Shown here: piece by piece, positions 1 through 64,000 of the stretch | How positions within the stretch are numbered: position 1 is the first letter of the stretch | Layout of the letters: every line of letters begins with the position of its first letter | Source: Hyphomicrobiales bacterium | Lineage (GTDB): Bacteria; Pseudomonadota; Alphaproteobacteria; Rhizobiales; Xanthobacteraceae | Reading direction: 5' to 3' | Length of the DNA stretch: 64,000 nucleotides | Assembly (NCBI GenBank): GCA_009377755.1 | Contig: WHTM01000006.1 | Span: 62,001-126,000, forward strand | Program-made: the position numbers and the translations under genes | The notes under the pieces: model-generated | Database searches by the model: none | Told to the model about the DNA's origin: nothing | Seen by the model: only the letters and a program-made list of their open reading frames with translations

Positions 1-821
1 AGGTCGCCGCCGACCTGCTCGGCCTGCCGGTCGAGACCGTCAACATCGTCATTGGCGACACTGACGTGGTTTCCGCCGGAGGCGGCTCTCACTCGGGCCG
101 CTCCATGCGCCATGCCGCGACCGTGATGGCGAAGGCGCAGGCCGAGCTGGTCGCCAAGGGCAAGAAGATTGCCGCCGTGCTGCTCGATTGCGCGCCCGAC
201 GATGTGTCGTTCGACGACGGCCGCTTCGCCTCCACCAAGTCGAACCGCACGTTCAACTTTCTCGAGCTTGCCGAAGCCGCCTCGCACGCGGCGCTCCCCG
301 CCGAGTTGCAGGACGGCCTCGTCGTGCGCATGGACAACGAGATGCACGAGCCGGTGTTTCCGAACGGCTGCGCCATCTGCGAGGTGGAGATCGATTCCGA
401 AACCGGCGCGCTCGCCCTCACCCGCTATGCCGCGGTCGACGACGTCGGCCGCTGCATCAATCCGCTGATCGTGCACGGCCAGACCCACGGCGGCATCGCG
501 CAGGGCGTCGGCCAGGCGCTGTGGGAAGCGTGCGTCAACGATCCCGACACCGGCCAGCCGCTCGCGGGCTCGTTCATGGACTACGGCATGCCGCGCGCGG
601 CGACGCTGCCCAGCTTCAAGGCCGAGATCGTCGAGGTGCTGTCGCCGACCAATCCGTTCGGCATCAAGGCCGGCGGCGAAGGCGGCACCACGCCGGCGCT
701 GGCGGTGGTGGTCAGCGCCATCGTCGATGCGCTGAAGGATTACGGCATCCGCGACATCGCCATGCCGGTGACCTCGCAGAAGGTCTGGTGGGCGATACGA
801 GAGGCGAAGGCACGGATGTAA
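1..821 (+). CDS. Molybdenum hydroxylase large subunit, C-terminal part (CoxL/XdhB family)
   Basis: The open frame enters from the left edge (first full codon at base 3) and ends at a TAA. It encodes the last ~272 residues of a molybdopterin-binding large subunit. The end carries the family active-site segment IKAGGEGGTTPA, in which the glutamate is the expected catalytic base, and the NPL..HGQTHGGIAQGVGQAL segment typical of xanthine dehydrogenase and CO-dehydrogenase-like enzymes. Such enzymes hydroxylate N-heteroaromatics, purines or aldehydes using Mo-pterin-cytosine dinucleotide and need FeS and FAD partners, which would lie outside the window. The substrate cannot be deduced. Family call firm; function open. 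Confidence 0.9.
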   Translation, partial: VAADLLGLPVETVNIVIGDTDVVSAGGGSHSGRSMRHAATVMAKAQAELVAKGKKIAAVLLDCAPDDVSFDDGRFASTKSNRTFNFLELAEAASHAALPAELQDGLVVRMDNEMHEPVFPNGCAICEVEIDSETGALALTRYAAVDDVGRCINPLIVHGQTHGGIAQGVGQALWEACVNDPDTGQPLAGSFMDYGMPRAATLPSFKAEIVEVLSPTNPFGIKAGGEGGTTPALAVVVSAIVDALKDYGIRDIAMPVTSQKVWWAIREAKARM

Positions 822-829
822 TTGCGTTC

Positions 830-955
830 CCCGCACGCGCTGCAGCACGAAGTGCTGCGCAGATGCGGGGTCCCGGTTTCCTTGCTAGGAAGCAACCGGG
901 GTCCCGGGTCTGCGCAGCAGCATTGCATGCTGCAGCGCGCCCGGGACACGCAGGG
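830..955. repeat. ~125-bp palindromic intergenic repeat, copy 1
   Basis: An imperfect palindrome built from GCAGCACGAAGTGCTGC and a later GCAGCATTGCATGCTGC, ending in GGGACACG. The same layout recurs at 5267-5390, 10131-10256 and 14731-14863. It fills the gap between the molybdenum hydroxylase and the next gene. Confidence 0.75.
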
Positions 956-979
956 CAAGGGCTGGGGGAATCCAAACAA

Positions 980-1969
980 ATGCACAGAGTACCGCTGTCG
1001 ATCGCCACCACCGACTACGACCACTTCCGCGACTTCCGCACCGGCGCCGTGCAGGCGGAAGGCATCGCGCATACCTGGTCGATGCTCGGGCACCACGAGG
1101 TGTTCGCGCGCTTCACCTTCAACCGCGAATGGGACGCGGCCGAGCTGTCCTTCGCCAAGTTCATGGCGCAGGTGACGCGCAGAGATTCCGACATCATCGG
1201 CCTGCCGGTGGTCTGCTCGCGGCTGTTCCGGTTCTCCTCGTTCTATGTGAACACCAAGAGCGGCATCAAGACGCCGCAGGACCTGAAAGGCAAGCTCGTC
1301 GGCTCGCCGGAATGGGCGCACACCGCGGCGGTCTACATGCGCGGCTGGCTCGGCGACGAGCACCGCGTGATGCTGCCCGACATCCACTGGGTGCAGGCCG
1401 GCGCCAACGAGGCGGGCCGCGTCGAGAAGGTGGAGCTGAACCTGCCCCAGGGCGTCCGGCTCACACGCGTCGCCGACAAGTCCCTGAGCGAGTTGCTGGC
1501 GCACGGGGAGATCGACTGCGCGATCATCGCACGCCCTCCCGACTGCTTTCGCAACAATCACCCCGACGTGGTGCGCCTGTTCCCGGATTTCTGGGCGATG
1601 GAGGAGGACTACTACGCCAAGACCAAGGTGTGGCCGATCATGCACATCATCGCGCTGCAAAGGCGCGTGCTCGACGCCAACCCGTGGATCGCGCGCAACC
1701 TCTATAACGCATTCCTGGAATCGAAGCGCCGCTCGGTCGAGCGCCTCATGGACCCCGCGGTGTCGCGCTATCCGCTGCCGTGGCTGCCGACCTACGCGCG
1801 CAAGATGAGCGGCCTGATGGGCGGCGACCCGTTCCCCTACGGCATCGACGAGAACCGCTCGACGCTGGAGCAGTTCTGCCGGTATACGTACGAGCAGGGG
1901 ATTGCACACCGGTTGGCGAAACCGGAGGAGATTTTTCCGGAAGGGGTGATGACAATGGTGAGGGTGTGA
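980..1969 (+). CDS. 4,5-dihydroxyphthalate decarboxylase-like protein (periplasmic-binding fold)
   Basis: A 329-aa protein starting MHRVPLSIATTDYDHFRDF. It resembles the Pht5/4,5-dihydroxyphthalate decarboxylase family, which is built on a type II periplasmic-binding fold but lacks a signal peptide and acts in the cytoplasm. The pattern TPQDLKGKLVGSPEWAHTAAVYMRG is the family's central region. I chose the ATG at 980 because the protein then begins exactly at the conserved N-terminal strand; the frame is open far upstream through the repeat, but that part is repeat-derived. It follows a molybdenum hydroxylase subunit, so a role in aromatic acid breakdown is likely. The decarboxylase activity itself is inferred. 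Confidence 0.75.
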   Translation: MHRVPLSIATTDYDHFRDFRTGAVQAEGIAHTWSMLGHHEVFARFTFNREWDAAELSFAKFMAQVTRRDSDIIGLPVVCSRLFRFSSFYVNTKSGIKTPQDLKGKLVGSPEWAHTAAVYMRGWLGDEHRVMLPDIHWVQAGANEAGRVEKVELNLPQGVRLTRVADKSLSELLAHGEIDCAIIARPPDCFRNNHPDVVRLFPDFWAMEEDYYAKTKVWPIMHIIALQRRVLDANPWIARNLYNAFLESKRRSVERLMDPAVSRYPLPWLPTYARKMSGLMGGDPFPYGIDENRSTLEQFCRYTYEQGIAHRLAKPEEIFPEGVMTMVRV

Positions 1970-1982
1970 GAGGGGGCGATAC

Positions 1983-2015
1983 TGTAGGATGGGTTGAGCG
2001 CAGCGAAACCCATCG
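1983..2015 (+). repeat. REP element, left of transposase remnant
   Basis: A 33-bp imperfect palindrome (TGTAGGATGGGTTGAGCGCA and continuation) whose exact reverse complement lies at 2571-2603. The pair brackets the decayed REP-associated transposase. Related copies occur at 40821-40911. Confidence 0.8.
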
Positions 2016-2022
2016 ACCTTCC

Positions 2023-2554
2023 TCACCTCTCGCCAAACACTCCGCCGTCGGCCCCGGCACCGCCAGCCCAATCCTCGGGATAGATACCAAGCCGTACCAT
2101 CCGATGGAACGATGAATGCGGCCAATCCCCGCACTCGCGTGACATGGCCATGCTTGACGGGATTGAAATGAATGTAATCGACGTGGCGGGCATAGTCGCC
2201 CTCGTCACGCAAGGTGTGCTCCCAATAGCGCCGCCCAGATGCCCCGCTCGCCTTTCCCTGCCCGGCTTCTTGAAACCGGCTCGCCGCGCGGCAGGGGCAC
2301 GCGAGAACGACGACTTGATCAGTCGCCACCGCAAGGCGTAGTCGGCGTCGCCCTCCGGCATCGTCCAGATCGCGTGCAAGTGGTCGGGTAGCACGACGAT
2401 GGCATCGACCGTGAAGGGATGGCGCGCGTGCATAGCGAAAGGCCGAACGCAACAGAACGATGTTGTCGGTGAGCAAATGCAGCCGACGGTCGGCAAGGTT
2501 GACCGTGAAGACGAAGCTGCCGCCGGGAATGAAGTTGCGGCGATAGTTCGTCAT
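2023..2554 (-). pseudogene. REP-associated tyrosine transposase (RAYT), frameshifted
   Basis: Read on the minus strand from 2554, the protein begins MTNYRRNFIPGGSFVFTVNL, a typical RAYT N-terminus, and then must change frame at least three times to recover LPDHLHAIWTMPEGDADYAL, RHVDYIHFNPVKHGHV and the terminal YPEDWAG. HLHAIW contains the HxH metal-binding motif of Y1/IS200-like transposases, and YIHFNPVKHG is diagnostic of RAYTs. No frame covers the whole, so the gene is broken. RAYTs are single-copy domesticated transposases thought to spread REP sequences. Here the remnant is flanked by two REPs in inverted orientation, which supports the call. Confidence 0.85.
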
Positions 2555-2570
2555 TGCTCGTGTGCCTCGC

Positions 2571-2603
2571 GATGGGTTTCGCTGCGCTCAACCCATCCTA
2601 CAG
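2571..2603 (-). repeat. REP element, right of transposase remnant
   Basis: Exact 33-bp reverse complement of 1983-2015. Confidence 0.8.
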
Positions 2604-2944
2604 TGCGGCCCCCTGCCAGGAGCTGGCTGACGACCGGGCCGCCGGCGCGCAAGCGCCCGCGAAGTCCCGGAAGAAAGCGCGGCCCGGCGCCGGAAGGAGA
2701 ACGCCGCGGTGGAGCGCCGCGAGACGAGCGGGCAGCGTCATTGCCCGCGTCGCGCCTCGTCAGGTGCGAAATGGTTGGACGCGCCTCGCGGCGCTCCACC
2801 TCCCCTCACGTTTGTGAGGGAGGGAAAGGAATGGACGATGGCCTGCCTGGGGCCGACACAAAGAATACGGGCGGCGAAGCGTTGGCTTAGGCGGATGTTG
2901 GAATTCGGCGATGCGATGGAGGCACAAGCGCGCGGCAGACTCCA
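2604..2944. other. Intergenic stretch without a supported gene
   Basis: About 340 bases of GC-rich sequence with open frames on both strands but no recognisable protein, no convincing ribosome-binding site and low-complexity Arg/Ala/Pro translations. I see no promoter or RNA gene in it. Confidence 0.5.
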
Positions 2945-3090
2945 CCCTCCCCTGGAGGGGAGGGCCGACGCGAGCGAAGCGAAGCGTCGGGGTGGGGTGA
3001 ACGCGCGAGCGTGTATTGCACTTTCACCCCACCCCGGCTCGCATCGCGAAGCGCGATGCTCGCCGACCCTCCCCCTCCAGGGGAGGGTGA
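2945..3090. repeat. Long inverted repeat with CCCTCCCC arms
   Basis: Arms CCCTCCCCTGGAGGGGAGGG and the matching CCCTCCCCCTCCAGGGGAGG face each other across ~100 bp, with GGGGTGGGGTGA and TCACCCCACCCC as inner arms. It lies just past the 3' end of the minus-strand Bug gene and could act as its terminator. A related GC-rich block forms the last codons of hyuA near 31.1 kb. Confidence 0.7.
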
Positions 3091-3124
3091 AGGTGCAAGC
3101 GGCAACGTTTCGTCTAAAGCGCCT

Positions 3125-4111
3125 CTACTTCATCTGCTCGGCAATGCGCGCGATGGCGGGCTTCCACAGCTCCTGCTGCTCGCGGATGAAGGCGGTCACT
3201 TCCGCAGGCGACATCGGCCGCACGAACGAGCCGCGCGCCGCGAGCCGGTCCTTGACCTGAGCCATGTTGAGCGCGGCGTTCAGCCCTTCGCTCGCCTTCG
3301 CGATGACCGCCTCCGGCGTCCCGTTCGGCGTCAGTACGGCCTGCCAGCCGGAGGCGATGAGGCCGGGCAGCGTTTCCCCGATGGTCGGCAGATCCGGGGT
3401 GCTGGGCAGACGCTTCCCCGCGCCGACCGCGAGCGGCTTGAGGTTGCCCGACTGGAACGCCGGCGCAAGACCGGTGTAGCCTTCGATCATGATCGGGATG
3501 CGGCCGGCGTAGACGTCGGCGACCGCCTGGGCGGAGTTACCGCTATAGGGAACCATCTGCAGCTTGATGCCAGTGCGAAGCTGCAACAGCTCGCCGGTCA
3601 AATGCGTCAGCCGGCCGACGCCGGTCACCGCGTAGGACAGTTCGCCCGGCCGCTTCTTGGCCATCTCGATCAGTTCCGACAGGGTGTTGACACCGAGATT
3701 GGGCGACACGCCGACCGCGAGCGGCTGGTCGACCGTATATCCGACCGCCGCAAAGTCGCGCGGGATCATCAGCGGGAGATTGGGCGCCTTGCCGGGAACG
3801 GCCAGGAACACCGACAACGCCGGCGCATACAGCGTATAGCCATCGGGGGCGGCCTGAGCCGCCACACGCGCCGAGATCGCGCCGCCGGCGCCCGGCTGAT
3901 TGACCACGATGACCTGCTGGCCCCAATGCTGGCTCATCCCGTCGGCGATTACACGCAAACCGACGTCCACGGCGCTGCCGGGCGACGAATCCGAAATGAG
4001 CCGTACCGGCCTGTTCGGATAGTTCGTCGCCTGGGCCTGCGCTTCGCCGGCCATCGCCACGCTCAGACTGAGTAGGCATGCCAGCCTAAACCACTGCCGT
4101 AGTCGCTTCAT
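3125..4111 (-). CDS. Bug-family tripartite tricarboxylate transporter substrate-binding protein
   Basis: A 328-aa secreted protein. MKRLRQWFRLACLLSLSVAM begins a Sec signal peptide ending near AQA, followed by NYPNRPVRLISDSSPGSAVD, the Bug signature with its PNRPVR strand and the glycine-rich loop that binds carboxylates, and by NQPGAGGAISARVAA...PDGYTLY. I use the start at 4111 because it has a GGAAG-type ribosome site and gives a clean signal peptide; an upstream ATG at 4150 would add a charged extension. No TctA or TctB membrane genes are adjacent, so it is an orphan receptor, as is common for Bug proteins. Ligand unknown. Confidence 0.92.
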   Translation of the reverse strand: MKRLRQWFRLACLLSLSVAMAGEAQAQATNYPNRPVRLISDSSPGSAVDVGLRVIADGMSQHWGQQVIVVNQPGAGGAISARVAAQAAPDGYTLYAPALSVFLAVPGKAPNLPLMIPRDFAAVGYTVDQPLAVGVSPNLGVNTLSELIEMAKKRPGELSYAVTGVGRLTHLTGELLQLRTGIKLQMVPYSGNSAQAVADVYAGRIPIMIEGYTGLAPAFQSGNLKPLAVGAGKRLPSTPDLPTIGETLPGLIASGWQAVLTPNGTPEAVIAKASEGLNAALNMAQVKDRLAARGSFVRPMSPAEVTAFIREQQELWKPAIARIAEQMK

Positions 4112-4283
4112 GTTTCTTCCCCTTGACTTGGTGCGGCGCTCGGGAGTCACGGCACCGTCTCGCCGCCATCGCGGTCTTGCCCGGATGATAATCCCATCCT
4201 TGGCGGTGGTCCAATCCGCCTCTTCCTGTTACTAAATCCGGAAGAGCCAAAGCGCGCGTACCGAACGCGAGCCGGAGACAGCG

Positions 4284-5237
4284 ATGCGACACACCAATTT
4301 CATCCCCCAGGGCGTGATCCCGGCGGTGATCCTGCCGTTCAACGAGGACCTGTCGATCGACGAGCAGGGCTTCCGCGAACACCTGCGCGACATCGGCGCA
4401 ACGGAGGGTCTCTCGGCGGTCACCATCAACGCACACTCGACGGAAGTCGCCTCCTGCACCTTCGACGAGCAGCGGCGCGTGCACGAGATCACGCAGGAAG
4501 AGCTCGGCACCAGGCTGCCCGTGGTGAGCGGCATCTGGGCCGACGGCAGCCTCGAAGCCGCCCGCATCGCCCGACAGGCAACCGCCGACGGCGCCTCGGC
4601 GCTGCTGGTGTTCCCGCCGGCGCCGTTCACGCTCGGTCAATCGCCCGAGATGGCGGTGACCCACTTCAGGCGCATCGCCGACGCAAGCGACCTGCCGATC
4701 ATCGCGTTCCAGTATCCGCTCACCACCGGCCAGGGCTACCCCAACGAGACCCTCTTGCGCATGTGCCAGGAGGTGCCGTCGATCCGCGGCATCAAGGACT
4801 GGGCCGGCACCGTGCAGCAGCACGAGTGGCACGTGCGCACGCTGCAATCGCTGCCGCAGCCGGTGAACGTGCTGTCGACGCAAAGCTCGTGGCTGATGAG
4901 CTCGCTGGTGCTCGGCTGCAAGGGCCTGTTGTCGGGCTCGGGTAGCGTCATCGCCGACCTGCAGGCGAAGCTGTTCCGCGCCGTGCAGAGCAACGACCTG
5001 CGCGAAGCGTGCGCGCTCAACGACCGCATTTATCCAATGGCGCGCGCGTTCTACGCAAGCCCGTGGGCCGACATGCACAACCGCATGAAGGAAGCGCTGG
5101 TGCTGCTCGGGCGGCTCAAGCAAGCCGTCGTGCGCCCGCCGCTGGTGAAGATCGATGCGGCCGAGATCCGCAGCATCAAGCAGGCGCTGACGGAGGCGGG
5201 CTTGCTGGGCGCTGCCAAGAAGCGGGATGCGGCGTGA
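4284..5237 (+). CDS. Dihydrodipicolinate synthase/N-acetylneuraminate lyase family aldolase
   Basis: A 317-aa DapA-family TIM-barrel protein. It shows GVIPAVILPFNEDLSID at the N-terminus, a G(I)WADGSLEAARIARQATADGA segment and the Schiff-base lysine in IRGIKDWAG. Family members cleave or condense pyruvate-type substrates through that lysine. It lies immediately before a shikimate-dehydrogenase-like gene in the same direction and opposite a Bug binding protein, so it is more likely a catabolic lyase (sugar acid or aromatic side-chain) than the lysine-biosynthetic DapA. The start has GGAGA upstream. Confidence 0.88.
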   Translation: MRHTNFIPQGVIPAVILPFNEDLSIDEQGFREHLRDIGATEGLSAVTINAHSTEVASCTFDEQRRVHEITQEELGTRLPVVSGIWADGSLEAARIARQATADGASALLVFPPAPFTLGQSPEMAVTHFRRIADASDLPIIAFQYPLTTGQGYPNETLLRMCQEVPSIRGIKDWAGTVQQHEWHVRTLQSLPQPVNVLSTQSSWLMSSLVLGCKGLLSGSGSVIADLQAKLFRAVQSNDLREACALNDRIYPMARAFYASPWADMHNRMKEALVLLGRLKQAVVRPPLVKIDAAEIRSIKQALTEAGLLGAAKKRDAA

Positions 5238-5266
5238 ACTGTGAATACGCCCTCGCCTCTCCGCAT

Positions 5267-5390
5267 GTGTCCCGGGTGCAGCGCAGCGTGAAACGGTGCG
5301 CTGCAAAACCAGGACCATCGCAAGCTCAGCGTATGGAATGGTCCCGGATCAGCGGCGCAGCATTGCATGCTGCACCGCGTCCGGGACACG
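5267..5390. repeat. ~125-bp palindromic intergenic repeat, copy 2
   Basis: Same family as 830-955: begins TGTCCCGGGTGCAGCGCAGC, contains GCAGCATTGCATGCTGC and ends CCGGGACACG. It ends 9 bases before the aroE-like start codon. Confidence 0.75.
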
Positions 5391-5399
5391 AGGCCAGCC

Positions 5400-6245
5400 A
5401 TGTCCCACCCTAACCGCTTCCTGCTCGCCGGCGTGATGGGCTGGCCGGTGATACATTCGCGCTCGCCGATGCTGCACAATTACTGGTTCAAGCGCTACGG
5501 GATCGCCGGCACCTATGTGCCGCTCGCGATCAGGCCGGAGGGATTGCCGGCCGCGCTGCGCGCGCTGGCGCCGCTCGGCTTCGCCGGAACCAACCTGACG
5601 CTCCCGCACAAGGAAGCGGCGCTGGCGGTCGTCGACGAGATCGATCCGGTGGCGAAGCGCATGGGCGCGATCAGCTGCGTCGTGGTGCGGCCGGACGCAA
5701 CACTCGCCGGCTTCAACAACGACGGCTATGGCTTCGTGCACAGCATCCTGCAGCAGGTGCCGGACTGGCGCGCCGATGTCGGTCCCGCCGTCGTGATCGG
5801 CGCCGGCGGCGGCGCACGCGCCGTGGCCTACAGCCTCGCCGAGCGCGGCGCCCGCGAGATCCGGCTGTTCAATCGCACACTGGCGCGCGCGAAGACGCTG
5901 GCGCAGGAGTTCGGCTCACCCGTCAAGGCGCTGCCGTGGGAGGAACGTAACGCCGCGCTCGCCGATGCCGCGATGCTGGTGAACACGACCAGCCAGGGCA
6001 TGGTCGGCAATCCGCCGCTGGATTTATCGCTGGACAAACTTCCCGTTTCGGCGCTCGTCGCCGACATCGTCTACATCCCGCTGGAGACGCCGCTGCTGGG
6101 GGAGGCGCGCCGACGCGGCAACCGTACCGTCGACGGCCTCGGCATGCTGCTGCACCAGGCGCGGCCCGCCTGGAAGGCGTGGTTCAACGTCGACACAGAG
6201 GTGACGCCGGAATTGCGGAGATTGGTGGAGGCGACGCTTAAATGA
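5400..6245 (+). CDS. aroE: Shikimate dehydrogenase family protein
   Basis: A 281-aa member of the shikimate/quinate dehydrogenase family. HSRSPMLHN provides the two serines of the substrate pocket, NLTLPHKEAAL the catalytic lysine, NNDGYGF the catalytic aspartate (NND instead of the usual NTD), and VIGAGGGARAVAYSLA the NAD(P)-binding glycine motif, with NRT for cofactor 2'-phosphate preference. The chosen ATG follows the repeat and matches the conserved N-terminus FLLAGVMGWP. Pairing with a DapA-family lyase suggests a specialised catabolic paralogue rather than the housekeeping aromatic-pathway gene. Family certain, physiological substrate not. Confidence 0.85.
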   Translation: MSHPNRFLLAGVMGWPVIHSRSPMLHNYWFKRYGIAGTYVPLAIRPEGLPAALRALAPLGFAGTNLTLPHKEAALAVVDEIDPVAKRMGAISCVVVRPDATLAGFNNDGYGFVHSILQQVPDWRADVGPAVVIGAGGGARAVAYSLAERGAREIRLFNRTLARAKTLAQEFGSPVKALPWEERNAALADAAMLVNTTSQGMVGNPPLDLSLDKLPVSALVADIVYIPLETPLLGEARRRGNRTVDGLGMLLHQARPAWKAWFNVDTEVTPELRRLVEATLK

Positions 6246-6256
6246 CTCTCTTCGCT

Positions 6257-6355
6257 GTCGTCCCGGGCAAGCGAAGCGAGACCCGAGACCCATAGCCACC
6301 GCCGAGAGTATGGGTCCCGGGTCTCCCCTCGCTACGCTCGGTCGCCCGGGACGAC
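6257..6355. repeat. Palindromic intergenic repeat (GTCGTCCCGGG type)
   Basis: Starts GTCGTCCCGGGCAAGCGAAG and ends with its near reverse complement CCCGGGACGAC. It lies between the convergent aroE-like and aldolase genes, so its hairpin may terminate both. Confidence 0.7.
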
Positions 6356-6367
6356 AACCGAAATGCA

Positions 6368-7078
6368 TCAACCCAATTTCGAATAATAGTGATCCCAGGT
6401 CTTCTGGAACAGGTTCGGCTTCCAGAGCTTCTCCCGGCAAGCGGCCTGCTCCTCGGCAGAAAATACATACGGCTCGCCGATCTGCATCGCCATGTATTGG
6501 CGATACGCATTCTCCTCGACATAGGCCGCGAGCGCGAAGCATTCGAGGATATCCTTGCCGACCACGACGACGCCGTGCGCCTTCAACAGCGCCGCCGGAT
6601 TGGTGCCGATAACGCTTGCAAGCTTCTCACCCATCGGCTTGGTGTTGACCGAGAGTGGCGAGTCCATCAGCGGAATATCGCCGAGCAGCACGCCTTGCGC
6701 GTAGACCGCCTTATACTTGCTGCCGGTCATGGTGAGGAACGTCGACCACTTCGGATGCGTGTGCATCACCGCGTTGACGTCCGGCCGAGCGCGGTAGAGT
6801 TCGGAATGGATGTGGAACTCGAGCGGCGGATTGGCGCTGCCCTCGACCAGCTTGCCGTCGAGATCGACGGAGACGATGTCGTCCGCGGTGAGCACGCCGC
6901 GCACCGAGGCGCCGGAGTTGATGTAGAACGAGGTGGCGTCGCGCCGCGCGCTGCAATGGCCGTTGTGATCGATGATCTCGGCCTTCTCCAGCATACGGAT
7001 GGCGTCGACCAGTTTCTGCTTCAGCGCCAGTTGCGGCGACGTATCGGCATCGACGAGCTTCGGTTTGGCTGGCGACAT
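6368..7078 (-). CDS. Class II aldolase/adducin family protein (1)
   Basis: A 236-aa protein of the FucA/AraD fold. NGHCSARRD, EFHIHSELYRARPDVNAVMHTHP (metal-binding histidines in HTHP) and LLKAHGVVVVG (third histidine) are the family's zinc-site segments. Members are aldolases or epimerases acting on phosphorylated sugars, or decarboxylating lyases. It is the last gene of a minus-strand run that also holds a second class II aldolase, a SIS isomerase and an Ldh-family dehydrogenase, pointing to breakdown of a sugar-acid-like compound. The specific reaction is unknown. Confidence 0.88.
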   Translation of the reverse strand: MSPAKPKLVDADTSPQLALKQKLVDAIRMLEKAEIIDHNGHCSARRDATSFYINSGASVRGVLTADDIVSVDLDGKLVEGSANPPLEFHIHSELYRARPDVNAVMHTHPKWSTFLTMTGSKYKAVYAQGVLLGDIPLMDSPLSVNTKPMGEKLASVIGTNPAALLKAHGVVVVGKDILECFALAAYVEENAYRQYMAMQIGEPYVFSAEEQAACREKLWKPNLFQKTWDHYYSKLG

Positions 7079-7150
7079 GCGTTCCTCCCGTCAACCTCTC
7101 GTTAGCGACCTTCGCGACGACCGGGGTAAATGGGTCCCAGATAGCCGCCA

Positions 7151-7212
7151 CCCAAGTCGGCTGTTGCCGACTTGGGGAGTTTGACGCCGATCTCGGGAAA
7201 ACCCGAGATCGG
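7151..7212. repeat. Twin-hairpin intergenic repeat
   Basis: A perfect 10-bp stem CCCAAGTCGG/CCGACTTGGG with a 6-base loop is followed after 10 bases by a perfect 11-bp stem CCGATCTCGGG/CCCGAGATCGG with a 4-base loop. The same two-stem design, with changed stem bases, is found inside the cofC-cofGH frame at 58445-58511. Confidence 0.75.
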
Positions 7213-7241
7213 TGGCAGCGTCCGGGATGACAACGGCAAGC

Positions 7242-7970
7242 TTAGCGCGTCACCCGCCGTTTCCAAAGCTCCCAGGAACGGGTGTCGGTGGCAAGGTTGA
7301 CCGCGTCCGCGAGCCGCCCCTCATCCGCATCGAGTGCGGCAATCGGGCCGCCCAGTATGGTCGCCTGCAGCTGCACGCGGGCATTGATCTCGGTGAACAC
7401 CGCGCGGAACACGGCGGCCCGAAGACTCGGGCCGACCACGACCACGCCGTGCGCGCGCAAGAGCGCCACCGGCTTGTCGGCGAGCACTTGCGCCAAGGCC
7501 GCACCTTTTTCCGGGGTGCTGACGACGATGTCGGTCGTGCCGAACTTGTCGCGGATGTTGAACACCGGCACGCCTGCGGCGAGGAAGGCGGCGTTGTGAT
7601 ACATCGCCCGCATCGGTGTACTCACCAGCCCGAACGGAATCACAGCCGCCGAATGGCTGTGCGCGATCGCCATCACGTCCGGCCGCGCCTTGAAGATTTC
7701 GCCGTGCAGATAGCGTTCGAGAAACGGGTTTCGCCCGCGTGGATCGCACGGCACGCAGTCGAGATCGAATTCCATGATGTCGGCGGCGGCGATCAGCGCC
7801 GGCGCCAGCGAGCGTGACATCAGGAATCGTCCCGGGTTTCCCGGATGCCGCATCGTCACGTGGCCGGCGGCATCGAACACGCCCTGGTCGGCAAGGATGC
7901 GGCTGGCAGCGGCGAAATCTTCCAGCACCACGCAATCGACCAGACCGCCGGACGCGGGTGCACCGGTCAT
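7242..7970 (-). CDS. Class II aldolase/adducin family protein (2)
   Basis: A 242-aa paralogue of the preceding aldolase-fold protein, with FDAAGHVTMRHP, RPDVMAIAHSHSAAVIPFG (metal histidines HSH) and LLRAHGVVVVG. Similar proteins in soil bacteria accompany Ldh-type dehydrogenases and Bug receptors. The upstream SIS gene ends 6 bases before its start, so they are co-transcribed. The reaction cannot be assigned. Confidence 0.88.
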   Translation of the reverse strand: MTGAPASGGLVDCVVLEDFAAASRILADQGVFDAAGHVTMRHPGNPGRFLMSRSLAPALIAAADIMEFDLDCVPCDPRGRNPFLERYLHGEIFKARPDVMAIAHSHSAAVIPFGLVSTPMRAMYHNAAFLAAGVPVFNIRDKFGTTDIVVSTPEKGAALAQVLADKPVALLRAHGVVVVGPSLRAAVFRAVFTEINARVQLQATILGGPIAALDADEGRLADAVNLATDTRSWELWKRRVTR

Positions 7971-7976
7971 CGCGGA

Positions 7977-8597
7977 TTAGCCACGCGCCGCGGCGGCAGA
8001 CGCCGGCGCCTGCTCGCGCACCTGCTTCGCCATCCACTGCATGATCATGTGGCCGGTGATGAGCTGCGCGTCCTCGGCGATCTGCATGTCGTCGACCTGG
8101 AAATGGATCGCCACGTCAGTGAGCGCTTTGGCCTTGCCGCCGGAATAGCCGAGCACCGCATAGCTGCGCATGCCGATGCGCCGCGCCTCTTCCAGCGCCC
8201 GCAGGATGTTCGGCGAGTTGCCGGAGCCGGAGAACACGATCAGCACGTCGTTCCGCTGCGCCTGCACCGCGAGCTGGCCGGAGAAGATCTCGTCGTAGCC
8301 TTCGTCATTGGCGAGGCACGTGATGGTCGCCTGATTGGCCGGCAATGCATGCGCGCGCAGGCCGACGCCGCGGCGTTTCGACATCGCATAGATGAAGTCG
8401 TTGACCAGATGGATGGCGTTGCCGGCGCTACCGCCGTTGCCGGCAAAGAACACTTGCCGGCCGGTGTGCAGGCAATCAAGCAGCTCGTCGGCGAGCTGTT
8501 GCACCGGCCGCCAGTCATGGGTTTCGAAAACCTTGGCCAGGCGGCTGCTGTAATCGCGGAAATGAGCCGCTGCCGCCGGCGGCGACACGTGGGTCAT
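7977..8597 (-). CDS. SIS-domain phosphosugar isomerase (GmhA-like)
   Basis: A 206-aa protein with a single SIS domain. FFAGNGGSAGNAIHLVNDFI and FSGSGNSPNILRALEEAR are the two phosphosugar-binding loops seen in sedoheptulose-7-phosphate isomerase GmhA and related proteins. The C-terminus QWMAKQVREQAPASAAAA is low-complexity. It sits between an Ldh-type dehydrogenase and two class II aldolases, so it probably isomerises a phosphorylated sugar in the same route rather than serving lipopolysaccharide heptose synthesis. Confidence 0.85.
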   Translation of the reverse strand: MTHVSPPAAAAHFRDYSSRLAKVFETHDWRPVQQLADELLDCLHTGRQVFFAGNGGSAGNAIHLVNDFIYAMSKRRGVGLRAHALPANQATITCLANDEGYDEIFSGQLAVQAQRNDVLIVFSGSGNSPNILRALEEARRIGMRSYAVLGYSGGKAKALTDVAIHFQVDDMQIAEDAQLITGHMIMQWMAKQVREQAPASAAAARG

Positions 8598-8652
8598 AGA
8601 TGCCTCCAGGCGCCCTGACGTTTACCCGCAAGGCCCTCGCAGCGCAACTCGA

Positions 8653-9711
8653 CTAGCGGCGCGGCGGCTCAATGCCAACCCCTTGCGCAGCCGCGACAAT
8701 CCGGTTCCAGGTACCTTTCGGGATCGGAATGCCCTTGGCTTCTCGCTCCGCCATCACGGTATTGCCGCGCTCACCCGGCAGGAAGATGCGTGAAACGCCG
8801 TCCGCGCGCGGCAGCGCCACAATGGCGTCGCCGAGGCGGTCGACCTCCTCGGTGAACCCGTCGAGGTTGCCGAACACGGAAAGATCGACCGCGATGGCAA
8901 GGCCGTTCTGCACCGGGTTGTCCGCGAGGTTCTTCTCGAGCAGCGCCCGCGCCACCAGCGGATTGCCGACGGTCAGGCTGGTCAGGCACTCGATCAGCAG
9001 CGACAGGCCGGAGCCCTTCGGTCCGCCGAGCGCCAGCAGCGTCGTGATCTTTTTCGGATCGGTGGTATCGCGGCCCTCGGCATCGATTCCCCAGCCGAGC
9101 GGCACCTCGGCGCCGGCGTCGCGCGCGCCGATGACCTTGCCGTTGGCGACGGTGGCCGTGGACATGTCGAGCACCAGCGGTCCCCGCTTCTTGCCCGGGA
9201 CCGCGAGCGCCAGCGGATTCGACGACACGCCCGCCACGCGCGCGCCGTGATAGGCCATCATCGGGCTGGAGGCACCCATGACGATTCCGGCCATGCCGGC
9301 TTCCGCCGCCATCAAGGCGAAATAGCCGATGGCGCCCGAATGGGTGATGTTGCGTGCCGCGCACCAGCCGACATGCACCGCGCGGGCGCGGTCGATCGCC
9401 TCCTCCATGGCCCGCGCCATCGCTATGACGCCCGGCGCCCGGTCAGCCTCCAGGATCGACACCGCGCCTGCGCGCTTCTCGACGCGGATGTTGGGCGCGG
9501 TGTTGATGGTCTTGCGGCGCAGGAGGTCGAGATAGCGCGGGATGCGGATGACGCCGTGGGAGTCCACGCCGCGCAGATTGGCCCAGATGAGAATGCCAGC
9601 CCATTCGTCCGCCATGGCGCGCGCGACGCCGGCGGCGACAAACAGGTCGCTGGCGAAGGCCAGCAGGTCGGCTTTTCCGAGGGTGATGGTGCTTTCGTTT
9701 GCCATCCCCAT
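8653..9711 (-). CDS. Ldh family oxidoreductase (malate/ureidoglycolate dehydrogenase type)
   Basis: A 352-aa NAD(P)-dependent dehydrogenase of the AllD/YbiC/ComC family, which reduces or oxidises 2-hydroxy acids. ANLRGVDSHGVIRIPRYL is the family hallmark with the catalytic histidine, and GGPKGSGLSLLIECL the conserved C-terminal segment. Start: M1 and M3 are both possible (9711 or 9705) and neither has a strong ribosome site. The neighbouring aldolase, SIS and Bug genes suggest oxidation of a sugar-derived hydroxy acid. Confidence 0.88.
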   Translation of the reverse strand: MGMANESTITLGKADLLAFASDLFVAAGVARAMADEWAGILIWANLRGVDSHGVIRIPRYLDLLRRKTINTAPNIRVEKRAGAVSILEADRAPGVIAMARAMEEAIDRARAVHVGWCAARNITHSGAIGYFALMAAEAGMAGIVMGASSPMMAYHGARVAGVSSNPLALAVPGKKRGPLVLDMSTATVANGKVIGARDAGAEVPLGWGIDAEGRDTTDPKKITTLLALGGPKGSGLSLLIECLTSLTVGNPLVARALLEKNLADNPVQNGLAIAVDLSVFGNLDGFTEEVDRLGDAIVALPRADGVSRIFLPGERGNTVMAEREAKGIPIPKGTWNRIVAAAQGVGIEPPRR

Positions 9712-9736
9712 CGATTGCCGCGATGGACGTGGAAGG

Positions 9737-10114
9737 TCAAGCGATGGTCATCGTCTGATCGGAGTAATTGACGGTGACGGTGAAGCTGCCTTCGTTGACG
9801 CGCCATTTCTGCAGCGTAAAGGTGCGCAGGCCAGCGGCGTGCAGCGGGTCGGTCTTGGCGATCGCCTCGGCCTCCTCGAAGGAATCCGCCCGCAGGATGA
9901 ACATGCCGGCTTCCGGGACGTTCGAGCCGCGCGGATAGAGCGGTCCCGCGGCGAACAGCACACCCTCCTTTTCCAGCTTCACCTGATGATCGAGATGCTC
10001 GGTGAGCCGCTTCTCGATCTCCGGCGAGCGCACCGGGCGGGTAACGACGAGGTACATCTCCTTGCCGAGGAACTTGTCGGTCAAGCGGTGCACGTCGCTC
10101 TTCGTATCAGTCAT
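9737..10114 (-). CDS. YCII-related domain protein
   Basis: A 125-aa protein with the ferredoxin-like YCII fold: MYLVVTRPVRSPEIEKRLTEHLDHQVKLEKEG...AGPL and DPLHAAGLRTFTLQKWRVNEGSF. Family members are small enzymes or binding proteins with a conserved His/Asp pair; some act as dehydrochlorinases or lactone-handling enzymes in aromatic catabolism. I place the start at 10114 because GGAG lies 8 bases upstream; the longer frame to 10255 runs through a repeat. Exact role unknown. Confidence 0.85.
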   Translation of the reverse strand: MTDTKSDVHRLTDKFLGKEMYLVVTRPVRSPEIEKRLTEHLDHQVKLEKEGVLFAAGPLYPRGSNVPEAGMFILRADSFEEAEAIAKTDPLHAAGLRTFTLQKWRVNEGSFTVTVNYSDQTMTIA

Positions 10115-10130
10115 GTGTGTGCTCCATTTC

Positions 10131-10256
10131 GTGCCCCGGACGCGGTGCAACACGAAGTGGTGCACCGCAGAGCCGGGGCCGTTCCAGATACCGGCGGTGG
10201 AACGGTCCCGGTTCAGCAGCGCACCGCTACACGCTGCGCTGCTGAACCGGGACACG
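10131..10256. repeat. ~125-bp palindromic intergenic repeat, copy 3
   Basis: Starts GTGCCCCGGACGCGGTGCAA, contains GGTGCAACACGAAGTGGTGC and ends CCGGGACACG, as in the copies at 830, 5267 and 14731. It separates the Bug gene from the YCII gene. Confidence 0.75.
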
Positions 10257-10261
10257 TCGAC

Positions 10262-11230
10262 CTACCGCTTCGGGATGCCTGCCTTGTTGGCCAAGTCGGT
10301 CCAATTCCTGATGTGCGTCTCGACCTTGGTCTTCATCTCCTCGGGCGTGCTGCTCTTCGGGAATCCACCTAGGTCACGCAGCCGCTTGTCGACGTTCGGC
10401 GCCGCGATCGCCTTGCGCAGCTCGGCGTTCAACCGATCGACGATCGGCCGCGGCACTCGGGCGGTGGTGCCGACGCCGACCCAGGCCATCATCTCGAAGC
10501 CCGGCGCGACCGTTTCCGCCACGGTCGGGACATCCGGCAGCGGCGGCCAGCGCTCCGTGCCGGAGATCGCCAGCGCCTTGAACTTGCCCCCCTGAATGTT
10601 GCCGAGGATGGCGGTGCCGGGCGCCACGATCACATCCACATTCTTGCCGAGCAGCGCGGTGACCGCGCCGGAATCGCCGCGGAACGGGACATGCACGACC
10701 TTGCTGCCGGTCGCCGATGCGAACAATTCCGTGCACATGTGTTGGCCGGTGCCGACGCCGGCGGTGCCGACGGTGACGGTTCCCGGCTTGGCGCGCGCCT
10801 CGTCGACCACGTCCTTGATGCTCTTGAAGCGGGATTCGGAGTTGGCGACGAAGAAGAATGGAAGGTCGGTCACCGTCGACAGGAACTGGAAGTCCTTCAC
10901 CGGATCGAAGTTGAGCGACTTGTACAATGCCGGCGAGATCACGTGCGCGGTCGTCAGCAGGACCATCGTGTAGCCGTCCGGCGTCATGCGCACGACCTGC
11001 TCGGAGGCGAGATTGCCACCGGCACCGGGCCGCGCTTCCGAGACGATCGGCTGCCCGAGCGACTTCGACATTTCCTCGCCGAGGATGCGGGTGATGACAT
11101 CCGCGTTGCCGCCCGGCGCAAAGCCTTGGACGAAGCGGATGGGGCGGTTCGGATAATCCTGTGCAGCAGCCGAAAAACCGCCGACAACCAAGCCGGCCGT
11201 CAATGCCAGACTCATGATCTGACGCAACAT
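10262..11230 (-). CDS. Bug-family tripartite tricarboxylate transporter substrate-binding protein
   Basis: A 322-aa protein with a signal peptide (MLRQIMSLALTAGLVVGG...AAA) followed by DYPNRPIRFVQGFAPGGNAD and EARPGAGGNLASEQVV..PDGYTMV, the Bug carboxylate-binding loops. It heads the minus-strand YCII, Ldh, SIS and aldolase run and probably captures that pathway's substrate in the periplasm. No TctA/TctB genes are nearby. Confidence 0.92.
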   Translation of the reverse strand: MLRQIMSLALTAGLVVGGFSAAAQDYPNRPIRFVQGFAPGGNADVITRILGEEMSKSLGQPIVSEARPGAGGNLASEQVVRMTPDGYTMVLLTTAHVISPALYKSLNFDPVKDFQFLSTVTDLPFFFVANSESRFKSIKDVVDEARAKPGTVTVGTAGVGTGQHMCTELFASATGSKVVHVPFRGDSGAVTALLGKNVDVIVAPGTAILGNIQGGKFKALAISGTERWPPLPDVPTVAETVAPGFEMMAWVGVGTTARVPRPIVDRLNAELRKAIAAPNVDKRLRDLGGFPKSSTPEEMKTKVETHIRNWTDLANKAGIPKR

Positions 11231-11402
11231 CGTTTCCCCCTTTGTCCGCCGGACATCACGGTCCGGTCATTTCTTTGATTGCCGAGGGAAGCTTATCCGA
11301 TCGCGCATCCACCTCAAGTGGCGGCGCGATCGCGCGGAGACGCGCCAACGGCCCACGAACGCCGCTCACATCGACGAGATGGGACGAACGTGGGCCGCGA
11401 GG

Positions 11403-11852
11403 TCAGGGGATGACGGCGGTCGCCTCAATTTCCACGCGTGCTTCCGGCTCGGCGAGCCGCGCGACCTCGAGCAATGCCATCGCCGGATAGTGGGTACCGA
11501 CCACCTCACGGTACACGGCACCAAGGGCGCCGCGGGAAGTGAGGTATTCATCCATATCGCACACGTACCAAGTCATCCTCACCAAGTGCTGCGGCTTCGC
11601 GCGGCCCTCGCGGAGCACGGCGACGACATTCAGCAATGCCTGCCGGGTCTGGGCGATGAATCCGGAGGGAAAGCGTCCGCGGGCGTCCCATCCGACCATG
11701 CCGCCGACGAAGACGAATTCGCCGCGCGCCTTGATGCCGTTCGCATAGCCAACCGGACGCGGCCAGCCGGACGGCAGCAGCACCGTGTGCGATTTTTTCC
11801 TATCATCGCTGGGACTGGCCCGGCGATGTTGCGTTATAGCATTGTCGCGCAT
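11403..11852 (-). CDS. RidA-family enamine/imine deaminase-like protein
   Basis: A 149-aa RidA/YjgF-family protein (PVGYANGIKARGEFVFVGGMV, MTWYVCDMDEYL, VEIEATAVIP). RidA proteins hydrolyse reactive enamines and imines. The start at 11852 has GAGGA upstream; the acyl-CoA ligase gene ends 10 bases before it, so this is the last gene of the 2-aminobenzoate operon. The pathway's ring-reduced product, 2-amino-5-oxocyclohex-1-ene-carboxyl-CoA, is an enamine, so removal of its amino group is an attractive role. That role is inference from context. Confidence 0.85.
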   Translation of the reverse strand: MRDNAITQHRRASPSDDRKKSHTVLLPSGWPRPVGYANGIKARGEFVFVGGMVGWDARGRFPSGFIAQTRQALLNVVAVLREGRAKPQHLVRMTWYVCDMDEYLTSRGALGAVYREVVGTHYPAMALLEVARLAEPEARVEIEATAVIP

Positions 11853-11862
11853 GGTGTCGTCC

Positions 11863-13506
11863 TCATGAGGCGAGCTTGTGCGCCGCCGCCTCGGCGGCGT
11901 GGCGCAGTTCATGCCGCTGCAGCTTGCCGGTCTGCGTGCGCGGCAGCGCCGTCACATACTCGACCGCCCGCGGATACTTGTAGGGCGCAATTGAAGCCTT
12001 GACGTGCTTCTGGAGCGTCTTGGTCAATGCGCCGTCGCCAGCATAACCGGGCCGCAGCACCACAAACGCCTTGACGATCTGCCCGCGCTCCTCGTCCTGC
12101 ACGCCGACGACGCCGCACTCGGCAACCGCCGGATGCATCAGCAGCGCTTCCTCCACCTCCGGGCCGGCGATGTTGTAGCCGGCGGAGACGATCATGTCGT
12201 CGGAACGCGCCTGATACCAGAACACCCCGTCGGCATCCATCAGATAGGTGTCGCCGGTGATGTTCCAGCCGTTCTGCACGTACTTTGTCTGCCGCGTGTC
12301 GGCGAGGTAGCGGCAGCCGGTCGGCCCGCGCACCGCGAGCCGGCCGATGGTGCCGGACGGCACCTCGCGTCCGCTATCGTCGACGACGCGGGCCTGATAA
12401 CCGGGCACCGGCTTGCCGGTGGCGCCGGGACAGATGGCCGACTCCGGCGAACCGATGAAGATGTGCAGCATCTCGGTCGAGCCGATGCCGTCGAGAATCG
12501 TAAGGCCGGTCGCGCTATGCCACGCCTCGAACGTCGGCTTCGGCAGCGCCTCACCGGCGGACACGCACTTGCGGAGCGACGAGATATCGAATTCGCCGAG
12601 CTTGTTGAGCATGGCGCGATACGCGGTCGGCGCGGTGAAGCAGACCGTGGCGCGGTGCCTCGCGATCGCCGCCAGCAATTCGTCCGGCGGCGCCCGTTCA
12701 AGTAGAATCGCGGAGGCGCCGATACGCAGCGGGAACAGCACCAGTCCGCCCAGCCCGAAGGTGAAGGCGAGCGGCGGCGAGCCGATGAAGCAGTCGTCGG
12801 GATTTGCCTGCAACACGTGGCGTCCATAGGAGTCGCAGGTCGCGAGCATGTCACGGTGGAAATGCATGGTGCCTTTCGGCTCGCCGGTGGTGCCGGACGT
12901 GAAGGCGATCAGGCAGACATCGTCAGCCGCGGTGTCGCAGGCGGTGAACGCGTCATAGCCCGGCTGCGCCATCAGCGTTTCCAGGCTTGCGGGCGTACCG
13001 TCGCCCCAAGTGACGATGCGCTTGAGCACCAGCGAAACGTCCTCGGCCTTCTCCATCTCCTCGGCAAGCCGGTGATCGCACAGCGCGAGCGCAATCTTCG
13101 CCTTGCCGAGCGCGTAGGAAATCTCCTTGGCGCGCAGCAGGGGCATGGTCGCGACAGCGATGCCGCCCGCCTTGATCACCGCAAGCGTGGCCGCGACCAT
13201 CATCCGGCTGTTGGGCGCGCGCAGCAGCACGCGATTGCCGGGGACGAGGCCGAGATCGCGGGTGAGCACATTGGCGATGCGATTCACCCGCTCGGCGAGT
13301 TCCGCATAGCTCCAGATCTCGGCCGGCGCGATCAGGCAGGGACTATTTCCATCGCCGCGCGCGATCCAGCAGTCGAGCAATTCGCTCACGCAATTGAGCC
13401 GCTCGGGATATTGCAGCTCCGGCAGGTCGAACAGGAAGTCGGGCCATTGCTCGCGCGGCGGCAAGCTGTCCCGCGCAAACGTGTCCACATGTGCGCTCGT
13501 GCTCAT
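11863..13506 (-). CDS. abmG: 2-aminobenzoate-CoA ligase (benzoate-CoA ligase family)
   Basis: A 547-aa AMP-forming acyl-CoA synthetase. CLIAFTSGTTGEPKGTMHFH is the ATP-binding loop, DGIGSTEMLHIFIGS the A5 motif, GDTYLMDADGVFWYQARSDDMI the hinge and RTQTGKLQRHELR the C-terminal catalytic lysine region. The benzoate-CoA-ligase type N-terminus and the neighbours (a 2-aminobenzoyl-CoA monooxygenase/reductase, acyl-CoA dehydrogenase and enoyl-CoA hydratase) indicate that it activates anthranilate to its CoA thioester in the cytoplasm. Substrate assignment rests mainly on the operon. Confidence 0.88.
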   Translation of the reverse strand: MSTSAHVDTFARDSLPPREQWPDFLFDLPELQYPERLNCVSELLDCWIARGDGNSPCLIAPAEIWSYAELAERVNRIANVLTRDLGLVPGNRVLLRAPNSRMMVAATLAVIKAGGIAVATMPLLRAKEISYALGKAKIALALCDHRLAEEMEKAEDVSLVLKRIVTWGDGTPASLETLMAQPGYDAFTACDTAADDVCLIAFTSGTTGEPKGTMHFHRDMLATCDSYGRHVLQANPDDCFIGSPPLAFTFGLGGLVLFPLRIGASAILLERAPPDELLAAIARHRATVCFTAPTAYRAMLNKLGEFDISSLRKCVSAGEALPKPTFEAWHSATGLTILDGIGSTEMLHIFIGSPESAICPGATGKPVPGYQARVVDDSGREVPSGTIGRLAVRGPTGCRYLADTRQTKYVQNGWNITGDTYLMDADGVFWYQARSDDMIVSAGYNIAGPEVEEALLMHPAVAECGVVGVQDEERGQIVKAFVVLRPGYAGDGALTKTLQKHVKASIAPYKYPRAVEYVTALPRTQTGKLQRHELRHAAEAAAHKLAS

Positions 13507-13519
13507 GGGCTGTCCCTGG

Positions 13520-14719
13520 TCATTCCGCGGCCAGCGCGGATTTTTCCGCTTGGCCCTTCATCGCCTCGCGGGCGATGACGATTTTCTGCACCTCGGTCGC
13601 ACCTTCGTAGATGCGCAACGCCCGAATCTCGCGGTAGAGCTCCTCGACCTTGACGCCCTTGGTGACGCCGGTGCCGCCGAATAGCTGCACGGCCCGGTCG
13701 ATCACCCGCTGCGCCGCCTCGGTGGCAAACATCTTCGCCATCGCCGCCTCGCGGGTGACACGCGCGGCGCCCTGATCCTTGGTCCAGGCGGCGCGGTAGA
13801 CCAGCAAGGCCGCGGCGTCGGCCTCGGTGGCGCTGTCGGCGATCGCGGCTTGCGTCATTTGCAAATCGCCAAGCGGTGCGCCGAACAATTGCCGCGAGGC
13901 CGCCCGTTCGATCGACTCGGCAAGCGCTCGGCGGGCGAAGCCGAGGGCGGCGGCGCCGACGGTGGCCCGGAAGATATCGAGCGTCGCCATCGCCACCTTG
14001 AAGCCGTCGCCGGGCACGCCGAGCCGGTTGGCAACGGGAACCCGCACGCCATCGAACTTGAGCGTCGCCAGCGGATGCGGGGCGATCACTTCGATGCGTT
14101 CGGTCACGCTGAGGCCCGGCGCATCGGCATCGACGATGAATGCGGAGAGACCCTTGGCGCCCGGAGCTTCGCCCGAGCGCGCGAAGACGACGTAGTGCCC
14201 CGCGATGCCGCCGTTGGAAATCCAGGTTTTTGTGCCGTCGAGCCGCATATGCGAAGGCCCGTCCGGCTTCGCGGTCATGGCGAGCGCCGCCACGTCGGAG
14301 CCCGCCTCCGGTTCCGACAATGCGAAGGCAGCAATCGAACGTCCGGCGACGATCGGCGGCAGATAGCGCGCTTTCAGTTCCGGCGAGCCGAACAGCGTGA
14401 TGGAGCCGGAACCGAGGCCCTGCATGGCGAAGGCGAAATCGGCGAGGCCGTCATGGAAGGCCAGCGTCTCGCGCGCGATGCAGAGCGTACGCACGTCGAG
14501 ACGCGGGAACAATCCACCCTGCTCCTGCGGCACGACCGCCTTCAGGAATCCCGCTTCCGCCAGCGCCGCGACGCGCGTACGGCATGCCTCATCGACATCG
14601 CTGTCGCCGTGCGGCAGCTTCGGCAGCGTTGCTTCGGCCCAGCGCGCCACATCGCCGGCGAAGCGGCGATGGTGATCGTCGAAGAACGGCCAGGAGAGGG
14701 TGTCGGCGAGGGAGGTCAT
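13520..14719 (-). CDS. Acyl-CoA dehydrogenase
   Basis: A 399-aa flavin acyl-CoA dehydrogenase. [20 protein letters not shown] is the FAD/substrate signature, [18 protein letters not shown] follows, and the catalytic glutamate is in [11 protein letters not shown]. It lies 13 bases upstream of the ligase gene in the anthranilate operon, where it could oxidise the alicyclic CoA thioester after ring reduction and before ring cleavage. This step is inferred from pathway logic. Confidence 0.9.
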
Positions 14720-14730
14720 CGTGCCACCTC

Positions 14731-14863
14731 GTGTCCCGGGCGCACTGCAGCACGAAGTGCTGCTGTGCAGACCCGGAACCCCGGTTCAATTTTCCCGCAA
14801 GGAAGCAATCGGTGTCCCGCATCTGCGGAGCAGCGCTGCGCGCTGCACCGAGTGCGGGACACG
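14731..14863. repeat. ~130-bp palindromic intergenic repeat, copy 4
   Basis: Starts GTGTCCCGGGCGCACTGCAG, carries GCAGCACGAAGTGCTGC and ends GCGGGACACG. It lies within the anthranilate operon, between the enoyl-CoA hydratase and acyl-CoA dehydrogenase genes. Confidence 0.75.
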
Positions 14864-14887
14864 AACCGAAGGGCAACGCACTGCATC

Positions 14888-15721
14888 TCAATTTCCCTCG
14901 AATACCGCTTTTTGCTTCGCCGCGAAGGCGCGATAGGCGCGGGCGAAGTCTTCCGTCTCCATGCACAGCGCCTGTGCTATCGCCTCCGCCTCGATCGCCG
15001 CCTCGATCGACATGGCCCATTCCATCTCCAGCATCCGCTTGGTCATGGTGTTTGCAAAGGTCGGACCGTCGGCAAGCTCGGCGGCAAGTGCCTGGGCCTG
15101 CGGCAACACCGCTTCCGGCGCCACCAGCCGGTTGAAGAAACCCCAGCGTTCGGCCTCCTCACCACCGAGGCTCCGCCCAGTGAACAACAGCTCCGCCGCC
15201 CGTCCCTGCCCAACGATGCGCGGCAGCATGGCGCAAGCACCCATGTCGCAGCCGGCGAGCCCAACCCGGTTGAACAGGAACGCCACCTTGGCGCGCGGCG
15301 TTCCGATGCGGATGTCGGAGGCCATCGCAATGATCGCGCCGGCGCCGGCGCAGGCCCCGTCGATCCCGGCAACGATGGGCTGCGGGCAGGCGCGCATCGC
15401 CTTGACCAGTTCCCCGGTCATGCGGGTGAAGTCGAGCAGTTCCGCCGCGCGCATCTCGACCAGCGGAGCGATAATCTCGAACACGTCGCCGCCCGAGCAG
15501 AAATTTCCGCCAGCGCCGGTGACGACAAAAACCTTGACGCGCTTGTCCTTGGCGGCAGCGCGGAACAGATCGGAAAGCTCGGCGTAGCTGTCGAACGTGA
15601 GCGGGTTCTTTTTGTCGGGGCGGTCGAGCGTCACCGTGGCGACCTTGCCCGAAACGTCGAGCCGTACGTGCTGCGTGGAATAGTCCGCGAGCGGCAGCGT
15701 CACCGGATTAGCGGCGCCCAT
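14888..15721 (-). CDS. Enoyl-CoA hydratase/isomerase family protein
   Basis: A 277-aa crotonase-fold protein: [20 protein letters not shown], the oxyanion-hole segments [16 protein letters not shown] and [24 protein letters not shown]. The glycine-rich loops are intact. Crotonase enzymes hydrate enoyl-CoAs or hydrolyse alicyclic rings. In this operon, hydration or ring opening of the reduced aminobenzoyl-CoA product is likely. The start has GGAGGG 5 bases upstream, and the gene overlaps the end of the marR gene by 14 bases. Confidence 0.88.
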
Positions 15722-16232
15722 TGTGCCCTCCCGCCGCGACTGCCTTGCCTGCCGAGGCCTTGGTTTTGGCCAAGAGCCGCATCAATGCCTCGATATCGCC
15801 GGCGTCAAGGTCAGCGAAAATCTCCGAGATCCAGTTGCCGTTGGCTCGCGCCATGGCGCGGAACGCGCGCTGGCCGGCCGCGGTCAGCTTGACGAACTGG
15901 ACTCGGCGGTCGCGCGGCGAGGCGCGGCGCGCGATCAGCCCGTCCCCGACCAGCCGGTCGACGAGTCCCGTGATGTTTCCGTTCGACACCATCATGCGCT
16001 GGGACAGTTCGCCAAGCGTCATCCCACCGCGCGCCTTGTCGAGCTGCGCAAGAACGTCGAAGCGCGGCAACGTGATGTCGAACTCCTCGCGCAAGCGGCG
16101 GCGCACCTCGCCCTCGATCAACGTCGTGCAGGTCAACAGCCGCAGCCATAGCCGCAGCTCGGCGACGTGATCGCCGGGCCGTTCGGCCACGCGCGTCTCC
16201 GCATCGCGCGGGGTAGCAGCGAGGTTGTCCAT
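15708..16232 (-). CDS. MarR-family transcriptional regulator
   Basis: A 174-aa winged-helix regulator: [40 protein letters not shown] (recognition helix) and [19 protein letters not shown] (wing). The ATG at 16232 overlaps the stop of the upstream SDR gene, so the two are translationally coupled. MarR proteins in aromatic-CoA clusters often sense the CoA thioester and de-repress the operon. Here control of this operon and of the divergent monooxygenase gene is likely but inferred. Confidence 0.9.
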
Positions 16233-16993
16233 CAAATCTCTCCACCTGCAACCGACAGCGTCGCACCGGTGATCGCGGAGGCAGCCGGCGAGCACAGGAA
16301 CATGACGGCGGCGGCGACTTCCTCCGGTTTGATCAGCCGTCCCAGCGGAACGTCCTTGATCATTGCCGCGAGAACGTCCGGCTCGGATCGGCCGGTCGCC
16401 GTCGTGATCCGCCGGATGCTGTCGCGCACGAGGTCGGTATCCGAATAGCCGGGACAAACAGCGTTGACGGTTACGCCGGTCTTCGCCGTCTCGACTGCCA
16501 GTGCGCGCACCAGCCCGACGGTGGCGTGCTTGGAGACACAGTAAGCCGAGACATAGCCGTAGCCTTTCAGCCCGGCCGTCGACGCAATGGCGACGATGCG
16601 CCCAAAACCGCGCACCACCATGCTGCCAAGCACCTCGTGCGCGGCATGGACCACGCTCAGCGTGTTGAGCTCGAACAGGCGGCGGAACATGTCCGGATCG
16701 GTGCCCGCGAACGGCGCGCTCTCGGCGCCGCCGGAGTTGGCGACCAGGATGTCGATCGTCCCGTGCTTCGCCGCGGCCATCTGCAAACCCTCGCCGAGCG
16801 CGCGCTGGTCGGTGGCGTCGGCGACGAAATAGCTCGCGGCCTCGCCGCTCGCGACGGCCTCGGTAAGCGGAACCTCGTTGCGTCCCATCACGGTGACGGT
16901 GGCGCCGGCGCGGGACAGCGCCGCGGCGACGGCGCGGCCGATCCCGCGCCCGCCGCCGGTGACCATGGCGTGATGTCCGTCAAGACTTTGCAT
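16232..16993 (-). CDS. Short-chain dehydrogenase/reductase
   Basis: A 253-aa classical [23 protein letters not shown] binds NAD(P), NSGG replaces the usual NNAG, and Tyr/Lys of YCVSK with the upstream serine form the catalytic set. I start at 16993 ([14 protein letters not shown]); the longer frame to 17089 reads into intergenic sequence. It heads the anthranilate operon and probably oxidises a 3-hydroxyacyl-CoA type intermediate formed after hydration. Function inferred from context. Confidence 0.88.
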
Positions 16994-17116
16994 CGCGGGC
17001 CAGCGCCTTCCTGCCGACTTGTCCTCAGCGGCCAATATTTTAAGGTTGAAATTTTCTGGGTTCAAGGGACGGCGGGCCGTTGTGGGCAAGTTAGTTTAAG
17101 CATAAAATTTCAACCG

Positions 17117-17250
17117 GTCATTCCGGGGCCGAGCGTAGCGAGGAGCCCGCAATCCATAGCCACCGCAGCCGCAATGTGGCGTGTTCCACTCCATTGCCTG
17201 GACAGGGGTTATGGATTCAGGCTCCGGCCTTCGGCTGGCCCCGGAATGAC
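17117..17250. repeat. Palindromic intergenic repeat (GTCATTCCGGGG type)
   Basis: Begins GTCATTCCGGGGCCGAGCGT and ends CCCCGGAATGAC, with internal CCATAGCC and GGTTATGG parts. It occupies the divergent promoter region between the SDR gene and the aminobenzoyl-CoA monooxygenase, so it may affect either promoter. Confidence 0.7.
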
Positions 17251-17266
17251 GACCGTGGAGGCCATT

Positions 17267-19612
17267 ATGCGAATCTCCATCATCGGCGGCGGGCCCGGCG
17301 GCTTGTACTTCGCGATCCTGATGAAGAAGGCGTGGCCGCAAACGCAGGTCATCGTCACCGAGCGCAACCGCACCGACGACACCTTCGGATTCGGCGTGGT
17401 GTTCTCCGATGAGACGCTCGACACTTTCGAGAGCTTCGACCGCGACAGCTACCGCGCGATCACTGGGCGCTTCGCCTACTGGGACGACATCGAAATTCAT
17501 TTCAAGGGCACGGTGCATCGCATCGGCGGCAACGGATTCTGCGGCTGCGCCCGCACCACGCTGCTGCGGCTGTTGCAGGAGCGGGCGCGCGCGCTCGGCG
17601 TTGAGGTCACGTTTCAGACCGAGGTCACCGACTTGGACGCCTTTATCCATGAATCCGATTTGGTCATTGGCGCCGACGGCATCAATTCACGCGTGCGCCA
17701 GACCTTGGCGGAGCAATTCCAGCCGAAGGTCGATCTGCGCCCCAACAAGTTTTCCTGGATGGGTTCGACGCGGCCGTTCGACGCCTTCACCTTCTTTTTC
17801 CGCGAGACCGAGCACGGCATCTTCATCGCCCACTGCTACCAGTACGAGCCCGGCTTCTCGACCTGGGTGATGGAGACCGATCCGGAGACGTTCGACCGCG
17901 CCGGCCTCGACCGGCTGGACGAGGCCGAATCGGCGCGCTTCCTGGAAGCCGTGTTCGCCCAGGAGCTCGCCGGCCATCGGCTGACCGTCAACCGCTCGAT
18001 CTGGCGCAACTTCCCGACCATCCGCTGCGAGCGCTGGACCCACCGCAACGTGGCGCTAATCGGCGACGCCAAGGCGACGGCACACTTCTCCATCGGTTCG
18101 GGTACCAAGCTCGCCATGGAGGACGCTATCGCGCTGTATCAGTCGTTCCGCGCAACCGGCGGGCACGACGTTGCCGCCGCGCTCGCGCATTTCGAGACCG
18201 CGCGGCGCGAGGAGGTCGAGAAGACGCAGCATTCGGCCGACGTGTCGCTGGTGTGGTTCGAGCACGTGCGGCGGTTCTGGCAGATGCCGCCGGCGCGCTT
18301 CGCGTTCGGGCTGATGACGCGTTCGAAGGCGATCACCTACGACAACCTCGCGCTGCGGGCGCCGGAGTTCGTCGCCGAGGTCGACCGCATGGTGGCAAAC
18401 GAAGTTGCGGCGCAAGGTTTCGGTGTCGACACCGAACAGCCGATCCCGCCGGCGTTCCAGCCGTTCCGGCTGCGCGACATGACGCTTGCGAACCGCTTTG
18501 TAGTCTCGCCGATGTGTCAGTACTGCGCGGCCGACGGCCTGCCCGGCGACTGGCACATGGTGCACTACGGCGCCCGCGGCATCGGCGGCGCCGGCCTGAT
18601 GTTCACCGAGATGACCGTCGTCTCGCCTGAAGCCCGCATCACCCACGGCTGCACCGGCATGTATTCTGAGGCGCACGCGGCAGCGTGGAAGCGCATCGTC
18701 GATTTCGTGCATGCCAATTCGCCCACGAAATTCTGCCTGCAGCTCGGCCATGCCGGGCGCAAGGGCGCCACCAAACTCATGTGGGAAGGCATGGACCAGC
18801 CGCTCGCCGAGGGCGGCTGGCCGATCGTCGCCGCTTCTCCCCTTCCCTACTTCCCGCACAGCCAGGTACCGCGCGAGCTGACGCGGGCCGACATGGACCG
18901 GGTGATCGCTGACTTCGTGCAGGCGACCAAGCGCGGCATGCGCGCCGGCTTTGATATGCTCGAACTGCACGCCGCCCACGGCTATCTGCTGGCGAGCTTC
19001 ATCTCGCCGCTCACCAACCGGCGCACCGACGACTACGGCGGGCCGATCGAGAACCGTATGCGCTTCCCGTTGGAAGTGTTCCGCGCCATGCGCGCCGCCT
19101 GGCCGGACGACAAGCCGACGTCGGTGCGCATTTCGGCGACCGATTGGGCCGACGGCGGCCTTTCCGGCGATGACGCCGTCGCGGTCGCGCGGCTGCTCGC
19201 CAAGGCCGGCTGCGACCTGATCGACGTGTCTAGCGGCCAGACGACGCCGGACGCCGCGCCCGTGTACGGCCGCATGTTCCAGACGCCGTTCTCCGACCAG
19301 ATTCGCAACGAGACCGGGCTCGCCACCATGTGCGTCGGCAACATTACCAGTGCCGACCAGGCCAACACCATCGTCGCCGCTGCCCGCGCAGATCTGGTGG
19401 CACTGGCGCGACCGCATCTCGTCGACCCGTCGCTCACGATGCGGGCCGCCGCATGGTATGGGGTGCCGGATATCCCCTGCCCGCCGCAGTACCTGTCCGG
19501 GCGCGACCAGCTCGTCCGCAACAGCCCGCGCGAGCGCAAGGACCTTGCCACGCTGCGGCGCAAGGCGAAGCCGAAGTCGCACGCGCCGGCCTGGAAGCTC
19601 GCCGCGGAGTGA
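17267..19612 (+). CDS. 2-aminobenzoyl-CoA monooxygenase/reductase (FAD monooxygenase fused to Old Yellow Enzyme domain)
   Basis: A 781-aa two-domain flavoenzyme. Residues 1-~385 form a salicylate-hydroxylase-like FAD monooxygenase ([40 protein letters not shown]). From ~395 an FMN-binding Old Yellow Enzyme domain follows ([39 protein letters not shown]). This architecture matches the anthraniloyl-CoA monooxygenase/reductase of the Azoarcus evansii hybrid pathway, which hydroxylates and then reduces the aromatic ring of 2-aminobenzoyl-CoA. I start at 17267, just after the intergenic repeat, where the dinucleotide-binding fold begins; the frame stays open far upstream without homology. It is divergent from the ligase operon. 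Confidence 0.92.
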
Positions 19613-19724
19613 GCTGCTCACCGGCGCGTGAGCCATGCGCGGCGCCGCGTTGACCCGCCATCGACCGCGATGATACGAGTTTGGACCTGTTCCAACCGCG
19701 CGAACGCAGGCAGCGGCCGGTGTC

Positions 19725-20582
19725 ATGAAGTTACCCCCCTTCGACTATGCGTGTCCGGCGACGCTCGCCGAGGCGGTGGCGCTGCTCGCCTCCCACGGCG
19801 ACGCCAAGCCGATTGCCGGCGGTCAGAGCCTGATGCCGATGCTGGCGTTCCGGATGGCATCGCCGACGCTGCTGGTCGATCTGCGCAAACTCCCCGATCT
19901 CAACCGCATCTCCATCGCCGACGACGGCGTGCAGCTCGGCGCCATGGTGCGCTGGCGCGACATCGAGGACGACGTGCGGCTGCGCGCCGCACACCCGCCG
20001 CTGGCCGCCGCGATCGCGCACGTGGCGCACTATCAGATCCGCAATCGCGGCACAGTGGGCGGCAGCCTGGCGCATGCCGATCCGGCGGCTGAGATGCCGG
20101 GCGTCGCGCTCACCTGCGACGCGGAGATCGCAGTCACTGGTGCTGCAGGGCGGCGTGTAATCCCGGCGCGCGATTTCTTCCTCGGTCCGCTCACGACCGC
20201 GCTTGCGCCGGACGAGATCATCGTCGAGGTGCGGCTGCCGGCTTGGCCGGCACGGCGCCGTTGGGGCTTTCAGGAATTTTCCCGCCGCCGCGGCGATTTC
20301 GCACTCGCTGGCGTCGCGCTGTTCTACGACGAGGATGCGGACGGGAAGGCCGTCAACGCCCATGCCGGCGCCATTGGCGTCGCCGATACACCGGTGCGGC
20401 TGACCGGCGTCGAGCAGGCGCTGAACGGCTGCGCGGTCAACGAGGCAACAATCGCCGCTGCGGCGCGGGCGGCTTCCGCCGACGTCGATCCGCCTGACGA
20501 CATTCACGCCAACGCTGCCTACCGCCGCGCCCTCGTCGGAACGCTGACCGAACGCGCGCTGATAGCGTCCGCCGCCATCTGA
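19725..20582 (+). CDS. Molybdenum hydroxylase FAD-binding subunit (CoxM type)
   Basis: A 285-aa medium subunit. AGGQSLMPMLAFRMASP and IRNRGTVGGSLAHADPAAEM are the two FAD-binding loops of the CO-dehydrogenase/xanthine dehydrogenase family. First gene of a complete M-S-L trio transcribed together, 13 bases before the FeS subunit gene. It passes electrons from the FeS clusters to the quinone pool or NAD. Confidence 0.93.
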   Translation: MKLPPFDYACPATLAEAVALLASHGDAKPIAGGQSLMPMLAFRMASPTLLVDLRKLPDLNRISIADDGVQLGAMVRWRDIEDDVRLRAAHPPLAAAIAHVAHYQIRNRGTVGGSLAHADPAAEMPGVALTCDAEIAVTGAAGRRVIPARDFFLGPLTTALAPDEIIVEVRLPAWPARRRWGFQEFSRRRGDFALAGVALFYDEDADGKAVNAHAGAIGVADTPVRLTGVEQALNGCAVNEATIAAAARAASADVDPPDDIHANAAYRRALVGTLTERALIASAAI

Positions 20583-20595
20583 TCCTGGAACCCCG

Positions 20596-21078
20596 ATGTC
20601 TGTGCAATTCACCGTGAACGGTAAGGCGGCCGCGGTCGATGTCGAGGCGCGCATGACGCTCGCCGACTGCCTGCGCCAACACCTGCGGCTGACCGGAACG
20701 CATCTCGGCTGCGAGCACGGCGTGTGCGGCGCCTGCACGGTGATCGTCGACGGCGCCGCAATGCGCTCCTGCCTGATGCTGGCGGTGCAGGCGGAAGGCA
20801 GCGAGGTGGTGACTGTCGAGGGGCTATCCAACGACGCGGAGCTCACCCCATTGCAGACGGCGTTCCGCAAGCATCACGCCTTGCAATGCGGCTTCTGTAC
20901 GCCGGGGATCATCACCACCGCGCATGCGCTGCTGAGCGAGGAACCGTATTGCGACGCCGACCGCATCCGCGAAGTCCTCTCCGGCAACCTCTGCCGCTGC
21001 ACCGGCTACGTGTCGATCATCGACGCCGTGCTGGAGGCCCGCGAGGCCTACCAGAACGCCGATGGAGGTGCGCGGTGA
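20596..21078 (+). CDS. Molybdenum hydroxylase 2Fe-2S subunit (CoxS type)
   Basis: A 160-aa small subunit. GCEHGVCGACTVIVDG holds the plant-ferredoxin-type cluster, and CGFCTPG with NLCRCTGY the second, helical cluster. Its stop overlaps the GTG start of the large subunit, indicating translational coupling. Confidence 0.94.
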   Translation: MSVQFTVNGKAAAVDVEARMTLADCLRQHLRLTGTHLGCEHGVCGACTVIVDGAAMRSCLMLAVQAEGSEVVTVEGLSNDAELTPLQTAFRKHHALQCGFCTPGIITTAHALLSEEPYCDADRIREVLSGNLCRCTGYVSIIDAVLEAREAYQNADGGAR

Positions 21079-23357
21079 AAAACACGTTCATCGGCAGCCC
21101 TGTCGAGCGGCGCGAGGACCTGCGCTTCCTGCGCGGGCGCGGCACCTATGTCGACGACCTCGCGCCCGAAAACCTGCTGCATGCCGTGATCCTGCGCAGC
21201 TCCGTGGCGCATGGCCGTATCACGTCGATCGACGCCTCGGCGGCGTTGCAGGTGCCTGGCGTGCATTCCGTCATCACCGCCAAGGACATGCCGGGCGGCC
21301 CGCCGATCATCCCGATGCGGCTGCAGCCGCTGCCGGAGTTCAAGCCGTTCGAGCAGCCGGTGATCGCGCATACCAAACTCCGTTACGTCGGCGAACCGAT
21401 CGCGGTGGTGCTGGCGTCGAGCATCGCGATCGGCGAGGACGCGCTGGAGAAGATCGCGGTCGAGATCGAACCGATTCCGGCGGTGGCGAACTGGGAAGTG
21501 GCTGCGCGCAATCAAAGCCTGCTGTTCGAGGAGCCGGGCACTAACCGCTCGCTCGTGTTCCACGCGCGCAAGGGCGACGCCGACGCGGTGTTCCGCGATG
21601 CCCCCTATACCCGCCGCGAGCGGCTGCGCACCGGGCGGCACTACGGCCTCACCATGGAGCCGCGCGGCGTCATGGCCGAATGGGACGCAGGATCCGGCAA
21701 GCTGATTGTTTCCGGCGCCGCCAAGGTGCCGTTCTTCAACCGCCGCATCCTGGCGAAGCAGATCGGCCTGCCGGAAGACGCCATCGAGATGGTCGAGAAC
21801 GACGTCGGCGGCGGTTACGGCGCGCGCGGCGAGTTCTACTCCGAGGATTTCCTGATTCCGTTCGCTGCCCGGCAAGTCAACCGCCCGGTGAAGTGGATCG
21901 AAGACCGGCGCGAGAACCTGATGGCGATGAACCACGCCCGCGAGTCGGAGGCCGATATCGAGATCGCCTGCGCGCGCGACGGCACCATCCTCGGCCTGCG
22001 CGGCGAGGTCCATACCGACATGGGCGCCTACATGCGCACCAACGGAGCGGTCGGCGCGCGCAACGTCGCGCAGTTCTTGGCGGGGCCGTACCGCGTCCCG
22101 CACGTGAGCATCGACTCGTCGCTTTGGATGACCAACAAGACACCGGTCGGCACCTATCGCGGGCCCGGCCGGTTCGAAGCCAATTTCTTCCTCGAACGTC
22201 TGCTCGACATCGTGGCGGACGACCTGGGCGTCGACCGCGTCGATTTGCGCCGGCGCAATCTCGTGTCGTCCTCGGAGATGCCCTACGCAATCGCAAGCGT
22301 TCAGCCGACCGACGCCAAGGACGAATACGACTCAGGCGACTATCGCGCCGCGCTGGAGCGGTGCCTCACGGAGTTCCGCTGGGACGACAAGGCCAAGCTG
22401 CAGGGCGCGCTGATCGACGGCCGCTATCACGGCCTCGCCGTGGTCTGCTTCATCGAGGGCGGCGCCGCCGGACCGAAGGAGACCGCGCGGCTTGCGGTCA
22501 ACGAGGACGGCACGATCTCACTCTACATGGGCACGTCGTCGGTCGGACAGGGTGTCGAGACGGTGTTCGCGCAGATCGCCGCCGATGCGCTCGAAATCCC
22601 CATGGACCGTATCCGCCACGTCTATCACGGCTCGACCACGTACGTGAGCGACGGCTACGGCGCCTATCACTCGCGCTCGACCGTGATGGGCGGTTCCGCG
22701 GTACTCGACGCCGCCGCCAATTTCCAGGCTGCGATCCGGGATGCCGGTGCCAAGCGGCTTGGCTGCGATCCTTCCGCGATCGGCATCGCAGAGGATAAGT
22801 TCACCGGCCCGGGCGGCAACTCATTGCCGCTTGCCGAGCTTGCCGGCCTCTCGGCCGAAGGTGCCTTCCTCAACAAGCGCCACACCTACAGCTACGGCGC
22901 GCACGCCGCGCATGTCACGGTCGATGCCAAGCTTGGTCAGGTGCAGATCGTCGACTACCTGGTGGTGCAGGACGTCGGCCGGGCGGTCAATCCGCTGATG
23001 TTGCGCGGGCAGGTGATCGGCTCGCTGGTGCAGGGCCTCGGCGGCGCCATGCTCGAGCATCTGCAATACGACGAGCAGGGCCAGTTCCTCACCGGTTCGC
23101 TCGCCGATTACCTGCTGCCGACCGCGACCGATTTTCCCAACGTGCGTTGCATCGTGCTGGAGGATCATCCCTCGCCGATCAATCCGCTCGGCGCCAAGGG
23201 CGCGGGCGAAGGCGGCATCATTGCCGCCGGCGGCGCCATGGCGAACGCGGTGGCGAACGCGTTGCGGTCGTTCGGCGCTCAGCCGCGCCAGCTTCCGCTG
23301 ACGCCGACCTATCTCTGGGAACTGGTGCAGGCCGGCCAGCGCGAAGCGGCGGAATAG
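21075..23357 (+). CDS. Molybdenum hydroxylase large subunit (CoxL/XdhB family)
   Basis: A 760-aa Mo-pterin subunit that starts with GTG overlapping the CoxS stop. Segments seen are GSPVERREDLRFLRGRGTYVDD, the molybdopterin loops DVGGGYGARGEFY and TYRGPGRFEANF, and the catalytic glutamate in AKGAGEGGIIAAG. The active-site AYxCSFR loop of true CO dehydrogenase is absent, so it is a hydroxylase of an unknown N-heteroaromatic or aldehyde. Lying directly after the anthranilate genes, it could feed that pathway from a heterocycle such as a quinoline derivative; that is speculation. Confidence 0.92.
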   Translation: MKNTFIGSPVERREDLRFLRGRGTYVDDLAPENLLHAVILRSSVAHGRITSIDASAALQVPGVHSVITAKDMPGGPPIIPMRLQPLPEFKPFEQPVIAHTKLRYVGEPIAVVLASSIAIGEDALEKIAVEIEPIPAVANWEVAARNQSLLFEEPGTNRSLVFHARKGDADAVFRDAPYTRRERLRTGRHYGLTMEPRGVMAEWDAGSGKLIVSGAAKVPFFNRRILAKQIGLPEDAIEMVENDVGGGYGARGEFYSEDFLIPFAARQVNRPVKWIEDRRENLMAMNHARESEADIEIACARDGTILGLRGEVHTDMGAYMRTNGAVGARNVAQFLAGPYRVPHVSIDSSLWMTNKTPVGTYRGPGRFEANFFLERLLDIVADDLGVDRVDLRRRNLVSSSEMPYAIASVQPTDAKDEYDSGDYRAALERCLTEFRWDDKAKLQGALIDGRYHGLAVVCFIEGGAAGPKETARLAVNEDGTISLYMGTSSVGQGVETVFAQIAADALEIPMDRIRHVYHGSTTYVSDGYGAYHSRSTVMGGSAVLDAAANFQAAIRDAGAKRLGCDPSAIGIAEDKFTGPGGNSLPLAELAGLSAEGAFLNKRHTYSYGAHAAHVTVDAKLGQVQIVDYLVVQDVGRAVNPLMLRGQVIGSLVQGLGGAMLEHLQYDEQGQFLTGSLADYLLPTATDFPNVRCIVLEDHPSPINPLGAKGAGEGGIIAAGGAMANAVANALRSFGAQPRQLPLTPTYLWELVQAGQREAAE

Positions 23358-23381
23358 GAGCACATCTTCAACCTCTCGATT

Positions 23382-23468
23382 GTCATGCCCGCGCTTGTCG
23401 CGGGCATCCACGATTTACGGCAGTTCCAAAGGACGGGCGTGGATGGCCGGGACAAGCCCGGTCATGAC
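23382..23468. repeat. Palindromic intergenic repeat (GTCATGCCCG type)
   Basis: Opens GTCATGCCCGCGCTTGTCGC and closes GACAAGCCCGGTCATGAC. It follows the large-subunit stop by 24 bases and may terminate that operon. Confidence 0.65.
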
Positions 23469-23555
23469 GAGGGGAGAGGTATCGGGACTTCGTTGACGCC
23501 GTAGCGGACCGAAGTCTAGATTCAAGCCAACACATCGACACATGAGGAGTCCCCC

Positions 23556-24086
23556 ATGAGCGTTGCACGGCATCCGCGTCCGCCGGAACTCGTCGGCGTT
23601 CCGGTCGAAGAGATCATGCAGAGATACGTCGGCCGCTTCAAAGAGAAGAAGCCGGACTGGGCCGCCTTCGAGGACGCCAAGATCGAGGGCTACAAGCGGG
23701 CGCAGCACCGCTTCATCGGCGCCGGTGGCTCGGGTAAGCACGGCGATCCGACGGTAATCCCGGCCGGCAATTTCACGCTCTCGATCATGTACGTGGAGCC
23801 GGGCCAGGGTAATGCCGCGCACACCCATGAGGTCGAAGAGTGCTTCTTCGTGCTGCAAGGGCTCCTCGACGTGTTCGTCGAGGATGAAGCTGGCCACCGC
23901 ATCACCACGCGGCTGGGGCCCTGGGAATGCATCGCCTGCCCCGCCGGCGTGATCCACGGCTATCAGAACGACAGCCTGGGACCGGTCTATTTCCAGGTGA
24001 TGCTCGGCCGCGGCCGACCCGAGACCATGGGCTACGCCGACGACGAGCTTTACAAGAAGCGCGATGCCCACCTGAAGGCGGTGTGA
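23556..24086 (+). CDS. Cupin-domain protein
   Basis: A 176-aa single-domain cupin. GQGNAAHTHEVEECFFVLQG contributes the HxH-x-E metal ligands and CPAGVIHGYQN the last histidine of the second cupin motif. Such proteins are metal-dependent dioxygenases, isomerases or ligand sensors. It stands alone between the molybdenum hydroxylase operon and a convergent Bug gene; the AGGAG-type site precedes the ATG. Enzymatic role unknown. Confidence 0.85.
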   Translation: MSVARHPRPPELVGVPVEEIMQRYVGRFKEKKPDWAAFEDAKIEGYKRAQHRFIGAGGSGKHGDPTVIPAGNFTLSIMYVEPGQGNAAHTHEVEECFFVLQGLLDVFVEDEAGHRITTRLGPWECIACPAGVIHGYQNDSLGPVYFQVMLGRGRPETMGYADDELYKKRDAHLKAV

Positions 24087-24094
24087 CTGCCCCG

Positions 24095-24139
24095 CCTCAT
24101 CCTTCGAGACGCGGCCTTCGGCCGCTCCTCAGGATGAGG
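24095..24139. terminator. Likely bidirectional terminator hairpin
   Basis: CCTCATCCT pairs with AGGATGAGG across a GC-rich inner stem containing GCGGCC/GGCCGC. It lies between the convergent cupin and Bug genes. Confidence 0.55.
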
Positions 24140-24161
24140 CCGAGAGAGGCCGAGTCCGCGG

Positions 24162-25142
24162 CTACTCCGCCTTCGCGCCGGACTCCTTGATCACCTTCGC
24201 CCACTTCGTCGTCTCGGTCTGCATGAAGGTCGCGAAGTCCTTGCCGAACGCGGTGCCCGGCTCCAGGCCGAGCTTGCGAATGCGCTCACTGACGTCCGAG
24301 GATTCGACCGCCTTCTTCATTTCCGCGACCAATTTGTCGACCACCGGCTTCGGCGTCTTCGCCGGCGCCACCAGGCCGAACCACGACGAGGTGTCGAAGC
24401 CGGGCAGGCCCTGCTCGGCGACGGTCGGCAGCTTGGGCAACGCCGGCGGGCGCGTCGCGCCTGCATTCGCCAGCGCGCGGACTTTGCCGGCGTTGATGTG
24501 GCCAAGGCTGGTCGGCAGCAGGTCGAACGTCATCTGCACGTGGCCGGCGATCAGATCCTGCATCGCCGGACCGGTGCCGCGATACGGCACGTGCTGCAGG
24601 TTCACGTTTGCCATGCTCTTGAGTAATTCGCCCGAGAGATGCGGAGTCGTGCCGATGCCGGCCGAAGCGAAATTGAGCTTGCGGGGGTTCGCCTTGGCGA
24701 ACGTGATCAGTTCGTGCACGTTCTTGGCGGCGACGCTCGGATGCACCATCAGCACGATCGGTGAGATGGCGAACAGGCCGATCGGCGCAAAATCACGCTC
24801 CGGATTGAACGGCAGGCCCTTGTGGTACAGCGTCTGATTGACGGTCAGCGGGCCGGGCGCCGTGTACAGCAGCGTGTAGCCGTCGGGCTCCGACTTCGCC
24901 ACCGAGTCGGAGCCGACATTGCCGCCGGCGCCGGTGCGGCTCTCGACGATGACCTGGCTCTTCATGCTCTCGCTCATCTTCTGCGCGAGAATGCGTGCCG
25001 TGGCGTCGACCGAACCGCCGGCGGGATATGGGATGACGATCTTGATGACGCGCGACGGGAAATCCTGAGCGGCGAGATGAGTCGCCGCAACGAGGAGCGC
25101 CGCGACGGCAAGGCATGTGCGGCGGATGGCGGAAACGAGCAT
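24162..25142 (-). CDS. Bug-family tripartite tricarboxylate transporter substrate-binding protein
   Basis: A 326-aa secreted binding protein: signal peptide MLVSAIRRTCLAVAALLVAA..LAA, then FPSRVIKIVIPYPAGGSVDA and ESRTGAGGNVGSDSVAKSEP with PDGYTLLYTAPGPL. It is divergent from a LysR regulator gene, the usual arrangement in which the regulator controls the receptor. Ligand unknown, no membrane partners nearby. Confidence 0.92.
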   Translation of the reverse strand: MLVSAIRRTCLAVAALLVAATHLAAQDFPSRVIKIVIPYPAGGSVDATARILAQKMSESMKSQVIVESRTGAGGNVGSDSVAKSEPDGYTLLYTAPGPLTVNQTLYHKGLPFNPERDFAPIGLFAISPIVLMVHPSVAAKNVHELITFAKANPRKLNFASAGIGTTPHLSGELLKSMANVNLQHVPYRGTGPAMQDLIAGHVQMTFDLLPTSLGHINAGKVRALANAGATRPPALPKLPTVAEQGLPGFDTSSWFGLVAPAKTPKPVVDKLVAEMKKAVESSDVSERIRKLGLEPGTAFGKDFATFMQTETTKWAKVIKESGAKAE

Positions 25143-25229
25143 GGGATTGCCCCTGTTTGGCGTTCGCGCGATCTTGACGGTCGGAAGGCTATGTCATTCC
25201 ACTAGGCGGCGCCAGCGCGGGAGTGCCCC

Positions 25230-26123
25230 TTGGAATTTCGCCAAATCCGTTATGCCCTGTCGGTCGTCAAGGAGCGAAGCTTCACCAAGGCGGCGGCTCG
25301 GCTCAACATCTCGCAGTCGGCGGTGAGCGAGCAGGTGAAGCTGCTGGAGGACGAGATCGGCTTTGCGCTGTTTCGCCGCACCTCGCGCGGAATCGACGTC
25401 ACCGAACGCGGCCGCACCTTCCTGTATGAGGCCGAGCGCGTGGTCGGCGATCTGCTCAGCCTCTCCGATACCGCGCGGCGCCTGCGCGGCGCGCCGTCGG
25501 ACGCGCTGACCATCGGCATGGGCTCCGGCATGGCGCAAATGTTCATGCCGCGCCTGTTCGGCCGTCTCGACGAAGTGCTTCCCGGCGTGCGGCTGGAGAT
25601 CGTCACCGCCCCGACCAGGACCATTTTCGCCGACCTGCACGAGGAGCGCATCGATGCAGGCATCGCCATCGAGTCGGAACCGGAGCGGGTGCCGGCCGGC
25701 CTGGTGTTCGACCGGCTCACCGTCGCCGAGATGGCGCTGATCGCGCACCCGAAACACCCGATCGTCAAGACCGGCGTGGCCGTCGACGTCGGCCGCCTGG
25801 TGCGCGAGCCGATCATCATGAGCGAGCTGACCGTCGGCTACGGCCAGGTGGTGCTGTCGATGTTCACCGACCTCGGCATCCGGCCGAACATTCTGGCAAT
25901 CGCCGACAACATCGAGACCATGAAGGTGATCGTCCAGTCCGGCCGCTGCGTCGCCATCGTGCCGAAGGCGTCCGCCGAAAGCGAGGTCGCGCGCGGCGCG
26001 CTCAAGGCGGTGCCGACCGTGCCGCAGCGCCACGTCGCGTTCAGCCTGTTCCGCCGCCGGCAGCCGCTGTCGCGCCGCAAGGAGGCGCTGCTCACGGCGC
26101 TGCGGGAGTGTTTGAGGGATTAG
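25230..26123 (+). CDS. LysR-family transcriptional regulator
   Basis: A 297-aa LysR protein. The N-terminal winged helix is MEFRQIRYALSVVKERSFTK AAARLNISQSAVSEQVKLLEDEIG in two parts, followed by an effector-binding domain from ~residue 90. The start appears to be TTG at 25230 with GGAG 7 bases upstream, since no ATG or GTG precedes the conserved EFRQIRY. It is divergent from a Bug receptor with 87 bases between starts, so it probably controls that gene and itself. Confidence 0.92.
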   Translation: MEFRQIRYALSVVKERSFTKAAARLNISQSAVSEQVKLLEDEIGFALFRRTSRGIDVTERGRTFLYEAERVVGDLLSLSDTARRLRGAPSDALTIGMGSGMAQMFMPRLFGRLDEVLPGVRLEIVTAPTRTIFADLHEERIDAGIAIESEPERVPAGLVFDRLTVAEMALIAHPKHPIVKTGVAVDVGRLVREPIIMSELTVGYGQVVLSMFTDLGIRPNILAIADNIETMKVIVQSGRCVAIVPKASAESEVARGALKAVPTVPQRHVAFSLFRRRQPLSRRKEALLTALRECLRD

Positions 26124-26147
26124 GAACGCGCTGCCGCCAACCCAGCC

Positions 26148-26284
26148 GTCGTGCCCGCGAAGGCGCCTCCGCGAGTCGTCTCGCGAAAGCGGGGACCCAT
26201 ACGCCGTGCATTCTCGATGTGGCACGGCCGCTGTTTCTTTCGTGAGTCCGTTGGTTATGGGTCCCCGCTTTACGCGGGGACGAC
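26148..26284. repeat. Palindromic intergenic repeat (GTCGTGCCCGCG type)
   Basis: Begins GTCGTGCCCGCGAAGGCGCC and ends CCGCTTTACGCGGGGACGAC, with GGGGACCCATA and TATGGGTCCCC as inner arms. It follows the LysR gene. Confidence 0.7.
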
Positions 26285-26752
26285 TGCGCTCGGACCTGAG
26301 TTCAAGTGTCAAACAGCCGACATCGTTCTCGCGAGCGCTTTTGCCCCCCGAGGTTTGCTGCATTCCTGTTTGCCCCCGGTCCGAGGGCGCGCGGAACGCC
26401 GGGCTTCAGCCAGCCCGCGGCCCCGTGTGCGGTTGTTAAACAAGCACACAGGCAAAGTCACCGCGAGGCAGCCGGTCACCCGGCGCTCCGCGCGCGGTGT
26501 TTGAGGCTTGCTCCGCGACAACCCCGGAGGACAGACACCCTGGCACGGGTGGCCAACTTGGTATCCTCCGCTGGTGACCCACGGCCGGTGAGCCGGATCA
26601 TCGCAGCTTGGGCCTCCGGCCGGGCGCCACGTCCTGCGCCGCAACCGGCCACCGCATCCCGCCCCACGTCTCGCGACGCTCATGAGACGCCCCTCGGATG
26701 GGACGGGACAGGGTGACCATAGCACGCCTAGGAATATAGTCAAGGATTATTT
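26285..26752. other. Long intergenic region without a supported gene
   Basis: About 470 bases between the LysR gene and the insertion element. It is GC-rich with several local inverted repeats (for example around 26395-26440 and 26600-26660). The minus strand is open for 144 codons, but the translation is Arg/Gly/Pro-rich, lacks a recognisable domain and has no clear ribosome site. A conserved intergenic element or structured RNA is possible; I cannot identify one. Confidence 0.45.
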
Positions 26753-26776
26753 TCCTAATTATGGAGTTGACTCCAC

Positions 26777-27001
26777 ATGGGACTAATTCTAGATAAAGCC
26801 GCCCCGGAAGGGGATGGCGCGCCCGCAGCAATAGATCGTCGGTTGTTGGCGGCGGCGATCTATCGCGCGTTTCGCAAATATCGTCGCGGTTCGTTCGTCC
26901 AGGGTGGATTGGACGATGCCACCATTGATGGCAGCTTTGACCTATTGGAGATCGCCGACGCTGTGAACGCCGAGATCATCCTAGGTTCTGGTGGCCCCTG
27001 A
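26777..27001 (+). CDS. Small hypothetical protein, IS passenger
   Basis: A 74-aa ORF whose ATG begins at the inner edge of the left terminal repeat. The translation is not low-complexity (AAIDRRLLAAAIYRAFRKYR, DLLEIADAVNAEIILGSGG) but I recognise no family. Its last bases overlap the convergent 213-aa gene by 21. Whether it is expressed is uncertain. Confidence 0.4.
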   Translation: MGLILDKAAPEGDGAPAAIDRRLLAAAIYRAFRKYRRGSFVQGGLDDATIDGSFDLLEIADAVNAEIILGSGGP

Positions 27002-27622
27002 AAACGCGTCAAAAGCTCTGTCCTTGATGGCGATGAGATCGTTGAGGGTCTCTTGGCTTACCGTGTAGTGGACGAGTTTCCCCTCGAAAGATGAAGCAAA
27101 TGTTCTGCCGTGAAAGTTCTCAGACATGCGATGAGAGCCGCCGGCCGCATGGATAGAGTTGAAATCTGAGGCTTGGCTGTTCTTATGTAACTCAGCGATG
27201 TGAGCAACGGCGTTGCGGACATCTTCGAAGTCCTTAAACTTGCTCTCGAACAACTTTGCTGCGGTTCGTAATTCAGTATGGTTCACCTTGGCGTTGATCG
27301 TCGGGACTTCATTCAAGCGACTCCGGATTCCAGCCAGGCACTTGGCAAAGTGCCAAATTGTCATGGCGCCATCTCTAGCGGCTACTCTTTCCCATCCCAT
27401 CATGTTGAAGAAGTCCGACATGTCATATTCAATATCCTTGAGTAATTCTTCTTTTCGACCACGCGAGTAATCAAATATCTGAAGCGCGCATTCGAACTTT
27501 TTGATGTAACCGTCTAATTCAAGGAGGGCTGATTCGAGATCAAATGCTGGGATTTTCTCAGCCTCTTGAATGTCTGATTTGTCGAGTTCAATAAAGTGCG
27601 GTATTGGCGAATTTTGGTTCAT
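26981..27622 (-). CDS. Hypothetical protein (213 aa), IS passenger
   Basis: A soluble, mostly helical 213-aa protein (LESALLELDGYIKKFECALQ; FKDFEDVRNAVAHIAELHKN) with no signal peptide, membrane segment or motif known to me. The segment VRNAVAHIAEL resembles the RN-x4-H pattern of HEPN-like proteins, but only loosely, so I do not assign it. Codon use and base composition are poorer in G+C than the chromosome, fitting cargo brought in by the element. It starts 14 bases from the divergent 51-aa gene. Confidence 0.6.
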   Translation of the reverse strand: MNQNSPIPHFIELDKSDIQEAEKIPAFDLESALLELDGYIKKFECALQIFDYSRGRKEELLKDIEYDMSDFFNMMGWERVAARDGAMTIWHFAKCLAGIRSRLNEVPTINAKVNHTELRTAAKLFESKFKDFEDVRNAVAHIAELHKNSQASDFNSIHAAGGSHRMSENFHGRTFASSFEGKLVHYTVSQETLNDLIAIKDRAFDAFSGATRT

Positions 27623-27636
27623 GAATGGGCCTCGAT

Positions 27637-27792
27637 ATGGGTAAGAACGATGAGCAATTTTCAGAGGCGACGACGCAGCGTCGATTCGAGGCGTTGGTCC
27701 GTTCGGCGCTGAAAACGCCCCCCAAGCCGCTCAAGAGCATGACTCCGAAGCGGTCCAAGGCGCAACGGAAGAAAAACCCCAAGAGGGGCTAG
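27637..27792 (+). CDS. Small basic protein (51 aa), IS passenger
   Basis: ATG at 27637 to TAG at 27792. The protein is highly basic at its C-terminus (KPLKSMTPKRSKAQRKKNPK) after an acidic start (MGKNDEQFSEATTQRRFEAL). Small proteins of this kind are common next to IS1595-type transposases in Bradyrhizobium relatives (from memory, not checked). Function unknown. Confidence 0.5.
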   Translation: MGKNDEQFSEATTQRRFEALVRSALKTPPKPLKSMTPKRSKAQRKKNPKRG

Positions 27793-27843
27793 GTGCGACG
27801 CTTCTGTCGCCATCGCAAAAACCCCTGAACCGCCAGCCTAAAA

Positions 27844-28817
27844 TCAGGCTCGGTCAGCTTGTTGATACGTGAGCCGCTTGCCTTCGATGCCCTTGATCGC
27901 AAGCTTGGTGCGATCAATGTCGCTGTAGCCGAGCGCGACGCGGTGATTGTAGCGGAAGTCGTATTCGGCCAAGTAGCGGTGCAAATGTTTCTCGCCGCAA
28001 TGCTGGTAAATGCCGCGCATGCCGCGCTTGAAGATCGAGAAATAGCCTTCGACCGAATTTGTGTGGATGGCGCGCCCATCTTCGTAACGGGCGTATTCGC
28101 GCGCGGTGTGCGTCACCGTCTCATGGGCCTCAAACTCCTTGCCGACGCGGATATAGAGGCGGCTTTCGTCGGTATGCAGCCGCGTCTCGCGGTCGATGTT
28201 CTCGCGAACGATCTTGGTGACCGTCTCGCCATCGGCGGAAGCAGGATGGAATGAGCGAACACGACCACCACGCTCGACCAGTGACACGATGGCGCGCTTG
28301 CCTGCGGGGCCACGCTTTGCCATTGGCTTCGGCGGAAAGACGTTCTTGCGCTGGCTATGCGGAATTGCCTCAGGCGGGGCTTCCTCTTCGTTGCCGAAGT
28401 AGGTTTCATCCGCTCAACGACGCCACCACCGCCACCCATTGGGCTGGCAACGTCATCGCGCATCGCCTCGCGAATGCGGTGAGCCATGAACCAAGCGGAC
28501 TTGTAATCGACCTGCAAGGAGCGGTGAAGCTGGTGCGCGCTGACGCCCTTCTTGCTGGACGACATGAGGTAGAAGGCCATCAGCCACTTGTTCAGGGCGA
28601 TCTTGGACCGCTCCATGACGGTGCCGGTGGTGACGGTAAAATCCTTACGGCAGGCAGGCTCGCCGCAGCGGTACCAGCCGGGCTTCTTGAGCTTGTAGGC
28701 GCGGCCAATGGTGCCGCAATGTGAGCAAACCGGGCCATCCGGCCAACGAGTCTGTTCCAGCCATTCACGGGCAAATTCGTGGTTCTGGAAATGCGGGGCG
28801 GTGAAGGCGTTGTTCAT
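27844..28817 (-). pseudogene. IS1595/ISXO2-like transposase, frameshifted
   Basis: From MNNAFTAPHFQNHEFAREWL the protein has the zinc ribbon CSHCGTIGRAYKLKK..YRC...C and the helical region SAHQLHRSLQVDYKSAWFMAHRIREAM. The frame shifts near 28411-28413: restoring one missing G turns VVERMK into VVEADETYFGN, the first catalytic motif of the DDE domain. The rest (HTNSVEGYFSIFKRGMRGIY, RYNHRVALGYSD) reads on in the second frame to 27844. The single-base loss at the first catalytic aspartate should abolish transposition unless programmed frameshifting occurs. Confidence 0.88.
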
Positions 28818-28948
28818 GGCTAGGTTCCTCAAATCGTGAGGCAACACTAGCACTTGGGTCTTGTGGGGTCAACTCCATAATTGGGACTATTTTCATACCA
28901 CCCCGCATCGGCGTATCGCCCCCTCGCGGGAGGCCTGCCATCGGAGAT

Positions 28949-28962
28949 TCCGATAATAGTAT
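28949..28962 (+). promoter_or_regulatory. Candidate GntR operator, hyuA upstream
   Basis: TCCGATAATAGTAT, 47 bases before hyuA. It resembles motifs before four other units of the 29-64 kb region (45600, 50316, 56077, 60976). Such AT-rich patches could also be -10 promoter elements, so the operator call is an inference. Confidence 0.35.
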
Positions 28963-29009
28963 TGACAAAGGCCTTTTGACTCTCGCCGCCGCGCTCCTAC
29001 CCTGGACCC

Positions 29010-31127
29010 ATGACGCAAGCGGCCCAGCAGCCTTCTCTTCGCATCGGCATCGACACCGGCGGCACCTTTACCGATATCGTTTCCGTCGATGGCCGCTCCG
29101 GCGCCATGCGGGTCACCAAGGTGGCCAGCACCCCCGCCAATCCGGCGATCGGCCTGGTGCGCGGGGTCGAGGCGATCTTGCGCGACGCCGGCGCCTCGCC
29201 CAGCGATCTTGCCGGGCTCGCGCATGGCACCACGGTCGCCACCAATGCGCTGCTGCAAGGCCAGATCACCTCGCTCGGCCTGATCGTCACCGAAGGCTTC
29301 CGTCATATCCTGGAGATCGCCCGGCAAGCGGTGCCGCAGGGCTACGGCAACTCCTATTTCTGGGTGAAGCCGGACCGAATCGTCTCGCTCAATCTTGTGC
29401 GCGAGGTCGGCGGCCGGATGAATGTCCGCGGCGACGAGCTGCGCCCGCTCGACGAAGCAAGCGTCCGCGCGGCGGCGCAATTCTATCGCGCAAAAAACGT
29501 GCGCGCGATCGGCGTCTGCCTGATCCACGCCTATGCCAACACCGCGCACGAACGCCGCGCCGACGAGATCATCCGCGAGGTCTATCCCGACGCCACCATC
29601 TCGCTCTCCTGCGAGGTTCTGCCCGAGTACCGCGAATACGAGCGCGCGGTCACGACCCTGGTCGATGCCTTCGTCAAGCCGCACATGGCGCGCTATCTCG
29701 CGCGCGTGCACGATGAGCTTAGTCCGACCTTGCGTGAAAGGCCGTTCCTGGTGATGCAGTCGTCGGGCGGCGTCGCCAGCGCCGAGCAAGTAGTGAAGAA
29801 GCCGATCACCACCGCCCTCTCCGGCCCCGCCGCCGGTGCCCTCGGCTCAGCGGTGATCGCCGAGACCGCCGGCTTCAAGAACGTGGTGACGCTCGATGCC
29901 GGCGGCACCTCTACCGACCTCTGCCTGATCGAAGGCGGGCAGCCGCGCATCACCAACGGCGGCTCGGTCGGCCCGTTCCCGGTGCGCATTCCGATGATCG
30001 ACATCGCCACCATCGGCACTGGCGGCGGCTCGATCGCCTGGATGACCCGCGAGGGTCACCTCAAGGTCGGCCCGCGCAGCGCCGGCGCCGAGCCGGGGCC
30101 TATGTGCTACCCGAACGGCGGAACTGAGCCAACCATCACCGACGCCAATCTCGTGCTCGGACGCATTCCGCCGGCGCTGATCGGCGGCGGCATTGCGTTG
30201 GATGGGGAACGCTCACGCGCGGGCATTGCCGCGCTGGCGAAGCGCCTTGCGGGCAACATGAACGCCGAGCAGCTCGCGCACGGGATCATCGAGATCGCCA
30301 ACTGGAACCAGGCCAACGCCATCCGGCAGATGACCATTCAGCGCGGCATCGACCCGCGCGGCTTCGCGCTGCTGTCGTTCGGCGGCGCCGGACCCGCCCA
30401 GTCGCCGGCGGTGATGGACCTGCTCGGCATGCAGGCCTGCATCGTTCCGCCCAATCCTGGAAATCTCTCGGCATTCGGGCTGCTGGCGGTCGACTGGCGC
30501 ACCGACCAGATCATCACGCGCGTGATGCGCGAGGACGCGATCGACCTTGCGTCCGTCGCCTCGCTCTACGCCAACCTCGAAGCCGAGGCCACCGAGGCGC
30601 TGCGCCGCGACGGCATCGCCGCGGACCGCATCCGCCTGGTCCGCGAGGCCGACGTACGCTACGCCGGGCAATCGATGGAGGTGCGGGTGCAGGCGCCATC
30701 GGGGCCGGTTGATGGAACCTTCCTGCGCGGCCTGATCGACGCCTTCCACGCCGCGCACCTGAAGACGTTCGGCTACAATTACGCCGGTCAGCAGAGGATC
30801 GAGCTGGTGAACCTTTGCGTCTCCGGCTTCGGACTGATCGAACGGCCACGGATTCCGCGGCTCGCTTCGCGCGATGCCGCGACCCCGGCGCGCAAGGCGG
30901 TGCGGCCGGTGTTCTTCGGCGACGGCTTCATCGAGACGCCGATCTACGACCGCGCCTCGCTGCCGCCCGGGCATCGTCTCCCTGGCCCCGCCGTGGTCGA
31001 GGAATTCGGCTCCACCACCGTCGTTTTTCCCGGACAGGCGCTGACGGTCGACCCGCACGGTATTCTGATCATCCGCGCACCTTCTTCTCCCTCCCCCCTC
31101 GTGGGGGAGTGTCGGGGTGGGGGGTAG
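29010..31127 (+). CDS. hyuA: Hydantoinase/oxoprolinase family protein, subunit A
   Basis: A 705-aa ATP-dependent cyclic-amide hydrolase subunit. GIDTGGTFTDIVSVDG and LAHGTTVATNALLQG are the phosphate-binding loops of the ASKHA-type ATPase, and LDAGGTSTDLCLI and IGTGGGSIAW the second half. HyuA/HyuB pairs hydrolyse N-methylhydantoin, 5-oxoproline or related lactams at the cost of ATP. Its last 11 codons (APSSPSPLVGECRGGG end) are read from a CCCTCCCCC-type intergenic repeat, so the natural C-terminus was probably a little shorter. First gene of a long plus-strand run with hyuB, a barbiturase-like gene and an ABC importer. Confidence 0.9.
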   Translation: MTQAAQQPSLRIGIDTGGTFTDIVSVDGRSGAMRVTKVASTPANPAIGLVRGVEAILRDAGASPSDLAGLAHGTTVATNALLQGQITSLGLIVTEGFRHILEIARQAVPQGYGNSYFWVKPDRIVSLNLVREVGGRMNVRGDELRPLDEASVRAAAQFYRAKNVRAIGVCLIHAYANTAHERRADEIIREVYPDATISLSCEVLPEYREYERAVTTLVDAFVKPHMARYLARVHDELSPTLRERPFLVMQSSGGVASAEQVVKKPITTALSGPAAGALGSAVIAETAGFKNVVTLDAGGTSTDLCLIEGGQPRITNGGSVGPFPVRIPMIDIATIGTGGGSIAWMTREGHLKVGPRSAGAEPGPMCYPNGGTEPTITDANLVLGRIPPALIGGGIALDGERSRAGIAALAKRLAGNMNAEQLAHGIIEIANWNQANAIRQMTIQRGIDPRGFALLSFGGAGPAQSPAVMDLLGMQACIVPPNPGNLSAFGLLAVDWRTDQIITRVMREDAIDLASVASLYANLEAEATEALRRDGIAADRIRLVREADVRYAGQSMEVRVQAPSGPVDGTFLRGLIDAFHAAHLKTFGYNYAGQQRIELVNLCVSGFGLIERPRIPRLASRDAATPARKAVRPVFFGDGFIETPIYDRASLPPGHRLPGPAVVEEFGSTTVVFPGQALTVDPHGILIIRAPSSPSPLVGECRGGG

Positions 31128-31131
31128 GCGA

Positions 31132-32985
31132 ATGGAAGCGCAAACCCGCCTTGTTCAGCAACTCCCGGCAAAGGCGGCCGTCGAGGTCGATCCGATCGTG
31201 CTGCAGATCGTCGAGGGCACGCTGAATTCCATCGAAGCGGAGATCGAATACGCGATCGAGCGCACCGCGCGCTCGCCGATGATCCGCGAGGCGCACGACT
31301 ACCGCGTCGGCCTGTTCGACCGGCACTGCCGTAAGCTCACCGGGCGGTCCTATTCGGCGATGCCGAATGCCGTGGTGCGCGACTTTCCGCTCGATACCAT
31401 GCGGCCGGGCGACGTGTTCCTGATGAACGACACCTACCTGACCGAAGGCAGCATCGGCCACCTGCCGGACCTGTGCAGCACGGTCCCGGTGTTCCATGAG
31501 GGCCGGGTGGTCGCCCTGATCCAGGCGTTCGGCCATCACGACGACATCGGCGGGCGCGTGCCCGGCTCGATGCCCGGCACCGCGACCAGCGTGTTCGAGG
31601 AAGGGCTCGCGGTCCCGCCGATCAAGCTCTACAGCGAGGGTGTGCGCAACGACGCGGTCTTCACGATCATCAAGCGCAACACCCGCGTGCCGGAGATGCT
31701 CGCCGCCGACCTCGACAGCGAGGTGCAGGCCTGCGTGATGGGCGCGCGCCGCATGGCAGAGCTGTTCGAGCGGTTCGGCACCGAGACGGTCGAAGCCTGC
31801 TTCCAGGCGATCCTCGACAAATGCGCGACGATCTTTCGTCATGAGCTGCTACCGAAGATCGCAGATGGCGAATATGCCTGGGAGGATTATGTCGAGCACG
31901 ACGGCGTGAGCGCGCCGCGGCTGCACAAGCTCGCGCTGAAGATGACCAAGCGCGGCGACAAGATCACGCTCGACTTCACCGGCACCGACCCGCAGTCGCC
32001 GGGGCCGATCAACTGGCCGGCCGACTATGCCGGCGGTGCCTTCCTGATCAAATGGATCGCGCCGATCCTGCGCAACCTCGCCGACACGCCGGAGCGGGCC
32101 GCCGAGATTCACGTCAACGAAGGCGTCTGCGAGGTGTTCGACGTCGTGTTCCCGCCGAAGGGCACGCTGATCACGCCGGAATGGCCGGCTGCCACCAATG
32201 CCCGTTCGTTCGTGCTGCTGCGCTGCCTCGGCCTGCTCGCCGGCGTGGTGGCGCAGGCGGTCGATGGCCGCATGCCGGCCGACCAGGAGACGATCCGCTA
32301 CACCGGCTTCTTCGGCACCGACGCCGACGGCAACCCGTTCCTGTCGCGGGAGGTGATCGGCGGCGGCTCCGGCGGCCGCTATTACGCCGACGGCAACGAC
32401 GCCATCCATATCGTCCCCGACTCGCGCAATCAGCCGGCGGAGTTCACCGAAACGCGCTTTCCACTGCTGGTCGAGAAGCTCGCGCTGCGCGCCGATTCCG
32501 GTGGCGCCGGCAAGCGGCGCGGCGGCCTCGGCTACGAGAAGCACTATCGCGCCCTGGTCGATTGCCGCACGATTGTCACCGCCGATCGCGTACGGCTAGG
32601 CTGCTACGGTGTGAATGGGGGAAAGGCCGGGGAGCCGTTCTGCGTCACCGTCGACACCGAGGGCACCCCGCGCGCCCTCGGCGGTCTGGTCGACGGGGAG
32701 CCCGTGCTCGCGGGACAGGTGGTGCGGGTCTGCACCACCGGCGGCGGTGGCTGGGGTGATCCGCTTGACCGTGAGCCGGAACTGGTGCGCCAGGACATGG
32801 TCCACGGCAAGGTGTCGGAGCAGGCAGCGCGCGATGATTATGGCGTCGTCCTGCGGCGCGCCGGAAGCGACGTCGATGCGGCGGCGACGAATGCGCTCCG
32901 CGACAAAAAGCGCGCGGCACGAACCCAGCCGTTGCCGATGATCGACCGGGGCCCGGGTTATAACAGGTTACGTAATGGCGAGTGA
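31132..32985 (+). CDS. hyuB: Hydantoinase/oxoprolinase family protein, subunit B
   Basis: A 617-aa HyuB subunit ([89 protein letters not shown]). I start at the ATG at 32 bases into the frame because the earlier GTG lies in the repeat. It forms the active complex with HyuA for ATP-driven ring opening of a cyclic amide. Both subunits look intact. The specific ring is unknown, but the next gene opens a cyclic ureide or triazine ring. Confidence 0.9.
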
Positions 32986-33059
32986 TGACGCTCTCACCGC
33001 TGTCATCCCGGCCAAGGCGCCGAAGGCGCCGCGAGCGGTGCACGTGGAGAAATCAGGGA

Positions 33060-34154
33060 ATGGCGATTGAAGTCGCAAAGGTCGAGCTGAAGACCGTACA
33101 GGACGCGTCCGGCCTTGAGGCCTGTGTCCGCGCCGGGCAGTTCACGGCCGACGAGGTCATCGCGGTCATCGGCAAGACCGAGGGCAACGGCGGCGTCAAC
33201 GACTTCACCCGCATCCTCGCCGATCACGCGTTTCGGCGGGCGCTGACAAAACTCGGCTCGCGCGGCGAAGAGGCGGTCGCGCAGATTCCGATGGTCTGGT
33301 CCGGCGGCTGCGACGGGGTGATCACGCCGCACGCGACCGTATTTGCCCGCAACGGCAAGACCGGCTCGGCCAACAAGCCGCGGCTCGCCATCGGCACGGC
33401 CATGAGTGCAGAGGTCAAGCCGGAGGACATCGGCCGGCCAGCGATGGTGGAGATCGTGGCGGACGCCGTGAAGGCGGCCATGAAGGATGCCGGCATCGAC
33501 GATCCAGACGACGTGCACTACGTGCAGACCAAGACGCCGCTGCTCACCATCGACTCGGTACTCGACGCGGAATCGCGCGGCCAGCACACGGCCTGCGAGG
33601 TTCACGACTCCATGGGCGTGTCGAACGGCACCACCGCGCTCGGCATCGCCGTCGCTCTGGGCGAGATCCAGATGCCGCGTGCCGAGGAGATCTGCCGCAA
33701 TCTCGACCTCTATTCCACGGTCGCCTCCTGTTCGTCCGGCGTCGAGCTCACGCAGGCGCAGATCGTCTTGCTCGGCAACAAGGCGGGCGCCGGCGGGCGC
33801 TACCGCATCGGCCACGCGGTGATGCGTGACGCGCTCGACATCGAAGGCATCTACAACGCGATTCGTCATGCCGGACTGGAGCTTCCCGATCGCCCCCGTG
33901 CGGAGGACCTCAAGGGGCGCGTGGTCAACTGCTTCATGAAATGCGAGGCCGACCGGCGCGGAACGCTGCGCGGACGGCGGCAGATCATGCTCGACGATTC
34001 CGACGTGCACCACCACCGCCATTCCAAGGCGGCGGTCGGCGGCGTCGCTGCGGCGGCGATCGGCGATCCCGCCGTGTTCGTCTCGGTCGACGCCATGCAT
34101 CAGGGCCCGCAGGGCGGCGGTCCGGTAATCGCCATCGTCGATGCAGGGGAGTGA
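33060..34154 (+). CDS. Ring-opening amidohydrolase (barbiturase/cyanuric acid hydrolase family)
   Basis: A 364-aa protein of the rare AtzD/TrzD/Bar family, whose three repeated domains each supply a Lys-Ser pair. I see K39 with S81 ([16 protein letters not shown]), K158 with S226 (QTKTPLL; CSSGVEL) and K294 with S342 ([23 protein letters not shown]), so the active site is complete. Known members hydrolyse cyanuric acid to carboxybiuret or barbiturate to ureidomalonate. Near an amidase and a molybdenum hydroxylase this fits either an oxidative pyrimidine route or an s-triazine route. Family call firm; substrate open. The start has GGAGA upstream. Confidence 0.93.
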
Positions 34155-34257
34155 CGGGAGTCTGGCATCAAGTTTGCTTTGTGCCGGGCAAATGGCGACG
34201 CGGCACACTTGCCGCATCGGCGCTCGCGGCGGAAACGCTGTAACGAGGGAGAGTGTC

Positions 34258-35238
34258 ATGCAGTTTGTTTCAAGGACAATACGAGGCTTTGCGACCGTTT
34301 TCGTCAGCGCGGCGGCCCTGGCGGCCGTTCCGGCGGTTGCACAGGACAAGGTGAAGGTCGGCGTCTTCCCGGTCAGCTCTTCGCTGCCCTACTTCGTGGC
34401 GAGCGAGCGCGGCTATTTCAAGGAGCAGAACATCGACACGGAGATGGTGCGGCTGATCGGCGGCCCGCCGAACATCGCCGCGCTGATCACCGGCCAGATC
34501 GACGTATCGGCCGTGCTGGTCACGATCGAGGGCATGAACGCCAACGTCAAGAAGCCCGGCGTCGCCACCTACATCTCGATCAACGCCCAGAACAAGCAGT
34601 ACATCATGGAGCAGTTCGTGGTCCGGGCCGGCTCCAATGCCAAGACGCTCAAGGACCTCAAGGGCGCCAAGATCCTGTCGGCTCCGGGCCCGGCCAATCT
34701 GGTCGCCGCCCGCGCCGTCCTGGCCAAAGTCGGCCTGAAGGAAGGCGACTACACGCTCGATCAGCTCGACATGGGCCAGCACATGAACGCGCTCAAGGCG
34801 GGGACCTTCGATGCCGGCTATACGCTGGAGCCGAACGCCACTGCGATGATCAAGGCCGGGGTCGCGCGCCGCATCGAGGCTGGCGTGATCTCCTCCTATG
34901 TTCTCGGCGATCCCACGGCGCACGCCTTTGCGGCGGGCGGAGCCATGTCGGCTGACTTCATCGCCAAGCGGCCCGACGTCGCCAAGCGCTTCGCTGCCGC
35001 CTGGGCCAAGGCGATCGACCTGATCAACAACAACACGAATGAGGCGCGCAAGCATCTCCTCAAGAACACGTTCACGCCGCCCGAGGTGGTCGATGACGTG
35101 CCGATTCAGCGCTACTTCATGATCAGGGACCTGACGGCGAAAGATCGGCAGCAGTTCCAGCAGTTCATCGATTTCGCGGTGAGCACGAAGGTGGTTCCCG
35201 AGCCGATCGACGTGGGCAAGTACCTCAAGGCGTTCTGA
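34258..35238 (+). CDS. ABC transporter substrate-binding protein (NMT1/TauA type)
   Basis: A 326-aa secreted binding protein: signal peptide MQFVSRTIRGFATVFVSAAA..AVA, then VKVGVFPVSSSLPYFVASER and GYFKEQNIDTEMVRLIGGPP typical of the NMT1/THI5-like and nitrate/sulfonate receptors. The GAGGGAGAG site lies just before the ATG. It is the receptor of the importer encoded by the next two genes and, from its place after the barbiturase gene, probably binds the cyclic amide or pyrimidine-like substrate of this locus. Confidence 0.9.
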   Translation: MQFVSRTIRGFATVFVSAAALAAVPAVAQDKVKVGVFPVSSSLPYFVASERGYFKEQNIDTEMVRLIGGPPNIAALITGQIDVSAVLVTIEGMNANVKKPGVATYISINAQNKQYIMEQFVVRAGSNAKTLKDLKGAKILSAPGPANLVAARAVLAKVGLKEGDYTLDQLDMGQHMNALKAGTFDAGYTLEPNATAMIKAGVARRIEAGVISSYVLGDPTAHAFAAGGAMSADFIAKRPDVAKRFAAAWAKAIDLINNNTNEARKHLLKNTFTPPEVVDDVPIQRYFMIRDLTAKDRQQFQQFIDFAVSTKVVPEPIDVGKYLKAF

Positions 35239-35250
35239 CCGCGACGCGTG

Positions 35251-36084
35251 ATGGATCAGGGATCGGGCGTCTTGCGCAGCGTGACCAGCGGCCGGCCGGC
35301 GGGGTCGGCGGCCGCACTCCGATCCACACGCCCGCATGTCACCGTTCGCGGTCTCAGCAAGACCTTCGGCACGTCGAGGGTCTACGACAGGTTCGACCTC
35401 GACATTCCGCGCGGCGAGCTCATTTCCATCTTCGGTCCGAACGGCTGCGGCAAGAGCACGTTGATCAACCTGATCGCCGGCCTGATCCCAGTGGACGCCG
35501 GCGAGATCCTGTTCGACGGTCAGCCCCTGCGTGACATCAAGTTCGGCTATGTGTTCCAGAATTATCGCGAGGCCCTGTTTCCTTGGCTGCGTTCGATCGA
35601 GAATATCGAGTACCCGCTCAAACTGATGAAGCTCGGCAAGGCGGAACGGCGGGAGCGCACCGAGCGGCTGGTTGCGCATCTCGGCGTCAAGATCGACCTC
35701 AAGCGCTATCCTTACGAGTTGTCCGGCGGCCAGCAGCAGCTCGTGTCGATCATGCGCGCGCTGGTGGTCGATCCGGAAATCCTGTTCCTGGACGAGCCGT
35801 TCTCGGCGCTCGACTACGAGATGACACTGTTCATGCGCGACCAGTTGCAGCGCATCTTCGTCGAGACCGGAACGACGACGGTGCTGGTGTCGCACGACCT
35901 CGAAGAGGCGGTGTATCTCGCCGACCGCATCCTGCTTCTCTCGCGCGGGCCGGCGCGGATCGCCGACTTCGTGCCTTACGAGGCGGCGCGGCCGCGCAGC
36001 GATGCGACGCTGTCGGAGGCGGAGTTCGTGCGCGTGAAGGCACATTGCCTGGAAGTGTTCCAGCGCGAGGTGCGCAAGGGATGA
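35251..36084 (+). CDS. ABC transporter ATPase (nitrate/sulfonate/NMT1 class)
   Basis: A 277-aa ATPase with Walker A FGPNGCGKSTLI, signature LSGGQQQL, Walker B ILFLDEPFSALD and the switch histidine in VSHDLEEAV. A GTG three bases upstream is an alternative start. The stop overlaps the permease start (ATGA), indicating coupling. The first ~30 residues before the ABC domain (SGVLRSVTSGRPAGSAAALR) form an unusual flexible lead. Confidence 0.93.
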   Translation: MDQGSGVLRSVTSGRPAGSAAALRSTRPHVTVRGLSKTFGTSRVYDRFDLDIPRGELISIFGPNGCGKSTLINLIAGLIPVDAGEILFDGQPLRDIKFGYVFQNYREALFPWLRSIENIEYPLKLMKLGKAERRERTERLVAHLGVKIDLKRYPYELSGGQQQLVSIMRALVVDPEILFLDEPFSALDYEMTLFMRDQLQRIFVETGTTTVLVSHDLEEAVYLADRILLLSRGPARIADFVPYEAARPRSDATLSEAEFVRVKAHCLEVFQREVRKG

Positions 36085-36842
36085 CGCGCGTCAACGCTCA
36101 GGTCTACCTGCCCGTGGTCGGTGTCGCCGGCCTCCTCCTCCTTTGGTACGTGGCCGTCTGGGTGCAGATCGTCGATCCGGTCCTGCTGCCCTCGCCGACC
36201 GAAACGTTCCGCGCCATGTGGGACGGCATGTTTCAAGGCAAGCTGGGCTTCGACTTCCTCAGGACCGTCGAGCGCACCACGCTCGCCACCCTGATCGCGG
36301 CAGCGATCGCGATCCCCTTGGGCATCCTGCTGGGGTCGTCCGAGAAGCTCTACCGCTCGGTCGAGTTCGTGATCGACTTCTTCCGCTCGACGCCGGCCTC
36401 CGCCATGTTCCCCCTGTTCCTGGTGCTGTTCGGCGTTGGCGATGCGACCAAGATTTCCGTGGCGGCGTTCGGCGCGGCGCTGGTCATCGTGTTCAACGTG
36501 GCTTATGGCGTGATGAATGCCCGTAAGACCCGATTGCTGGCAGCAAAAGTGATGGGAGCATCACGAATCCGCGTGCTCACCGACGTGATGTTGCTGGAAT
36601 CGCTGCCGCAGACGTTCGTAGGGCTGCGTAACGGTGTGTCGCTGGCGCTGGTCATCGTGGTCGTCGCCGAAATGTTCATCGGCTCCACCGACGGATTGGG
36701 CCATCGCGTGTTCGAGTCGCAGCAGTTGTTTGCGATGCCGGACATGTATGCGGCGATCTTCGCCGCGGGCGCGCTCGGCTACGGATTCAATCTCTTGTTC
36801 CTGCTGGTCGAACGCCGCTTCGTGCATTGGTCCGGCAAGTAA
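36081..36842 (+). CDS. ABC transporter permease (nitrate/sulfonate/NMT1 class)
   Basis: A 253-aa inner-membrane protein with about six hydrophobic segments, beginning at residue 9 (YLPVVGVAGLLLLWYVAVWV). The conserved cytoplasmic EAA loop is AAKVMGASRIRVLTDVMLLE SLPQTFVG in two parts. It works with the preceding ATPase and binding protein. Confidence 0.92.
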   Translation: MTRVNAQVYLPVVGVAGLLLLWYVAVWVQIVDPVLLPSPTETFRAMWDGMFQGKLGFDFLRTVERTTLATLIAAAIAIPLGILLGSSEKLYRSVEFVIDFFRSTPASAMFPLFLVLFGVGDATKISVAAFGAALVIVFNVAYGVMNARKTRLLAAKVMGASRIRVLTDVMLLESLPQTFVGLRNGVSLALVIVVVAEMFIGSTDGLGHRVFESQQLFAMPDMYAAIFAAGALGYGFNLLFLLVERRFVHWSGK

Positions 36843-36853
36843 TTGGAAATGCG

Positions 36854-38278
36854 ATGATGGCTGACGCCGGTCTGACGCGAAAATCCGCGCGCGAGCTTGT
36901 CAACCTGATCCGGTCGCGCGCCGTGAGCCCGATCGAGGTGCTCGATGCACATCTCGACGCCATCGCACGGCTCAATCCGAAGCTCAACGCGGTGGTGACG
37001 CTCGCCGCCGATCAGGCGCGGGAAGGCGCCAAGGCGGCTGAACAATCCGTGGCGCACGGTGAGAGCGTTGGGCGGCTGCACGGCCTGCCGATCGGCGTCA
37101 AGGACAACACGCTGACCGCGCGCATCCGCACCACATTCGCCTCGCCGCTCTACAAGGACCACGTTCCGGACCAGGACGCCGAGGTGGTGCGCCGCCTCAA
37201 GGCCGCGGGCGCCATCGTCTTGGCCAAGACAAACACGCCCGAATTCGCCACCGGCGCCAACACCGTCAACACCATCTTCGGTGCCACCCACAATCCGTGG
37301 AACCCGAACCTGAGCCCGGCCGGATCCTCCGGCGGATCGGCAGCGGCGGTGGCGGCCGGGATGCTGCCGCTCGCGCAAGGAACGGATTTCGGCTGTTCCA
37401 TCCGGATTCCGGCGGCCTTCTGTGGCATCGTCGGGATTCGCGCGACACCAGGGCTCACTCCGAACTATCCTATGCCGCTTGCTTGGGACTTCGGGCAGAT
37501 TCACGGGCCGCTCGCGCGCACCGCCGAGGATGCCGCACTGTTCCTCGACGCCATCGTCGGCTTCAGCCGGCTGTCGCCGATCTCGGCGACGCCGCCCTGG
37601 GCGAGCGCGCTGGACATCGTCGACGGCACTGAGGACGCGACGGGCCTGCGCATCGCCTACGCGCCGGATATCGCCGGGATCGGCGTCGACGCCGAGGTCG
37701 ATGCCATCTGCCGGGCGACGGCGCTACGCCTGCGCGACCAGGGCGCCAGCGTCGAGGAGATCGCGTTCGATGCGTCCGACGGCCGCGATCCGTACCAGAC
37801 CTGGCGCGGCGCCTGGATGGTCGGACAGCAGTTCGCGCGGCTGGCACAACTCGAGCAGTTCGGCGAAAACCTCAAAGGGAATGTGAAGGCCGGGCTCAAG
37901 CTCACGGCGCTCGATATTGCTCAAGCGGAGCAGACGCGTTTCAAGGTGTTCCTGCGCTTCAAGGACTTGTTCGACCGGTTCGACCTCCTGCTGACGCCGG
38001 CCGCGCCGGTAAAGCCCTATCCGGTGGAGCTGAACTTCCCCGCCGAGATCAACGGCCGCAGGTTCGAGCACTATGTCGACTGGATCGCGCCGGCATTCCT
38101 GATCACGCTGGTCAGCCTGCCGGCGGGAAGCGTGCCGGCGGGCCTCTCCGGCGATGGGCTCCCGGTCGGCCTGCAGGTGGTGGCGCCGCGCTTCGAAGAG
38201 CCGCGCATCCTCTCGCTTTGCAAGCTGATCCAGCGCGCCCATCCGATCGGCTGGCCGCCAAACAGCGTTGCGGCATAG
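36854..38278 (+). CDS. Amidase (amidase-signature family)
   Basis: A 474-aa amidase-signature hydrolase. The Ser-cisSer-Lys triad is visible as K83 (IGVKDNT), S158 (PAGSSGGS) and S182 (FGCSIRIPA); the usual GGS is GCS, but the nucleophile is kept. Related enzymes hydrolyse carboxybiuret (AtzE), allophanate or other linear amides. Lying 11 bases after the ABC permease and downstream of a barbiturase/cyanuric acid hydrolase, it is a good candidate for cutting the linear amide made by ring opening. No small AtzG-like subunit gene precedes it. Confidence 0.9.
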   Translation: MMADAGLTRKSARELVNLIRSRAVSPIEVLDAHLDAIARLNPKLNAVVTLAADQAREGAKAAEQSVAHGESVGRLHGLPIGVKDNTLTARIRTTFASPLYKDHVPDQDAEVVRRLKAAGAIVLAKTNTPEFATGANTVNTIFGATHNPWNPNLSPAGSSGGSAAAVAAGMLPLAQGTDFGCSIRIPAAFCGIVGIRATPGLTPNYPMPLAWDFGQIHGPLARTAEDAALFLDAIVGFSRLSPISATPPWASALDIVDGTEDATGLRIAYAPDIAGIGVDAEVDAICRATALRLRDQGASVEEIAFDASDGRDPYQTWRGAWMVGQQFARLAQLEQFGENLKGNVKAGLKLTALDIAQAEQTRFKVFLRFKDLFDRFDLLLTPAAPVKPYPVELNFPAEINGRRFEHYVDWIAPAFLITLVSLPAGSVPAGLSGDGLPVGLQVVAPRFEEPRILSLCKLIQRAHPIGWPPNSVAA

Positions 38279-38286
38279 AATGCGGC

Positions 38287-39066
38287 ATGTCTGCCGATAA
38301 ATCTCAGGAAGTGCTCACGCTGATTCCGCTGCGCGGGGTGCCGCTGGTGCAACCCGGCGACGATCTGCCCGGCATCATCATTCATGCATTGGCGGAGTCG
38401 AACACGGCGCTGCAGCCGCGCGACGTCCTCATCCTCGCGCAGAAGATCGTTTCCAAGGCCGAGGGCCGCATCGTCGACCTCAAGACGGTGACGCCATCGA
38501 CGCGCGCCGTTGCGCTGGCACACGCGACCGCCAAGGACCCGCGCGTGGTCGAGCTGATCCTCGCGGAGTCGACCGAGATTCTGCGGCAACGTCCCGGCGC
38601 CATCATCGTCGCGCACCGCCTCGGCTACGTGCTGGCCAATGCCGGCATCGACATGTCGAACGTCGGGCCGGACGGCGAGGAACGCGCGCTGCTGCTGCCG
38701 GCCGATCCGGACCGCTCATGCCGGGAGCTTCGTGAACGCTTGCGCGAACGCACCGGCGCCGACGCCGCGGTGCTGGTCATCGACAGCTTCGGCCGCGCCT
38801 GGCGCAACGGGACGGTCGGGACGGCGATCGGCGTCAGCGGCTTCCCGGCGCTCGCCGACCTGCGCGGCAAGCTCGACCTGTTCGGCCGCCCGTTGCAGAT
38901 CACCGAGGTGGGCCTCGCCGACGAGCTCGCCGCGGCCGCATCCCTGCTGATGGGGCAAGCCGCGGAAGGCGCCCCGGTCGTGCTGGCGCGCGGCGTGCCT
39001 TACGAGCGGCGCGAATCCGGAATACAAGAATTGCTGCGCCCCAAGGCGCAGGATTTGTTTCGCTGA
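38287..39066 (+). CDS. cofE: Coenzyme F420-0:L-glutamate ligase
   Basis: A 259-aa CofE protein. ILAQKIVSKAEGRIVDL, HRLGYVLANAGIDMSNVGPD and DSFGRAWRNGTVGTAIGVSG are the GTP/metal-binding and fold-defining segments. It adds glutamates to F420-0 using GTP. In mycobacteria the same domain is the N-terminal half of FbiB; here the two halves are separate neighbouring genes. The start lies 8 bases after the amidase stop, so the cofactor gene is in the catabolic operon. Confidence 0.94.
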   Translation: MSADKSQEVLTLIPLRGVPLVQPGDDLPGIIIHALAESNTALQPRDVLILAQKIVSKAEGRIVDLKTVTPSTRAVALAHATAKDPRVVELILAESTEILRQRPGAIIVAHRLGYVLANAGIDMSNVGPDGEERALLLPADPDRSCRELRERLRERTGADAAVLVIDSFGRAWRNGTVGTAIGVSGFPALADLRGKLDLFGRPLQITEVGLADELAAAASLLMGQAAEGAPVVLARGVPYERRESGIQELLRPKAQDLFR

Positions 39067-39077
39067 GCGAACGCCGC

Positions 39078-39713
39078 ATGAACGAGACGGACCCGACCGT
39101 GCCTCCGGCGAGTCTCTATTCACTGCTCGCTGGCCGGCGCTCGGTCCGCCGCTATCGTCCCGACCCGGTTCCTGCCGACATCGTGCAGCGGCTGGTGCAG
39201 GCCGCGGCCGCGGCGCCGTCGGCGCACAACCGGCAGCCGTGGCGCTATGTCGTCGTCGAGGATGCGGCCACGAAGGCGAAGCTGGCGCAGGCCATGGGCC
39301 GACAGCTCGCCGAAGACCGCGCTCGCGACGGCGACGACGCCGACGCGATCCGCCTCGACGTGGAGCGCTCGTTTGCCCGCATCACCGGAGCGCCGGTCAT
39401 GATCCTCGCCTGCCTGACGCTCGGCGAGATGGACGCCTATCCCGACCCGAAGCGGCGCGATGCGGAATTCCTCATGGCGGTGCAGAGCACCGCCATGGCG
39501 ACGCAGAACCTGCTGCTGGCGGCGCATGCGGAGGGGCTCGGCGCCTGCTGGATGTGCGCGCCGCTGTTCTGTCCCGATACGGTGCGTGCCGCGCTCACCC
39601 TGCCGGCGGACTGGCAGCCGCAGGGGCTGATCACGCTCGGCTATCCACAACAGCCCGGCAAGGCGCGGCCGCGGAAATCACTGGCCGACATCCTGCTGGT
39701 GTGGTGGATTTGA
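39078..39713 (+). CDS. FbiB C-terminal-like nitroreductase (putative dehydro-F420-0 reductase)
   Basis: A 211-aa FMN nitroreductase-fold protein (LLAGRRSVRRYRPDPVPADI; APSAHNRQPWRYVVVED; AAHAEGLGACWMCAPLFCP; PQGLITLGYP). It matches the C-terminal domain of mycobacterial FbiB, which reduces the dehydro-F420 precursor. The gene follows cofE by 11 bases. Its last four residues before the stop (VWWI) are encoded by the left arm of a hairpin repeat at 39699-39769, which suggests that repeat insertion reset the C-terminus. Confidence 0.88.
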   Translation: MNETDPTVPPASLYSLLAGRRSVRRYRPDPVPADIVQRLVQAAAAAPSAHNRQPWRYVVVEDAATKAKLAQAMGRQLAEDRARDGDDADAIRLDVERSFARITGAPVMILACLTLGEMDAYPDPKRRDAEFLMAVQSTAMATQNLLLAAHAEGLGACWMCAPLFCPDTVRAALTLPADWQPQGLITLGYPQQPGKARPRKSLADILLVWWI

Positions 39714-39769
39714 AGTTCCTGCCATTTTTGCGGCATCCTCTTCGCAGGAACTTCAAATCCAAACCACAC
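39699..39769. repeat. Hairpin repeat, GATTTGAAGTTCCTGC type (locus 1)
   Basis: Arms GTGTGGTGGATTTGAAGTTC and GAACTTCAAATCCAAACCAC. It overlaps the last codons of the nitroreductase gene. A copy of the same type lies at 55899-55975. Confidence 0.8.
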
Positions 39770-39784
39770 TGCTTCATAAGGTTG

Positions 39785-39860
39785 CTAGTGTCGCTATGAT
39801 TCGGAAGTTCGCTCCAGAACGGGCTGTAAACTCAAGCGAACTTCCGAATCGCGACACTAG
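39785..39860. repeat. CTAGTG-ended hairpin repeat, TCCGAAGTTCG type (locus 1)
   Basis: Starts CTAGTGTCGCTATGATTCGG and ends with the complementary CCGAATCGCGACACTAG. It sits 25 bases before cofD and shares its inner arm GGAAGTTCG with the hairpin at 55989-56064. Confidence 0.8.
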
Positions 39861-39885
39861 CCGCCGAGGTGGAGCGGGGACGCGC

Positions 39886-40824
39886 ATGATCGTCGCCATG
39901 GCCGGCGGTGTCGGAGGCGCGAAGCTCGCCGACGGGTTGGCGCGCTGCATCGGCACGGAGCTCACGGTCATCGTCAATACCGGCGACGACTTCGAACACC
40001 TCGGGCTCCACATCTCGCCCGATCTCGACACGGTGATGTATACGCTCGCCGGGATCGCCAACCCGGCGACCGGCTGGGGCATTGCCGGCGAAACCTGGAA
40101 CACGCTCGAACACGTGGCGCGCCTGGGCGGCCCCGATTGGTTCAAGCTCGGCGACCGCGATCTCGCGACGCATATCCTGCGCACGCAACGCCTACGCGGC
40201 GGCGAACGGTTGACCGATATCACGGCCGGCCTGTGCAGTGCGCTTGGGCTGCCGGCGCGCGTGCTGCCGATGAGCGACGATCCCGTGCGCACCATCGTAC
40301 AGAGCGGCGCCGACCGCTATCCGTTCCAGGACTATTTCGTACGGCTCAAATGCGCGGTGCCGGTCACGGCCTTGCATTTCGAGGGGGTTGCGTCGGCGCG
40401 CCCGAGCCGGGAGGTCGAGGCGGCGTTGACGGACCCATCGCTGACAGCCATCGTTCTCTGTCCGTCCAATCCCTATCTCAGCATCGATCCGATCCTGGCG
40501 GTTCCTGGAATGCGCTTGCTGATCGGCAAGGCCGGCGTTCCGGTCGTGGCGGTGTCGCCGATCATCGGAGGTGCCGCGGTGAAGGGACCGGCGGCGAAGA
40601 TCATGGCCGAGCTTGGCGTGACCCCGTCCGTCACCGGCATTGCCGAGCACTACAGAGGACTGATCGACGGCCTGATGATCGACGCGGTCGATGCGGACCT
40701 CGCCGGCGGTATTGAGGCCATGGGTATCCGCGTGCGAACGGCGCCGATCTTGATGCGCACGAACGAGGATCGGCGGAAGCTTGCAGAGGAGTGCATCACG
40801 TTCGCCATGGCATTGGCGTCGTAG
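39886..40824 (+). CDS. cofD: 2-phospho-L-lactate/PEP transferase (CofD/FbiA)
   Basis: A 312-aa CofD protein: MIVAMAGGVGGAKLADGLAR, VNTGDDFEHLGLHISPDLDT and CPSNPYLSIDPILAVPGM are the nucleotide and Fo-binding segments. It joins the activated three-carbon phospho unit from CofC to the deazaflavin Fo, giving F420-0 or its dehydro form. I start at 39886, which has GGAG/GGGGA upstream; the longer frame reads through a hairpin repeat. The TAG stop is supplied by the REP element that follows. Confidence 0.94.
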   Translation: MIVAMAGGVGGAKLADGLARCIGTELTVIVNTGDDFEHLGLHISPDLDTVMYTLAGIANPATGWGIAGETWNTLEHVARLGGPDWFKLGDRDLATHILRTQRLRGGERLTDITAGLCSALGLPARVLPMSDDPVRTIVQSGADRYPFQDYFVRLKCAVPVTALHFEGVASARPSREVEAALTDPSLTAIVLCPSNPYLSIDPILAVPGMRLLIGKAGVPVVAVSPIIGGAAVKGPAAKIMAELGVTPSVTGIAEHYRGLIDGLMIDAVDADLAGGIEAMGIRVRTAPILMRTNEDRRKLAEECITFAMALAS

Positions 40825-40852
40825 GGTGGGTTAGGCGCGCCGTAACCCACCG
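40821..40852 (+). repeat. REP element of the RAYT family, forward copy
   Basis: GTAGGGTGGGTTAGGCGCGC and continuation closely match the REP at 1983-2015. It contains the cofD stop codon. Confidence 0.75.
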
Positions 40853-40873
40853 TCTGAGTTCGCGGCGAGTCGC

Positions 40874-40911
40874 ATGGTGGGTTACGCGCCTGCGGCGCTA
40901 ACCCACCCTAC
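40874..40911 (-). repeat. REP element of the RAYT family, inverted copy
   Basis: ATGGTGGGTTACGCGCCTGC... GCGCTAACCCACCCTAC, inverted relative to 40821-40852. The pair forms a BIME-like doublet between the convergent cofD and DUF1989 genes and may terminate both. Confidence 0.75.
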
Positions 40912-40926
40912 GAAGAATCGCATGCA

Positions 40927-41556
40927 TCAATCCGGTTGCCAGACCGACACCTGGATCGGCGTCGGATTGTGCCCCGAGCACGGGTTGAGCAGCTGCGGGC
41001 AGTTCGAGATGACCACGATCACGTCCTTTTCGGCACGTAAATCGACGTAGTCGCCGGGCTTGGAGATGCCGTCGGCGATGGCGATATGGCCGTCGCCGCG
41101 CACCGGCACGTGCATGAAGAAGTTGATGTTGGCCGGGATGTCGCGCTGCGTCATGCCGAGCTCGCCGAGCGCCTCGATGAAATTGTCGCGGCAGGAGTTC
41201 GGTCCCGGCTTGCCGTAGCGCACGGTATTGATCTCGCGGCTGCAATTGCCGGCCAGCGTGTCGTGCCTGCCGCAGGTGTCGTCGATGATCATCATCAGCG
41301 GCTGCGCCAGATCGTCGTAGATCACGCAGCCCTTCGAGAGATAGATGCTGAAGGCGAGCTTGATGGTATTGGCGGCGTTGTAGCGGACGGCGGTGTTGGT
41401 GGCGTCGTAGATGATGGTGTCGACCGCCTGACAGCCTTCCAGGTCGACGATCCGCAGCACCGTTCCCGTGGCGAGGCGCTTGTGCCAATAGGCTCCGGCC
41501 GGCACCGTCTCGTCGCTCAGGATTTTGCCGGGAATTCTTGCCAATGTCGTTGTCAT
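40927..41556 (-). CDS. DUF1989 (urea carboxylase-associated) family protein
   Basis: A 209-aa protein of the family that includes the urea carboxylase-associated proteins, some of which form a carboxyguanidine deiminase. DLEGCQAVDTIIYDA, DTCGRHDTLAGNCSRE and CPQLLNPCSGHNPTPIQV contain the conserved Cys/His/Asp residues that bind metal in the family. I start at 41556 (MTTTLARIPGKILSDETVPA). It is divergent from a binding-protein-fold gene with 37 bases between starts. A role in processing a urea- or guanidine-like nitrogen product fits the neighbourhood but is inferred. Confidence 0.85.
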   Translation of the reverse strand: MTTTLARIPGKILSDETVPAGAYWHKRLATGTVLRIVDLEGCQAVDTIIYDATNTAVRYNAANTIKLAFSIYLSKGCVIYDDLAQPLMMIIDDTCGRHDTLAGNCSREINTVRYGKPGPNSCRDNFIEALGELGMTQRDIPANINFFMHVPVRGDGHIAIADGISKPGDYVDLRAEKDVIVVISNCPQLLNPCSGHNPTPIQVSVWQPD

Positions 41557-41593
41557 CGGACCCTCACGTTCTTGAATTGATGGGCATACGCAC

Positions 41594-42520
41594 ATGAAGC
41601 TCGCCGTCCCCGATATGCTGTCGAACTCCTACTTTCCGGCGCTTGCCGCCGTGGAACTGGGATTCTTCCGCGACGAGGGGCTCGACGTTGCGCTGGAGCT
41701 GATGTCGCCCGCCGACAAGGCTTATGCGGCGATGCGCGACGGGGAGGTCGATTTCGTCGGCGCCGAGGCGCACGCGGCGCTCGCGGTCTTCCCCGAATGG
41801 CGCGGCGTGAAGCTCGCGTGCGCGCAGGCGCAGGGAATGTACTGGTTTCTGGTGATGCGGGCGGATCTCGGCGCGAAGCGCGGCGATATCGACGTGGTCC
41901 GCGGGCGGCGCATCGGCGCCGCGCCGTTCGTCGAGCTCTGCTTGCGCCGGCTGCTGATCGAGGCCGGCATCGATCCGGAGCGCGACAAGGTGTCGATCGG
42001 TCCCGTCCCCGGCTCGCTCGGCCTCAAGGTGAACACCGGCGTGACGGTGGCGAAGGCGCTGGAGGACGGCGTCATCGACGGCTTCTGGGCGAACGGGATG
42101 GGGGCGGAGATCGCGGTGCGCCGCGGCATCGGCACCGTCGTGCTCGACGTGCGCCGCGGCGACGGGCCGAAACGATGCTTCGACTACACGTTCCCCGGAT
42201 TTGCCGCGACCGACCGGCTGATCGCAGCGAAGCCGGACGTCATCGCTGCCGCTGTCCGTGCCATCGTAGCGACCCAGGCCGCACTGAAGCGGAACGTGAC
42301 GCTCGCGACCGCGGTTGGCCGCAAGCTGTTTCCGCCGCAGGAGGCGGAGCTGATCGCGGGGCTGGTCGGACGCGACCTGCCCTACTATGACGCGGCCGTT
42401 TCCGAACACATCGTCACCGTGATGAACGACTTCGCACGCGATGTCGGCCTGCTCACGGGCCGCCCGCGCTACCAGGATGTCGTGGCCACGGCGTTCGCGC
42501 ATGTCTGGCACGTCGCTTAG
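41594..42520 (+). CDS. NMT1/THI5-like protein without signal peptide
   Basis: A 308-aa protein with the periplasmic-binding fold of NMT1/THI5-like receptors (MKLAVPDMLSNSYFPALAAV, ELGFFRDEGLDVALELMSPA, KALEDGVIDGFWANGMGAEI). Its conserved first strand begins at residue 2, so there is no room for a signal peptide; it is therefore either a cytoplasmic enzyme-like or sensor protein or has a mis-set start. No upstream in-frame start would add a leader before the divergent gene. An ABC importer of the same class follows on the other strand. Confidence 0.75.
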   Translation: MKLAVPDMLSNSYFPALAAVELGFFRDEGLDVALELMSPADKAYAAMRDGEVDFVGAEAHAALAVFPEWRGVKLACAQAQGMYWFLVMRADLGAKRGDIDVVRGRRIGAAPFVELCLRRLLIEAGIDPERDKVSIGPVPGSLGLKVNTGVTVAKALEDGVIDGFWANGMGAEIAVRRGIGTVVLDVRRGDGPKRCFDYTFPGFAATDRLIAAKPDVIAAAVRAIVATQAALKRNVTLATAVGRKLFPPQEAELIAGLVGRDLPYYDAAVSEHIVTVMNDFARDVGLLTGRPRYQDVVATAFAHVWHVA

Positions 42521-42552
42521 GTCTAGTGCTCGCAGCAATGATTCGCGCGTGG

Positions 42553-42680
42553 TCCATGCTTCGAGATGCCGTTCCTCGCTTCGCGACGAATGGCTCCTCA
42601 GCATGAGGTTGAGTTTATTGAACGACCTCATCCTGAGGAGCGTGCGCCGCCTCGGCGGCGCACGCGTCTCGAAGGATGGA
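42553..42680. repeat. Palindromic intergenic repeat (CCTCATCCTGAGGAGC type)
   Basis: TCCATGCTTCGAGATGCC at the left pairs with CGCGTCTCGAAGGATGGA at the right, with CCTCAGCATGAGG and CCTCATCCTGAGG inside. Located between convergent genes, so possibly a terminator; related in sequence to the hairpin at 24095. Confidence 0.65.
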
Positions 42681-42725
42681 GCCCCAAGCGGATTCGCGAA
42701 AGCGAACACGAGATCGATAGTGGCC

Positions 42726-43808
42726 TTACGAGCGCTTCGGCGGAATGTACTTTGCCGACCGCGCCTCCACGGCGGACCATTCCGCGTCGGTCAGCTTGAC
42801 CTCGCCGACGAACTTGTTGGTGTACAGCTTCTCGGCCAGCGGCAGATTCTTGACACCCATATAGGTCTTCACAGATTCGGCCGTGACCTTCATCAGCTCC
42901 GGCTCCATGTAGCCGAGACCTTTTTCCTTGAATGACGGCACCATGCCCAGCGCCGTGCTGATGGCTGCGCCGTACTCGATGACCTTCTGGTTGGTGACGG
43001 CGCCTTTAAACTCCTTCACCATGTCGAGATGGATCTTCACCGACTCTTCGGGATTGAGATAGAGGTATTTCAGTCCCTCCATGATTCCGCTCATGAAAGC
43101 CTGGCAAAGCTCGGGCTTCTTGTCGATCGTGCTTTGCTTGGCCGCGACGGCGAGGCTGTACATCTTCACCCCGTAGTCCTCGTAGAGGATGCTGTTGAGC
43201 TCCTGGCCTTGCGCCCAGATGGTGGGTGCAATGCTGCCGAAGAAATTGCCGATCGCCTTGACCTGCCCTTCGGCCAGCGCCTTCATCAGGCCGGGCGCAT
43301 CCATGGTGACCTTCTTGACCTTGCTGTCGTCGATGCCGGTCGCCTTGACGAAGGCAGGCCACAACTGGAAATCGCCGCTGCCGACGTCGAAGCCAACGGT
43401 TTCACCTTCCAGGTGCTTCGGCGTGGTGATGTTGGAATCCTTGCGGGCGAAGATGCCGATCGGCGAGCGCGGCCAAGTGCCGCCGATCGCGACGAGGTCG
43501 AGGCCGCGGCCCGCGCAATTCATCATGACGGCAAGATCGATCAGTCCGAAGTCATACTGACCTTGATCGACCGGAACGCAGACGCGGCCTGAGCCGAAGC
43601 CGCGATCGATGGTGACGTCGAGACCGCGCTTCTCCCAGAAGCCCTTTGCCTTGGCCACGAAGGTGAAGCTGAACGTGCCGAGCGGCAGCCACGGCAGCGT
43701 GAACTTGACCGGCGTCGCCGCCTTGACCGCAGGTGACGGAAAGCCGAACGCACCGGCAGCCGCAACGGCGCCGGTCATGGTCAGAAACGAACGTCGATGC
43801 AAGGTCAT
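42726..43808 (-). CDS. ABC transporter substrate-binding protein (NMT1/THI5-like), Tat-type signal
   Basis: A 360-aa receptor with a twin-arginine-like leader (MTLHRRSFLTMTGAVAAAGA) followed by VKFTLPWLPLGTFSFTFVAK and AKGFWEKRGLDVTIDRGFGS. The RR-x-FL motif suggests export by Tat, which is unusual for this class and may mean folding before export. It is the last gene of a minus-strand ATPase-permease-receptor operon facing the molybdenum hydroxylase genes. Confidence 0.88.
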   Translation of the reverse strand: MTLHRRSFLTMTGAVAAAGAFGFPSPAVKAATPVKFTLPWLPLGTFSFTFVAKAKGFWEKRGLDVTIDRGFGSGRVCVPVDQGQYDFGLIDLAVMMNCAGRGLDLVAIGGTWPRSPIGIFARKDSNITTPKHLEGETVGFDVGSGDFQLWPAFVKATGIDDSKVKKVTMDAPGLMKALAEGQVKAIGNFFGSIAPTIWAQGQELNSILYEDYGVKMYSLAVAAKQSTIDKKPELCQAFMSGIMEGLKYLYLNPEESVKIHLDMVKEFKGAVTNQKVIEYGAAISTALGMVPSFKEKGLGYMEPELMKVTAESVKTYMGVKNLPLAEKLYTNKFVGEVKLTDAEWSAVEARSAKYIPPKRS

Positions 43809-43923
43809 GGCTCAAGTCCTCCTTCCAGGGCTGGATTTCGATTGGACATTCTCCGGCACTTTCAGTCGCGGCGATCATCGGCCGGTCCATTGCTCGACCT
43901 GTGATCGCCGTCGCGCATTGTCC

Positions 43924-44712
43924 TTAACCGCCTCCACCGACCGCCTCCGCCGGAGCCTGCCAGTACACCGCCCGGCTCTCCGCGACCGCAATGATCCAGT
44001 AGAGCGCTAGGCCGGCAATGCTCAACACCGTGATCGCCGCCATCATCAGCGGCGTGTCGAGCAGCCCGCCGGCGAGCTTGATCAGGTAGCCGATCCCCTC
44101 CTGCGACGCGACGAACTCGGCGACAATGACGCCAATGATCGCCAGCGTGATCGAGATCTTCATGCCGGCGAAGATGTACGGCAGCGCGTTCGGCATGCGG
44201 ATCTTCCAGAAGATCTGCCAGCGCGTGCCCATGAAGGTGCGCGCCATGCGCTGGATGTCCTCGTCGACCGACTGGAACCCCATCGCCGCGTTGATCGTCA
44301 TCGGGAAGAACGAAATCAGGAACGCCAGCAGCAGACTCGACATGGTCCCCGTGCCGAACCAGACGACGAACAGCGGTGCTATCGCGATTTTCGGGATCAC
44401 CTGCGAGACCACGATCACCGGATAGAAGCCACGGCGAATGATCTCCGAATAGGTGATCACGATGGCGACCAGGATGCCGCCGACGACGGCGAGCAGGAAT
44501 CCCAGCACCGTCAGGTAGATCGACGGCCACAGGTGGGCCAGCAGAAGATCGTAGCGGGCGACGATGACCGCGAAGATTTCCGACGGCGGCGGCAGGATGA
44601 TGCTCCGCATGCCGGTCACGTGCACGGCCGCTTCCCATGCCATCAGCCCCAAGACCGTGAACAGCGTCGGCCAGAAGGCGGCGGCGATATGTTTCGACAG
44701 ATTAGCCGGCAT
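43924..44712 (-). CDS. ABC transporter permease (nitrate/sulfonate/NMT1 class)
   Basis: A 262-aa membrane protein with about six hydrophobic segments (for example AAFWPTLFTVLGLMAWEAAV and IYLTVLGFLLAVVGGILVAI) and the EAA loop MARTFMGTRWQIFWKIRMPNA. Its start overlaps the ATPase gene end by 11 bases. Confidence 0.92.
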   Translation of the reverse strand: MPANLSKHIAAAFWPTLFTVLGLMAWEAAVHVTGMRSIILPPPSEIFAVIVARYDLLLAHLWPSIYLTVLGFLLAVVGGILVAIVITYSEIIRRGFYPVIVVSQVIPKIAIAPLFVVWFGTGTMSSLLLAFLISFFPMTINAAMGFQSVDEDIQRMARTFMGTRWQIFWKIRMPNALPYIFAGMKISITLAIIGVIVAEFVASQEGIGYLIKLAGGLLDTPLMMAAITVLSIAGLALYWIIAVAESRAVYWQAPAEAVGGGG

Positions 44713-45523
44713 GGCTGGTCTCGATGGCTCGGCGCAGATGGCGCACCATACGGTTGAAGCTTTCGTCCTCGGTCATGCCGATATGCCGAGGACGGGGGAT
44801 GTCCACCCTCAGCTCCTCGATGATGGTCGCCGGCCGGCGACCCATCACCAGCACGCGATCGGACAGCAGCACCGCCTCGCGGATGCTGTGCGTCACGAAC
44901 AGCACGGTCTTGCGGTTGACCTGCCAGATGCGCAACAGTTCTATCGCCATCTCGTCGCGCGTGATCGCGTCGAGCGCGCTGAACGGCTCATCCATCAGGA
45001 GGATGCTCGGATTGTGGACGAGCGCGCGGCAAATCGCCGTTCGCTGCCGCATACCGCCCGACAGTTGCCGCGGCAGCATGTCGACGAAATCGTCGATCTT
45101 GGCCATGCGCAAGAGATCAAGCGCACGCGCCTTGTATTCGGCCTGCGGCAACCGCAACAGTTCGACCGGAAACATCACGTTCTGCAGGACGGTGCGCCAC
45201 GGCAGCAGCACCGGGCTCTGGAACACGACGCCGACCTCGCGGCGTGGGCCGTTCACCGGAGTGCCGTTGATGACGATGCCGCCCCCGGTGACGTCGACCA
45301 GCCCGGCAATCATCATCAGCAACGTGCTCTTGCCGCAGCCGCTCGGACCCAGCACGCTGACGAATTCGCCGTCAACGACGTCCAGCGTCACCTCGCGGAT
45401 CGCCTCCAGTTGATCGTAGACCTTCCTCACCGAGGCAACGCGCAACACAGAGACCCGGCCGCGCTCCTGGTCGGGTGCCGGCACGTCCATGTCCATGGCG
45501 CGCGACGCAGCTAAGCTCGTCAT
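44702..45523 (-). CDS. ABC transporter ATPase (nitrate/sulfonate/NMT1 class)
   Basis: A 273-aa ATPase: Walker A LGPSGCGKSTLL, signature LSGGMRQR, Walker B ILLMDEPFSALD, switch VTHSIREAV. First gene of the second importer operon and divergent from the CoxL gene at 45859. An internal ATG at residue 10 is a possible alternative start, as the ribosome site of the first is weak. Confidence 0.92.
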   Translation of the reverse strand: MTSLAASRAMDMDVPAPDQERGRVSVLRVASVRKVYDQLEAIREVTLDVVDGEFVSVLGPSGCGKSTLLMMIAGLVDVTGGGIVINGTPVNGPRREVGVVFQSPVLLPWRTVLQNVMFPVELLRLPQAEYKARALDLLRMAKIDDFVDMLPRQLSGGMRQRTAICRALVHNPSILLMDEPFSALDAITRDEMAIELLRIWQVNRKTVLFVTHSIREAVLLSDRVLVMGRRPATIIEELRVDIPRPRHIGMTEDESFNRMVRHLRRAIETSHAG

Positions 45524-45858
45524 ACCGAATCTCTCAGCACAACTTTCGCCGTCGCCCTCTCAAATGCCGGAAGGCAATGACCGGAATTCTTCCTATGGTT
45601 CTGATATTAGACCTATTGAAGAATGGCCGGCCCCTCCCCCCATTGCAAGCACGATGTTGGGGCATCCGGCGCCTGCAAAAGAGGCAAGACGGCGCATCGA
45701 CCGAGGCGATATCTGCGCTCCGGGATAACAGGATGCCAAGTTGCCATCGTTCCAAAAATAGGTTCATGTCGCCGCGTGGCCGCGGCGTCGGCCACGTGCG
45801 GCAGCCCACGGCGGCGCCACGGCGCCGAAGCGAAAAGCATCGTCGGGAGAGAGCGTCC
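45524..45858. other. Divergent control region between importer and hydroxylase genes
   Basis: 335 bases without a recognisable gene, unusually AT-rich around 45590-45625. That part forms an imperfect 39-bp palindrome: ATTCTTC at 45587 pairs with GAAGAAT at 45625, with GGT/ACC inside. It probably holds the promoters and regulator sites for the minus-strand importer and the plus-strand hydroxylase. I cannot place -35/-10 boxes with confidence. Confidence 0.5.
45600..45613 (+). promoter_or_regulatory. Candidate GntR operator, importer/hydroxylase divergent region
   Basis: TCTGATATTAGACC at the centre of the 39-bp imperfect palindrome described for this region. It shares ATTAG-AC with the sites at 50316 and 56077. 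Operator role inferred. Confidence 0.35.
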
Positions 45859-48192
45859 ATGTCGAGCAGCGGGGTCGGCGCATCGGTCCTACGCAAGGAG
45901 GATGATCGCTTTCTTCGCGGCCGCGGCCAATATGTCGCAGATTTCCGCATTTCCGGAATGCGCGAAGTCGCCTTCATCCGCAGCCCGGTGGCACATGCGG
46001 TCATCCACACCATTCACGTTCCCGAGCGGTTGCGGCAATCGGTCTTCAGCGCGGCGCACATGACCGGCGTCAAGCCGATCCGCGCCGCGACCGCGCTTCC
46101 GGGTTTCAAGCATTCCGCCGAGCCGATTCTGGCAACGCGCAAGGTGCGCTACGTCGGCGAGATGGTGGCGATGTGCCTCGCCCGCTCACGCGCCGAAGCC
46201 GAGGATATCGCCGCCGCCGTCGAGGTCGACTACCAGGAACTGCCGGCCGTGGTCGACATGCTGGCGGCGCGCGCGCCGGGCGCTCCCCTGGTTCACGACG
46301 AGTGGGGCGACAACGTCTTTATCGAGTTCGCGCAGGACGCACCGATCGAGGAGGTGGCCAAGACGGCGGCGATCAAGGTCACGCGCGAGTTCCGCACCGC
46401 CCGGCATTGCATGTTCCCGATGGAGGGCCGCGGAGTTGTCGCCCATTGGGACGAGCGGCTGCAGTACCTGACCGTCATCTCATCGACGCAGATGCTGCAC
46501 GTCGTGCAGCGCGGTGTCGCCGAATGCCTCGACATGCCGGACGGCGCCATCCGCGTCATCTCGCCGGATGTCGGCGGCGGCTTCGGCTACAAGGGCCTGT
46601 TGTGCCGCGAGGAGGTCGCGCTCGCCTGGCTCACGAGACAGACCGGGTTGCCGGTGCGCTGGCTCGAGGATTGCCGCGAGCATCTGACCGCCAACGCCAA
46701 TTGCCGCGAGCATCACTATCGGATCACCGGCTACGCCGACGGGAACGGCCGCCTGCTGGCGGTCGACTGCGAGGCAAGCGTCGATGCCGGCGCCTACTCG
46801 GTCTATCCGACATCGTCGGCGCTGGAAGCCGCGCAGGTGACGAGCCTGCTGCCGGGCCCGTACGACTTCTCCATCTATCGCTGCCGCTCCGCGGCCGTCG
46901 CCTCCAACAAGTGCCCGATCCTGCCCTACCGGGGCGTGGCGCGAACCGGCGTCTGCCTGGCGATCGAATCGATCATGGACGCCATTGCCTGGGAGACCGG
47001 ACTGGAGCCGGTCGAGATCCGGTTGCGCAATCTCGTGCAGGCCAAGCAGATGCCGTTCCTCAACGTCATGAAGAAGCCGTTCGACGGCGGCGATTATCCG
47101 GAATGCCTGCGCCGTGCCGCGGCGGCAATCGATGTGGCGGCCGTGCGCGCGCGGCAACGCCGTGGCGAGCCTGACGGACGGCTGATCGGCGCCGGTGTCT
47201 CGATCTTCTGCGAACAGGGCGCCATGGGAACGTCGGTGATGTCGAGCTGGGGACGGCCCGTCGTGCCCGGCTATGAGCAGGCGACGGTGCGGCTCACGTC
47301 GGACGGCGATCTGGAAATCCGCGTCGGCACCCACTCGCACGGGCAAGGCCACGAAACTACATTCGCCCAGATCGCGCACGAGGTGCTCGGCGTCGAGTTC
47401 GGCAAGATCAAGGTGCTGCAAGGCGACACGCTCTATTGCCCGTTCTCCACCGGCACCTGGGGCTCGCGCGGAGTCGTGATGGGCGGCGGTGCGGTGGCGA
47501 CGGCTTCGCAACAGATCGCGCAGCGCGCCAAGCGAATCGGCGCCTGGCTGTTGCAAGCCGATCCGGCGCAGGTGACCTTGCGTGACGGCAGGGTCGTCGG
47601 CGCACAAGGCAGCGTCACGCTGCGCGAGATCGCGCGCGTCTGGTATCTGACGCCACAGCATCTGCCACCCGACGTGGACAATGGCGGACTTGAAGTCACC
47701 GCCGGCTATAGACCGGACAACGACGCCGGAACGTTCAGCTACGCGAGCCACGCCGCCGTGGTCGCGGTCGATCCCGGCACCGGCTTGATCGAGATTCTCG
47801 ACTATGCGGTCTGCGAAGACGGCGGCCGTCTGGTCAATCCCATGGTCGTCGACGGCCAGATCCGCGGCGGCACCGCCCAAGGCATCGGCACGTGCCTTTA
47901 CGAGGCGATGCCGTTCGACGCACAGGGCCAGCCGCTGGCGTCGACGCTGATCGATTACATGCTGCCCGGCGCCGCCGAGGTTCCCAATATCCGCGTGCTG
48001 CACATGGAGACGCCCTCGCCACACACCGCGTTCGGCGTCAAGGGCATCGGCGAGGGCGGCGCGGTCGGTCCGCCGGCAGCGATCGTGTCGGCGGTCAACG
48101 ATGCGTTGCGCAGCATCGGCGCCGAGGTGCACGACCTGCCGCTGACGCCTGAGCGAATCCTGACGGCGCTCGCCAAAGTGGGGACGCCATGA
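45859..48192 (+). CDS. Molybdenum hydroxylase large subunit (CoxL/XdhB family)
   Basis: A 777-aa Mo-pterin subunit: SSGVGASVLRKEDDRFLRGR, DVGGGFGYKGLLCREEVALA, THSHGQGHETTFAQIAHEVL and the catalytic glutamate in VKGIGEGGAVGPPA. The arginine-rich loop normally reading YRGAGRPE is here YRGVARTG, a deviation that may mark a different substrate. No CO-dehydrogenase active-site cysteine loop is seen. The ATG at 45859 is preceded by GGGAGAGAG. The stop overlaps the following FeS gene. Likely hydroxylates a heterocyclic carbon in the pathway of this island. Confidence 0.92.
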   Translation: MSSSGVGASVLRKEDDRFLRGRGQYVADFRISGMREVAFIRSPVAHAVIHTIHVPERLRQSVFSAAHMTGVKPIRAATALPGFKHSAEPILATRKVRYVGEMVAMCLARSRAEAEDIAAAVEVDYQELPAVVDMLAARAPGAPLVHDEWGDNVFIEFAQDAPIEEVAKTAAIKVTREFRTARHCMFPMEGRGVVAHWDERLQYLTVISSTQMLHVVQRGVAECLDMPDGAIRVISPDVGGGFGYKGLLCREEVALAWLTRQTGLPVRWLEDCREHLTANANCREHHYRITGYADGNGRLLAVDCEASVDAGAYSVYPTSSALEAAQVTSLLPGPYDFSIYRCRSAAVASNKCPILPYRGVARTGVCLAIESIMDAIAWETGLEPVEIRLRNLVQAKQMPFLNVMKKPFDGGDYPECLRRAAAAIDVAAVRARQRRGEPDGRLIGAGVSIFCEQGAMGTSVMSSWGRPVVPGYEQATVRLTSDGDLEIRVGTHSHGQGHETTFAQIAHEVLGVEFGKIKVLQGDTLYCPFSTGTWGSRGVVMGGGAVATASQQIAQRAKRIGAWLLQADPAQVTLRDGRVVGAQGSVTLREIARVWYLTPQHLPPDVDNGGLEVTAGYRPDNDAGTFSYASHAAVVAVDPGTGLIEILDYAVCEDGGRLVNPMVVDGQIRGGTAQGIGTCLYEAMPFDAQGQPLASTLIDYMLPGAAEVPNIRVLHMETPSPHTAFGVKGIGEGGAVGPPAAIVSAVNDALRSIGAEVHDLPLTPERILTALAKVGTP

Positions 48193-49394
48193 CGCCGCTG
48201 CGGCTGACGGTGAACGGAGAGCATATTGCCGAGCCGGTCGAGCCGCGCACGCATCTCGCCGACTTCCTGCGCGATAGCCTTAACCTCACGGCCACACATT
48301 TGCGCTGCGAGCAGGGCGTTTGCGGGGCCTGCACGATCCTCGTCGATGGGGAACCGGTGCGATCGTGCATCACCTATGCGGTGCAGTATGAGAACGCGGA
48401 GATCATGACGCTTGAAGGTCTCGAGCACGACCCAGTCATGGCCGCGTTGCGCCGGGCGTTTTCCGCCGAGCATGCCCTGCAATGCGGCTACTGCACGCCG
48501 GGCATGCTGGTCACCTCGCGCGATATCGTGCTGCGTCTGCCGGACGCCGACGAGGCGCGGGTGCGGGTCGAGCTCAGCGGCAATCTCTGCCGCTGCACCG
48601 GATACGAGGGCATCGTCAGGGCGGTGGGCCGGGTGCTGGCGGAACGCCGCGCCGGCACGCTCGCCGTCTCGGCACCGCAACCGCGTAGGATCGGGCCTAT
48701 CGGCTCCCGGCGGGCGGTGGCAACGGCGTCACCGGTGCCGTCGGCGCCGGCCGCCGACCGGGCCGCGAGCGGCCGCCCGGCCGAAGCGGAGACCGAGCTT
48801 GGCCTCGGCGGGCGCCAGCCGAACTTCGAAATCCGCCGCTCCTTCGTCGCGGCCAGGCCGCCGGACGAGGTGTGGGCCTTTTTCGGCCAGATCGAACGCG
48901 TGGTCCCATGCCTGCCCGGAGCGGCGCTCGTCGGTCCTGCGGACGGCGAGCGGATTCAGGGGCGGATGACCGTCAAGCTCGGCCCGATCACGACGGATTT
49001 CAGCGGCGAGGCGCGCCTGGCGCGCGACGAAACGCAACGGCGCGGCACGATTTCGGGCGCCGGGCGGGACCGGCTCAGCGGATCGCGGGCGGCGGCGGAC
49101 GTCGACTATCACCTCGTCCCCGCCGAAGGAGGGATGACCCGCGTCGACATCGTGGTTCGTGCTTTGCTGGCTGGCGCCCTGGCGCAATTCGGCCGCAGCG
49201 GCATCGTCGACGACCTCGCCACGCGCCTGACCGACATGTTCGCGCAAAACCTCGAACGCAGCCTGTCAGGCCCGACCCCGGAGCACGGCGCGGCGGCGCC
49301 GGCCCCCTTCAAGGCCGGGGCGATGCTCCGGGCGGTGTTCGCCGCACGCCTGAGGTCGGTTATCAACCGAATAGTCGGGAGACCTCATGAATGA
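48189..49394 (+). CDS. CoxS-CoxG fusion: 2Fe-2S subunit with SRPBCC domain (1)
   Basis: A 401-aa fusion. Residues 1-~160 are a 2Fe-2S subunit (RCEQGVCGACTILVDG; CGYCTPG; NLCRCTGYEG). After a Pro/Ala-rich linker (~165-210), residues ~215-360 form a CoxG/SRPBCC domain (IRRSFVAARPPDEVWAFFGQ; CLPGAALVGPADGERIQGRM; GPITTDFSGEARLARDE). In CO-dehydrogenase bacteria CoxG is separate and helps anchor or assemble the enzyme at the membrane. A second, similar fusion lies at 51266, although only one L and one M subunit are present here. Confidence 0.92.
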   Translation: MTPLRLTVNGEHIAEPVEPRTHLADFLRDSLNLTATHLRCEQGVCGACTILVDGEPVRSCITYAVQYENAEIMTLEGLEHDPVMAALRRAFSAEHALQCGYCTPGMLVTSRDIVLRLPDADEARVRVELSGNLCRCTGYEGIVRAVGRVLAERRAGTLAVSAPQPRRIGPIGSRRAVATASPVPSAPAADRAASGRPAEAETELGLGGRQPNFEIRRSFVAARPPDEVWAFFGQIERVVPCLPGAALVGPADGERIQGRMTVKLGPITTDFSGEARLARDETQRRGTISGAGRDRLSGSRAAADVDYHLVPAEGGMTRVDIVVRALLAGALAQFGRSGIVDDLATRLTDMFAQNLERSLSGPTPEHGAAAPAPFKAGAMLRAVFAARLRSVINRIVGRPHE

Positions 49395-49463
49395 CGCCTT
49401 TGTGCTTGCTGACCGCCCAGCAAATCGCGCACATTTCCACCCCTCTTTGATCGATACGAGCCC

Positions 49464-50321
49464 ATGTCCAAGCTCCTGAAAGCCTACGATCGCAGCCGAA
49501 TCCCCCTGTACATCCAGGTGGCTTCGGTGATGCGTCAGCGCATCGACTCACAGCAGTGGCTGCCCGGGCAGAAGATTTCGACGCTGGTCGAGTTGGAGCG
49601 TGAATTCGAGGTCGCGCGGGTCACGGTCAGACAGGCCGTCGACATCCTTTGCGAGGAAGGACTGCTGCAATGCCAGCAGGGCCGCGGCACCTTCGTGTCG
49701 GAAAAGCCGCCGGACCGGCATTGGCTCAAGCTCGCGACCGAATGGGACCTGATGATCGCGTCGATCAAGGACAACGTCCCGAGACGCATTCGCGTCGACA
49801 ACCCGCCGCCCTTCCCGGATCTCCGGGACGGAGAGGGAAAGCTCGCGCACGAATACAAGTTCCTGCGCAGCGTGCAGTTCAAGGAGACCGCGCCCTACGG
49901 CATCGTCAGCCTCCACCTCGCCCGCAGCGTCTTCGAACGCGATCCCGAAGCCTTTCTAGAGCATCCGGCACTGTCGGTGCTGGCGCAACGGGACGATATC
50001 GACGTCCGCCATGCGCATCAGACGGTGGTGATCGGTGCCGCCGATCCGGAGACGGCCGACTACCTCAAGATCGCGCTCGGCGCCCCGACCGCGCAGTGCC
50101 GTTGCGTCGTCATCGATGCCGAGGGTGTCGCGATCTATGTGGCCGACATCACCTACCGCAGTGACGCGATCAAGCTGCACATCGACCTGCTGGCGAACTC
50201 GCGTGCCGGCAAGCCGCGCGCGAACGTGACCAAGCCCAACGCGGAGCGAGCCGTCGCCGGGCTCCGGTCCGCCGAGGATGTGGTCATGCGCGGTTCGCGG
50301 CGCGCGCGGTTGTCATCCTAA
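49464..50321 (+). CDS. GntR-family regulator with UTRA domain (HutC subfamily)
   Basis: A 285-aa regulator. The N-terminal winged helix (RIPLYIQVASVMRQRIDSQQ, FEVARVTVRQAVDILCEEGL, QQGRGTFVSE) is followed from ~95 by a UTRA effector domain. HutC-type regulators sense pathway intermediates such as urocanate and release the operator. It lies inside the molybdenum hydroxylase gene group and is the only regulator gene between 29 and 64 kb, so it probably controls the island. Candidate operators share an ATTAG-AC core, one of them overlapping its own stop codon. Confidence 0.9.
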   Translation: MSKLLKAYDRSRIPLYIQVASVMRQRIDSQQWLPGQKISTLVELEREFEVARVTVRQAVDILCEEGLLQCQQGRGTFVSEKPPDRHWLKLATEWDLMIASIKDNVPRRIRVDNPPPFPDLRDGEGKLAHEYKFLRSVQFKETAPYGIVSLHLARSVFERDPEAFLEHPALSVLAQRDDIDVRHAHQTVVIGAADPETADYLKIALGAPTAQCRCVVIDAEGVAIYVADITYRSDAIKLHIDLLANSRAGKPRANVTKPNAERAVAGLRSAEDVVMRGSRRARLSS

Positions 50322-50329
50322 GATTAGGA
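50316..50329 (+). promoter_or_regulatory. Candidate GntR operator, coxM upstream (perfect inverted repeat)
   Basis: TCCTAAGATTAGGA is a perfect 6-bp inverted repeat around GA. The longer string TGTCATCCTA..ATTAG.ACCATA is shared with the site at 56077. It lies 100 bases before the FAD-subunit gene. Confidence 0.45.
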
Positions 50330-50429
50330 CCATAACATCATCGCTGTCGCGCCCGCCGCCGGATCGGAACCCGGCGAACGGAAACGGGCGCGTAACGGAG
50401 ACGATGGCGGCGGTGCAAGGGAAGGCAGG

Positions 50430-51269
50430 ATGAAGCCGGTCGCATTCGACTACGAACGGCCGCAAGATATCGCCGGCGCACTGGCCTTGGCGGGCCGCGC
50501 CGACGTCGCCGTCAAGTTCCTGGCGGGCGGACAATCGCTCGGGCCGATGCTCAACCTGCGCCTCGCGCAGCCGGACCTGCTCGTCGATCTCACCGGCATC
50601 GCCGAACTGAAGCAGGTCGGGGAAACGACGGACGCGCTGGAGATCGGCGCCTGCATCACCCATGCGGACATCGAGGATGGGCGCGTTCCCGACGTCACCA
50701 ATGGTGCGCTTGCCGCCGTGGCACACGGGATCGCCTATCGCGCCGTCCGCAACCGCGGCACCATCGGCGGCAGCCTGGCGCATGCCGACCCGGCCGCCGA
50801 CTGGGTTACATTTCTCGCAGCGATCGGAGCCGGCGTCGTCATCCGCGGATCAGGCGGGCGGCGCGTCGTTCCGGTCGAGGAGTTCATGACGGGCGTATTC
50901 GAAACGGTGCTCGCGCCCAACGACCTGGTGACGGCGATCCGAATACCGCGATTCTCGGCCGATGCGCGCTGGGGCTACTACAAGGCCTGCCGCAAGACCG
51001 GAGAGTTCGCCTATGCCAGCGCCGCCGTGCTGCATGATCCGACGCGTTCGGTCAATCGCGCCGTGATCGGCGCGGTCGAGGCGCGGCCGATCGTGCTCGC
51101 AGACGCCGGCGAGCTGTTCGGCCGCCGCACGGGCGCAGATATCGCCGCATCGTTCGTTCCGCAGGTCGCGATGCGGGCGATGGATACCGCCGGGTTCAAG
51201 AATCCGATCGAGCAGAAGGTGCACGCCGTCGCGCTGCGGCGTGCGGTCGAGCAGGCGTGCGCGCGATGA
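50430..51269 (+). CDS. Molybdenum hydroxylase FAD-binding subunit (CoxM type)
   Basis: A 279-aa medium subunit with AGGQSLGPMLNLRLAQP and VRNRGTIGGSLAHADPAADW for FAD binding. Its stop overlaps the ATG of the second CoxS-CoxG fusion. It is the only M subunit in the island and probably serves the large subunit encoded at 45859. Confidence 0.93.
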   Translation: MKPVAFDYERPQDIAGALALAGRADVAVKFLAGGQSLGPMLNLRLAQPDLLVDLTGIAELKQVGETTDALEIGACITHADIEDGRVPDVTNGALAAVAHGIAYRAVRNRGTIGGSLAHADPAADWVTFLAAIGAGVVIRGSGGRRVVPVEEFMTGVFETVLAPNDLVTAIRIPRFSADARWGYYKACRKTGEFAYASAAVLHDPTRSVNRAVIGAVEARPIVLADAGELFGRRTGADIAASFVPQVAMRAMDTAGFKNPIEQKVHAVALRRAVEQACAR

Positions 51270-52465
51270 GGACGATCACGCTCACGATCAATGAGAAGCC
51301 CGTGACCGCGACGGTCGAGCCGCGAATGCATCTCGCCGACTTCATGCGCGAGCGCCTGAGCCTGACCGGAACGCATATCGGCTGCGAGCACGGCGTCTGC
51401 GGCGCCTGTACGGTGCTGATCGACGGGTCTCCGGCGCGCTCGTGCATCACCTACGCGGTCGCTTGCGACGGCGCGCGCATTACCACCGTCGAGGGCCTCG
51501 ACGACGATCCCATAGCCGCGGAACTGCGCACGGCGTTCTCGCGCGAGCACGCGTTGCAATGTGGCTACTGCACGCCGGGCATGCTGATCTCGGCGCGGGA
51601 TGTGGTGATCCGACTCGACCATCCCAGCGAGAAGGACATCCGCGTCGCCATGAGCGGTAATCTCTGCCGCTGCACCGGCTATGTGGGCATCGTGCGGGCG
51701 GTCGAGGGGGTCCTTAGGTCCCATCGCGCCGGCGGTACCGCCGCAATTCCCGGCGCCGGACGCACGGGACTCGGCCCGGTCGGCTCAGGGCATGCCGCTC
51801 CCACGCAGGGCACGGGAACCACCACGCCGCAACGTCAGCCGCGGCAGGCAACGGCGCGGAATGCGGCCGCGTCCAGCACCGCGCAAGCCCACTTCACACC
51901 GCAAGCGTCGTTCGCCCAGACTTTCGTCGTTGCGTATCGGCGCGAGGCGGTGTGGGCGTTCTTTGCCGACGTGCCGGCCGTAGCCGCTTGCCTGCCGGGC
52001 GCTTCGCTCACCGGCCCGCCCGCCGACGGCCATGCGACCGGCAAGATGCGCGTCAAGGTCGGGCCGATGTCCGCCGAATTCCACGGCGCGGCGGATATCA
52101 CGCGCGATCCGTCGACCTGGTCCGGCACTATAATCGGCAGCGGCCGCGACGCGCGCAGCGACTCGGCGACGCGCGGCCGCATCACCTACCGCCTCTCGCC
52201 GGTGGACGATTCCGCCTCGACGCGGGTCGACATCACTGTCGCGTATGCGCTGACCGGCGCCTTCGCCCAGTTCAGCCGGTCAGGCCTCATCCTGGATATC
52301 GCTAATCGGATGACACAAACCTTCGCGCAGAACCTTGAGGTGCGGCTCGCCGGCGGCGACAAGGGGGAGCAGATGCAGGCTGCCGAGCTGAACGCCGGCT
52401 CGCTGTTCGTCTCCGCGCTCGCCGCGAGAGTGAAAGCCTGGTTCCGCCGCCTGTTCAGGGGCTGA
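51266..52465 (+). CDS. CoxS-CoxG fusion: 2Fe-2S subunit with SRPBCC domain (2)
   Basis: A 399-aa paralogue of the fusion at 48189. The FeS half has GCEHGVCGACTVLIDG, CGYCTPG and NLCRCTGYVG; the SRPBCC half has FVVAYRREAVWAFFADVPAV and CLPGASLTGPPADGHATGKM. The linker (~residues 160-215) is rich in Thr, Gln and Ala. I use the ATG at 51266, which overlaps the coxM stop; a GTG nine bases upstream is possible. Why two fusions exist for one L/M pair is unclear. Confidence 0.92.
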   Translation: MRTITLTINEKPVTATVEPRMHLADFMRERLSLTGTHIGCEHGVCGACTVLIDGSPARSCITYAVACDGARITTVEGLDDDPIAAELRTAFSREHALQCGYCTPGMLISARDVVIRLDHPSEKDIRVAMSGNLCRCTGYVGIVRAVEGVLRSHRAGGTAAIPGAGRTGLGPVGSGHAAPTQGTGTTTPQRQPRQATARNAAASSTAQAHFTPQASFAQTFVVAYRREAVWAFFADVPAVAACLPGASLTGPPADGHATGKMRVKVGPMSAEFHGAADITRDPSTWSGTIIGSGRDARSDSATRGRITYRLSPVDDSASTRVDITVAYALTGAFAQFSRSGLILDIANRMTQTFAQNLEVRLAGGDKGEQMQAAELNAGSLFVSALAARVKAWFRRLFRG

Positions 52466-52506
52466 GGAATTGGATCAAACAGATCGTGTTCGGAAGGGGA
52501 CATCCC

Positions 52507-53772
52507 ATGAGTGACGCCCGCCAGAAGGTTCTCGCAACGATCGACCAGAGCCACGACAAGGCGATCACGTTTCTGCAGCAGATGGTCGCCATTCCCAGCG
52601 TCACCGGGGACGAGGCAAAGATTCAGGCGTTCCTTTCCGACTACATGAAGAAGCTCGGCCTCGACGTCGACATTTGGGAGAGCGACTGGGAGCAGTTGAA
52701 GAAACACCCCGGATACATCCCGGTGGACCGCGGCTATGAAGGCCGGCCGAATATCGTCGCGACCTGGAAGGGCTCCGGCGGCGGACGCTCGATTTTGTTG
52801 AACGGGCACACCGACGTCATTCCGGTCGGCAACGGCGAAGGCTGGAGCGACAATCCCTGGTCCGCTTCGATCAAGGACGGGCGCATCTATGGGCGCGGCT
52901 CCTGCGACATGAAGAGCGGCGTCGCCAGCCACATCCTGGCGGTCGAATATCTCAAGGCGGCGGGCGTGAAACTGAAGGGCGACGTGCTGATCAACGTCGT
53001 CATCGACGAGGAGGTCAGCGGCCACGGCACGCTCGACACGGTGATCCGCGGCTACAAGGCTGACGCCGGCATTTCCGGCGAGACCAGCGAGCTCGCGGTG
53101 CAGCCCGCCTGCATCGGGCGCATCTGGTTCGAGATCGAGATCCAGGGCAAGGCGGCGGGCATCCAGCGGCGTTACCAGGGCGTCAGCGGCATCGAGCTCG
53201 GCTACAAGATCACCAAGGCGATCGAGGCGTTGGAGGCCAAGCGCCTCGCGACCGTCAAGCACCCACTGTACCCCAAGGCGATCGATGCGCTGCCGTGCAT
53301 GATCGGCGCGTTCCACGCCGGCAGCTTTCCAAGCTCCTTCCCCGCGACCTGCCTGTTGAAAGGCAGCATGGCGACGGTCCCCGGCGAGGACCACGAAGGC
53401 GTGAAGCGGAGCCTGGTCGAGGCGGTCGCGGCGGCGGCCGCCGCCGATCCATGGATGAAGGATCACCCGCCGAAGGTGCGGTTCGTCGGCTACGACGCAC
53501 AGGCCTCGGAAATCCCGAGCGATCACCCGATCGTTACGACGGTAGGCAAGAACTACACCGAGGTTACCGGCCGCCAGCCCGAGATCAGCGGCCGGCAGGG
53601 CGCCGCCGACACCCGTTTCCTCAACCTCTACGGCCATACGCCAACGGTCATCTTCGGGCCCGGCTCCACCGCGGTGATGCATTCCGACGACGAATACGTG
53701 TCGATCGAGGACTACATCACGGCCATCAAGGTGATGGCGCTCAGCATCTACGACTGGTGTGGCGCGGATTAG
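52507..53772 (+). CDS. M20 family amidohydrolase (ArgE/DapE type)
   Basis: A 421-aa zinc-dependent hydrolase. NGHTDVIPVGNGEGWSDNPW and GRGSCDMKSGVASHILAVEY give the first metal ligands and catalytic Asp, VIDEEVSGHGT the bridging glutamates and MHSDDEYVSIEDY the last histidine. Family members remove acyl or carbamoyl groups from amino-acid-like amides. Its position after the molybdenum hydroxylase genes suggests a late hydrolytic step on an opened ring. Substrate unknown. GGAAGGGG precedes the ATG. Confidence 0.9.
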   Translation: MSDARQKVLATIDQSHDKAITFLQQMVAIPSVTGDEAKIQAFLSDYMKKLGLDVDIWESDWEQLKKHPGYIPVDRGYEGRPNIVATWKGSGGGRSILLNGHTDVIPVGNGEGWSDNPWSASIKDGRIYGRGSCDMKSGVASHILAVEYLKAAGVKLKGDVLINVVIDEEVSGHGTLDTVIRGYKADAGISGETSELAVQPACIGRIWFEIEIQGKAAGIQRRYQGVSGIELGYKITKAIEALEAKRLATVKHPLYPKAIDALPCMIGAFHAGSFPSSFPATCLLKGSMATVPGEDHEGVKRSLVEAVAAAAAADPWMKDHPPKVRFVGYDAQASEIPSDHPIVTTVGKNYTEVTGRQPEISGRQGAADTRFLNLYGHTPTVIFGPGSTAVMHSDDEYVSIEDYITAIKVMALSIYDWCGAD

Positions 53773-53797
53773 TCAGTGAAGCGATGACTTATCCACG

Positions 53798-53910
53798 GTC
53801 ATTACCCGCGAATGCGGGCAATCCAGCAATCATCGCTCGTTCGAATGTGGCACTGAACGTCCGCTGCACTGACACGGAATACTGGATGCCCCGCCTGCGC
53901 GGGGCATGAC
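53798..53910. repeat. Palindromic intergenic repeat between convergent genes
   Basis: Left arm GTCATTACCCGCGAATGCGG pairs with the right arm CCGCCTGCGCGGGGCATGAC. It separates the M20 gene from pxpC and may terminate both. Confidence 0.65.
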
Positions 53911-53939
53911 AGGCAGACTTTGCGGCTACCCTTCCACCG

Positions 53940-54974
53940 TCAATCCATCCCATCGCTCACGCCGCCGACGAGGTTCGCCGAGTACAGCGCGGAGTGATCG
54001 ATGCGCGACTGATCAGCGACGTTCACAAAGCCACCGATCCATCCGGCAATCGTCTGCTCCTGCGCGCCGCGCGCCGCCTCGCCGTCCTCCTGCGTCACGG
54101 CTGAAAACCGCACGCTTGCGCCTGGCCGGCGCCGGCCGACCAGCGGCACATCGGCGGAGATAATGGTCGCGATCTTCGGATAGCCGCCGGTGGTCTGCGC
54201 GTCGGCCAGAAGAACGATCGGCTCGCCTGAGCCTGGCACCTGGATCGAACCCGCGACGATCCCGTCGGACACGATGTTGAAGCCCTTGGCGTGCGCCAGC
54301 TTCGGTCCTTGCAGCCGAAAGCCCATGCGGTCGGCGTGCGATGAGATGACGTAGGACGCCGACAGCAGCGTCTTGATCGCGTCCTCGGTGAAGGCATCGT
54401 CCTGCGGACCGAGCACGACCCGGATCGGCGCATCGAGCATGGCCGCCAACGGCTGCACCAGCGCGAACTCCGGCCGTCGCGGGACGTCGTCAAATTGAAC
54501 TGGCAGCACGTCGCCGGGCTGTAACACGTCACCATGCAATCCGCCGATCCGGCTACGGGCATAGGTCGATGCACTGCTGAGGGACATCGGCACCGCAATG
54601 CCCCCTTCGACCGCGAGATAAGCACAGGCGACGTCACCAAGCGCGCCGCAACGCAAGCGGCTGCCGCACCGTAGACGCACGCTTCTCCCGGGCGCAATGG
54701 CGCTTGAGTCCTCGCCTTCGACGATCAGTCCACCGGTACCGCCGACCAGCGCCACGCGGACCGATGCGGCGATCACGTCCAGCACCGGGCCTTGCATACG
54801 GATCTCGATCGCCGATGCGTTCGCCGCGTTGCCGACGAGCGCATTGGCGAGCGTGAAGCTGACGCGATCGAGCGGCCCCGACACGGGGACGCCGGCATCC
54901 TGGTAGCCGCGGCGGCCCAGGTCCTGGATGGTGCTGGAGAGACCGGGCGATACGACTTTCAGCCCCGCGGCCAT
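53940..54974 (-). CDS. pxpC: 5-oxoprolinase subunit C (biotin-dependent carboxyltransferase-like, KipA family)
   Basis: A 344-aa protein of the PxpC/KipA/AHS2 family: GLSSTIQDLGRRGYQDAGVP SGPLDRVSFTLANALVGN in two parts, RIGGLHGDVLQPGDVLPVQ, and ADAQTTGGYPKIATIISADV. With PxpA and PxpB it hydrolyses 5-oxoproline using ATP; related sets act on other lactams. It overlaps pxpB by 16 bases. pxpA is on the opposite strand across a hairpin array, so the usual pxpBCA order has been split. Confidence 0.9.
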   Translation of the reverse strand: MAAGLKVVSPGLSSTIQDLGRRGYQDAGVPVSGPLDRVSFTLANALVGNAANASAIEIRMQGPVLDVIAASVRVALVGGTGGLIVEGEDSSAIAPGRSVRLRCGSRLRCGALGDVACAYLAVEGGIAVPMSLSSASTYARSRIGGLHGDVLQPGDVLPVQFDDVPRRPEFALVQPLAAMLDAPIRVVLGPQDDAFTEDAIKTLLSASYVISSHADRMGFRLQGPKLAHAKGFNIVSDGIVAGSIQVPGSGEPIVLLADAQTTGGYPKIATIISADVPLVGRRRPGASVRFSAVTQEDGEAARGAQEQTIAGWIGGFVNVADQSRIDHSALYSANLVGGVSDGMD

Positions 54975-55687
54975 GACTCGATCTCCTCGCCGACCGGCAG
55001 GTAAGTGCCGGCCGAAGCCGCGGTCCGGATTGCCTCGTATTCAGGCAGGCCTATCGGGTCGAACCGCACGGCATCGCCGGGCGCCAGCAATGACGGCCGC
55101 TCCCAGCACGCGTCGAAAAGCCGGATCGGCGTCGCCCCGATCACGTGCCAGCCGCTAGGATTCTCGGCCGGGTGGATGACCGACAAGGTCGAGGCGATGG
55201 CGATCGAGCCGGCCGGAACCCGAAGACGCGGATCGTTCCGTCGCGGCAGCGCGAGCTCGGCGGGCAAGTCTCCCATGTAGGGGTGTCCCGGCGAAAAGCC
55301 GATCATGTAGACGTGGAACAAGGTCCGCGCATGCCGGGCAACGACCTCATCGGCGCCAAGGCCGGTGCGCTCGGCGACCTCGGCGAGATCGGGCGCGAGT
55401 TCCGGCGCGTAGCAGGCCGGGATGATCCACCGCCGCCGCGGGCGGCCTTTGTCGCCTCCCGACGCCGTCAGCGCACGGAGCGAGGCGACAACGTTCTTGC
55501 CGCTGGTCGCCAGCGGATCGTAATGCACCAGCAGCGAGCGGAACGTCGGCACCACCTCGATAACGCCCGCCGGCGGCGCCGCCCGCACCTGGCGGGCGAG
55601 TTGCAGCACCCGCGCGCTCAATGCGCGATCGATCCGGCCGCCGAACTCGACGACCACCGCCGTATCTCCCGCCGCAATGAAGCGCAC
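54959..55687 (-). CDS. pxpB: 5-oxoprolinase subunit B (KipI/AHS1 family)
   Basis: A 242-aa protein: FIAAGDTAVVVEFGGRIDRA, FRSLLVHYDPLATSG, HMIGFSPGHPYMGDLP-like segment YMIGFSPGHPYMGDLPAELA and PAENPSGWHVIGATPIRLFD are the conserved KipI/PxpB segments. Partner of PxpC in ATP-dependent lactam opening. Divergent from pxpA. Confidence 0.9.
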   Translation of the reverse strand: MRFIAAGDTAVVVEFGGRIDRALSARVLQLARQVRAAPPAGVIEVVPTFRSLLVHYDPLATSGKNVVASLRALTASGGDKGRPRRRWIIPACYAPELAPDLAEVAERTGLGADEVVARHARTLFHVYMIGFSPGHPYMGDLPAELALPRRNDPRLRVPAGSIAIASTLSVIHPAENPSGWHVIGATPIRLFDACWERPSLLAPGDAVRFDPIGLPEYEAIRTAASAGTYLPVGEEIESWPRG

Positions 55688-55733
55688 GTTTCAGGCTCCG
55701 CGCAGCGGCGGCAGCCGGCCATGCACGGATGCG

Positions 55734-55810
55734 CTAGTGGTCCGATTCCAACATTCGCATCCCGTTTCGGCGCGCGTCTTTGCGAATGTTGGAATCGAAA
55801 GGACCACTAG
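55734..55810. repeat. CTAGTG-ended hairpin repeat a (locus 2)
   Basis: CTAGTGGTCCGATTCCAACA pairs with TGTTGGAATCGAAAGGACCACTAG at the other end. First of four in a row. Confidence 0.8.
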
Positions 55811-55823
55811 CAAGTATAAGTTT

Positions 55824-55902
55824 CTAGTGGAGTTTTGGATTTGACATTCGCGTCGCGCGCGCGCCGCCAGGTGGGTCGCGAATGTCAAATCCACTCCACT
55901 AG
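55824..55902. repeat. CTAGTG-ended hairpin repeat b (locus 2)
   Basis: CTAGTGGAGTTTTGGATTTG pairs with CAAATCCACTCCACTAG; inner arm GACATTCGCG/CGCGAATGTC. Confidence 0.8.
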
Positions 55903-55975
55903 CGCCGCCGATTTGAAGTTCCTGCACCACTTGCGGCAATCTCCTTCAGGAACTTCAAATCGGAAGCGGCACTAG
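55899..55975. repeat. Hairpin repeat c, GATTTGAAGTTCCTG type (locus 2)
   Basis: CGATTTGAAGTTCCTG pairs with CAGGAACTTCAAATCG. It shares its first CTAG with repeat b and matches the repeat at 39699-39769 in type and relative order. Confidence 0.8.
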
Positions 55976-55988
55976 AATCATAGACTTG

Positions 55989-56064
55989 CTAGTGCCCCTT
56001 TGCTTCCGAAGTTCGTGTCGGAACGTGCTGCAATGTATCACGAACTTCGGAAGCAGGGCACTAG
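55989..56064. repeat. CTAGTG-ended hairpin repeat d (locus 2)
   Basis: CTAGTGCCCCTTTGCTTCCG pairs with CGGAAGCAGGGCACTAG; arm TTCCGAAGTTCGTG/CACGAACTTCGGAA. Same type and order as 39785-39860. Confidence 0.8.
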
Positions 56065-56076
56065 CCGTTATTGTCA

Positions 56077-56092
56077 TCCTATTATTAGTACC
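56077..56092 (+). promoter_or_regulatory. Candidate GntR operator, pxpA upstream
   Basis: TCCTATTATTAGTACC, 99 bases before pxpA, with the same flanks (TGTCA before, ATA after) as the perfect inverted repeat at 50316. Confidence 0.4.
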
Positions 56093-56191
56093 ATATGGTG
56101 GCGCGCTCTTGTGCTGCCATTGCACCGATGCAGAACGGTTTTGCTGCGGCATGTTTGTACCGTGGAAGCCGCGACGTTGCGAACATAGACG

Positions 56192-56968
56192 ATGACGATC
56201 ACAATCAACCTCTGTGCCGATATCGGCGAGAGTTTCGGCGCCTACAAGATCGGCGACGACGATGCCATGCTCGGAATCGTTCGCTCGGCGAGCATCGCCT
56301 GTGGATTTCATGGCGGCGACCCGGTGACCATGCATGACGTGGTCAAGCGTGCCAAGGAAGCCGGCGTCAGCATCGGTTGCCATCCAAGCTACAACGACCT
56401 GTGGGGCTTCGGCCGCCGGCGCATCGATACCAGCGCCGACCACCTGGAATACATGATCGCCTACCAGATCGGTGCGCTGCAGGCATTTGCCGCTTATGTC
56501 GGCGAGAAGGTCACGCACCTGCAGCCGCATGGCGCGGTCGCCAATGTCGCGGCCGAACAGGAGGACGCCGCCATGGCGATCGGCCGGGCGATCCGAAGCG
56601 TGGACCGCGGCATTATCTACGTGGCGCCCCCGGACTCGTGGATGGAGAAGGCCGGCCGCAAGCTCGGGTTGCGCGTCGCCCTGGAAGGCTTCTGCGACCG
56701 TTCCTATGACGATGACGGCAAGATCGCCTCGCGCAAGCTTCCCGGCGCCGTCCACACCGATCCCGATGTGGTCGCCTCCCAGGTCCTGCGCATCGCGCTG
56801 CACGGTGAGGTGGTGTCGCGGACCGGCAAGGTTCTGCCGCAACGCGTCCATACATTGTGCGTGCATGGCGACGAGCCGACCGGCGTCGCCACGGCGAAGG
56901 CGGCGCGCAAGGCGCTGGAGGATGCCGGCGTCAAGATCGTCACGCTCCCCGAGATGAATTTCGAATAG
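56192..56968 (+). CDS. pxpA: 5-oxoprolinase subunit A (LamB/YcsF family)
   Basis: A 258-aa LamB/YcsF protein: INLCADIGESFGAYKIGDDD, SIACGFHGGDPVTMHDVVKR, GCHPSYNDLWGFGRR and VHTLCVHGDEPTGVATAKAA hold the conserved Asp/His residues. It forms the hydrolytic PxpABC complex with the divergently encoded B and C subunits. The npdG gene follows after 17 bases, so this lactamase subunit is co-transcribed with F420 genes. Substrate may be 5-oxoproline or another cyclic amide. Confidence 0.92.
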   Translation: MTITINLCADIGESFGAYKIGDDDAMLGIVRSASIACGFHGGDPVTMHDVVKRAKEAGVSIGCHPSYNDLWGFGRRRIDTSADHLEYMIAYQIGALQAFAAYVGEKVTHLQPHGAVANVAAEQEDAAMAIGRAIRSVDRGIIYVAPPDSWMEKAGRKLGLRVALEGFCDRSYDDDGKIASRKLPGAVHTDPDVVASQVLRIALHGEVVSRTGKVLPQRVHTLCVHGDEPTGVATAKAARKALEDAGVKIVTLPEMNFE

Positions 56969-56985
56969 GCAGGTCGGTATCGCCG

Positions 56986-57672
56986 ATGACAGAGCAAACC
57001 AACGCGCCAGGACATCCGACCATCGCCATCATCGGCGGCACGGGCGACCTCGGTTCCGGATTGGCCGGCCGCTGGGCCTCGGCAGGCTATCCGGTCGTGC
57101 TCGGATCGCGCGCCAAGGAGAAAGCGGTTGCCGCCGCGCAGAAGATGACAGCGGGCTCAGGCGGCGCGCCGATCAGCGGCGACGACAATCTCGGCGCCGC
57201 GCGGTCAGCGGACATTGTCGTGATCGCGGTGCCCTATTCGAACCACGATGCCATTCTGAACGAGCTCAAGCCGACGGTGGCGGGCAAAATCGTGGTCGAC
57301 GCCGTGGTGCCGCTGGTGCCGCCGAAGGTGTCGGTGGCGCAATTGCCGGGCGAAGGCTCGGCTGCCGCCGTCGCGCAGCGTATCCTCGGCGGAACGGCGC
57401 GCCTCGTATCGGCGTTTCATAACGTCGGTGCGGCGAAGCTGCGCGGCGGCGGACCTGTCGACTGCGACGTGCTGGTCTGCGGCGACGACAAGGAGGCTCG
57501 CGACGTGGTGATCGCGCTCGCCGACGCCGCCGGAACGCGTGGCGTCGACGGCGGCGTGCTGGCAAACTCGGTTGCCGCCGAGGCCCTGACGTCGATTCTG
57601 ATCGGCATCAATCGGCGCTATAAGGTCAACGGCGCCGGCATTCGCATCACCGGACTGCCGGCCAGGGAATGA
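56986..57672 (+). CDS. npdG: NADPH-dependent F420 reductase (F420:NADP oxidoreductase)
   Basis: A 228-aa Fno/NpdG protein: TIAIIGGTGDLGSGLAGRWA is the NADP-binding fold, GSRAKEKA the 2'-phosphate-binding loop, and AFHNVGAAKLRGGG the F420-side segment. It moves hydride between NADPH and F420, supplying F420H2 for reductions. It lies between pxpA and the cofC-cofGH ORF (3 bases before the latter), tying cofactor synthesis, reduction and ring-opening genes into one unit. Confidence 0.92.
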   Translation: MTEQTNAPGHPTIAIIGGTGDLGSGLAGRWASAGYPVVLGSRAKEKAVAAAQKMTAGSGGAPISGDDNLGAARSADIVVIAVPYSNHDAILNELKPTVAGKIVVDAVVPLVPPKVSVAQLPGEGSAAAVAQRILGGTARLVSAFHNVGAAKLRGGGPVDCDVLVCGDDKEARDVVIALADAAGTRGVDGGVLANSVAAEALTSILIGINRRYKVNGAGIRITGLPARE

Positions 57673-57675
57673 ATC

Positions 57676-60600
57676 ATGACGGGTGAGCGCATCTGGGCAG
57701 TCGTTCCGGTCAAGCCGTTCTCGCTGGCCAAGCGTCGGCTCGCATCCGTGCTCGGCGAGGATGAACGGGCACGGCTGGCGCGCGCCATGTTCGAGGATGT
57801 GCTCGACGCGCTGATGCGCGTCCGCCCGCTGGCCGGGATCATCGTGGTGACGCGCGACGCCGTGGCTGCGGCACTTGCCCGGAGCCGCGGGGCCGTCATC
57901 CTTGCGGACGACGTGCAAGGCATCAATGCCGCGCTCGGCATTGCCGTCGGGCATTTGTCTCACGAGCCGCACGCAACGATGATCGTGGTACCTTCGGATC
58001 TTCCACAGCTCACACCGGAGCATATCGACGACATCGTCGGCCGCCTGCCGCCGGAGCGCGCCGTGGCATTGGTGCCGAGCAACGACGGCGGGACAAATCT
58101 CTTGGCCTTGCGGCCGGCGGACGCGATTGCGCGCTGCTTCGGCCCGAGCAGCTTTGCCGCGCATTGCGCGGCGGCCAGGCAGGCGGGCATCGCGCCGCTT
58201 GTCATTCCATCAGCGGAACTCGGCTGCGATATCGACCGGCCGGAGGACCTCGCTGCGTTTCTAGCGTTCGGCACGTGCACGCGCACGCATGCGTTCCTGT
58301 CGCAGCATTCGTTATTGTGCCCTCTCCCCTTGAGGGAGAGGGCAGCGCAGGACGTGCAACAAACTCGGATGGGTGAGGGGTATTCTTTCAACAATACCCC
58401 TCACCCATCCTTCTTCGCTGGAACGCTGAGCAGCCCTCTCCCAGCCGAAGTCGGATGTTTCCGACTTCGGCAAGACTCAAAAGGTCCGAACTCGGGTAAA
58501 CCCGAGTTCGGGTGGGAGAGGGCACGAGAGGCGATGTTCTCGCATGCGGACGCGCTCGCGTTGGCTGACTGCGACGATCTCGACCATCTCATGCAGGCCG
58601 CGGCAAGGCGCCGTGATCGGGCGGATGGGCACATCGTTTCGTATTCGCGCAAGGTCTTCATCCCGCTGACCAAGCTGTGCCGCGACGTGTGCCACTATTG
58701 CGCCTTCGCGCAGCCGCCCCGCGCCGACGAGGCGGCGTATCTCTCGCGCGACGAGGTGCTCAGCATCGCCCGCGCCGGCAAGGACGCCGGCTGCAAGGAG
58801 GCGCTGTTCACCCTCGGCGACAAGCCGGAGCTGCGCTACCGCACAGCGCGCGTGGCGCTCGACCGGCTGGGGCATGCAACGACGCTCGCCTACCTCGCCG
58901 AGGCCGCACGCGCCGTGTTCGACGAGACGGGGCTCCTGCCCCACGTCAATCCCGGCCTGCTCGATGCCGGCGATATCGCTACGCTGCGCAAGGTCTCGGT
59001 GTCACAGGGCATCATGCTGGAAAGTGCCGCCGAGCGCTTGTGCGCACGCGGCGGTCCGCACTTCGGCTCGCCCGACAAGCATCCCGCCGCCCGCCTCGAC
59101 ACCATCCGCCTTGCCGGCGAGCAGCGGGTCCCGTTTACCTCGGGGATTCTGATCGGCATCGGCGAGACGCGCCGCGAGCGGATCGAGGCGCTGCTGGCGC
59201 TACGCGACCTCCACGATGCGCACGGGCACATTCAGGAAATCATCATTCAGAATTTCCGGCCGAAGCCCGGCACCAAGATGGCGGACGCTGCTGCGCCGTC
59301 GCTTGACGAACTGTTATGGACCATCGCGGTCGCGCGGCTGATCTTCGCGCCCGAGATGAACATCCAGGCGCCGCCGAACCTGAGCCCCGGCGCGCTGCGG
59401 CGGCTGGTCGAGGCCGGCATCAACGACTGGGGCGGCGTCTCGCCGGTGACGCCCGACCACGTCAACCCGGAGGCGCCGTGGCCGCACCTGCAGATTCTGG
59501 AACGTGCGACCGCGGCGGCCGGCAAGCGGCTCACCGAGCGGCTCGCGATCTATCCGGCCTATGCGCGCGAGCCCGCGCGCTGGGTCGACCCCGGCTTGCG
59601 CACGGCGCTGCTGCACACCATCGATGCCGACGGCTTTCCGCGCACCGACGACTGGTCGCCCGGCCAAGGCGCTGCGCTGCCGCCGGACGCTGGGCTCGTC
59701 CTTAGCCGGCCCGCCATTGCGAGCAACGAGCTTGCGCCGATCATCGCCCGCGCGGAAGCCGGATATCGCCTTGATGAGCGCGATATCGTCCGGATGTTCC
59801 AGGCGCGCGGAAACGAATTCTCCGTGATGTGTTCCGTAGCGGACGATATGCGCAAGGCGATGTCGGGCGATGTCATCTCGTATGTCGTCACGCGCAACAT
59901 CAACTACACCAACATCTGCTACTTCAAATGCCAGTTCTGCGCCTTCTCGAAAGGCAAGATGAGCGAGAATCTGCGCGGACGTCCCTACAATCTCGGACTT
60001 CAAGAGATTGCCGAGCGCGCCCGTGAAGCGTGGAAACGCGGCGCCACCGAAGTCTGCATGCAGGGCGGCATCCATCCCGACTATACCGGCGACACCTACC
60101 TACAGATCTGCCGTGCGGTGAAAGAGGCCGTCCCCGAAATGCACGTGCATGCGTTCTCGCCGCTGGAAGTGCACCAGGGCGCCGCGACGCTCGGAATTTC
60201 GCTTGATGCGTTCTTCGCCGCGCTCAAGGACGCCGGCCTCGGCACCCTGCCCGGGACAGCGGCGGAAATCCTCGACGACGAAGTACGCAACGTGATCTGC
60301 CCGGACAAGATCAACACGCAGCGCTGGCTTGAGGTGATGCGAGCCGCACATCACGCCGGCTTCAAGAGCACCGCTACGATCATGTACGGCCACATCGAGG
60401 GCTATCAACATTGGGCGCGGCACCTGATACACATCAGGGCGCTTCAAGCCGATACCGGCGGCTTCACCGAGTTAGTGCCGCTGCCGTTCGTGCACATGGA
60501 AGCGCCGATCTATCTCAAGGGCCGTGCCCGGCGCGGTCCGACCTTCCGCGAGGCGGTGCTGATGCACGCGGTGGCGCGGCTCGCGCTGCATCCGCTGATC

Positions 60601-60921
60601 CCCAATATCCAGACCTCATGGGTGAAGATGGGGCCGGACGGCGTAGCCCATTGCCTGCAGGCCGGCGCCAACGATCTCGGCGGCACGCTGATGGACGAAA
60701 CAATCACCCGGTCCGCCGGGGCGATCCACGGGCAGGAAATGACGCCGGCCGCCATGGAGGCGATCATCCGCACGCTCGGCCGCACGCCGCGCCAGCGCAC
60801 CACGACCTATGCGACCGCCCCGGCCGAGCGTTACCAGGCGTCATTCCAGCCGCGTCACGTACCCGGCCACGCCGCGCCCCCTGTGGCGGAACTGGCCCGC
60901 CTGCGCACGACGATCGGTTAG
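57676..60921 (+). CDS. cofC-cofGH: Apparent CofC-CofG-CofH fusion for F420 biosynthesis
   Basis: One 1081-aa frame. Residues 1-~212 are CofC ([49 protein letters not shown]), the guanylyltransferase activating the three-carbon phosphoacid. Residues ~213-286 come from intergenic repeats. From ~287 lies CofG, with radical-SAM cysteines C335, C339, C342 (CRDVCHYC), and CofH with C748, C752, C755 (CYFKCQFC); together they make Fo as in actinobacterial FbiC. An in-frame ATG at 58534, preceded by GAGAGG, would start a normal 795-aa FbiC. So this may be two genes whose stop was lost, a real fusion, or both products. Domain calls firm. Confidence 0.9.
58318..58523. repeat. Composite palindromic repeat inside the cofC-cofGH frame
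   Basis: Three parts: CCCTCTCCCC/GGGAGAGGGC (58319-58343); a perfect 17-bp stem GATGGGTGAGGGGTATT with its complement (58368-58409); and a block bounded by CCCTCTCCCA and TGGGAGAGGG that holds the twin hairpins CCGAAGTCGG/CCGACTTCGG (58445-58470) and CCGAACTCGGG/CCCGAGTTCGG (58486-58511). The twin-hairpin design matches the intergenic repeat at 7151-7212. Confidence 0.8.
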
Positions 60922-60975
60922 GCACCTGCCCAAAAATAGGGGCCACGGAGGGCCTTGCCGCCCCAAGTCTATTGT

Positions 60976-60989
60976 TCCAATAATAGTAC
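60976..60989 (+). promoter_or_regulatory. Candidate GntR operator, PLP-enzyme gene upstream
   Basis: TCCAATAATAGTAC, 92 bases before the PLP-enzyme start; nearly the same as TCCGATAATAGTAT before hyuA. Confidence 0.35.
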
Positions 60990-61081
60990 GACTCTATGAT
61001 TTGACCGTGGACTTGGCCGGCGTTTGGTGTGGAGCATCTTCCCCCGTACGCAACGACAAGGGCGATATTCGGGGGACAATA

Positions 61082-62587
<1,506 letters not shown>

Positions 62588-62614
62588 GACGGCGCAAGAC
62601 AGGAGCCCAGCCGG

Positions 62615-63568
62615 GTGACGCAATCGTATCTGAAGCTGCGCCAGGACTTGCAGCGCCGCGACCGCAGCCTGCGCGAGAAAGTGGTCACGCTGGAAGAGGC
62701 GACGACCTTCGTTCGTGACGGCGACAGCGTCGGCATCGGCGGCAGCACCATGTCGCGCACCCCGATGGCGATGATCTGGGCGCTGATCCGCGCCCGCAGG
62801 AAAAAGCTCTCCTGCTCGCGGTGCATCACCTCGAGCGACGGCGACCTGCTGGTCGGCTCGGGCATCTGCGATCACATGACCACGAGCTGGTTCAACCAGG
62901 GCATCCTCTGGGGCGTCTCCAAGGTGATGCGGCACAATGTCGAGACCGGCAAGATCCGCTACGACGAATGGAGCCACATGGCCGTCGGGATGCGGTTTCG
63001 CGCCGGCGCCATGGGCGTGCCGTTCATGCCGATCCGCTCGATGCTCGGCTCCGACGTGGCCCGCATCCGCCCGGAGGCGAAGGAGTTCACCTGCCCGTTC
63101 ACCGGCGACACGCTGCTGCTGGTACCGGCGCTCAATCCCGACGTCGCGCTGATCCACGTGCAGCGCTGCGACGCCTACGGCAATGCGCAGATCGACGGCC
63201 TGCAGTTCATGGACATCGATCTTGCCATGGCGGCCAACAAGGTGATCCTGACCACCGAGCGGATCGTCTCCAACGACCAGATCCGGCGCGCTCCGGATCA
63301 GACCAAGATCCCGTTCTTCGCCGTCGACGCGGTGGTCGAAGTGCCGTTCGGCTCGGCGCCGCACGAATGCTACGGCATCTACGAGCCGATGAGCCGCCAC
63401 ATGGAAGCCTACGTGGCGCAGGTCAATGGCGACCCGGTCGGCGGCATGAAGGACTACCTCGATCGCTACGTCTATGGCCCCAAGTCCTGGACGGAGTTTC
63501 TCGACCTGATCGGCGTCGACGAGCTGCTGGAAGCCGTGAACGCCGGCAGGAGCATCTACAATGATTAA
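62615..63568 (+). CDS. CoA transferase subunit A (glutaconate CoA-transferase type)
   Basis: A 317-aa family I CoA-transferase alpha subunit: TFVRDGDSVGIGGSTMSRTP, DLLVGSGICDHMTTSWFNQG, NPDVALIHVQRCDAYGNAQI. GTG start with AGGAG upstream. It forms a heteromer with the next gene product and moves CoA from acetyl- or succinyl-CoA onto a carboxylic acid, probably the end product of the pathway encoded here. The acid is unknown. Confidence 0.9.
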   Translation: MTQSYLKLRQDLQRRDRSLREKVVTLEEATTFVRDGDSVGIGGSTMSRTPMAMIWALIRARRKKLSCSRCITSSDGDLLVGSGICDHMTTSWFNQGILWGVSKVMRHNVETGKIRYDEWSHMAVGMRFRAGAMGVPFMPIRSMLGSDVARIRPEAKEFTCPFTGDTLLLVPALNPDVALIHVQRCDAYGNAQIDGLQFMDIDLAMAANKVILTTERIVSNDQIRRAPDQTKIPFFAVDAVVEVPFGSAPHECYGIYEPMSRHMEAYVAQVNGDPVGGMKDYLDRYVYGPKSWTEFLDLIGVDELLEAVNAGRSIYND

Positions 63569-64000
63569 GGCGCAACATCATACGGCGAGCGAACTGCTGG
63601 CGATCCTCGCCGCCCGCGAGCTCAAGGACGGGCAGGTCGTATTCGCCGGCGTCGGCATTCCGCTGCTCGCGGCGACGCTGGCGCAACGGCTGCACGCGCC
63701 GGGCCTGACGATCCTGTTCGAGGGCGGCGTGATCGGCGCCTTCATCGAGCCCGGCAAGCTGCCGCCGTCCACCAACGACCAGCGCTGCACCAAGCGCGCC
63801 AACATGGTGCTCGGCAGCGCCGAGGTGCTCTTGCTGCTGCAACGCGGCTATGTCGACGTCGGCTTCATGGGCGGCGCGCAGATCGACCAGTACGGCAATC
63901 TCAACAGTTCCTTCATTGGCGGTCCGGAGCACCCGAGCGTGCGCCTGCCCGGCACCGGCGGCGGCAACGACATCGCCAGCCTGGCGCAGATGATCGTCGC
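63561..64000 (+). CDS. CoA transferase subunit B, 5' part
   Basis: ATG at 63561 overlaps the end of subunit A by 8 bases; the frame runs off the right edge after 146 codons. It has VFAGVGIPLLAATLAQRLHA, then E54 in LTILFEGGVIGAF, placed like the catalytic glutamate 54 of glutaconate CoA-transferase beta, and GFMGGAQIDQYGNLNSSFIG. The active site therefore appears intact in the visible part. Confidence 0.9.
   Translation, partial: MIKAQHHTASELLAILAARELKDGQVVFAGVGIPLLAATLAQRLHAPGLTILFEGGVIGAFIEPGKLPPSTNDQRCTKRANMVLGSAEVLLLLQRGYVDVGFMGGAQIDQYGNLNSSFIGGPEHPSVRLPGTGGGNDIASLAQMIV

Follow-up and report, generated by a model that had tools for sequence, protein, structure and literature searches.

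The array of four hairpins beside pxpA in the window analysed here belongs to a family of paired palindromes that is real, class-wide and recently active, and that targets CTAG. The repeating unit of this family is not the single hairpin. It is a doublet of about 160-170 bp, in which a hairpin is followed by a 13-nt spacer and a second hairpin. We think it probable that the doublet is a non-autonomous, REPIN-like mobile element, inserted at CTAG by an enzyme acting in trans. By the window we mean the whole stretch of 64,000 nucleotides, G000:C70:62001-126000, where G000 is the source genome.

Architecture of the doublet

Direct reading and a script confirm the four hairpins of the array (a to d) and two further hairpins near 39.7 kb, which together make three doublets: a-b (55734-55902, plus), c-d (55899-56064, minus) and the 39.7 kb doublet (39696-39860, minus).

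39696-39771, minus strand: right hairpin of doublet 3, subtype TGGT; overlaps the 3' end of a nitroreductase frame, with the stop at 39713
39772-39784, minus strand: 13-nt spacer of doublet 3; the minus strand reads CAACCTTATGAAG
39785-39860, minus strand: left hairpin of doublet 3, subtype TCGC; directly upstream of cofD
55734-55810, plus strand: hairpin a, left hairpin of doublet 1; subtype GGTCC, core AACATTC, inner-arm bulge
55811-55823, plus strand: 13-nt spacer of doublet 1, CAAGTATAAGTTT
55824-55902, plus strand: hairpin b, right hairpin of doublet 1; subtype GGAG, core GACATTC, inner-arm bulge
55899-55902, no strand: CTAG common to doublets 1 and 2
55899-55975, minus strand: hairpin c, right hairpin of doublet 2 (reverse orientation); subtype CCGC, outer edge CTAGCG
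55976-55988, minus strand: 13-nt spacer of doublet 2; the minus strand reads CAAGTCTATGATT
55989-56064, minus strand: hairpin d, left hairpin of doublet 2, subtype CCCC

Folded as DNA, the six hairpins reach -22.7 to -31 kcal/mol each, with z scores of -7.0 to -9.7, and none of 200 shuffles was equally stable. The first-pass annotation, which described four hairpin elements standing head to tail, was therefore right about the hairpins and wrong about the unit, since a-b and c-d are doublets that overlap at CTAG 55899-55902, where one doublet is inserted into the edge CTAG of the other. Its remark that no further copies lie in the window holds, and the rest of the genome is full of them.

Among the loci fetched, the gap between adjacent hairpins is 13 nt in 81 pairs and -4, that is, a common CTAG, in 11. 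The spacer is conserved, has polarity and reads CAASTNTATGATT in consensus. In the foot columns of the alignment the hairpin edges carry CTAG, apart from a few decayed copies; doublet 3 of the window has decayed edges, with CTGGTG at the left (outside) and CACTG within. The inner arm of the left hairpin typically has three to four extra nucleotides, AAA-like, and that of the right hairpin has TTT-like ones, so that the doublet is itself a pseudo-palindrome.

Did hairpins c and d move as a composite between 55.9 and 39.7 kb, as had been proposed? The doublet c-d belongs to an abundant subtype with copies 92-96% identical on other contigs, and the 39.7 kb doublet, at 71.7% identity to c-d, is of a different subtype; the copy closest to it in the part of the genome that was sampled is on C26 (83.5%). 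Only the architecture recurs, and the proposed transfer is not supported. A proposed tie to the F420 island fails as well, both on gene identity and on genome-wide scatter. The a-b/c-d array sits in a divergent intergenic region between pxpB/C (CT_C_D, CT_A_B) and pxpA (LamB_YcsF), and pxpA is a 5-oxoprolinase gene, not an F420 gene; the 39.7 kb doublet lies between cofD and the nitroreductase frame, whose end it supplies. Neither position is peculiar to F420. The genome-wide search that had been recommended found 142 exact matches to CTAGTGN55-75CACTAG in the source genome, against 30 for a reversed-pattern control, which is well beyond chance; they are scattered over the genome rather than bound to the island.

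Distribution, mobility and the CTAG target

The doublets are widespread and patchy across the Alphaproteobacteria. In a scan of genome contigs the spacer pattern was found in at least 109 genome stretches from several alphaproteobacterial orders, with titles naming Hyphomicrobiales, Sphingomonadales, Rhodobacteraceae, Acidiphilium and Parvularculaceae, and a few giving only Proteobacteria or Alphaproteobacteria. Within the source organism's own family, about 12 other genera show at least two genuine matches each, and the remaining genera only stray ones or none. The number of exact matches runs from 0 to 142 inside a single family. Megaplasmids of Agrobacterium, Martelella, Ochrobactrum and Roseibium carry doublets too; plasmid searches with three doublet subtypes gave no match in Sinorhizobium. 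Carriage by viruses was considered and rejected, as doublets were present in two IMG/VR contigs and in none of the INPHARED phages.

Within genomes the hairpins are mostly intergenic and avoid long open frames, which contain 13 of 32 hairpins compared with 89% of random positions. In the sampled genome, base composition would lead one to expect about seven times as many CTAG tetranucleotides as there are, and hairpins account for 61 of the 214 that occur.

That the doublets are mobile, as the first-pass annotation had suspected in calling them short non-autonomous elements that moved as a unit, is borne out by three kinds of observation: many sites hold near-identical copies, one doublet is nested in another, and an empty paralogous site has a single CTAG. 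Between 20 and 90 almost identical copies are present in single genomes. In Bradyrhizobium sp. LHD-71 (G070) one 26-mer of one subtype is matched 90 times, and the copies read there have unrelated flanks; in another genome, G062, at least 17 doublets, most of them 95-99% identical, are spread over different sites. Copying has thus been recent. Nesting is seen at L219, where a TCC/TGG doublet lies within a CCC/CCG doublet, exactly at the inner CTAG. The comparison of empty sites was made at L281, where a repeat is interrupted as ACAAACGAAT-CTAG-[element]-CTAG-AGCGCTTTCC; its intact paralogues at L067 and L267 have a single CTAG, ACGAATCTAGAGCGCTTTCC. In near relatives, too, the positions that correspond to the L175 and L172 insertions read CTAG, and the one that corresponds to L169 reads TTAG. 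By inspection, the L175 site is the stop codon of a biotin-carboxylase-like frame; doublets can alter gene ends at CTAG stop codons, and they break assemblies. On plasmids, the sites compared were too divergent or were all filled. A second LHD-71 repeat, AGAGCATTTTCCGGAAAAGTGG...CGAATCTAGAGCGCTTTCC (L067:4442, L267:1361, L281:~4080), also carries CTAG and is a doublet target.

A more conventional explanation is that an ordinary CTAG-targeting DDE insertion sequence, either of the IS630 type (C-TA-G) or of the IS5/IS427 type (YTAR), gave rise to the doublet as a MITE whose long imperfect terminal repeats are palindromic by chance. IS630 prefers CTAG. Two observations speak for this explanation: CTAG on both sides and one CTAG in the empty site fit a 4-bp or TA duplication, and the outer arms of the two hairpins resemble one another as imperfect inverted repeats. 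IS711 of Brucella, moreover, targets YTAR and favours the Bru-RS palindromes (PMC2266754). Against a plain MITE, four separate palindrome edges and a conserved spacer would be unexpected, and the transposase families concerned are missing from several carrier drafts, as described below. We regard the MITE explanation as rather unlikely. The edges bear on it and on our preferred reading alike. Among young copies the left edge is CTAG in 87 of 91 and the right edge in 66 of 81, most right-edge variants being changed at the third base; the right edge is thus more variable than the left, an asymmetry that a simple 4-bp duplication leaves unexplained.

Our preferred reading, the REPIN-like element mobilised in trans, would run as follows. 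On either side the doublet would end in a long palindrome that extrudes as a DNA hairpin, the two palindromes being related but not the same, and the 13-nt spacer would be nearly all that is left of an element body. An enzyme supplied in trans would recognise both hairpins and insert the element at CTAG, so that both flanks read CTAG. Since each edge is again CTAG, elements can stack into arrays. One transposase or recombinase per subtype might act in this way, presumably on folded single strands or cruciforms. Orientation of the doublets shows no bias with respect to local GC skew (38 of 74), and so gives no positive sign of lagging-strand transposition.

Pairing within and between the hairpins

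Complementarity of the arms is maintained at the DNA level. In an alignment of 46 diverse doublets, 97.2% of 2247 pair cells are standard, and compensatory change is found in 34 of 49 pairs; when the alignment is slid as a control, the values fall to 25-40%. Arm changes are almost purely Watson-Crick, with G-U in only about 1% of the cells in arm pairs, so that the constraint appears to act on DNA and not on RNA. Of 249 distinct hairpins, 222 have an outer perfect arm that stops at 9-10 nt, the site of the one-sided bulge. Complete symmetry is seen in six, where both arms or neither carry the bulge; these suggest that template switching occurs from one arm to the other, and hence that the hairpins do extrude. 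Arm co-variation can also come from template switching during replication, as these six suggest that it does, and this weighs against our preferred reading.

The left and right hairpins of a doublet also co-vary. They agree at stem-1 position 7 in 36 of 45 cases and at stem-2 position 9 in 45 of 46, a level reached in none of 2000 shuffles for either position. This coupling suggests a single factor that recognises both hairpins, and it is partly explained by common descent of the subtypes. The family also offers a natural data set on the evolution of DNA palindromes, in which compensatory change, arm-to-arm correction and the matching of ends can all be followed.

Might the doublets instead be selected regulatory or RNA structures, such as terminators or mRNA ends, duplicated by ordinary means and kept for their function? 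The hairpins are very stable and mostly intergenic, and some have stayed at the same site in different species (L083 and L103, Phyllobacterium), all of which such a function would fit. The scarcity of G-U pairs, however, argues against selection at the RNA level, no Rfam covariance model matches in the window, near-identical copies have unrelated flanks, and the exact matches in a single family vary in number between 0 and 142. We consider this the least probable of the explanations weighed here.

Known repeat systems and the search for a mobiliser

The doublet family works like a REPIN, and yet it fails two defining features of that system, the RAYT gene and the GTAG foot. Like the REPINs and BIMEs mobilised by RAYT (TnpA-REP), doublets are non-autonomous pairs of inverted imperfect hairpins with a tetranucleotide foot, high in copy number, extragenic and mobile as a pair, recurring whole at unrelated sites. 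They differ in that their hairpins are about 76 nt long, as against 20-40 in REPINs, they have CTAG feet on both sides where REPINs have GTAG on one, and their spacer is nearly fixed at 13 nt. No Y1 gene is linked to them or common among their carriers, and none of the Y1 loci fetched from carrier relatives is flanked by copies of the element. The PATEs of Haloquadratum, which derive from IS605 and consist of fused near-terminal palindromes (PMC3119063), likewise have two palindromes and have lost the transposon core, but doublets have longer palindromes and a defined CTAG target, no parental IS605 was found in most carriers, and the doublet ends are not those of the source genome's own IS200. 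The CGTC- and GTAG-tagged REPs, described as 20-40 bp repeats in a paper that does not mention CTAG (PMC3733652), are also palindromic and extragenic, and the CGTC type too is without an associated transposase. The RIME, ABC and Bru-RS repeats of Rhizobiales, compared here by description and not by sequence, are intergenic palindromes as well, Bru-RS being the preferred IS711 target. Integron attC sites are similar as folded single-strand recombination sites with extra-helical bases; by inspection, the doublet hairpin ends lack their RYYYAAC/GTTRRRY boxes. Among open-access papers we found no description of the doublets, though the subscription literature on RIME and Bru-RS may contain one.

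What, then, moves the doublets? In the copies read in G062, G068 and G070 there is no gene between the hairpins, and each hairpin end leads to the spacer with its partner hairpin, to a nested doublet or to the end of the contig, so that no autonomous copy was seen in these genomes. Two intervals between close doublets contain no obvious transposase frame, gene clusters beside doublets, compared without annotation, include no obvious transposase as a recurrent family, and no linked transposase was found for the doublets. The lack of an autonomous copy and of a linked transposase weighs against our preferred reading.

The resemblance to REPINs makes Y1 transposases the natural candidates, whether as RAYTs (Y1 HUH) moving REP/REPIN elements or as IS605 leaving PATEs behind, and RAYT-like genes are indeed commoner among hairpin carriers than among non-carriers in the relatives of the source genome (G003, G008, G012, G014 and G016), though unlinked. 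Nevertheless, 15 of 19 other carriers lack Y1_Tnp, an absence that is not certain because these are draft genomes, and the sole copy in G070 has an internal stop. The Y1 loci fetched from carrier relatives have no doublet hairpins alongside, and several have GTAG-ended palindromes. The source genome's single IS200-type element (L026:9852-10518, G000:C73; Y1 transposase of 143 aa) itself sits at a doublet's right edge, having inserted within CACTA(G), and its terminal hairpins differ from those of the doublets. Mobilisation by Y1 enzymes is accordingly rejected as the general mechanism, and we hold it to be improbable, only slightly less so than a regulatory function.

Other families fare no better as general mobilisers, again with the caution that copies may be missing from drafts: DDE_3 (IS630) is lacking in G010, G025, G062, G070 and others, IS110 in many carriers, and DUF4096 (IS5/IS427-type) in G070, G073, G080, G081 and G084; DDE_3 and DUF4096 are the DDE families covered. 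G070, with its 26-mer matched 90 times, has in its draft no intact, above-cut-off member of Y1_Tnp, DDE_3, IS110 or DUF4096. One may tentatively go further and propose a class-wide family of paired palindromes whose mobiliser lies outside Y1, IS630, IS110 and IS5/IS427, recognises two co-evolving DNA hairpins of about 76 nt and joins them at CTAG. We rate this fuller proposal as possible but doubtful. Should our reading of the doublets be right, a large repeat family spread across the Alphaproteobacteria, with about 90 copies in at least one genome, would be without a known mobiliser, which could be sought by comparing amplifying genomes.

Several other palindromes were encountered along the way. 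At L356:2608-2965 (G000:C30) there is a chimeric hairpin, in which an a-b doublet was apparently inserted in another doublet, with a subsequent deletion fusion at GGATT. Separate short palindromes with GTAG ends, of the GTAGGGTGGG and GTAGGGCGCAAT types, occur at 40841-40886 of the window and at L035, L036 and L041, and some of them adjoin RAYT-like genes in relatives. Another palindromic repeat family, GGGACCCCGGTT / AACCGGGGTCCC with TGCTGCGCAGA-like flanks, is found at 853-919 of the window and at L015, L020 and L022, and has several copies in the source genome.
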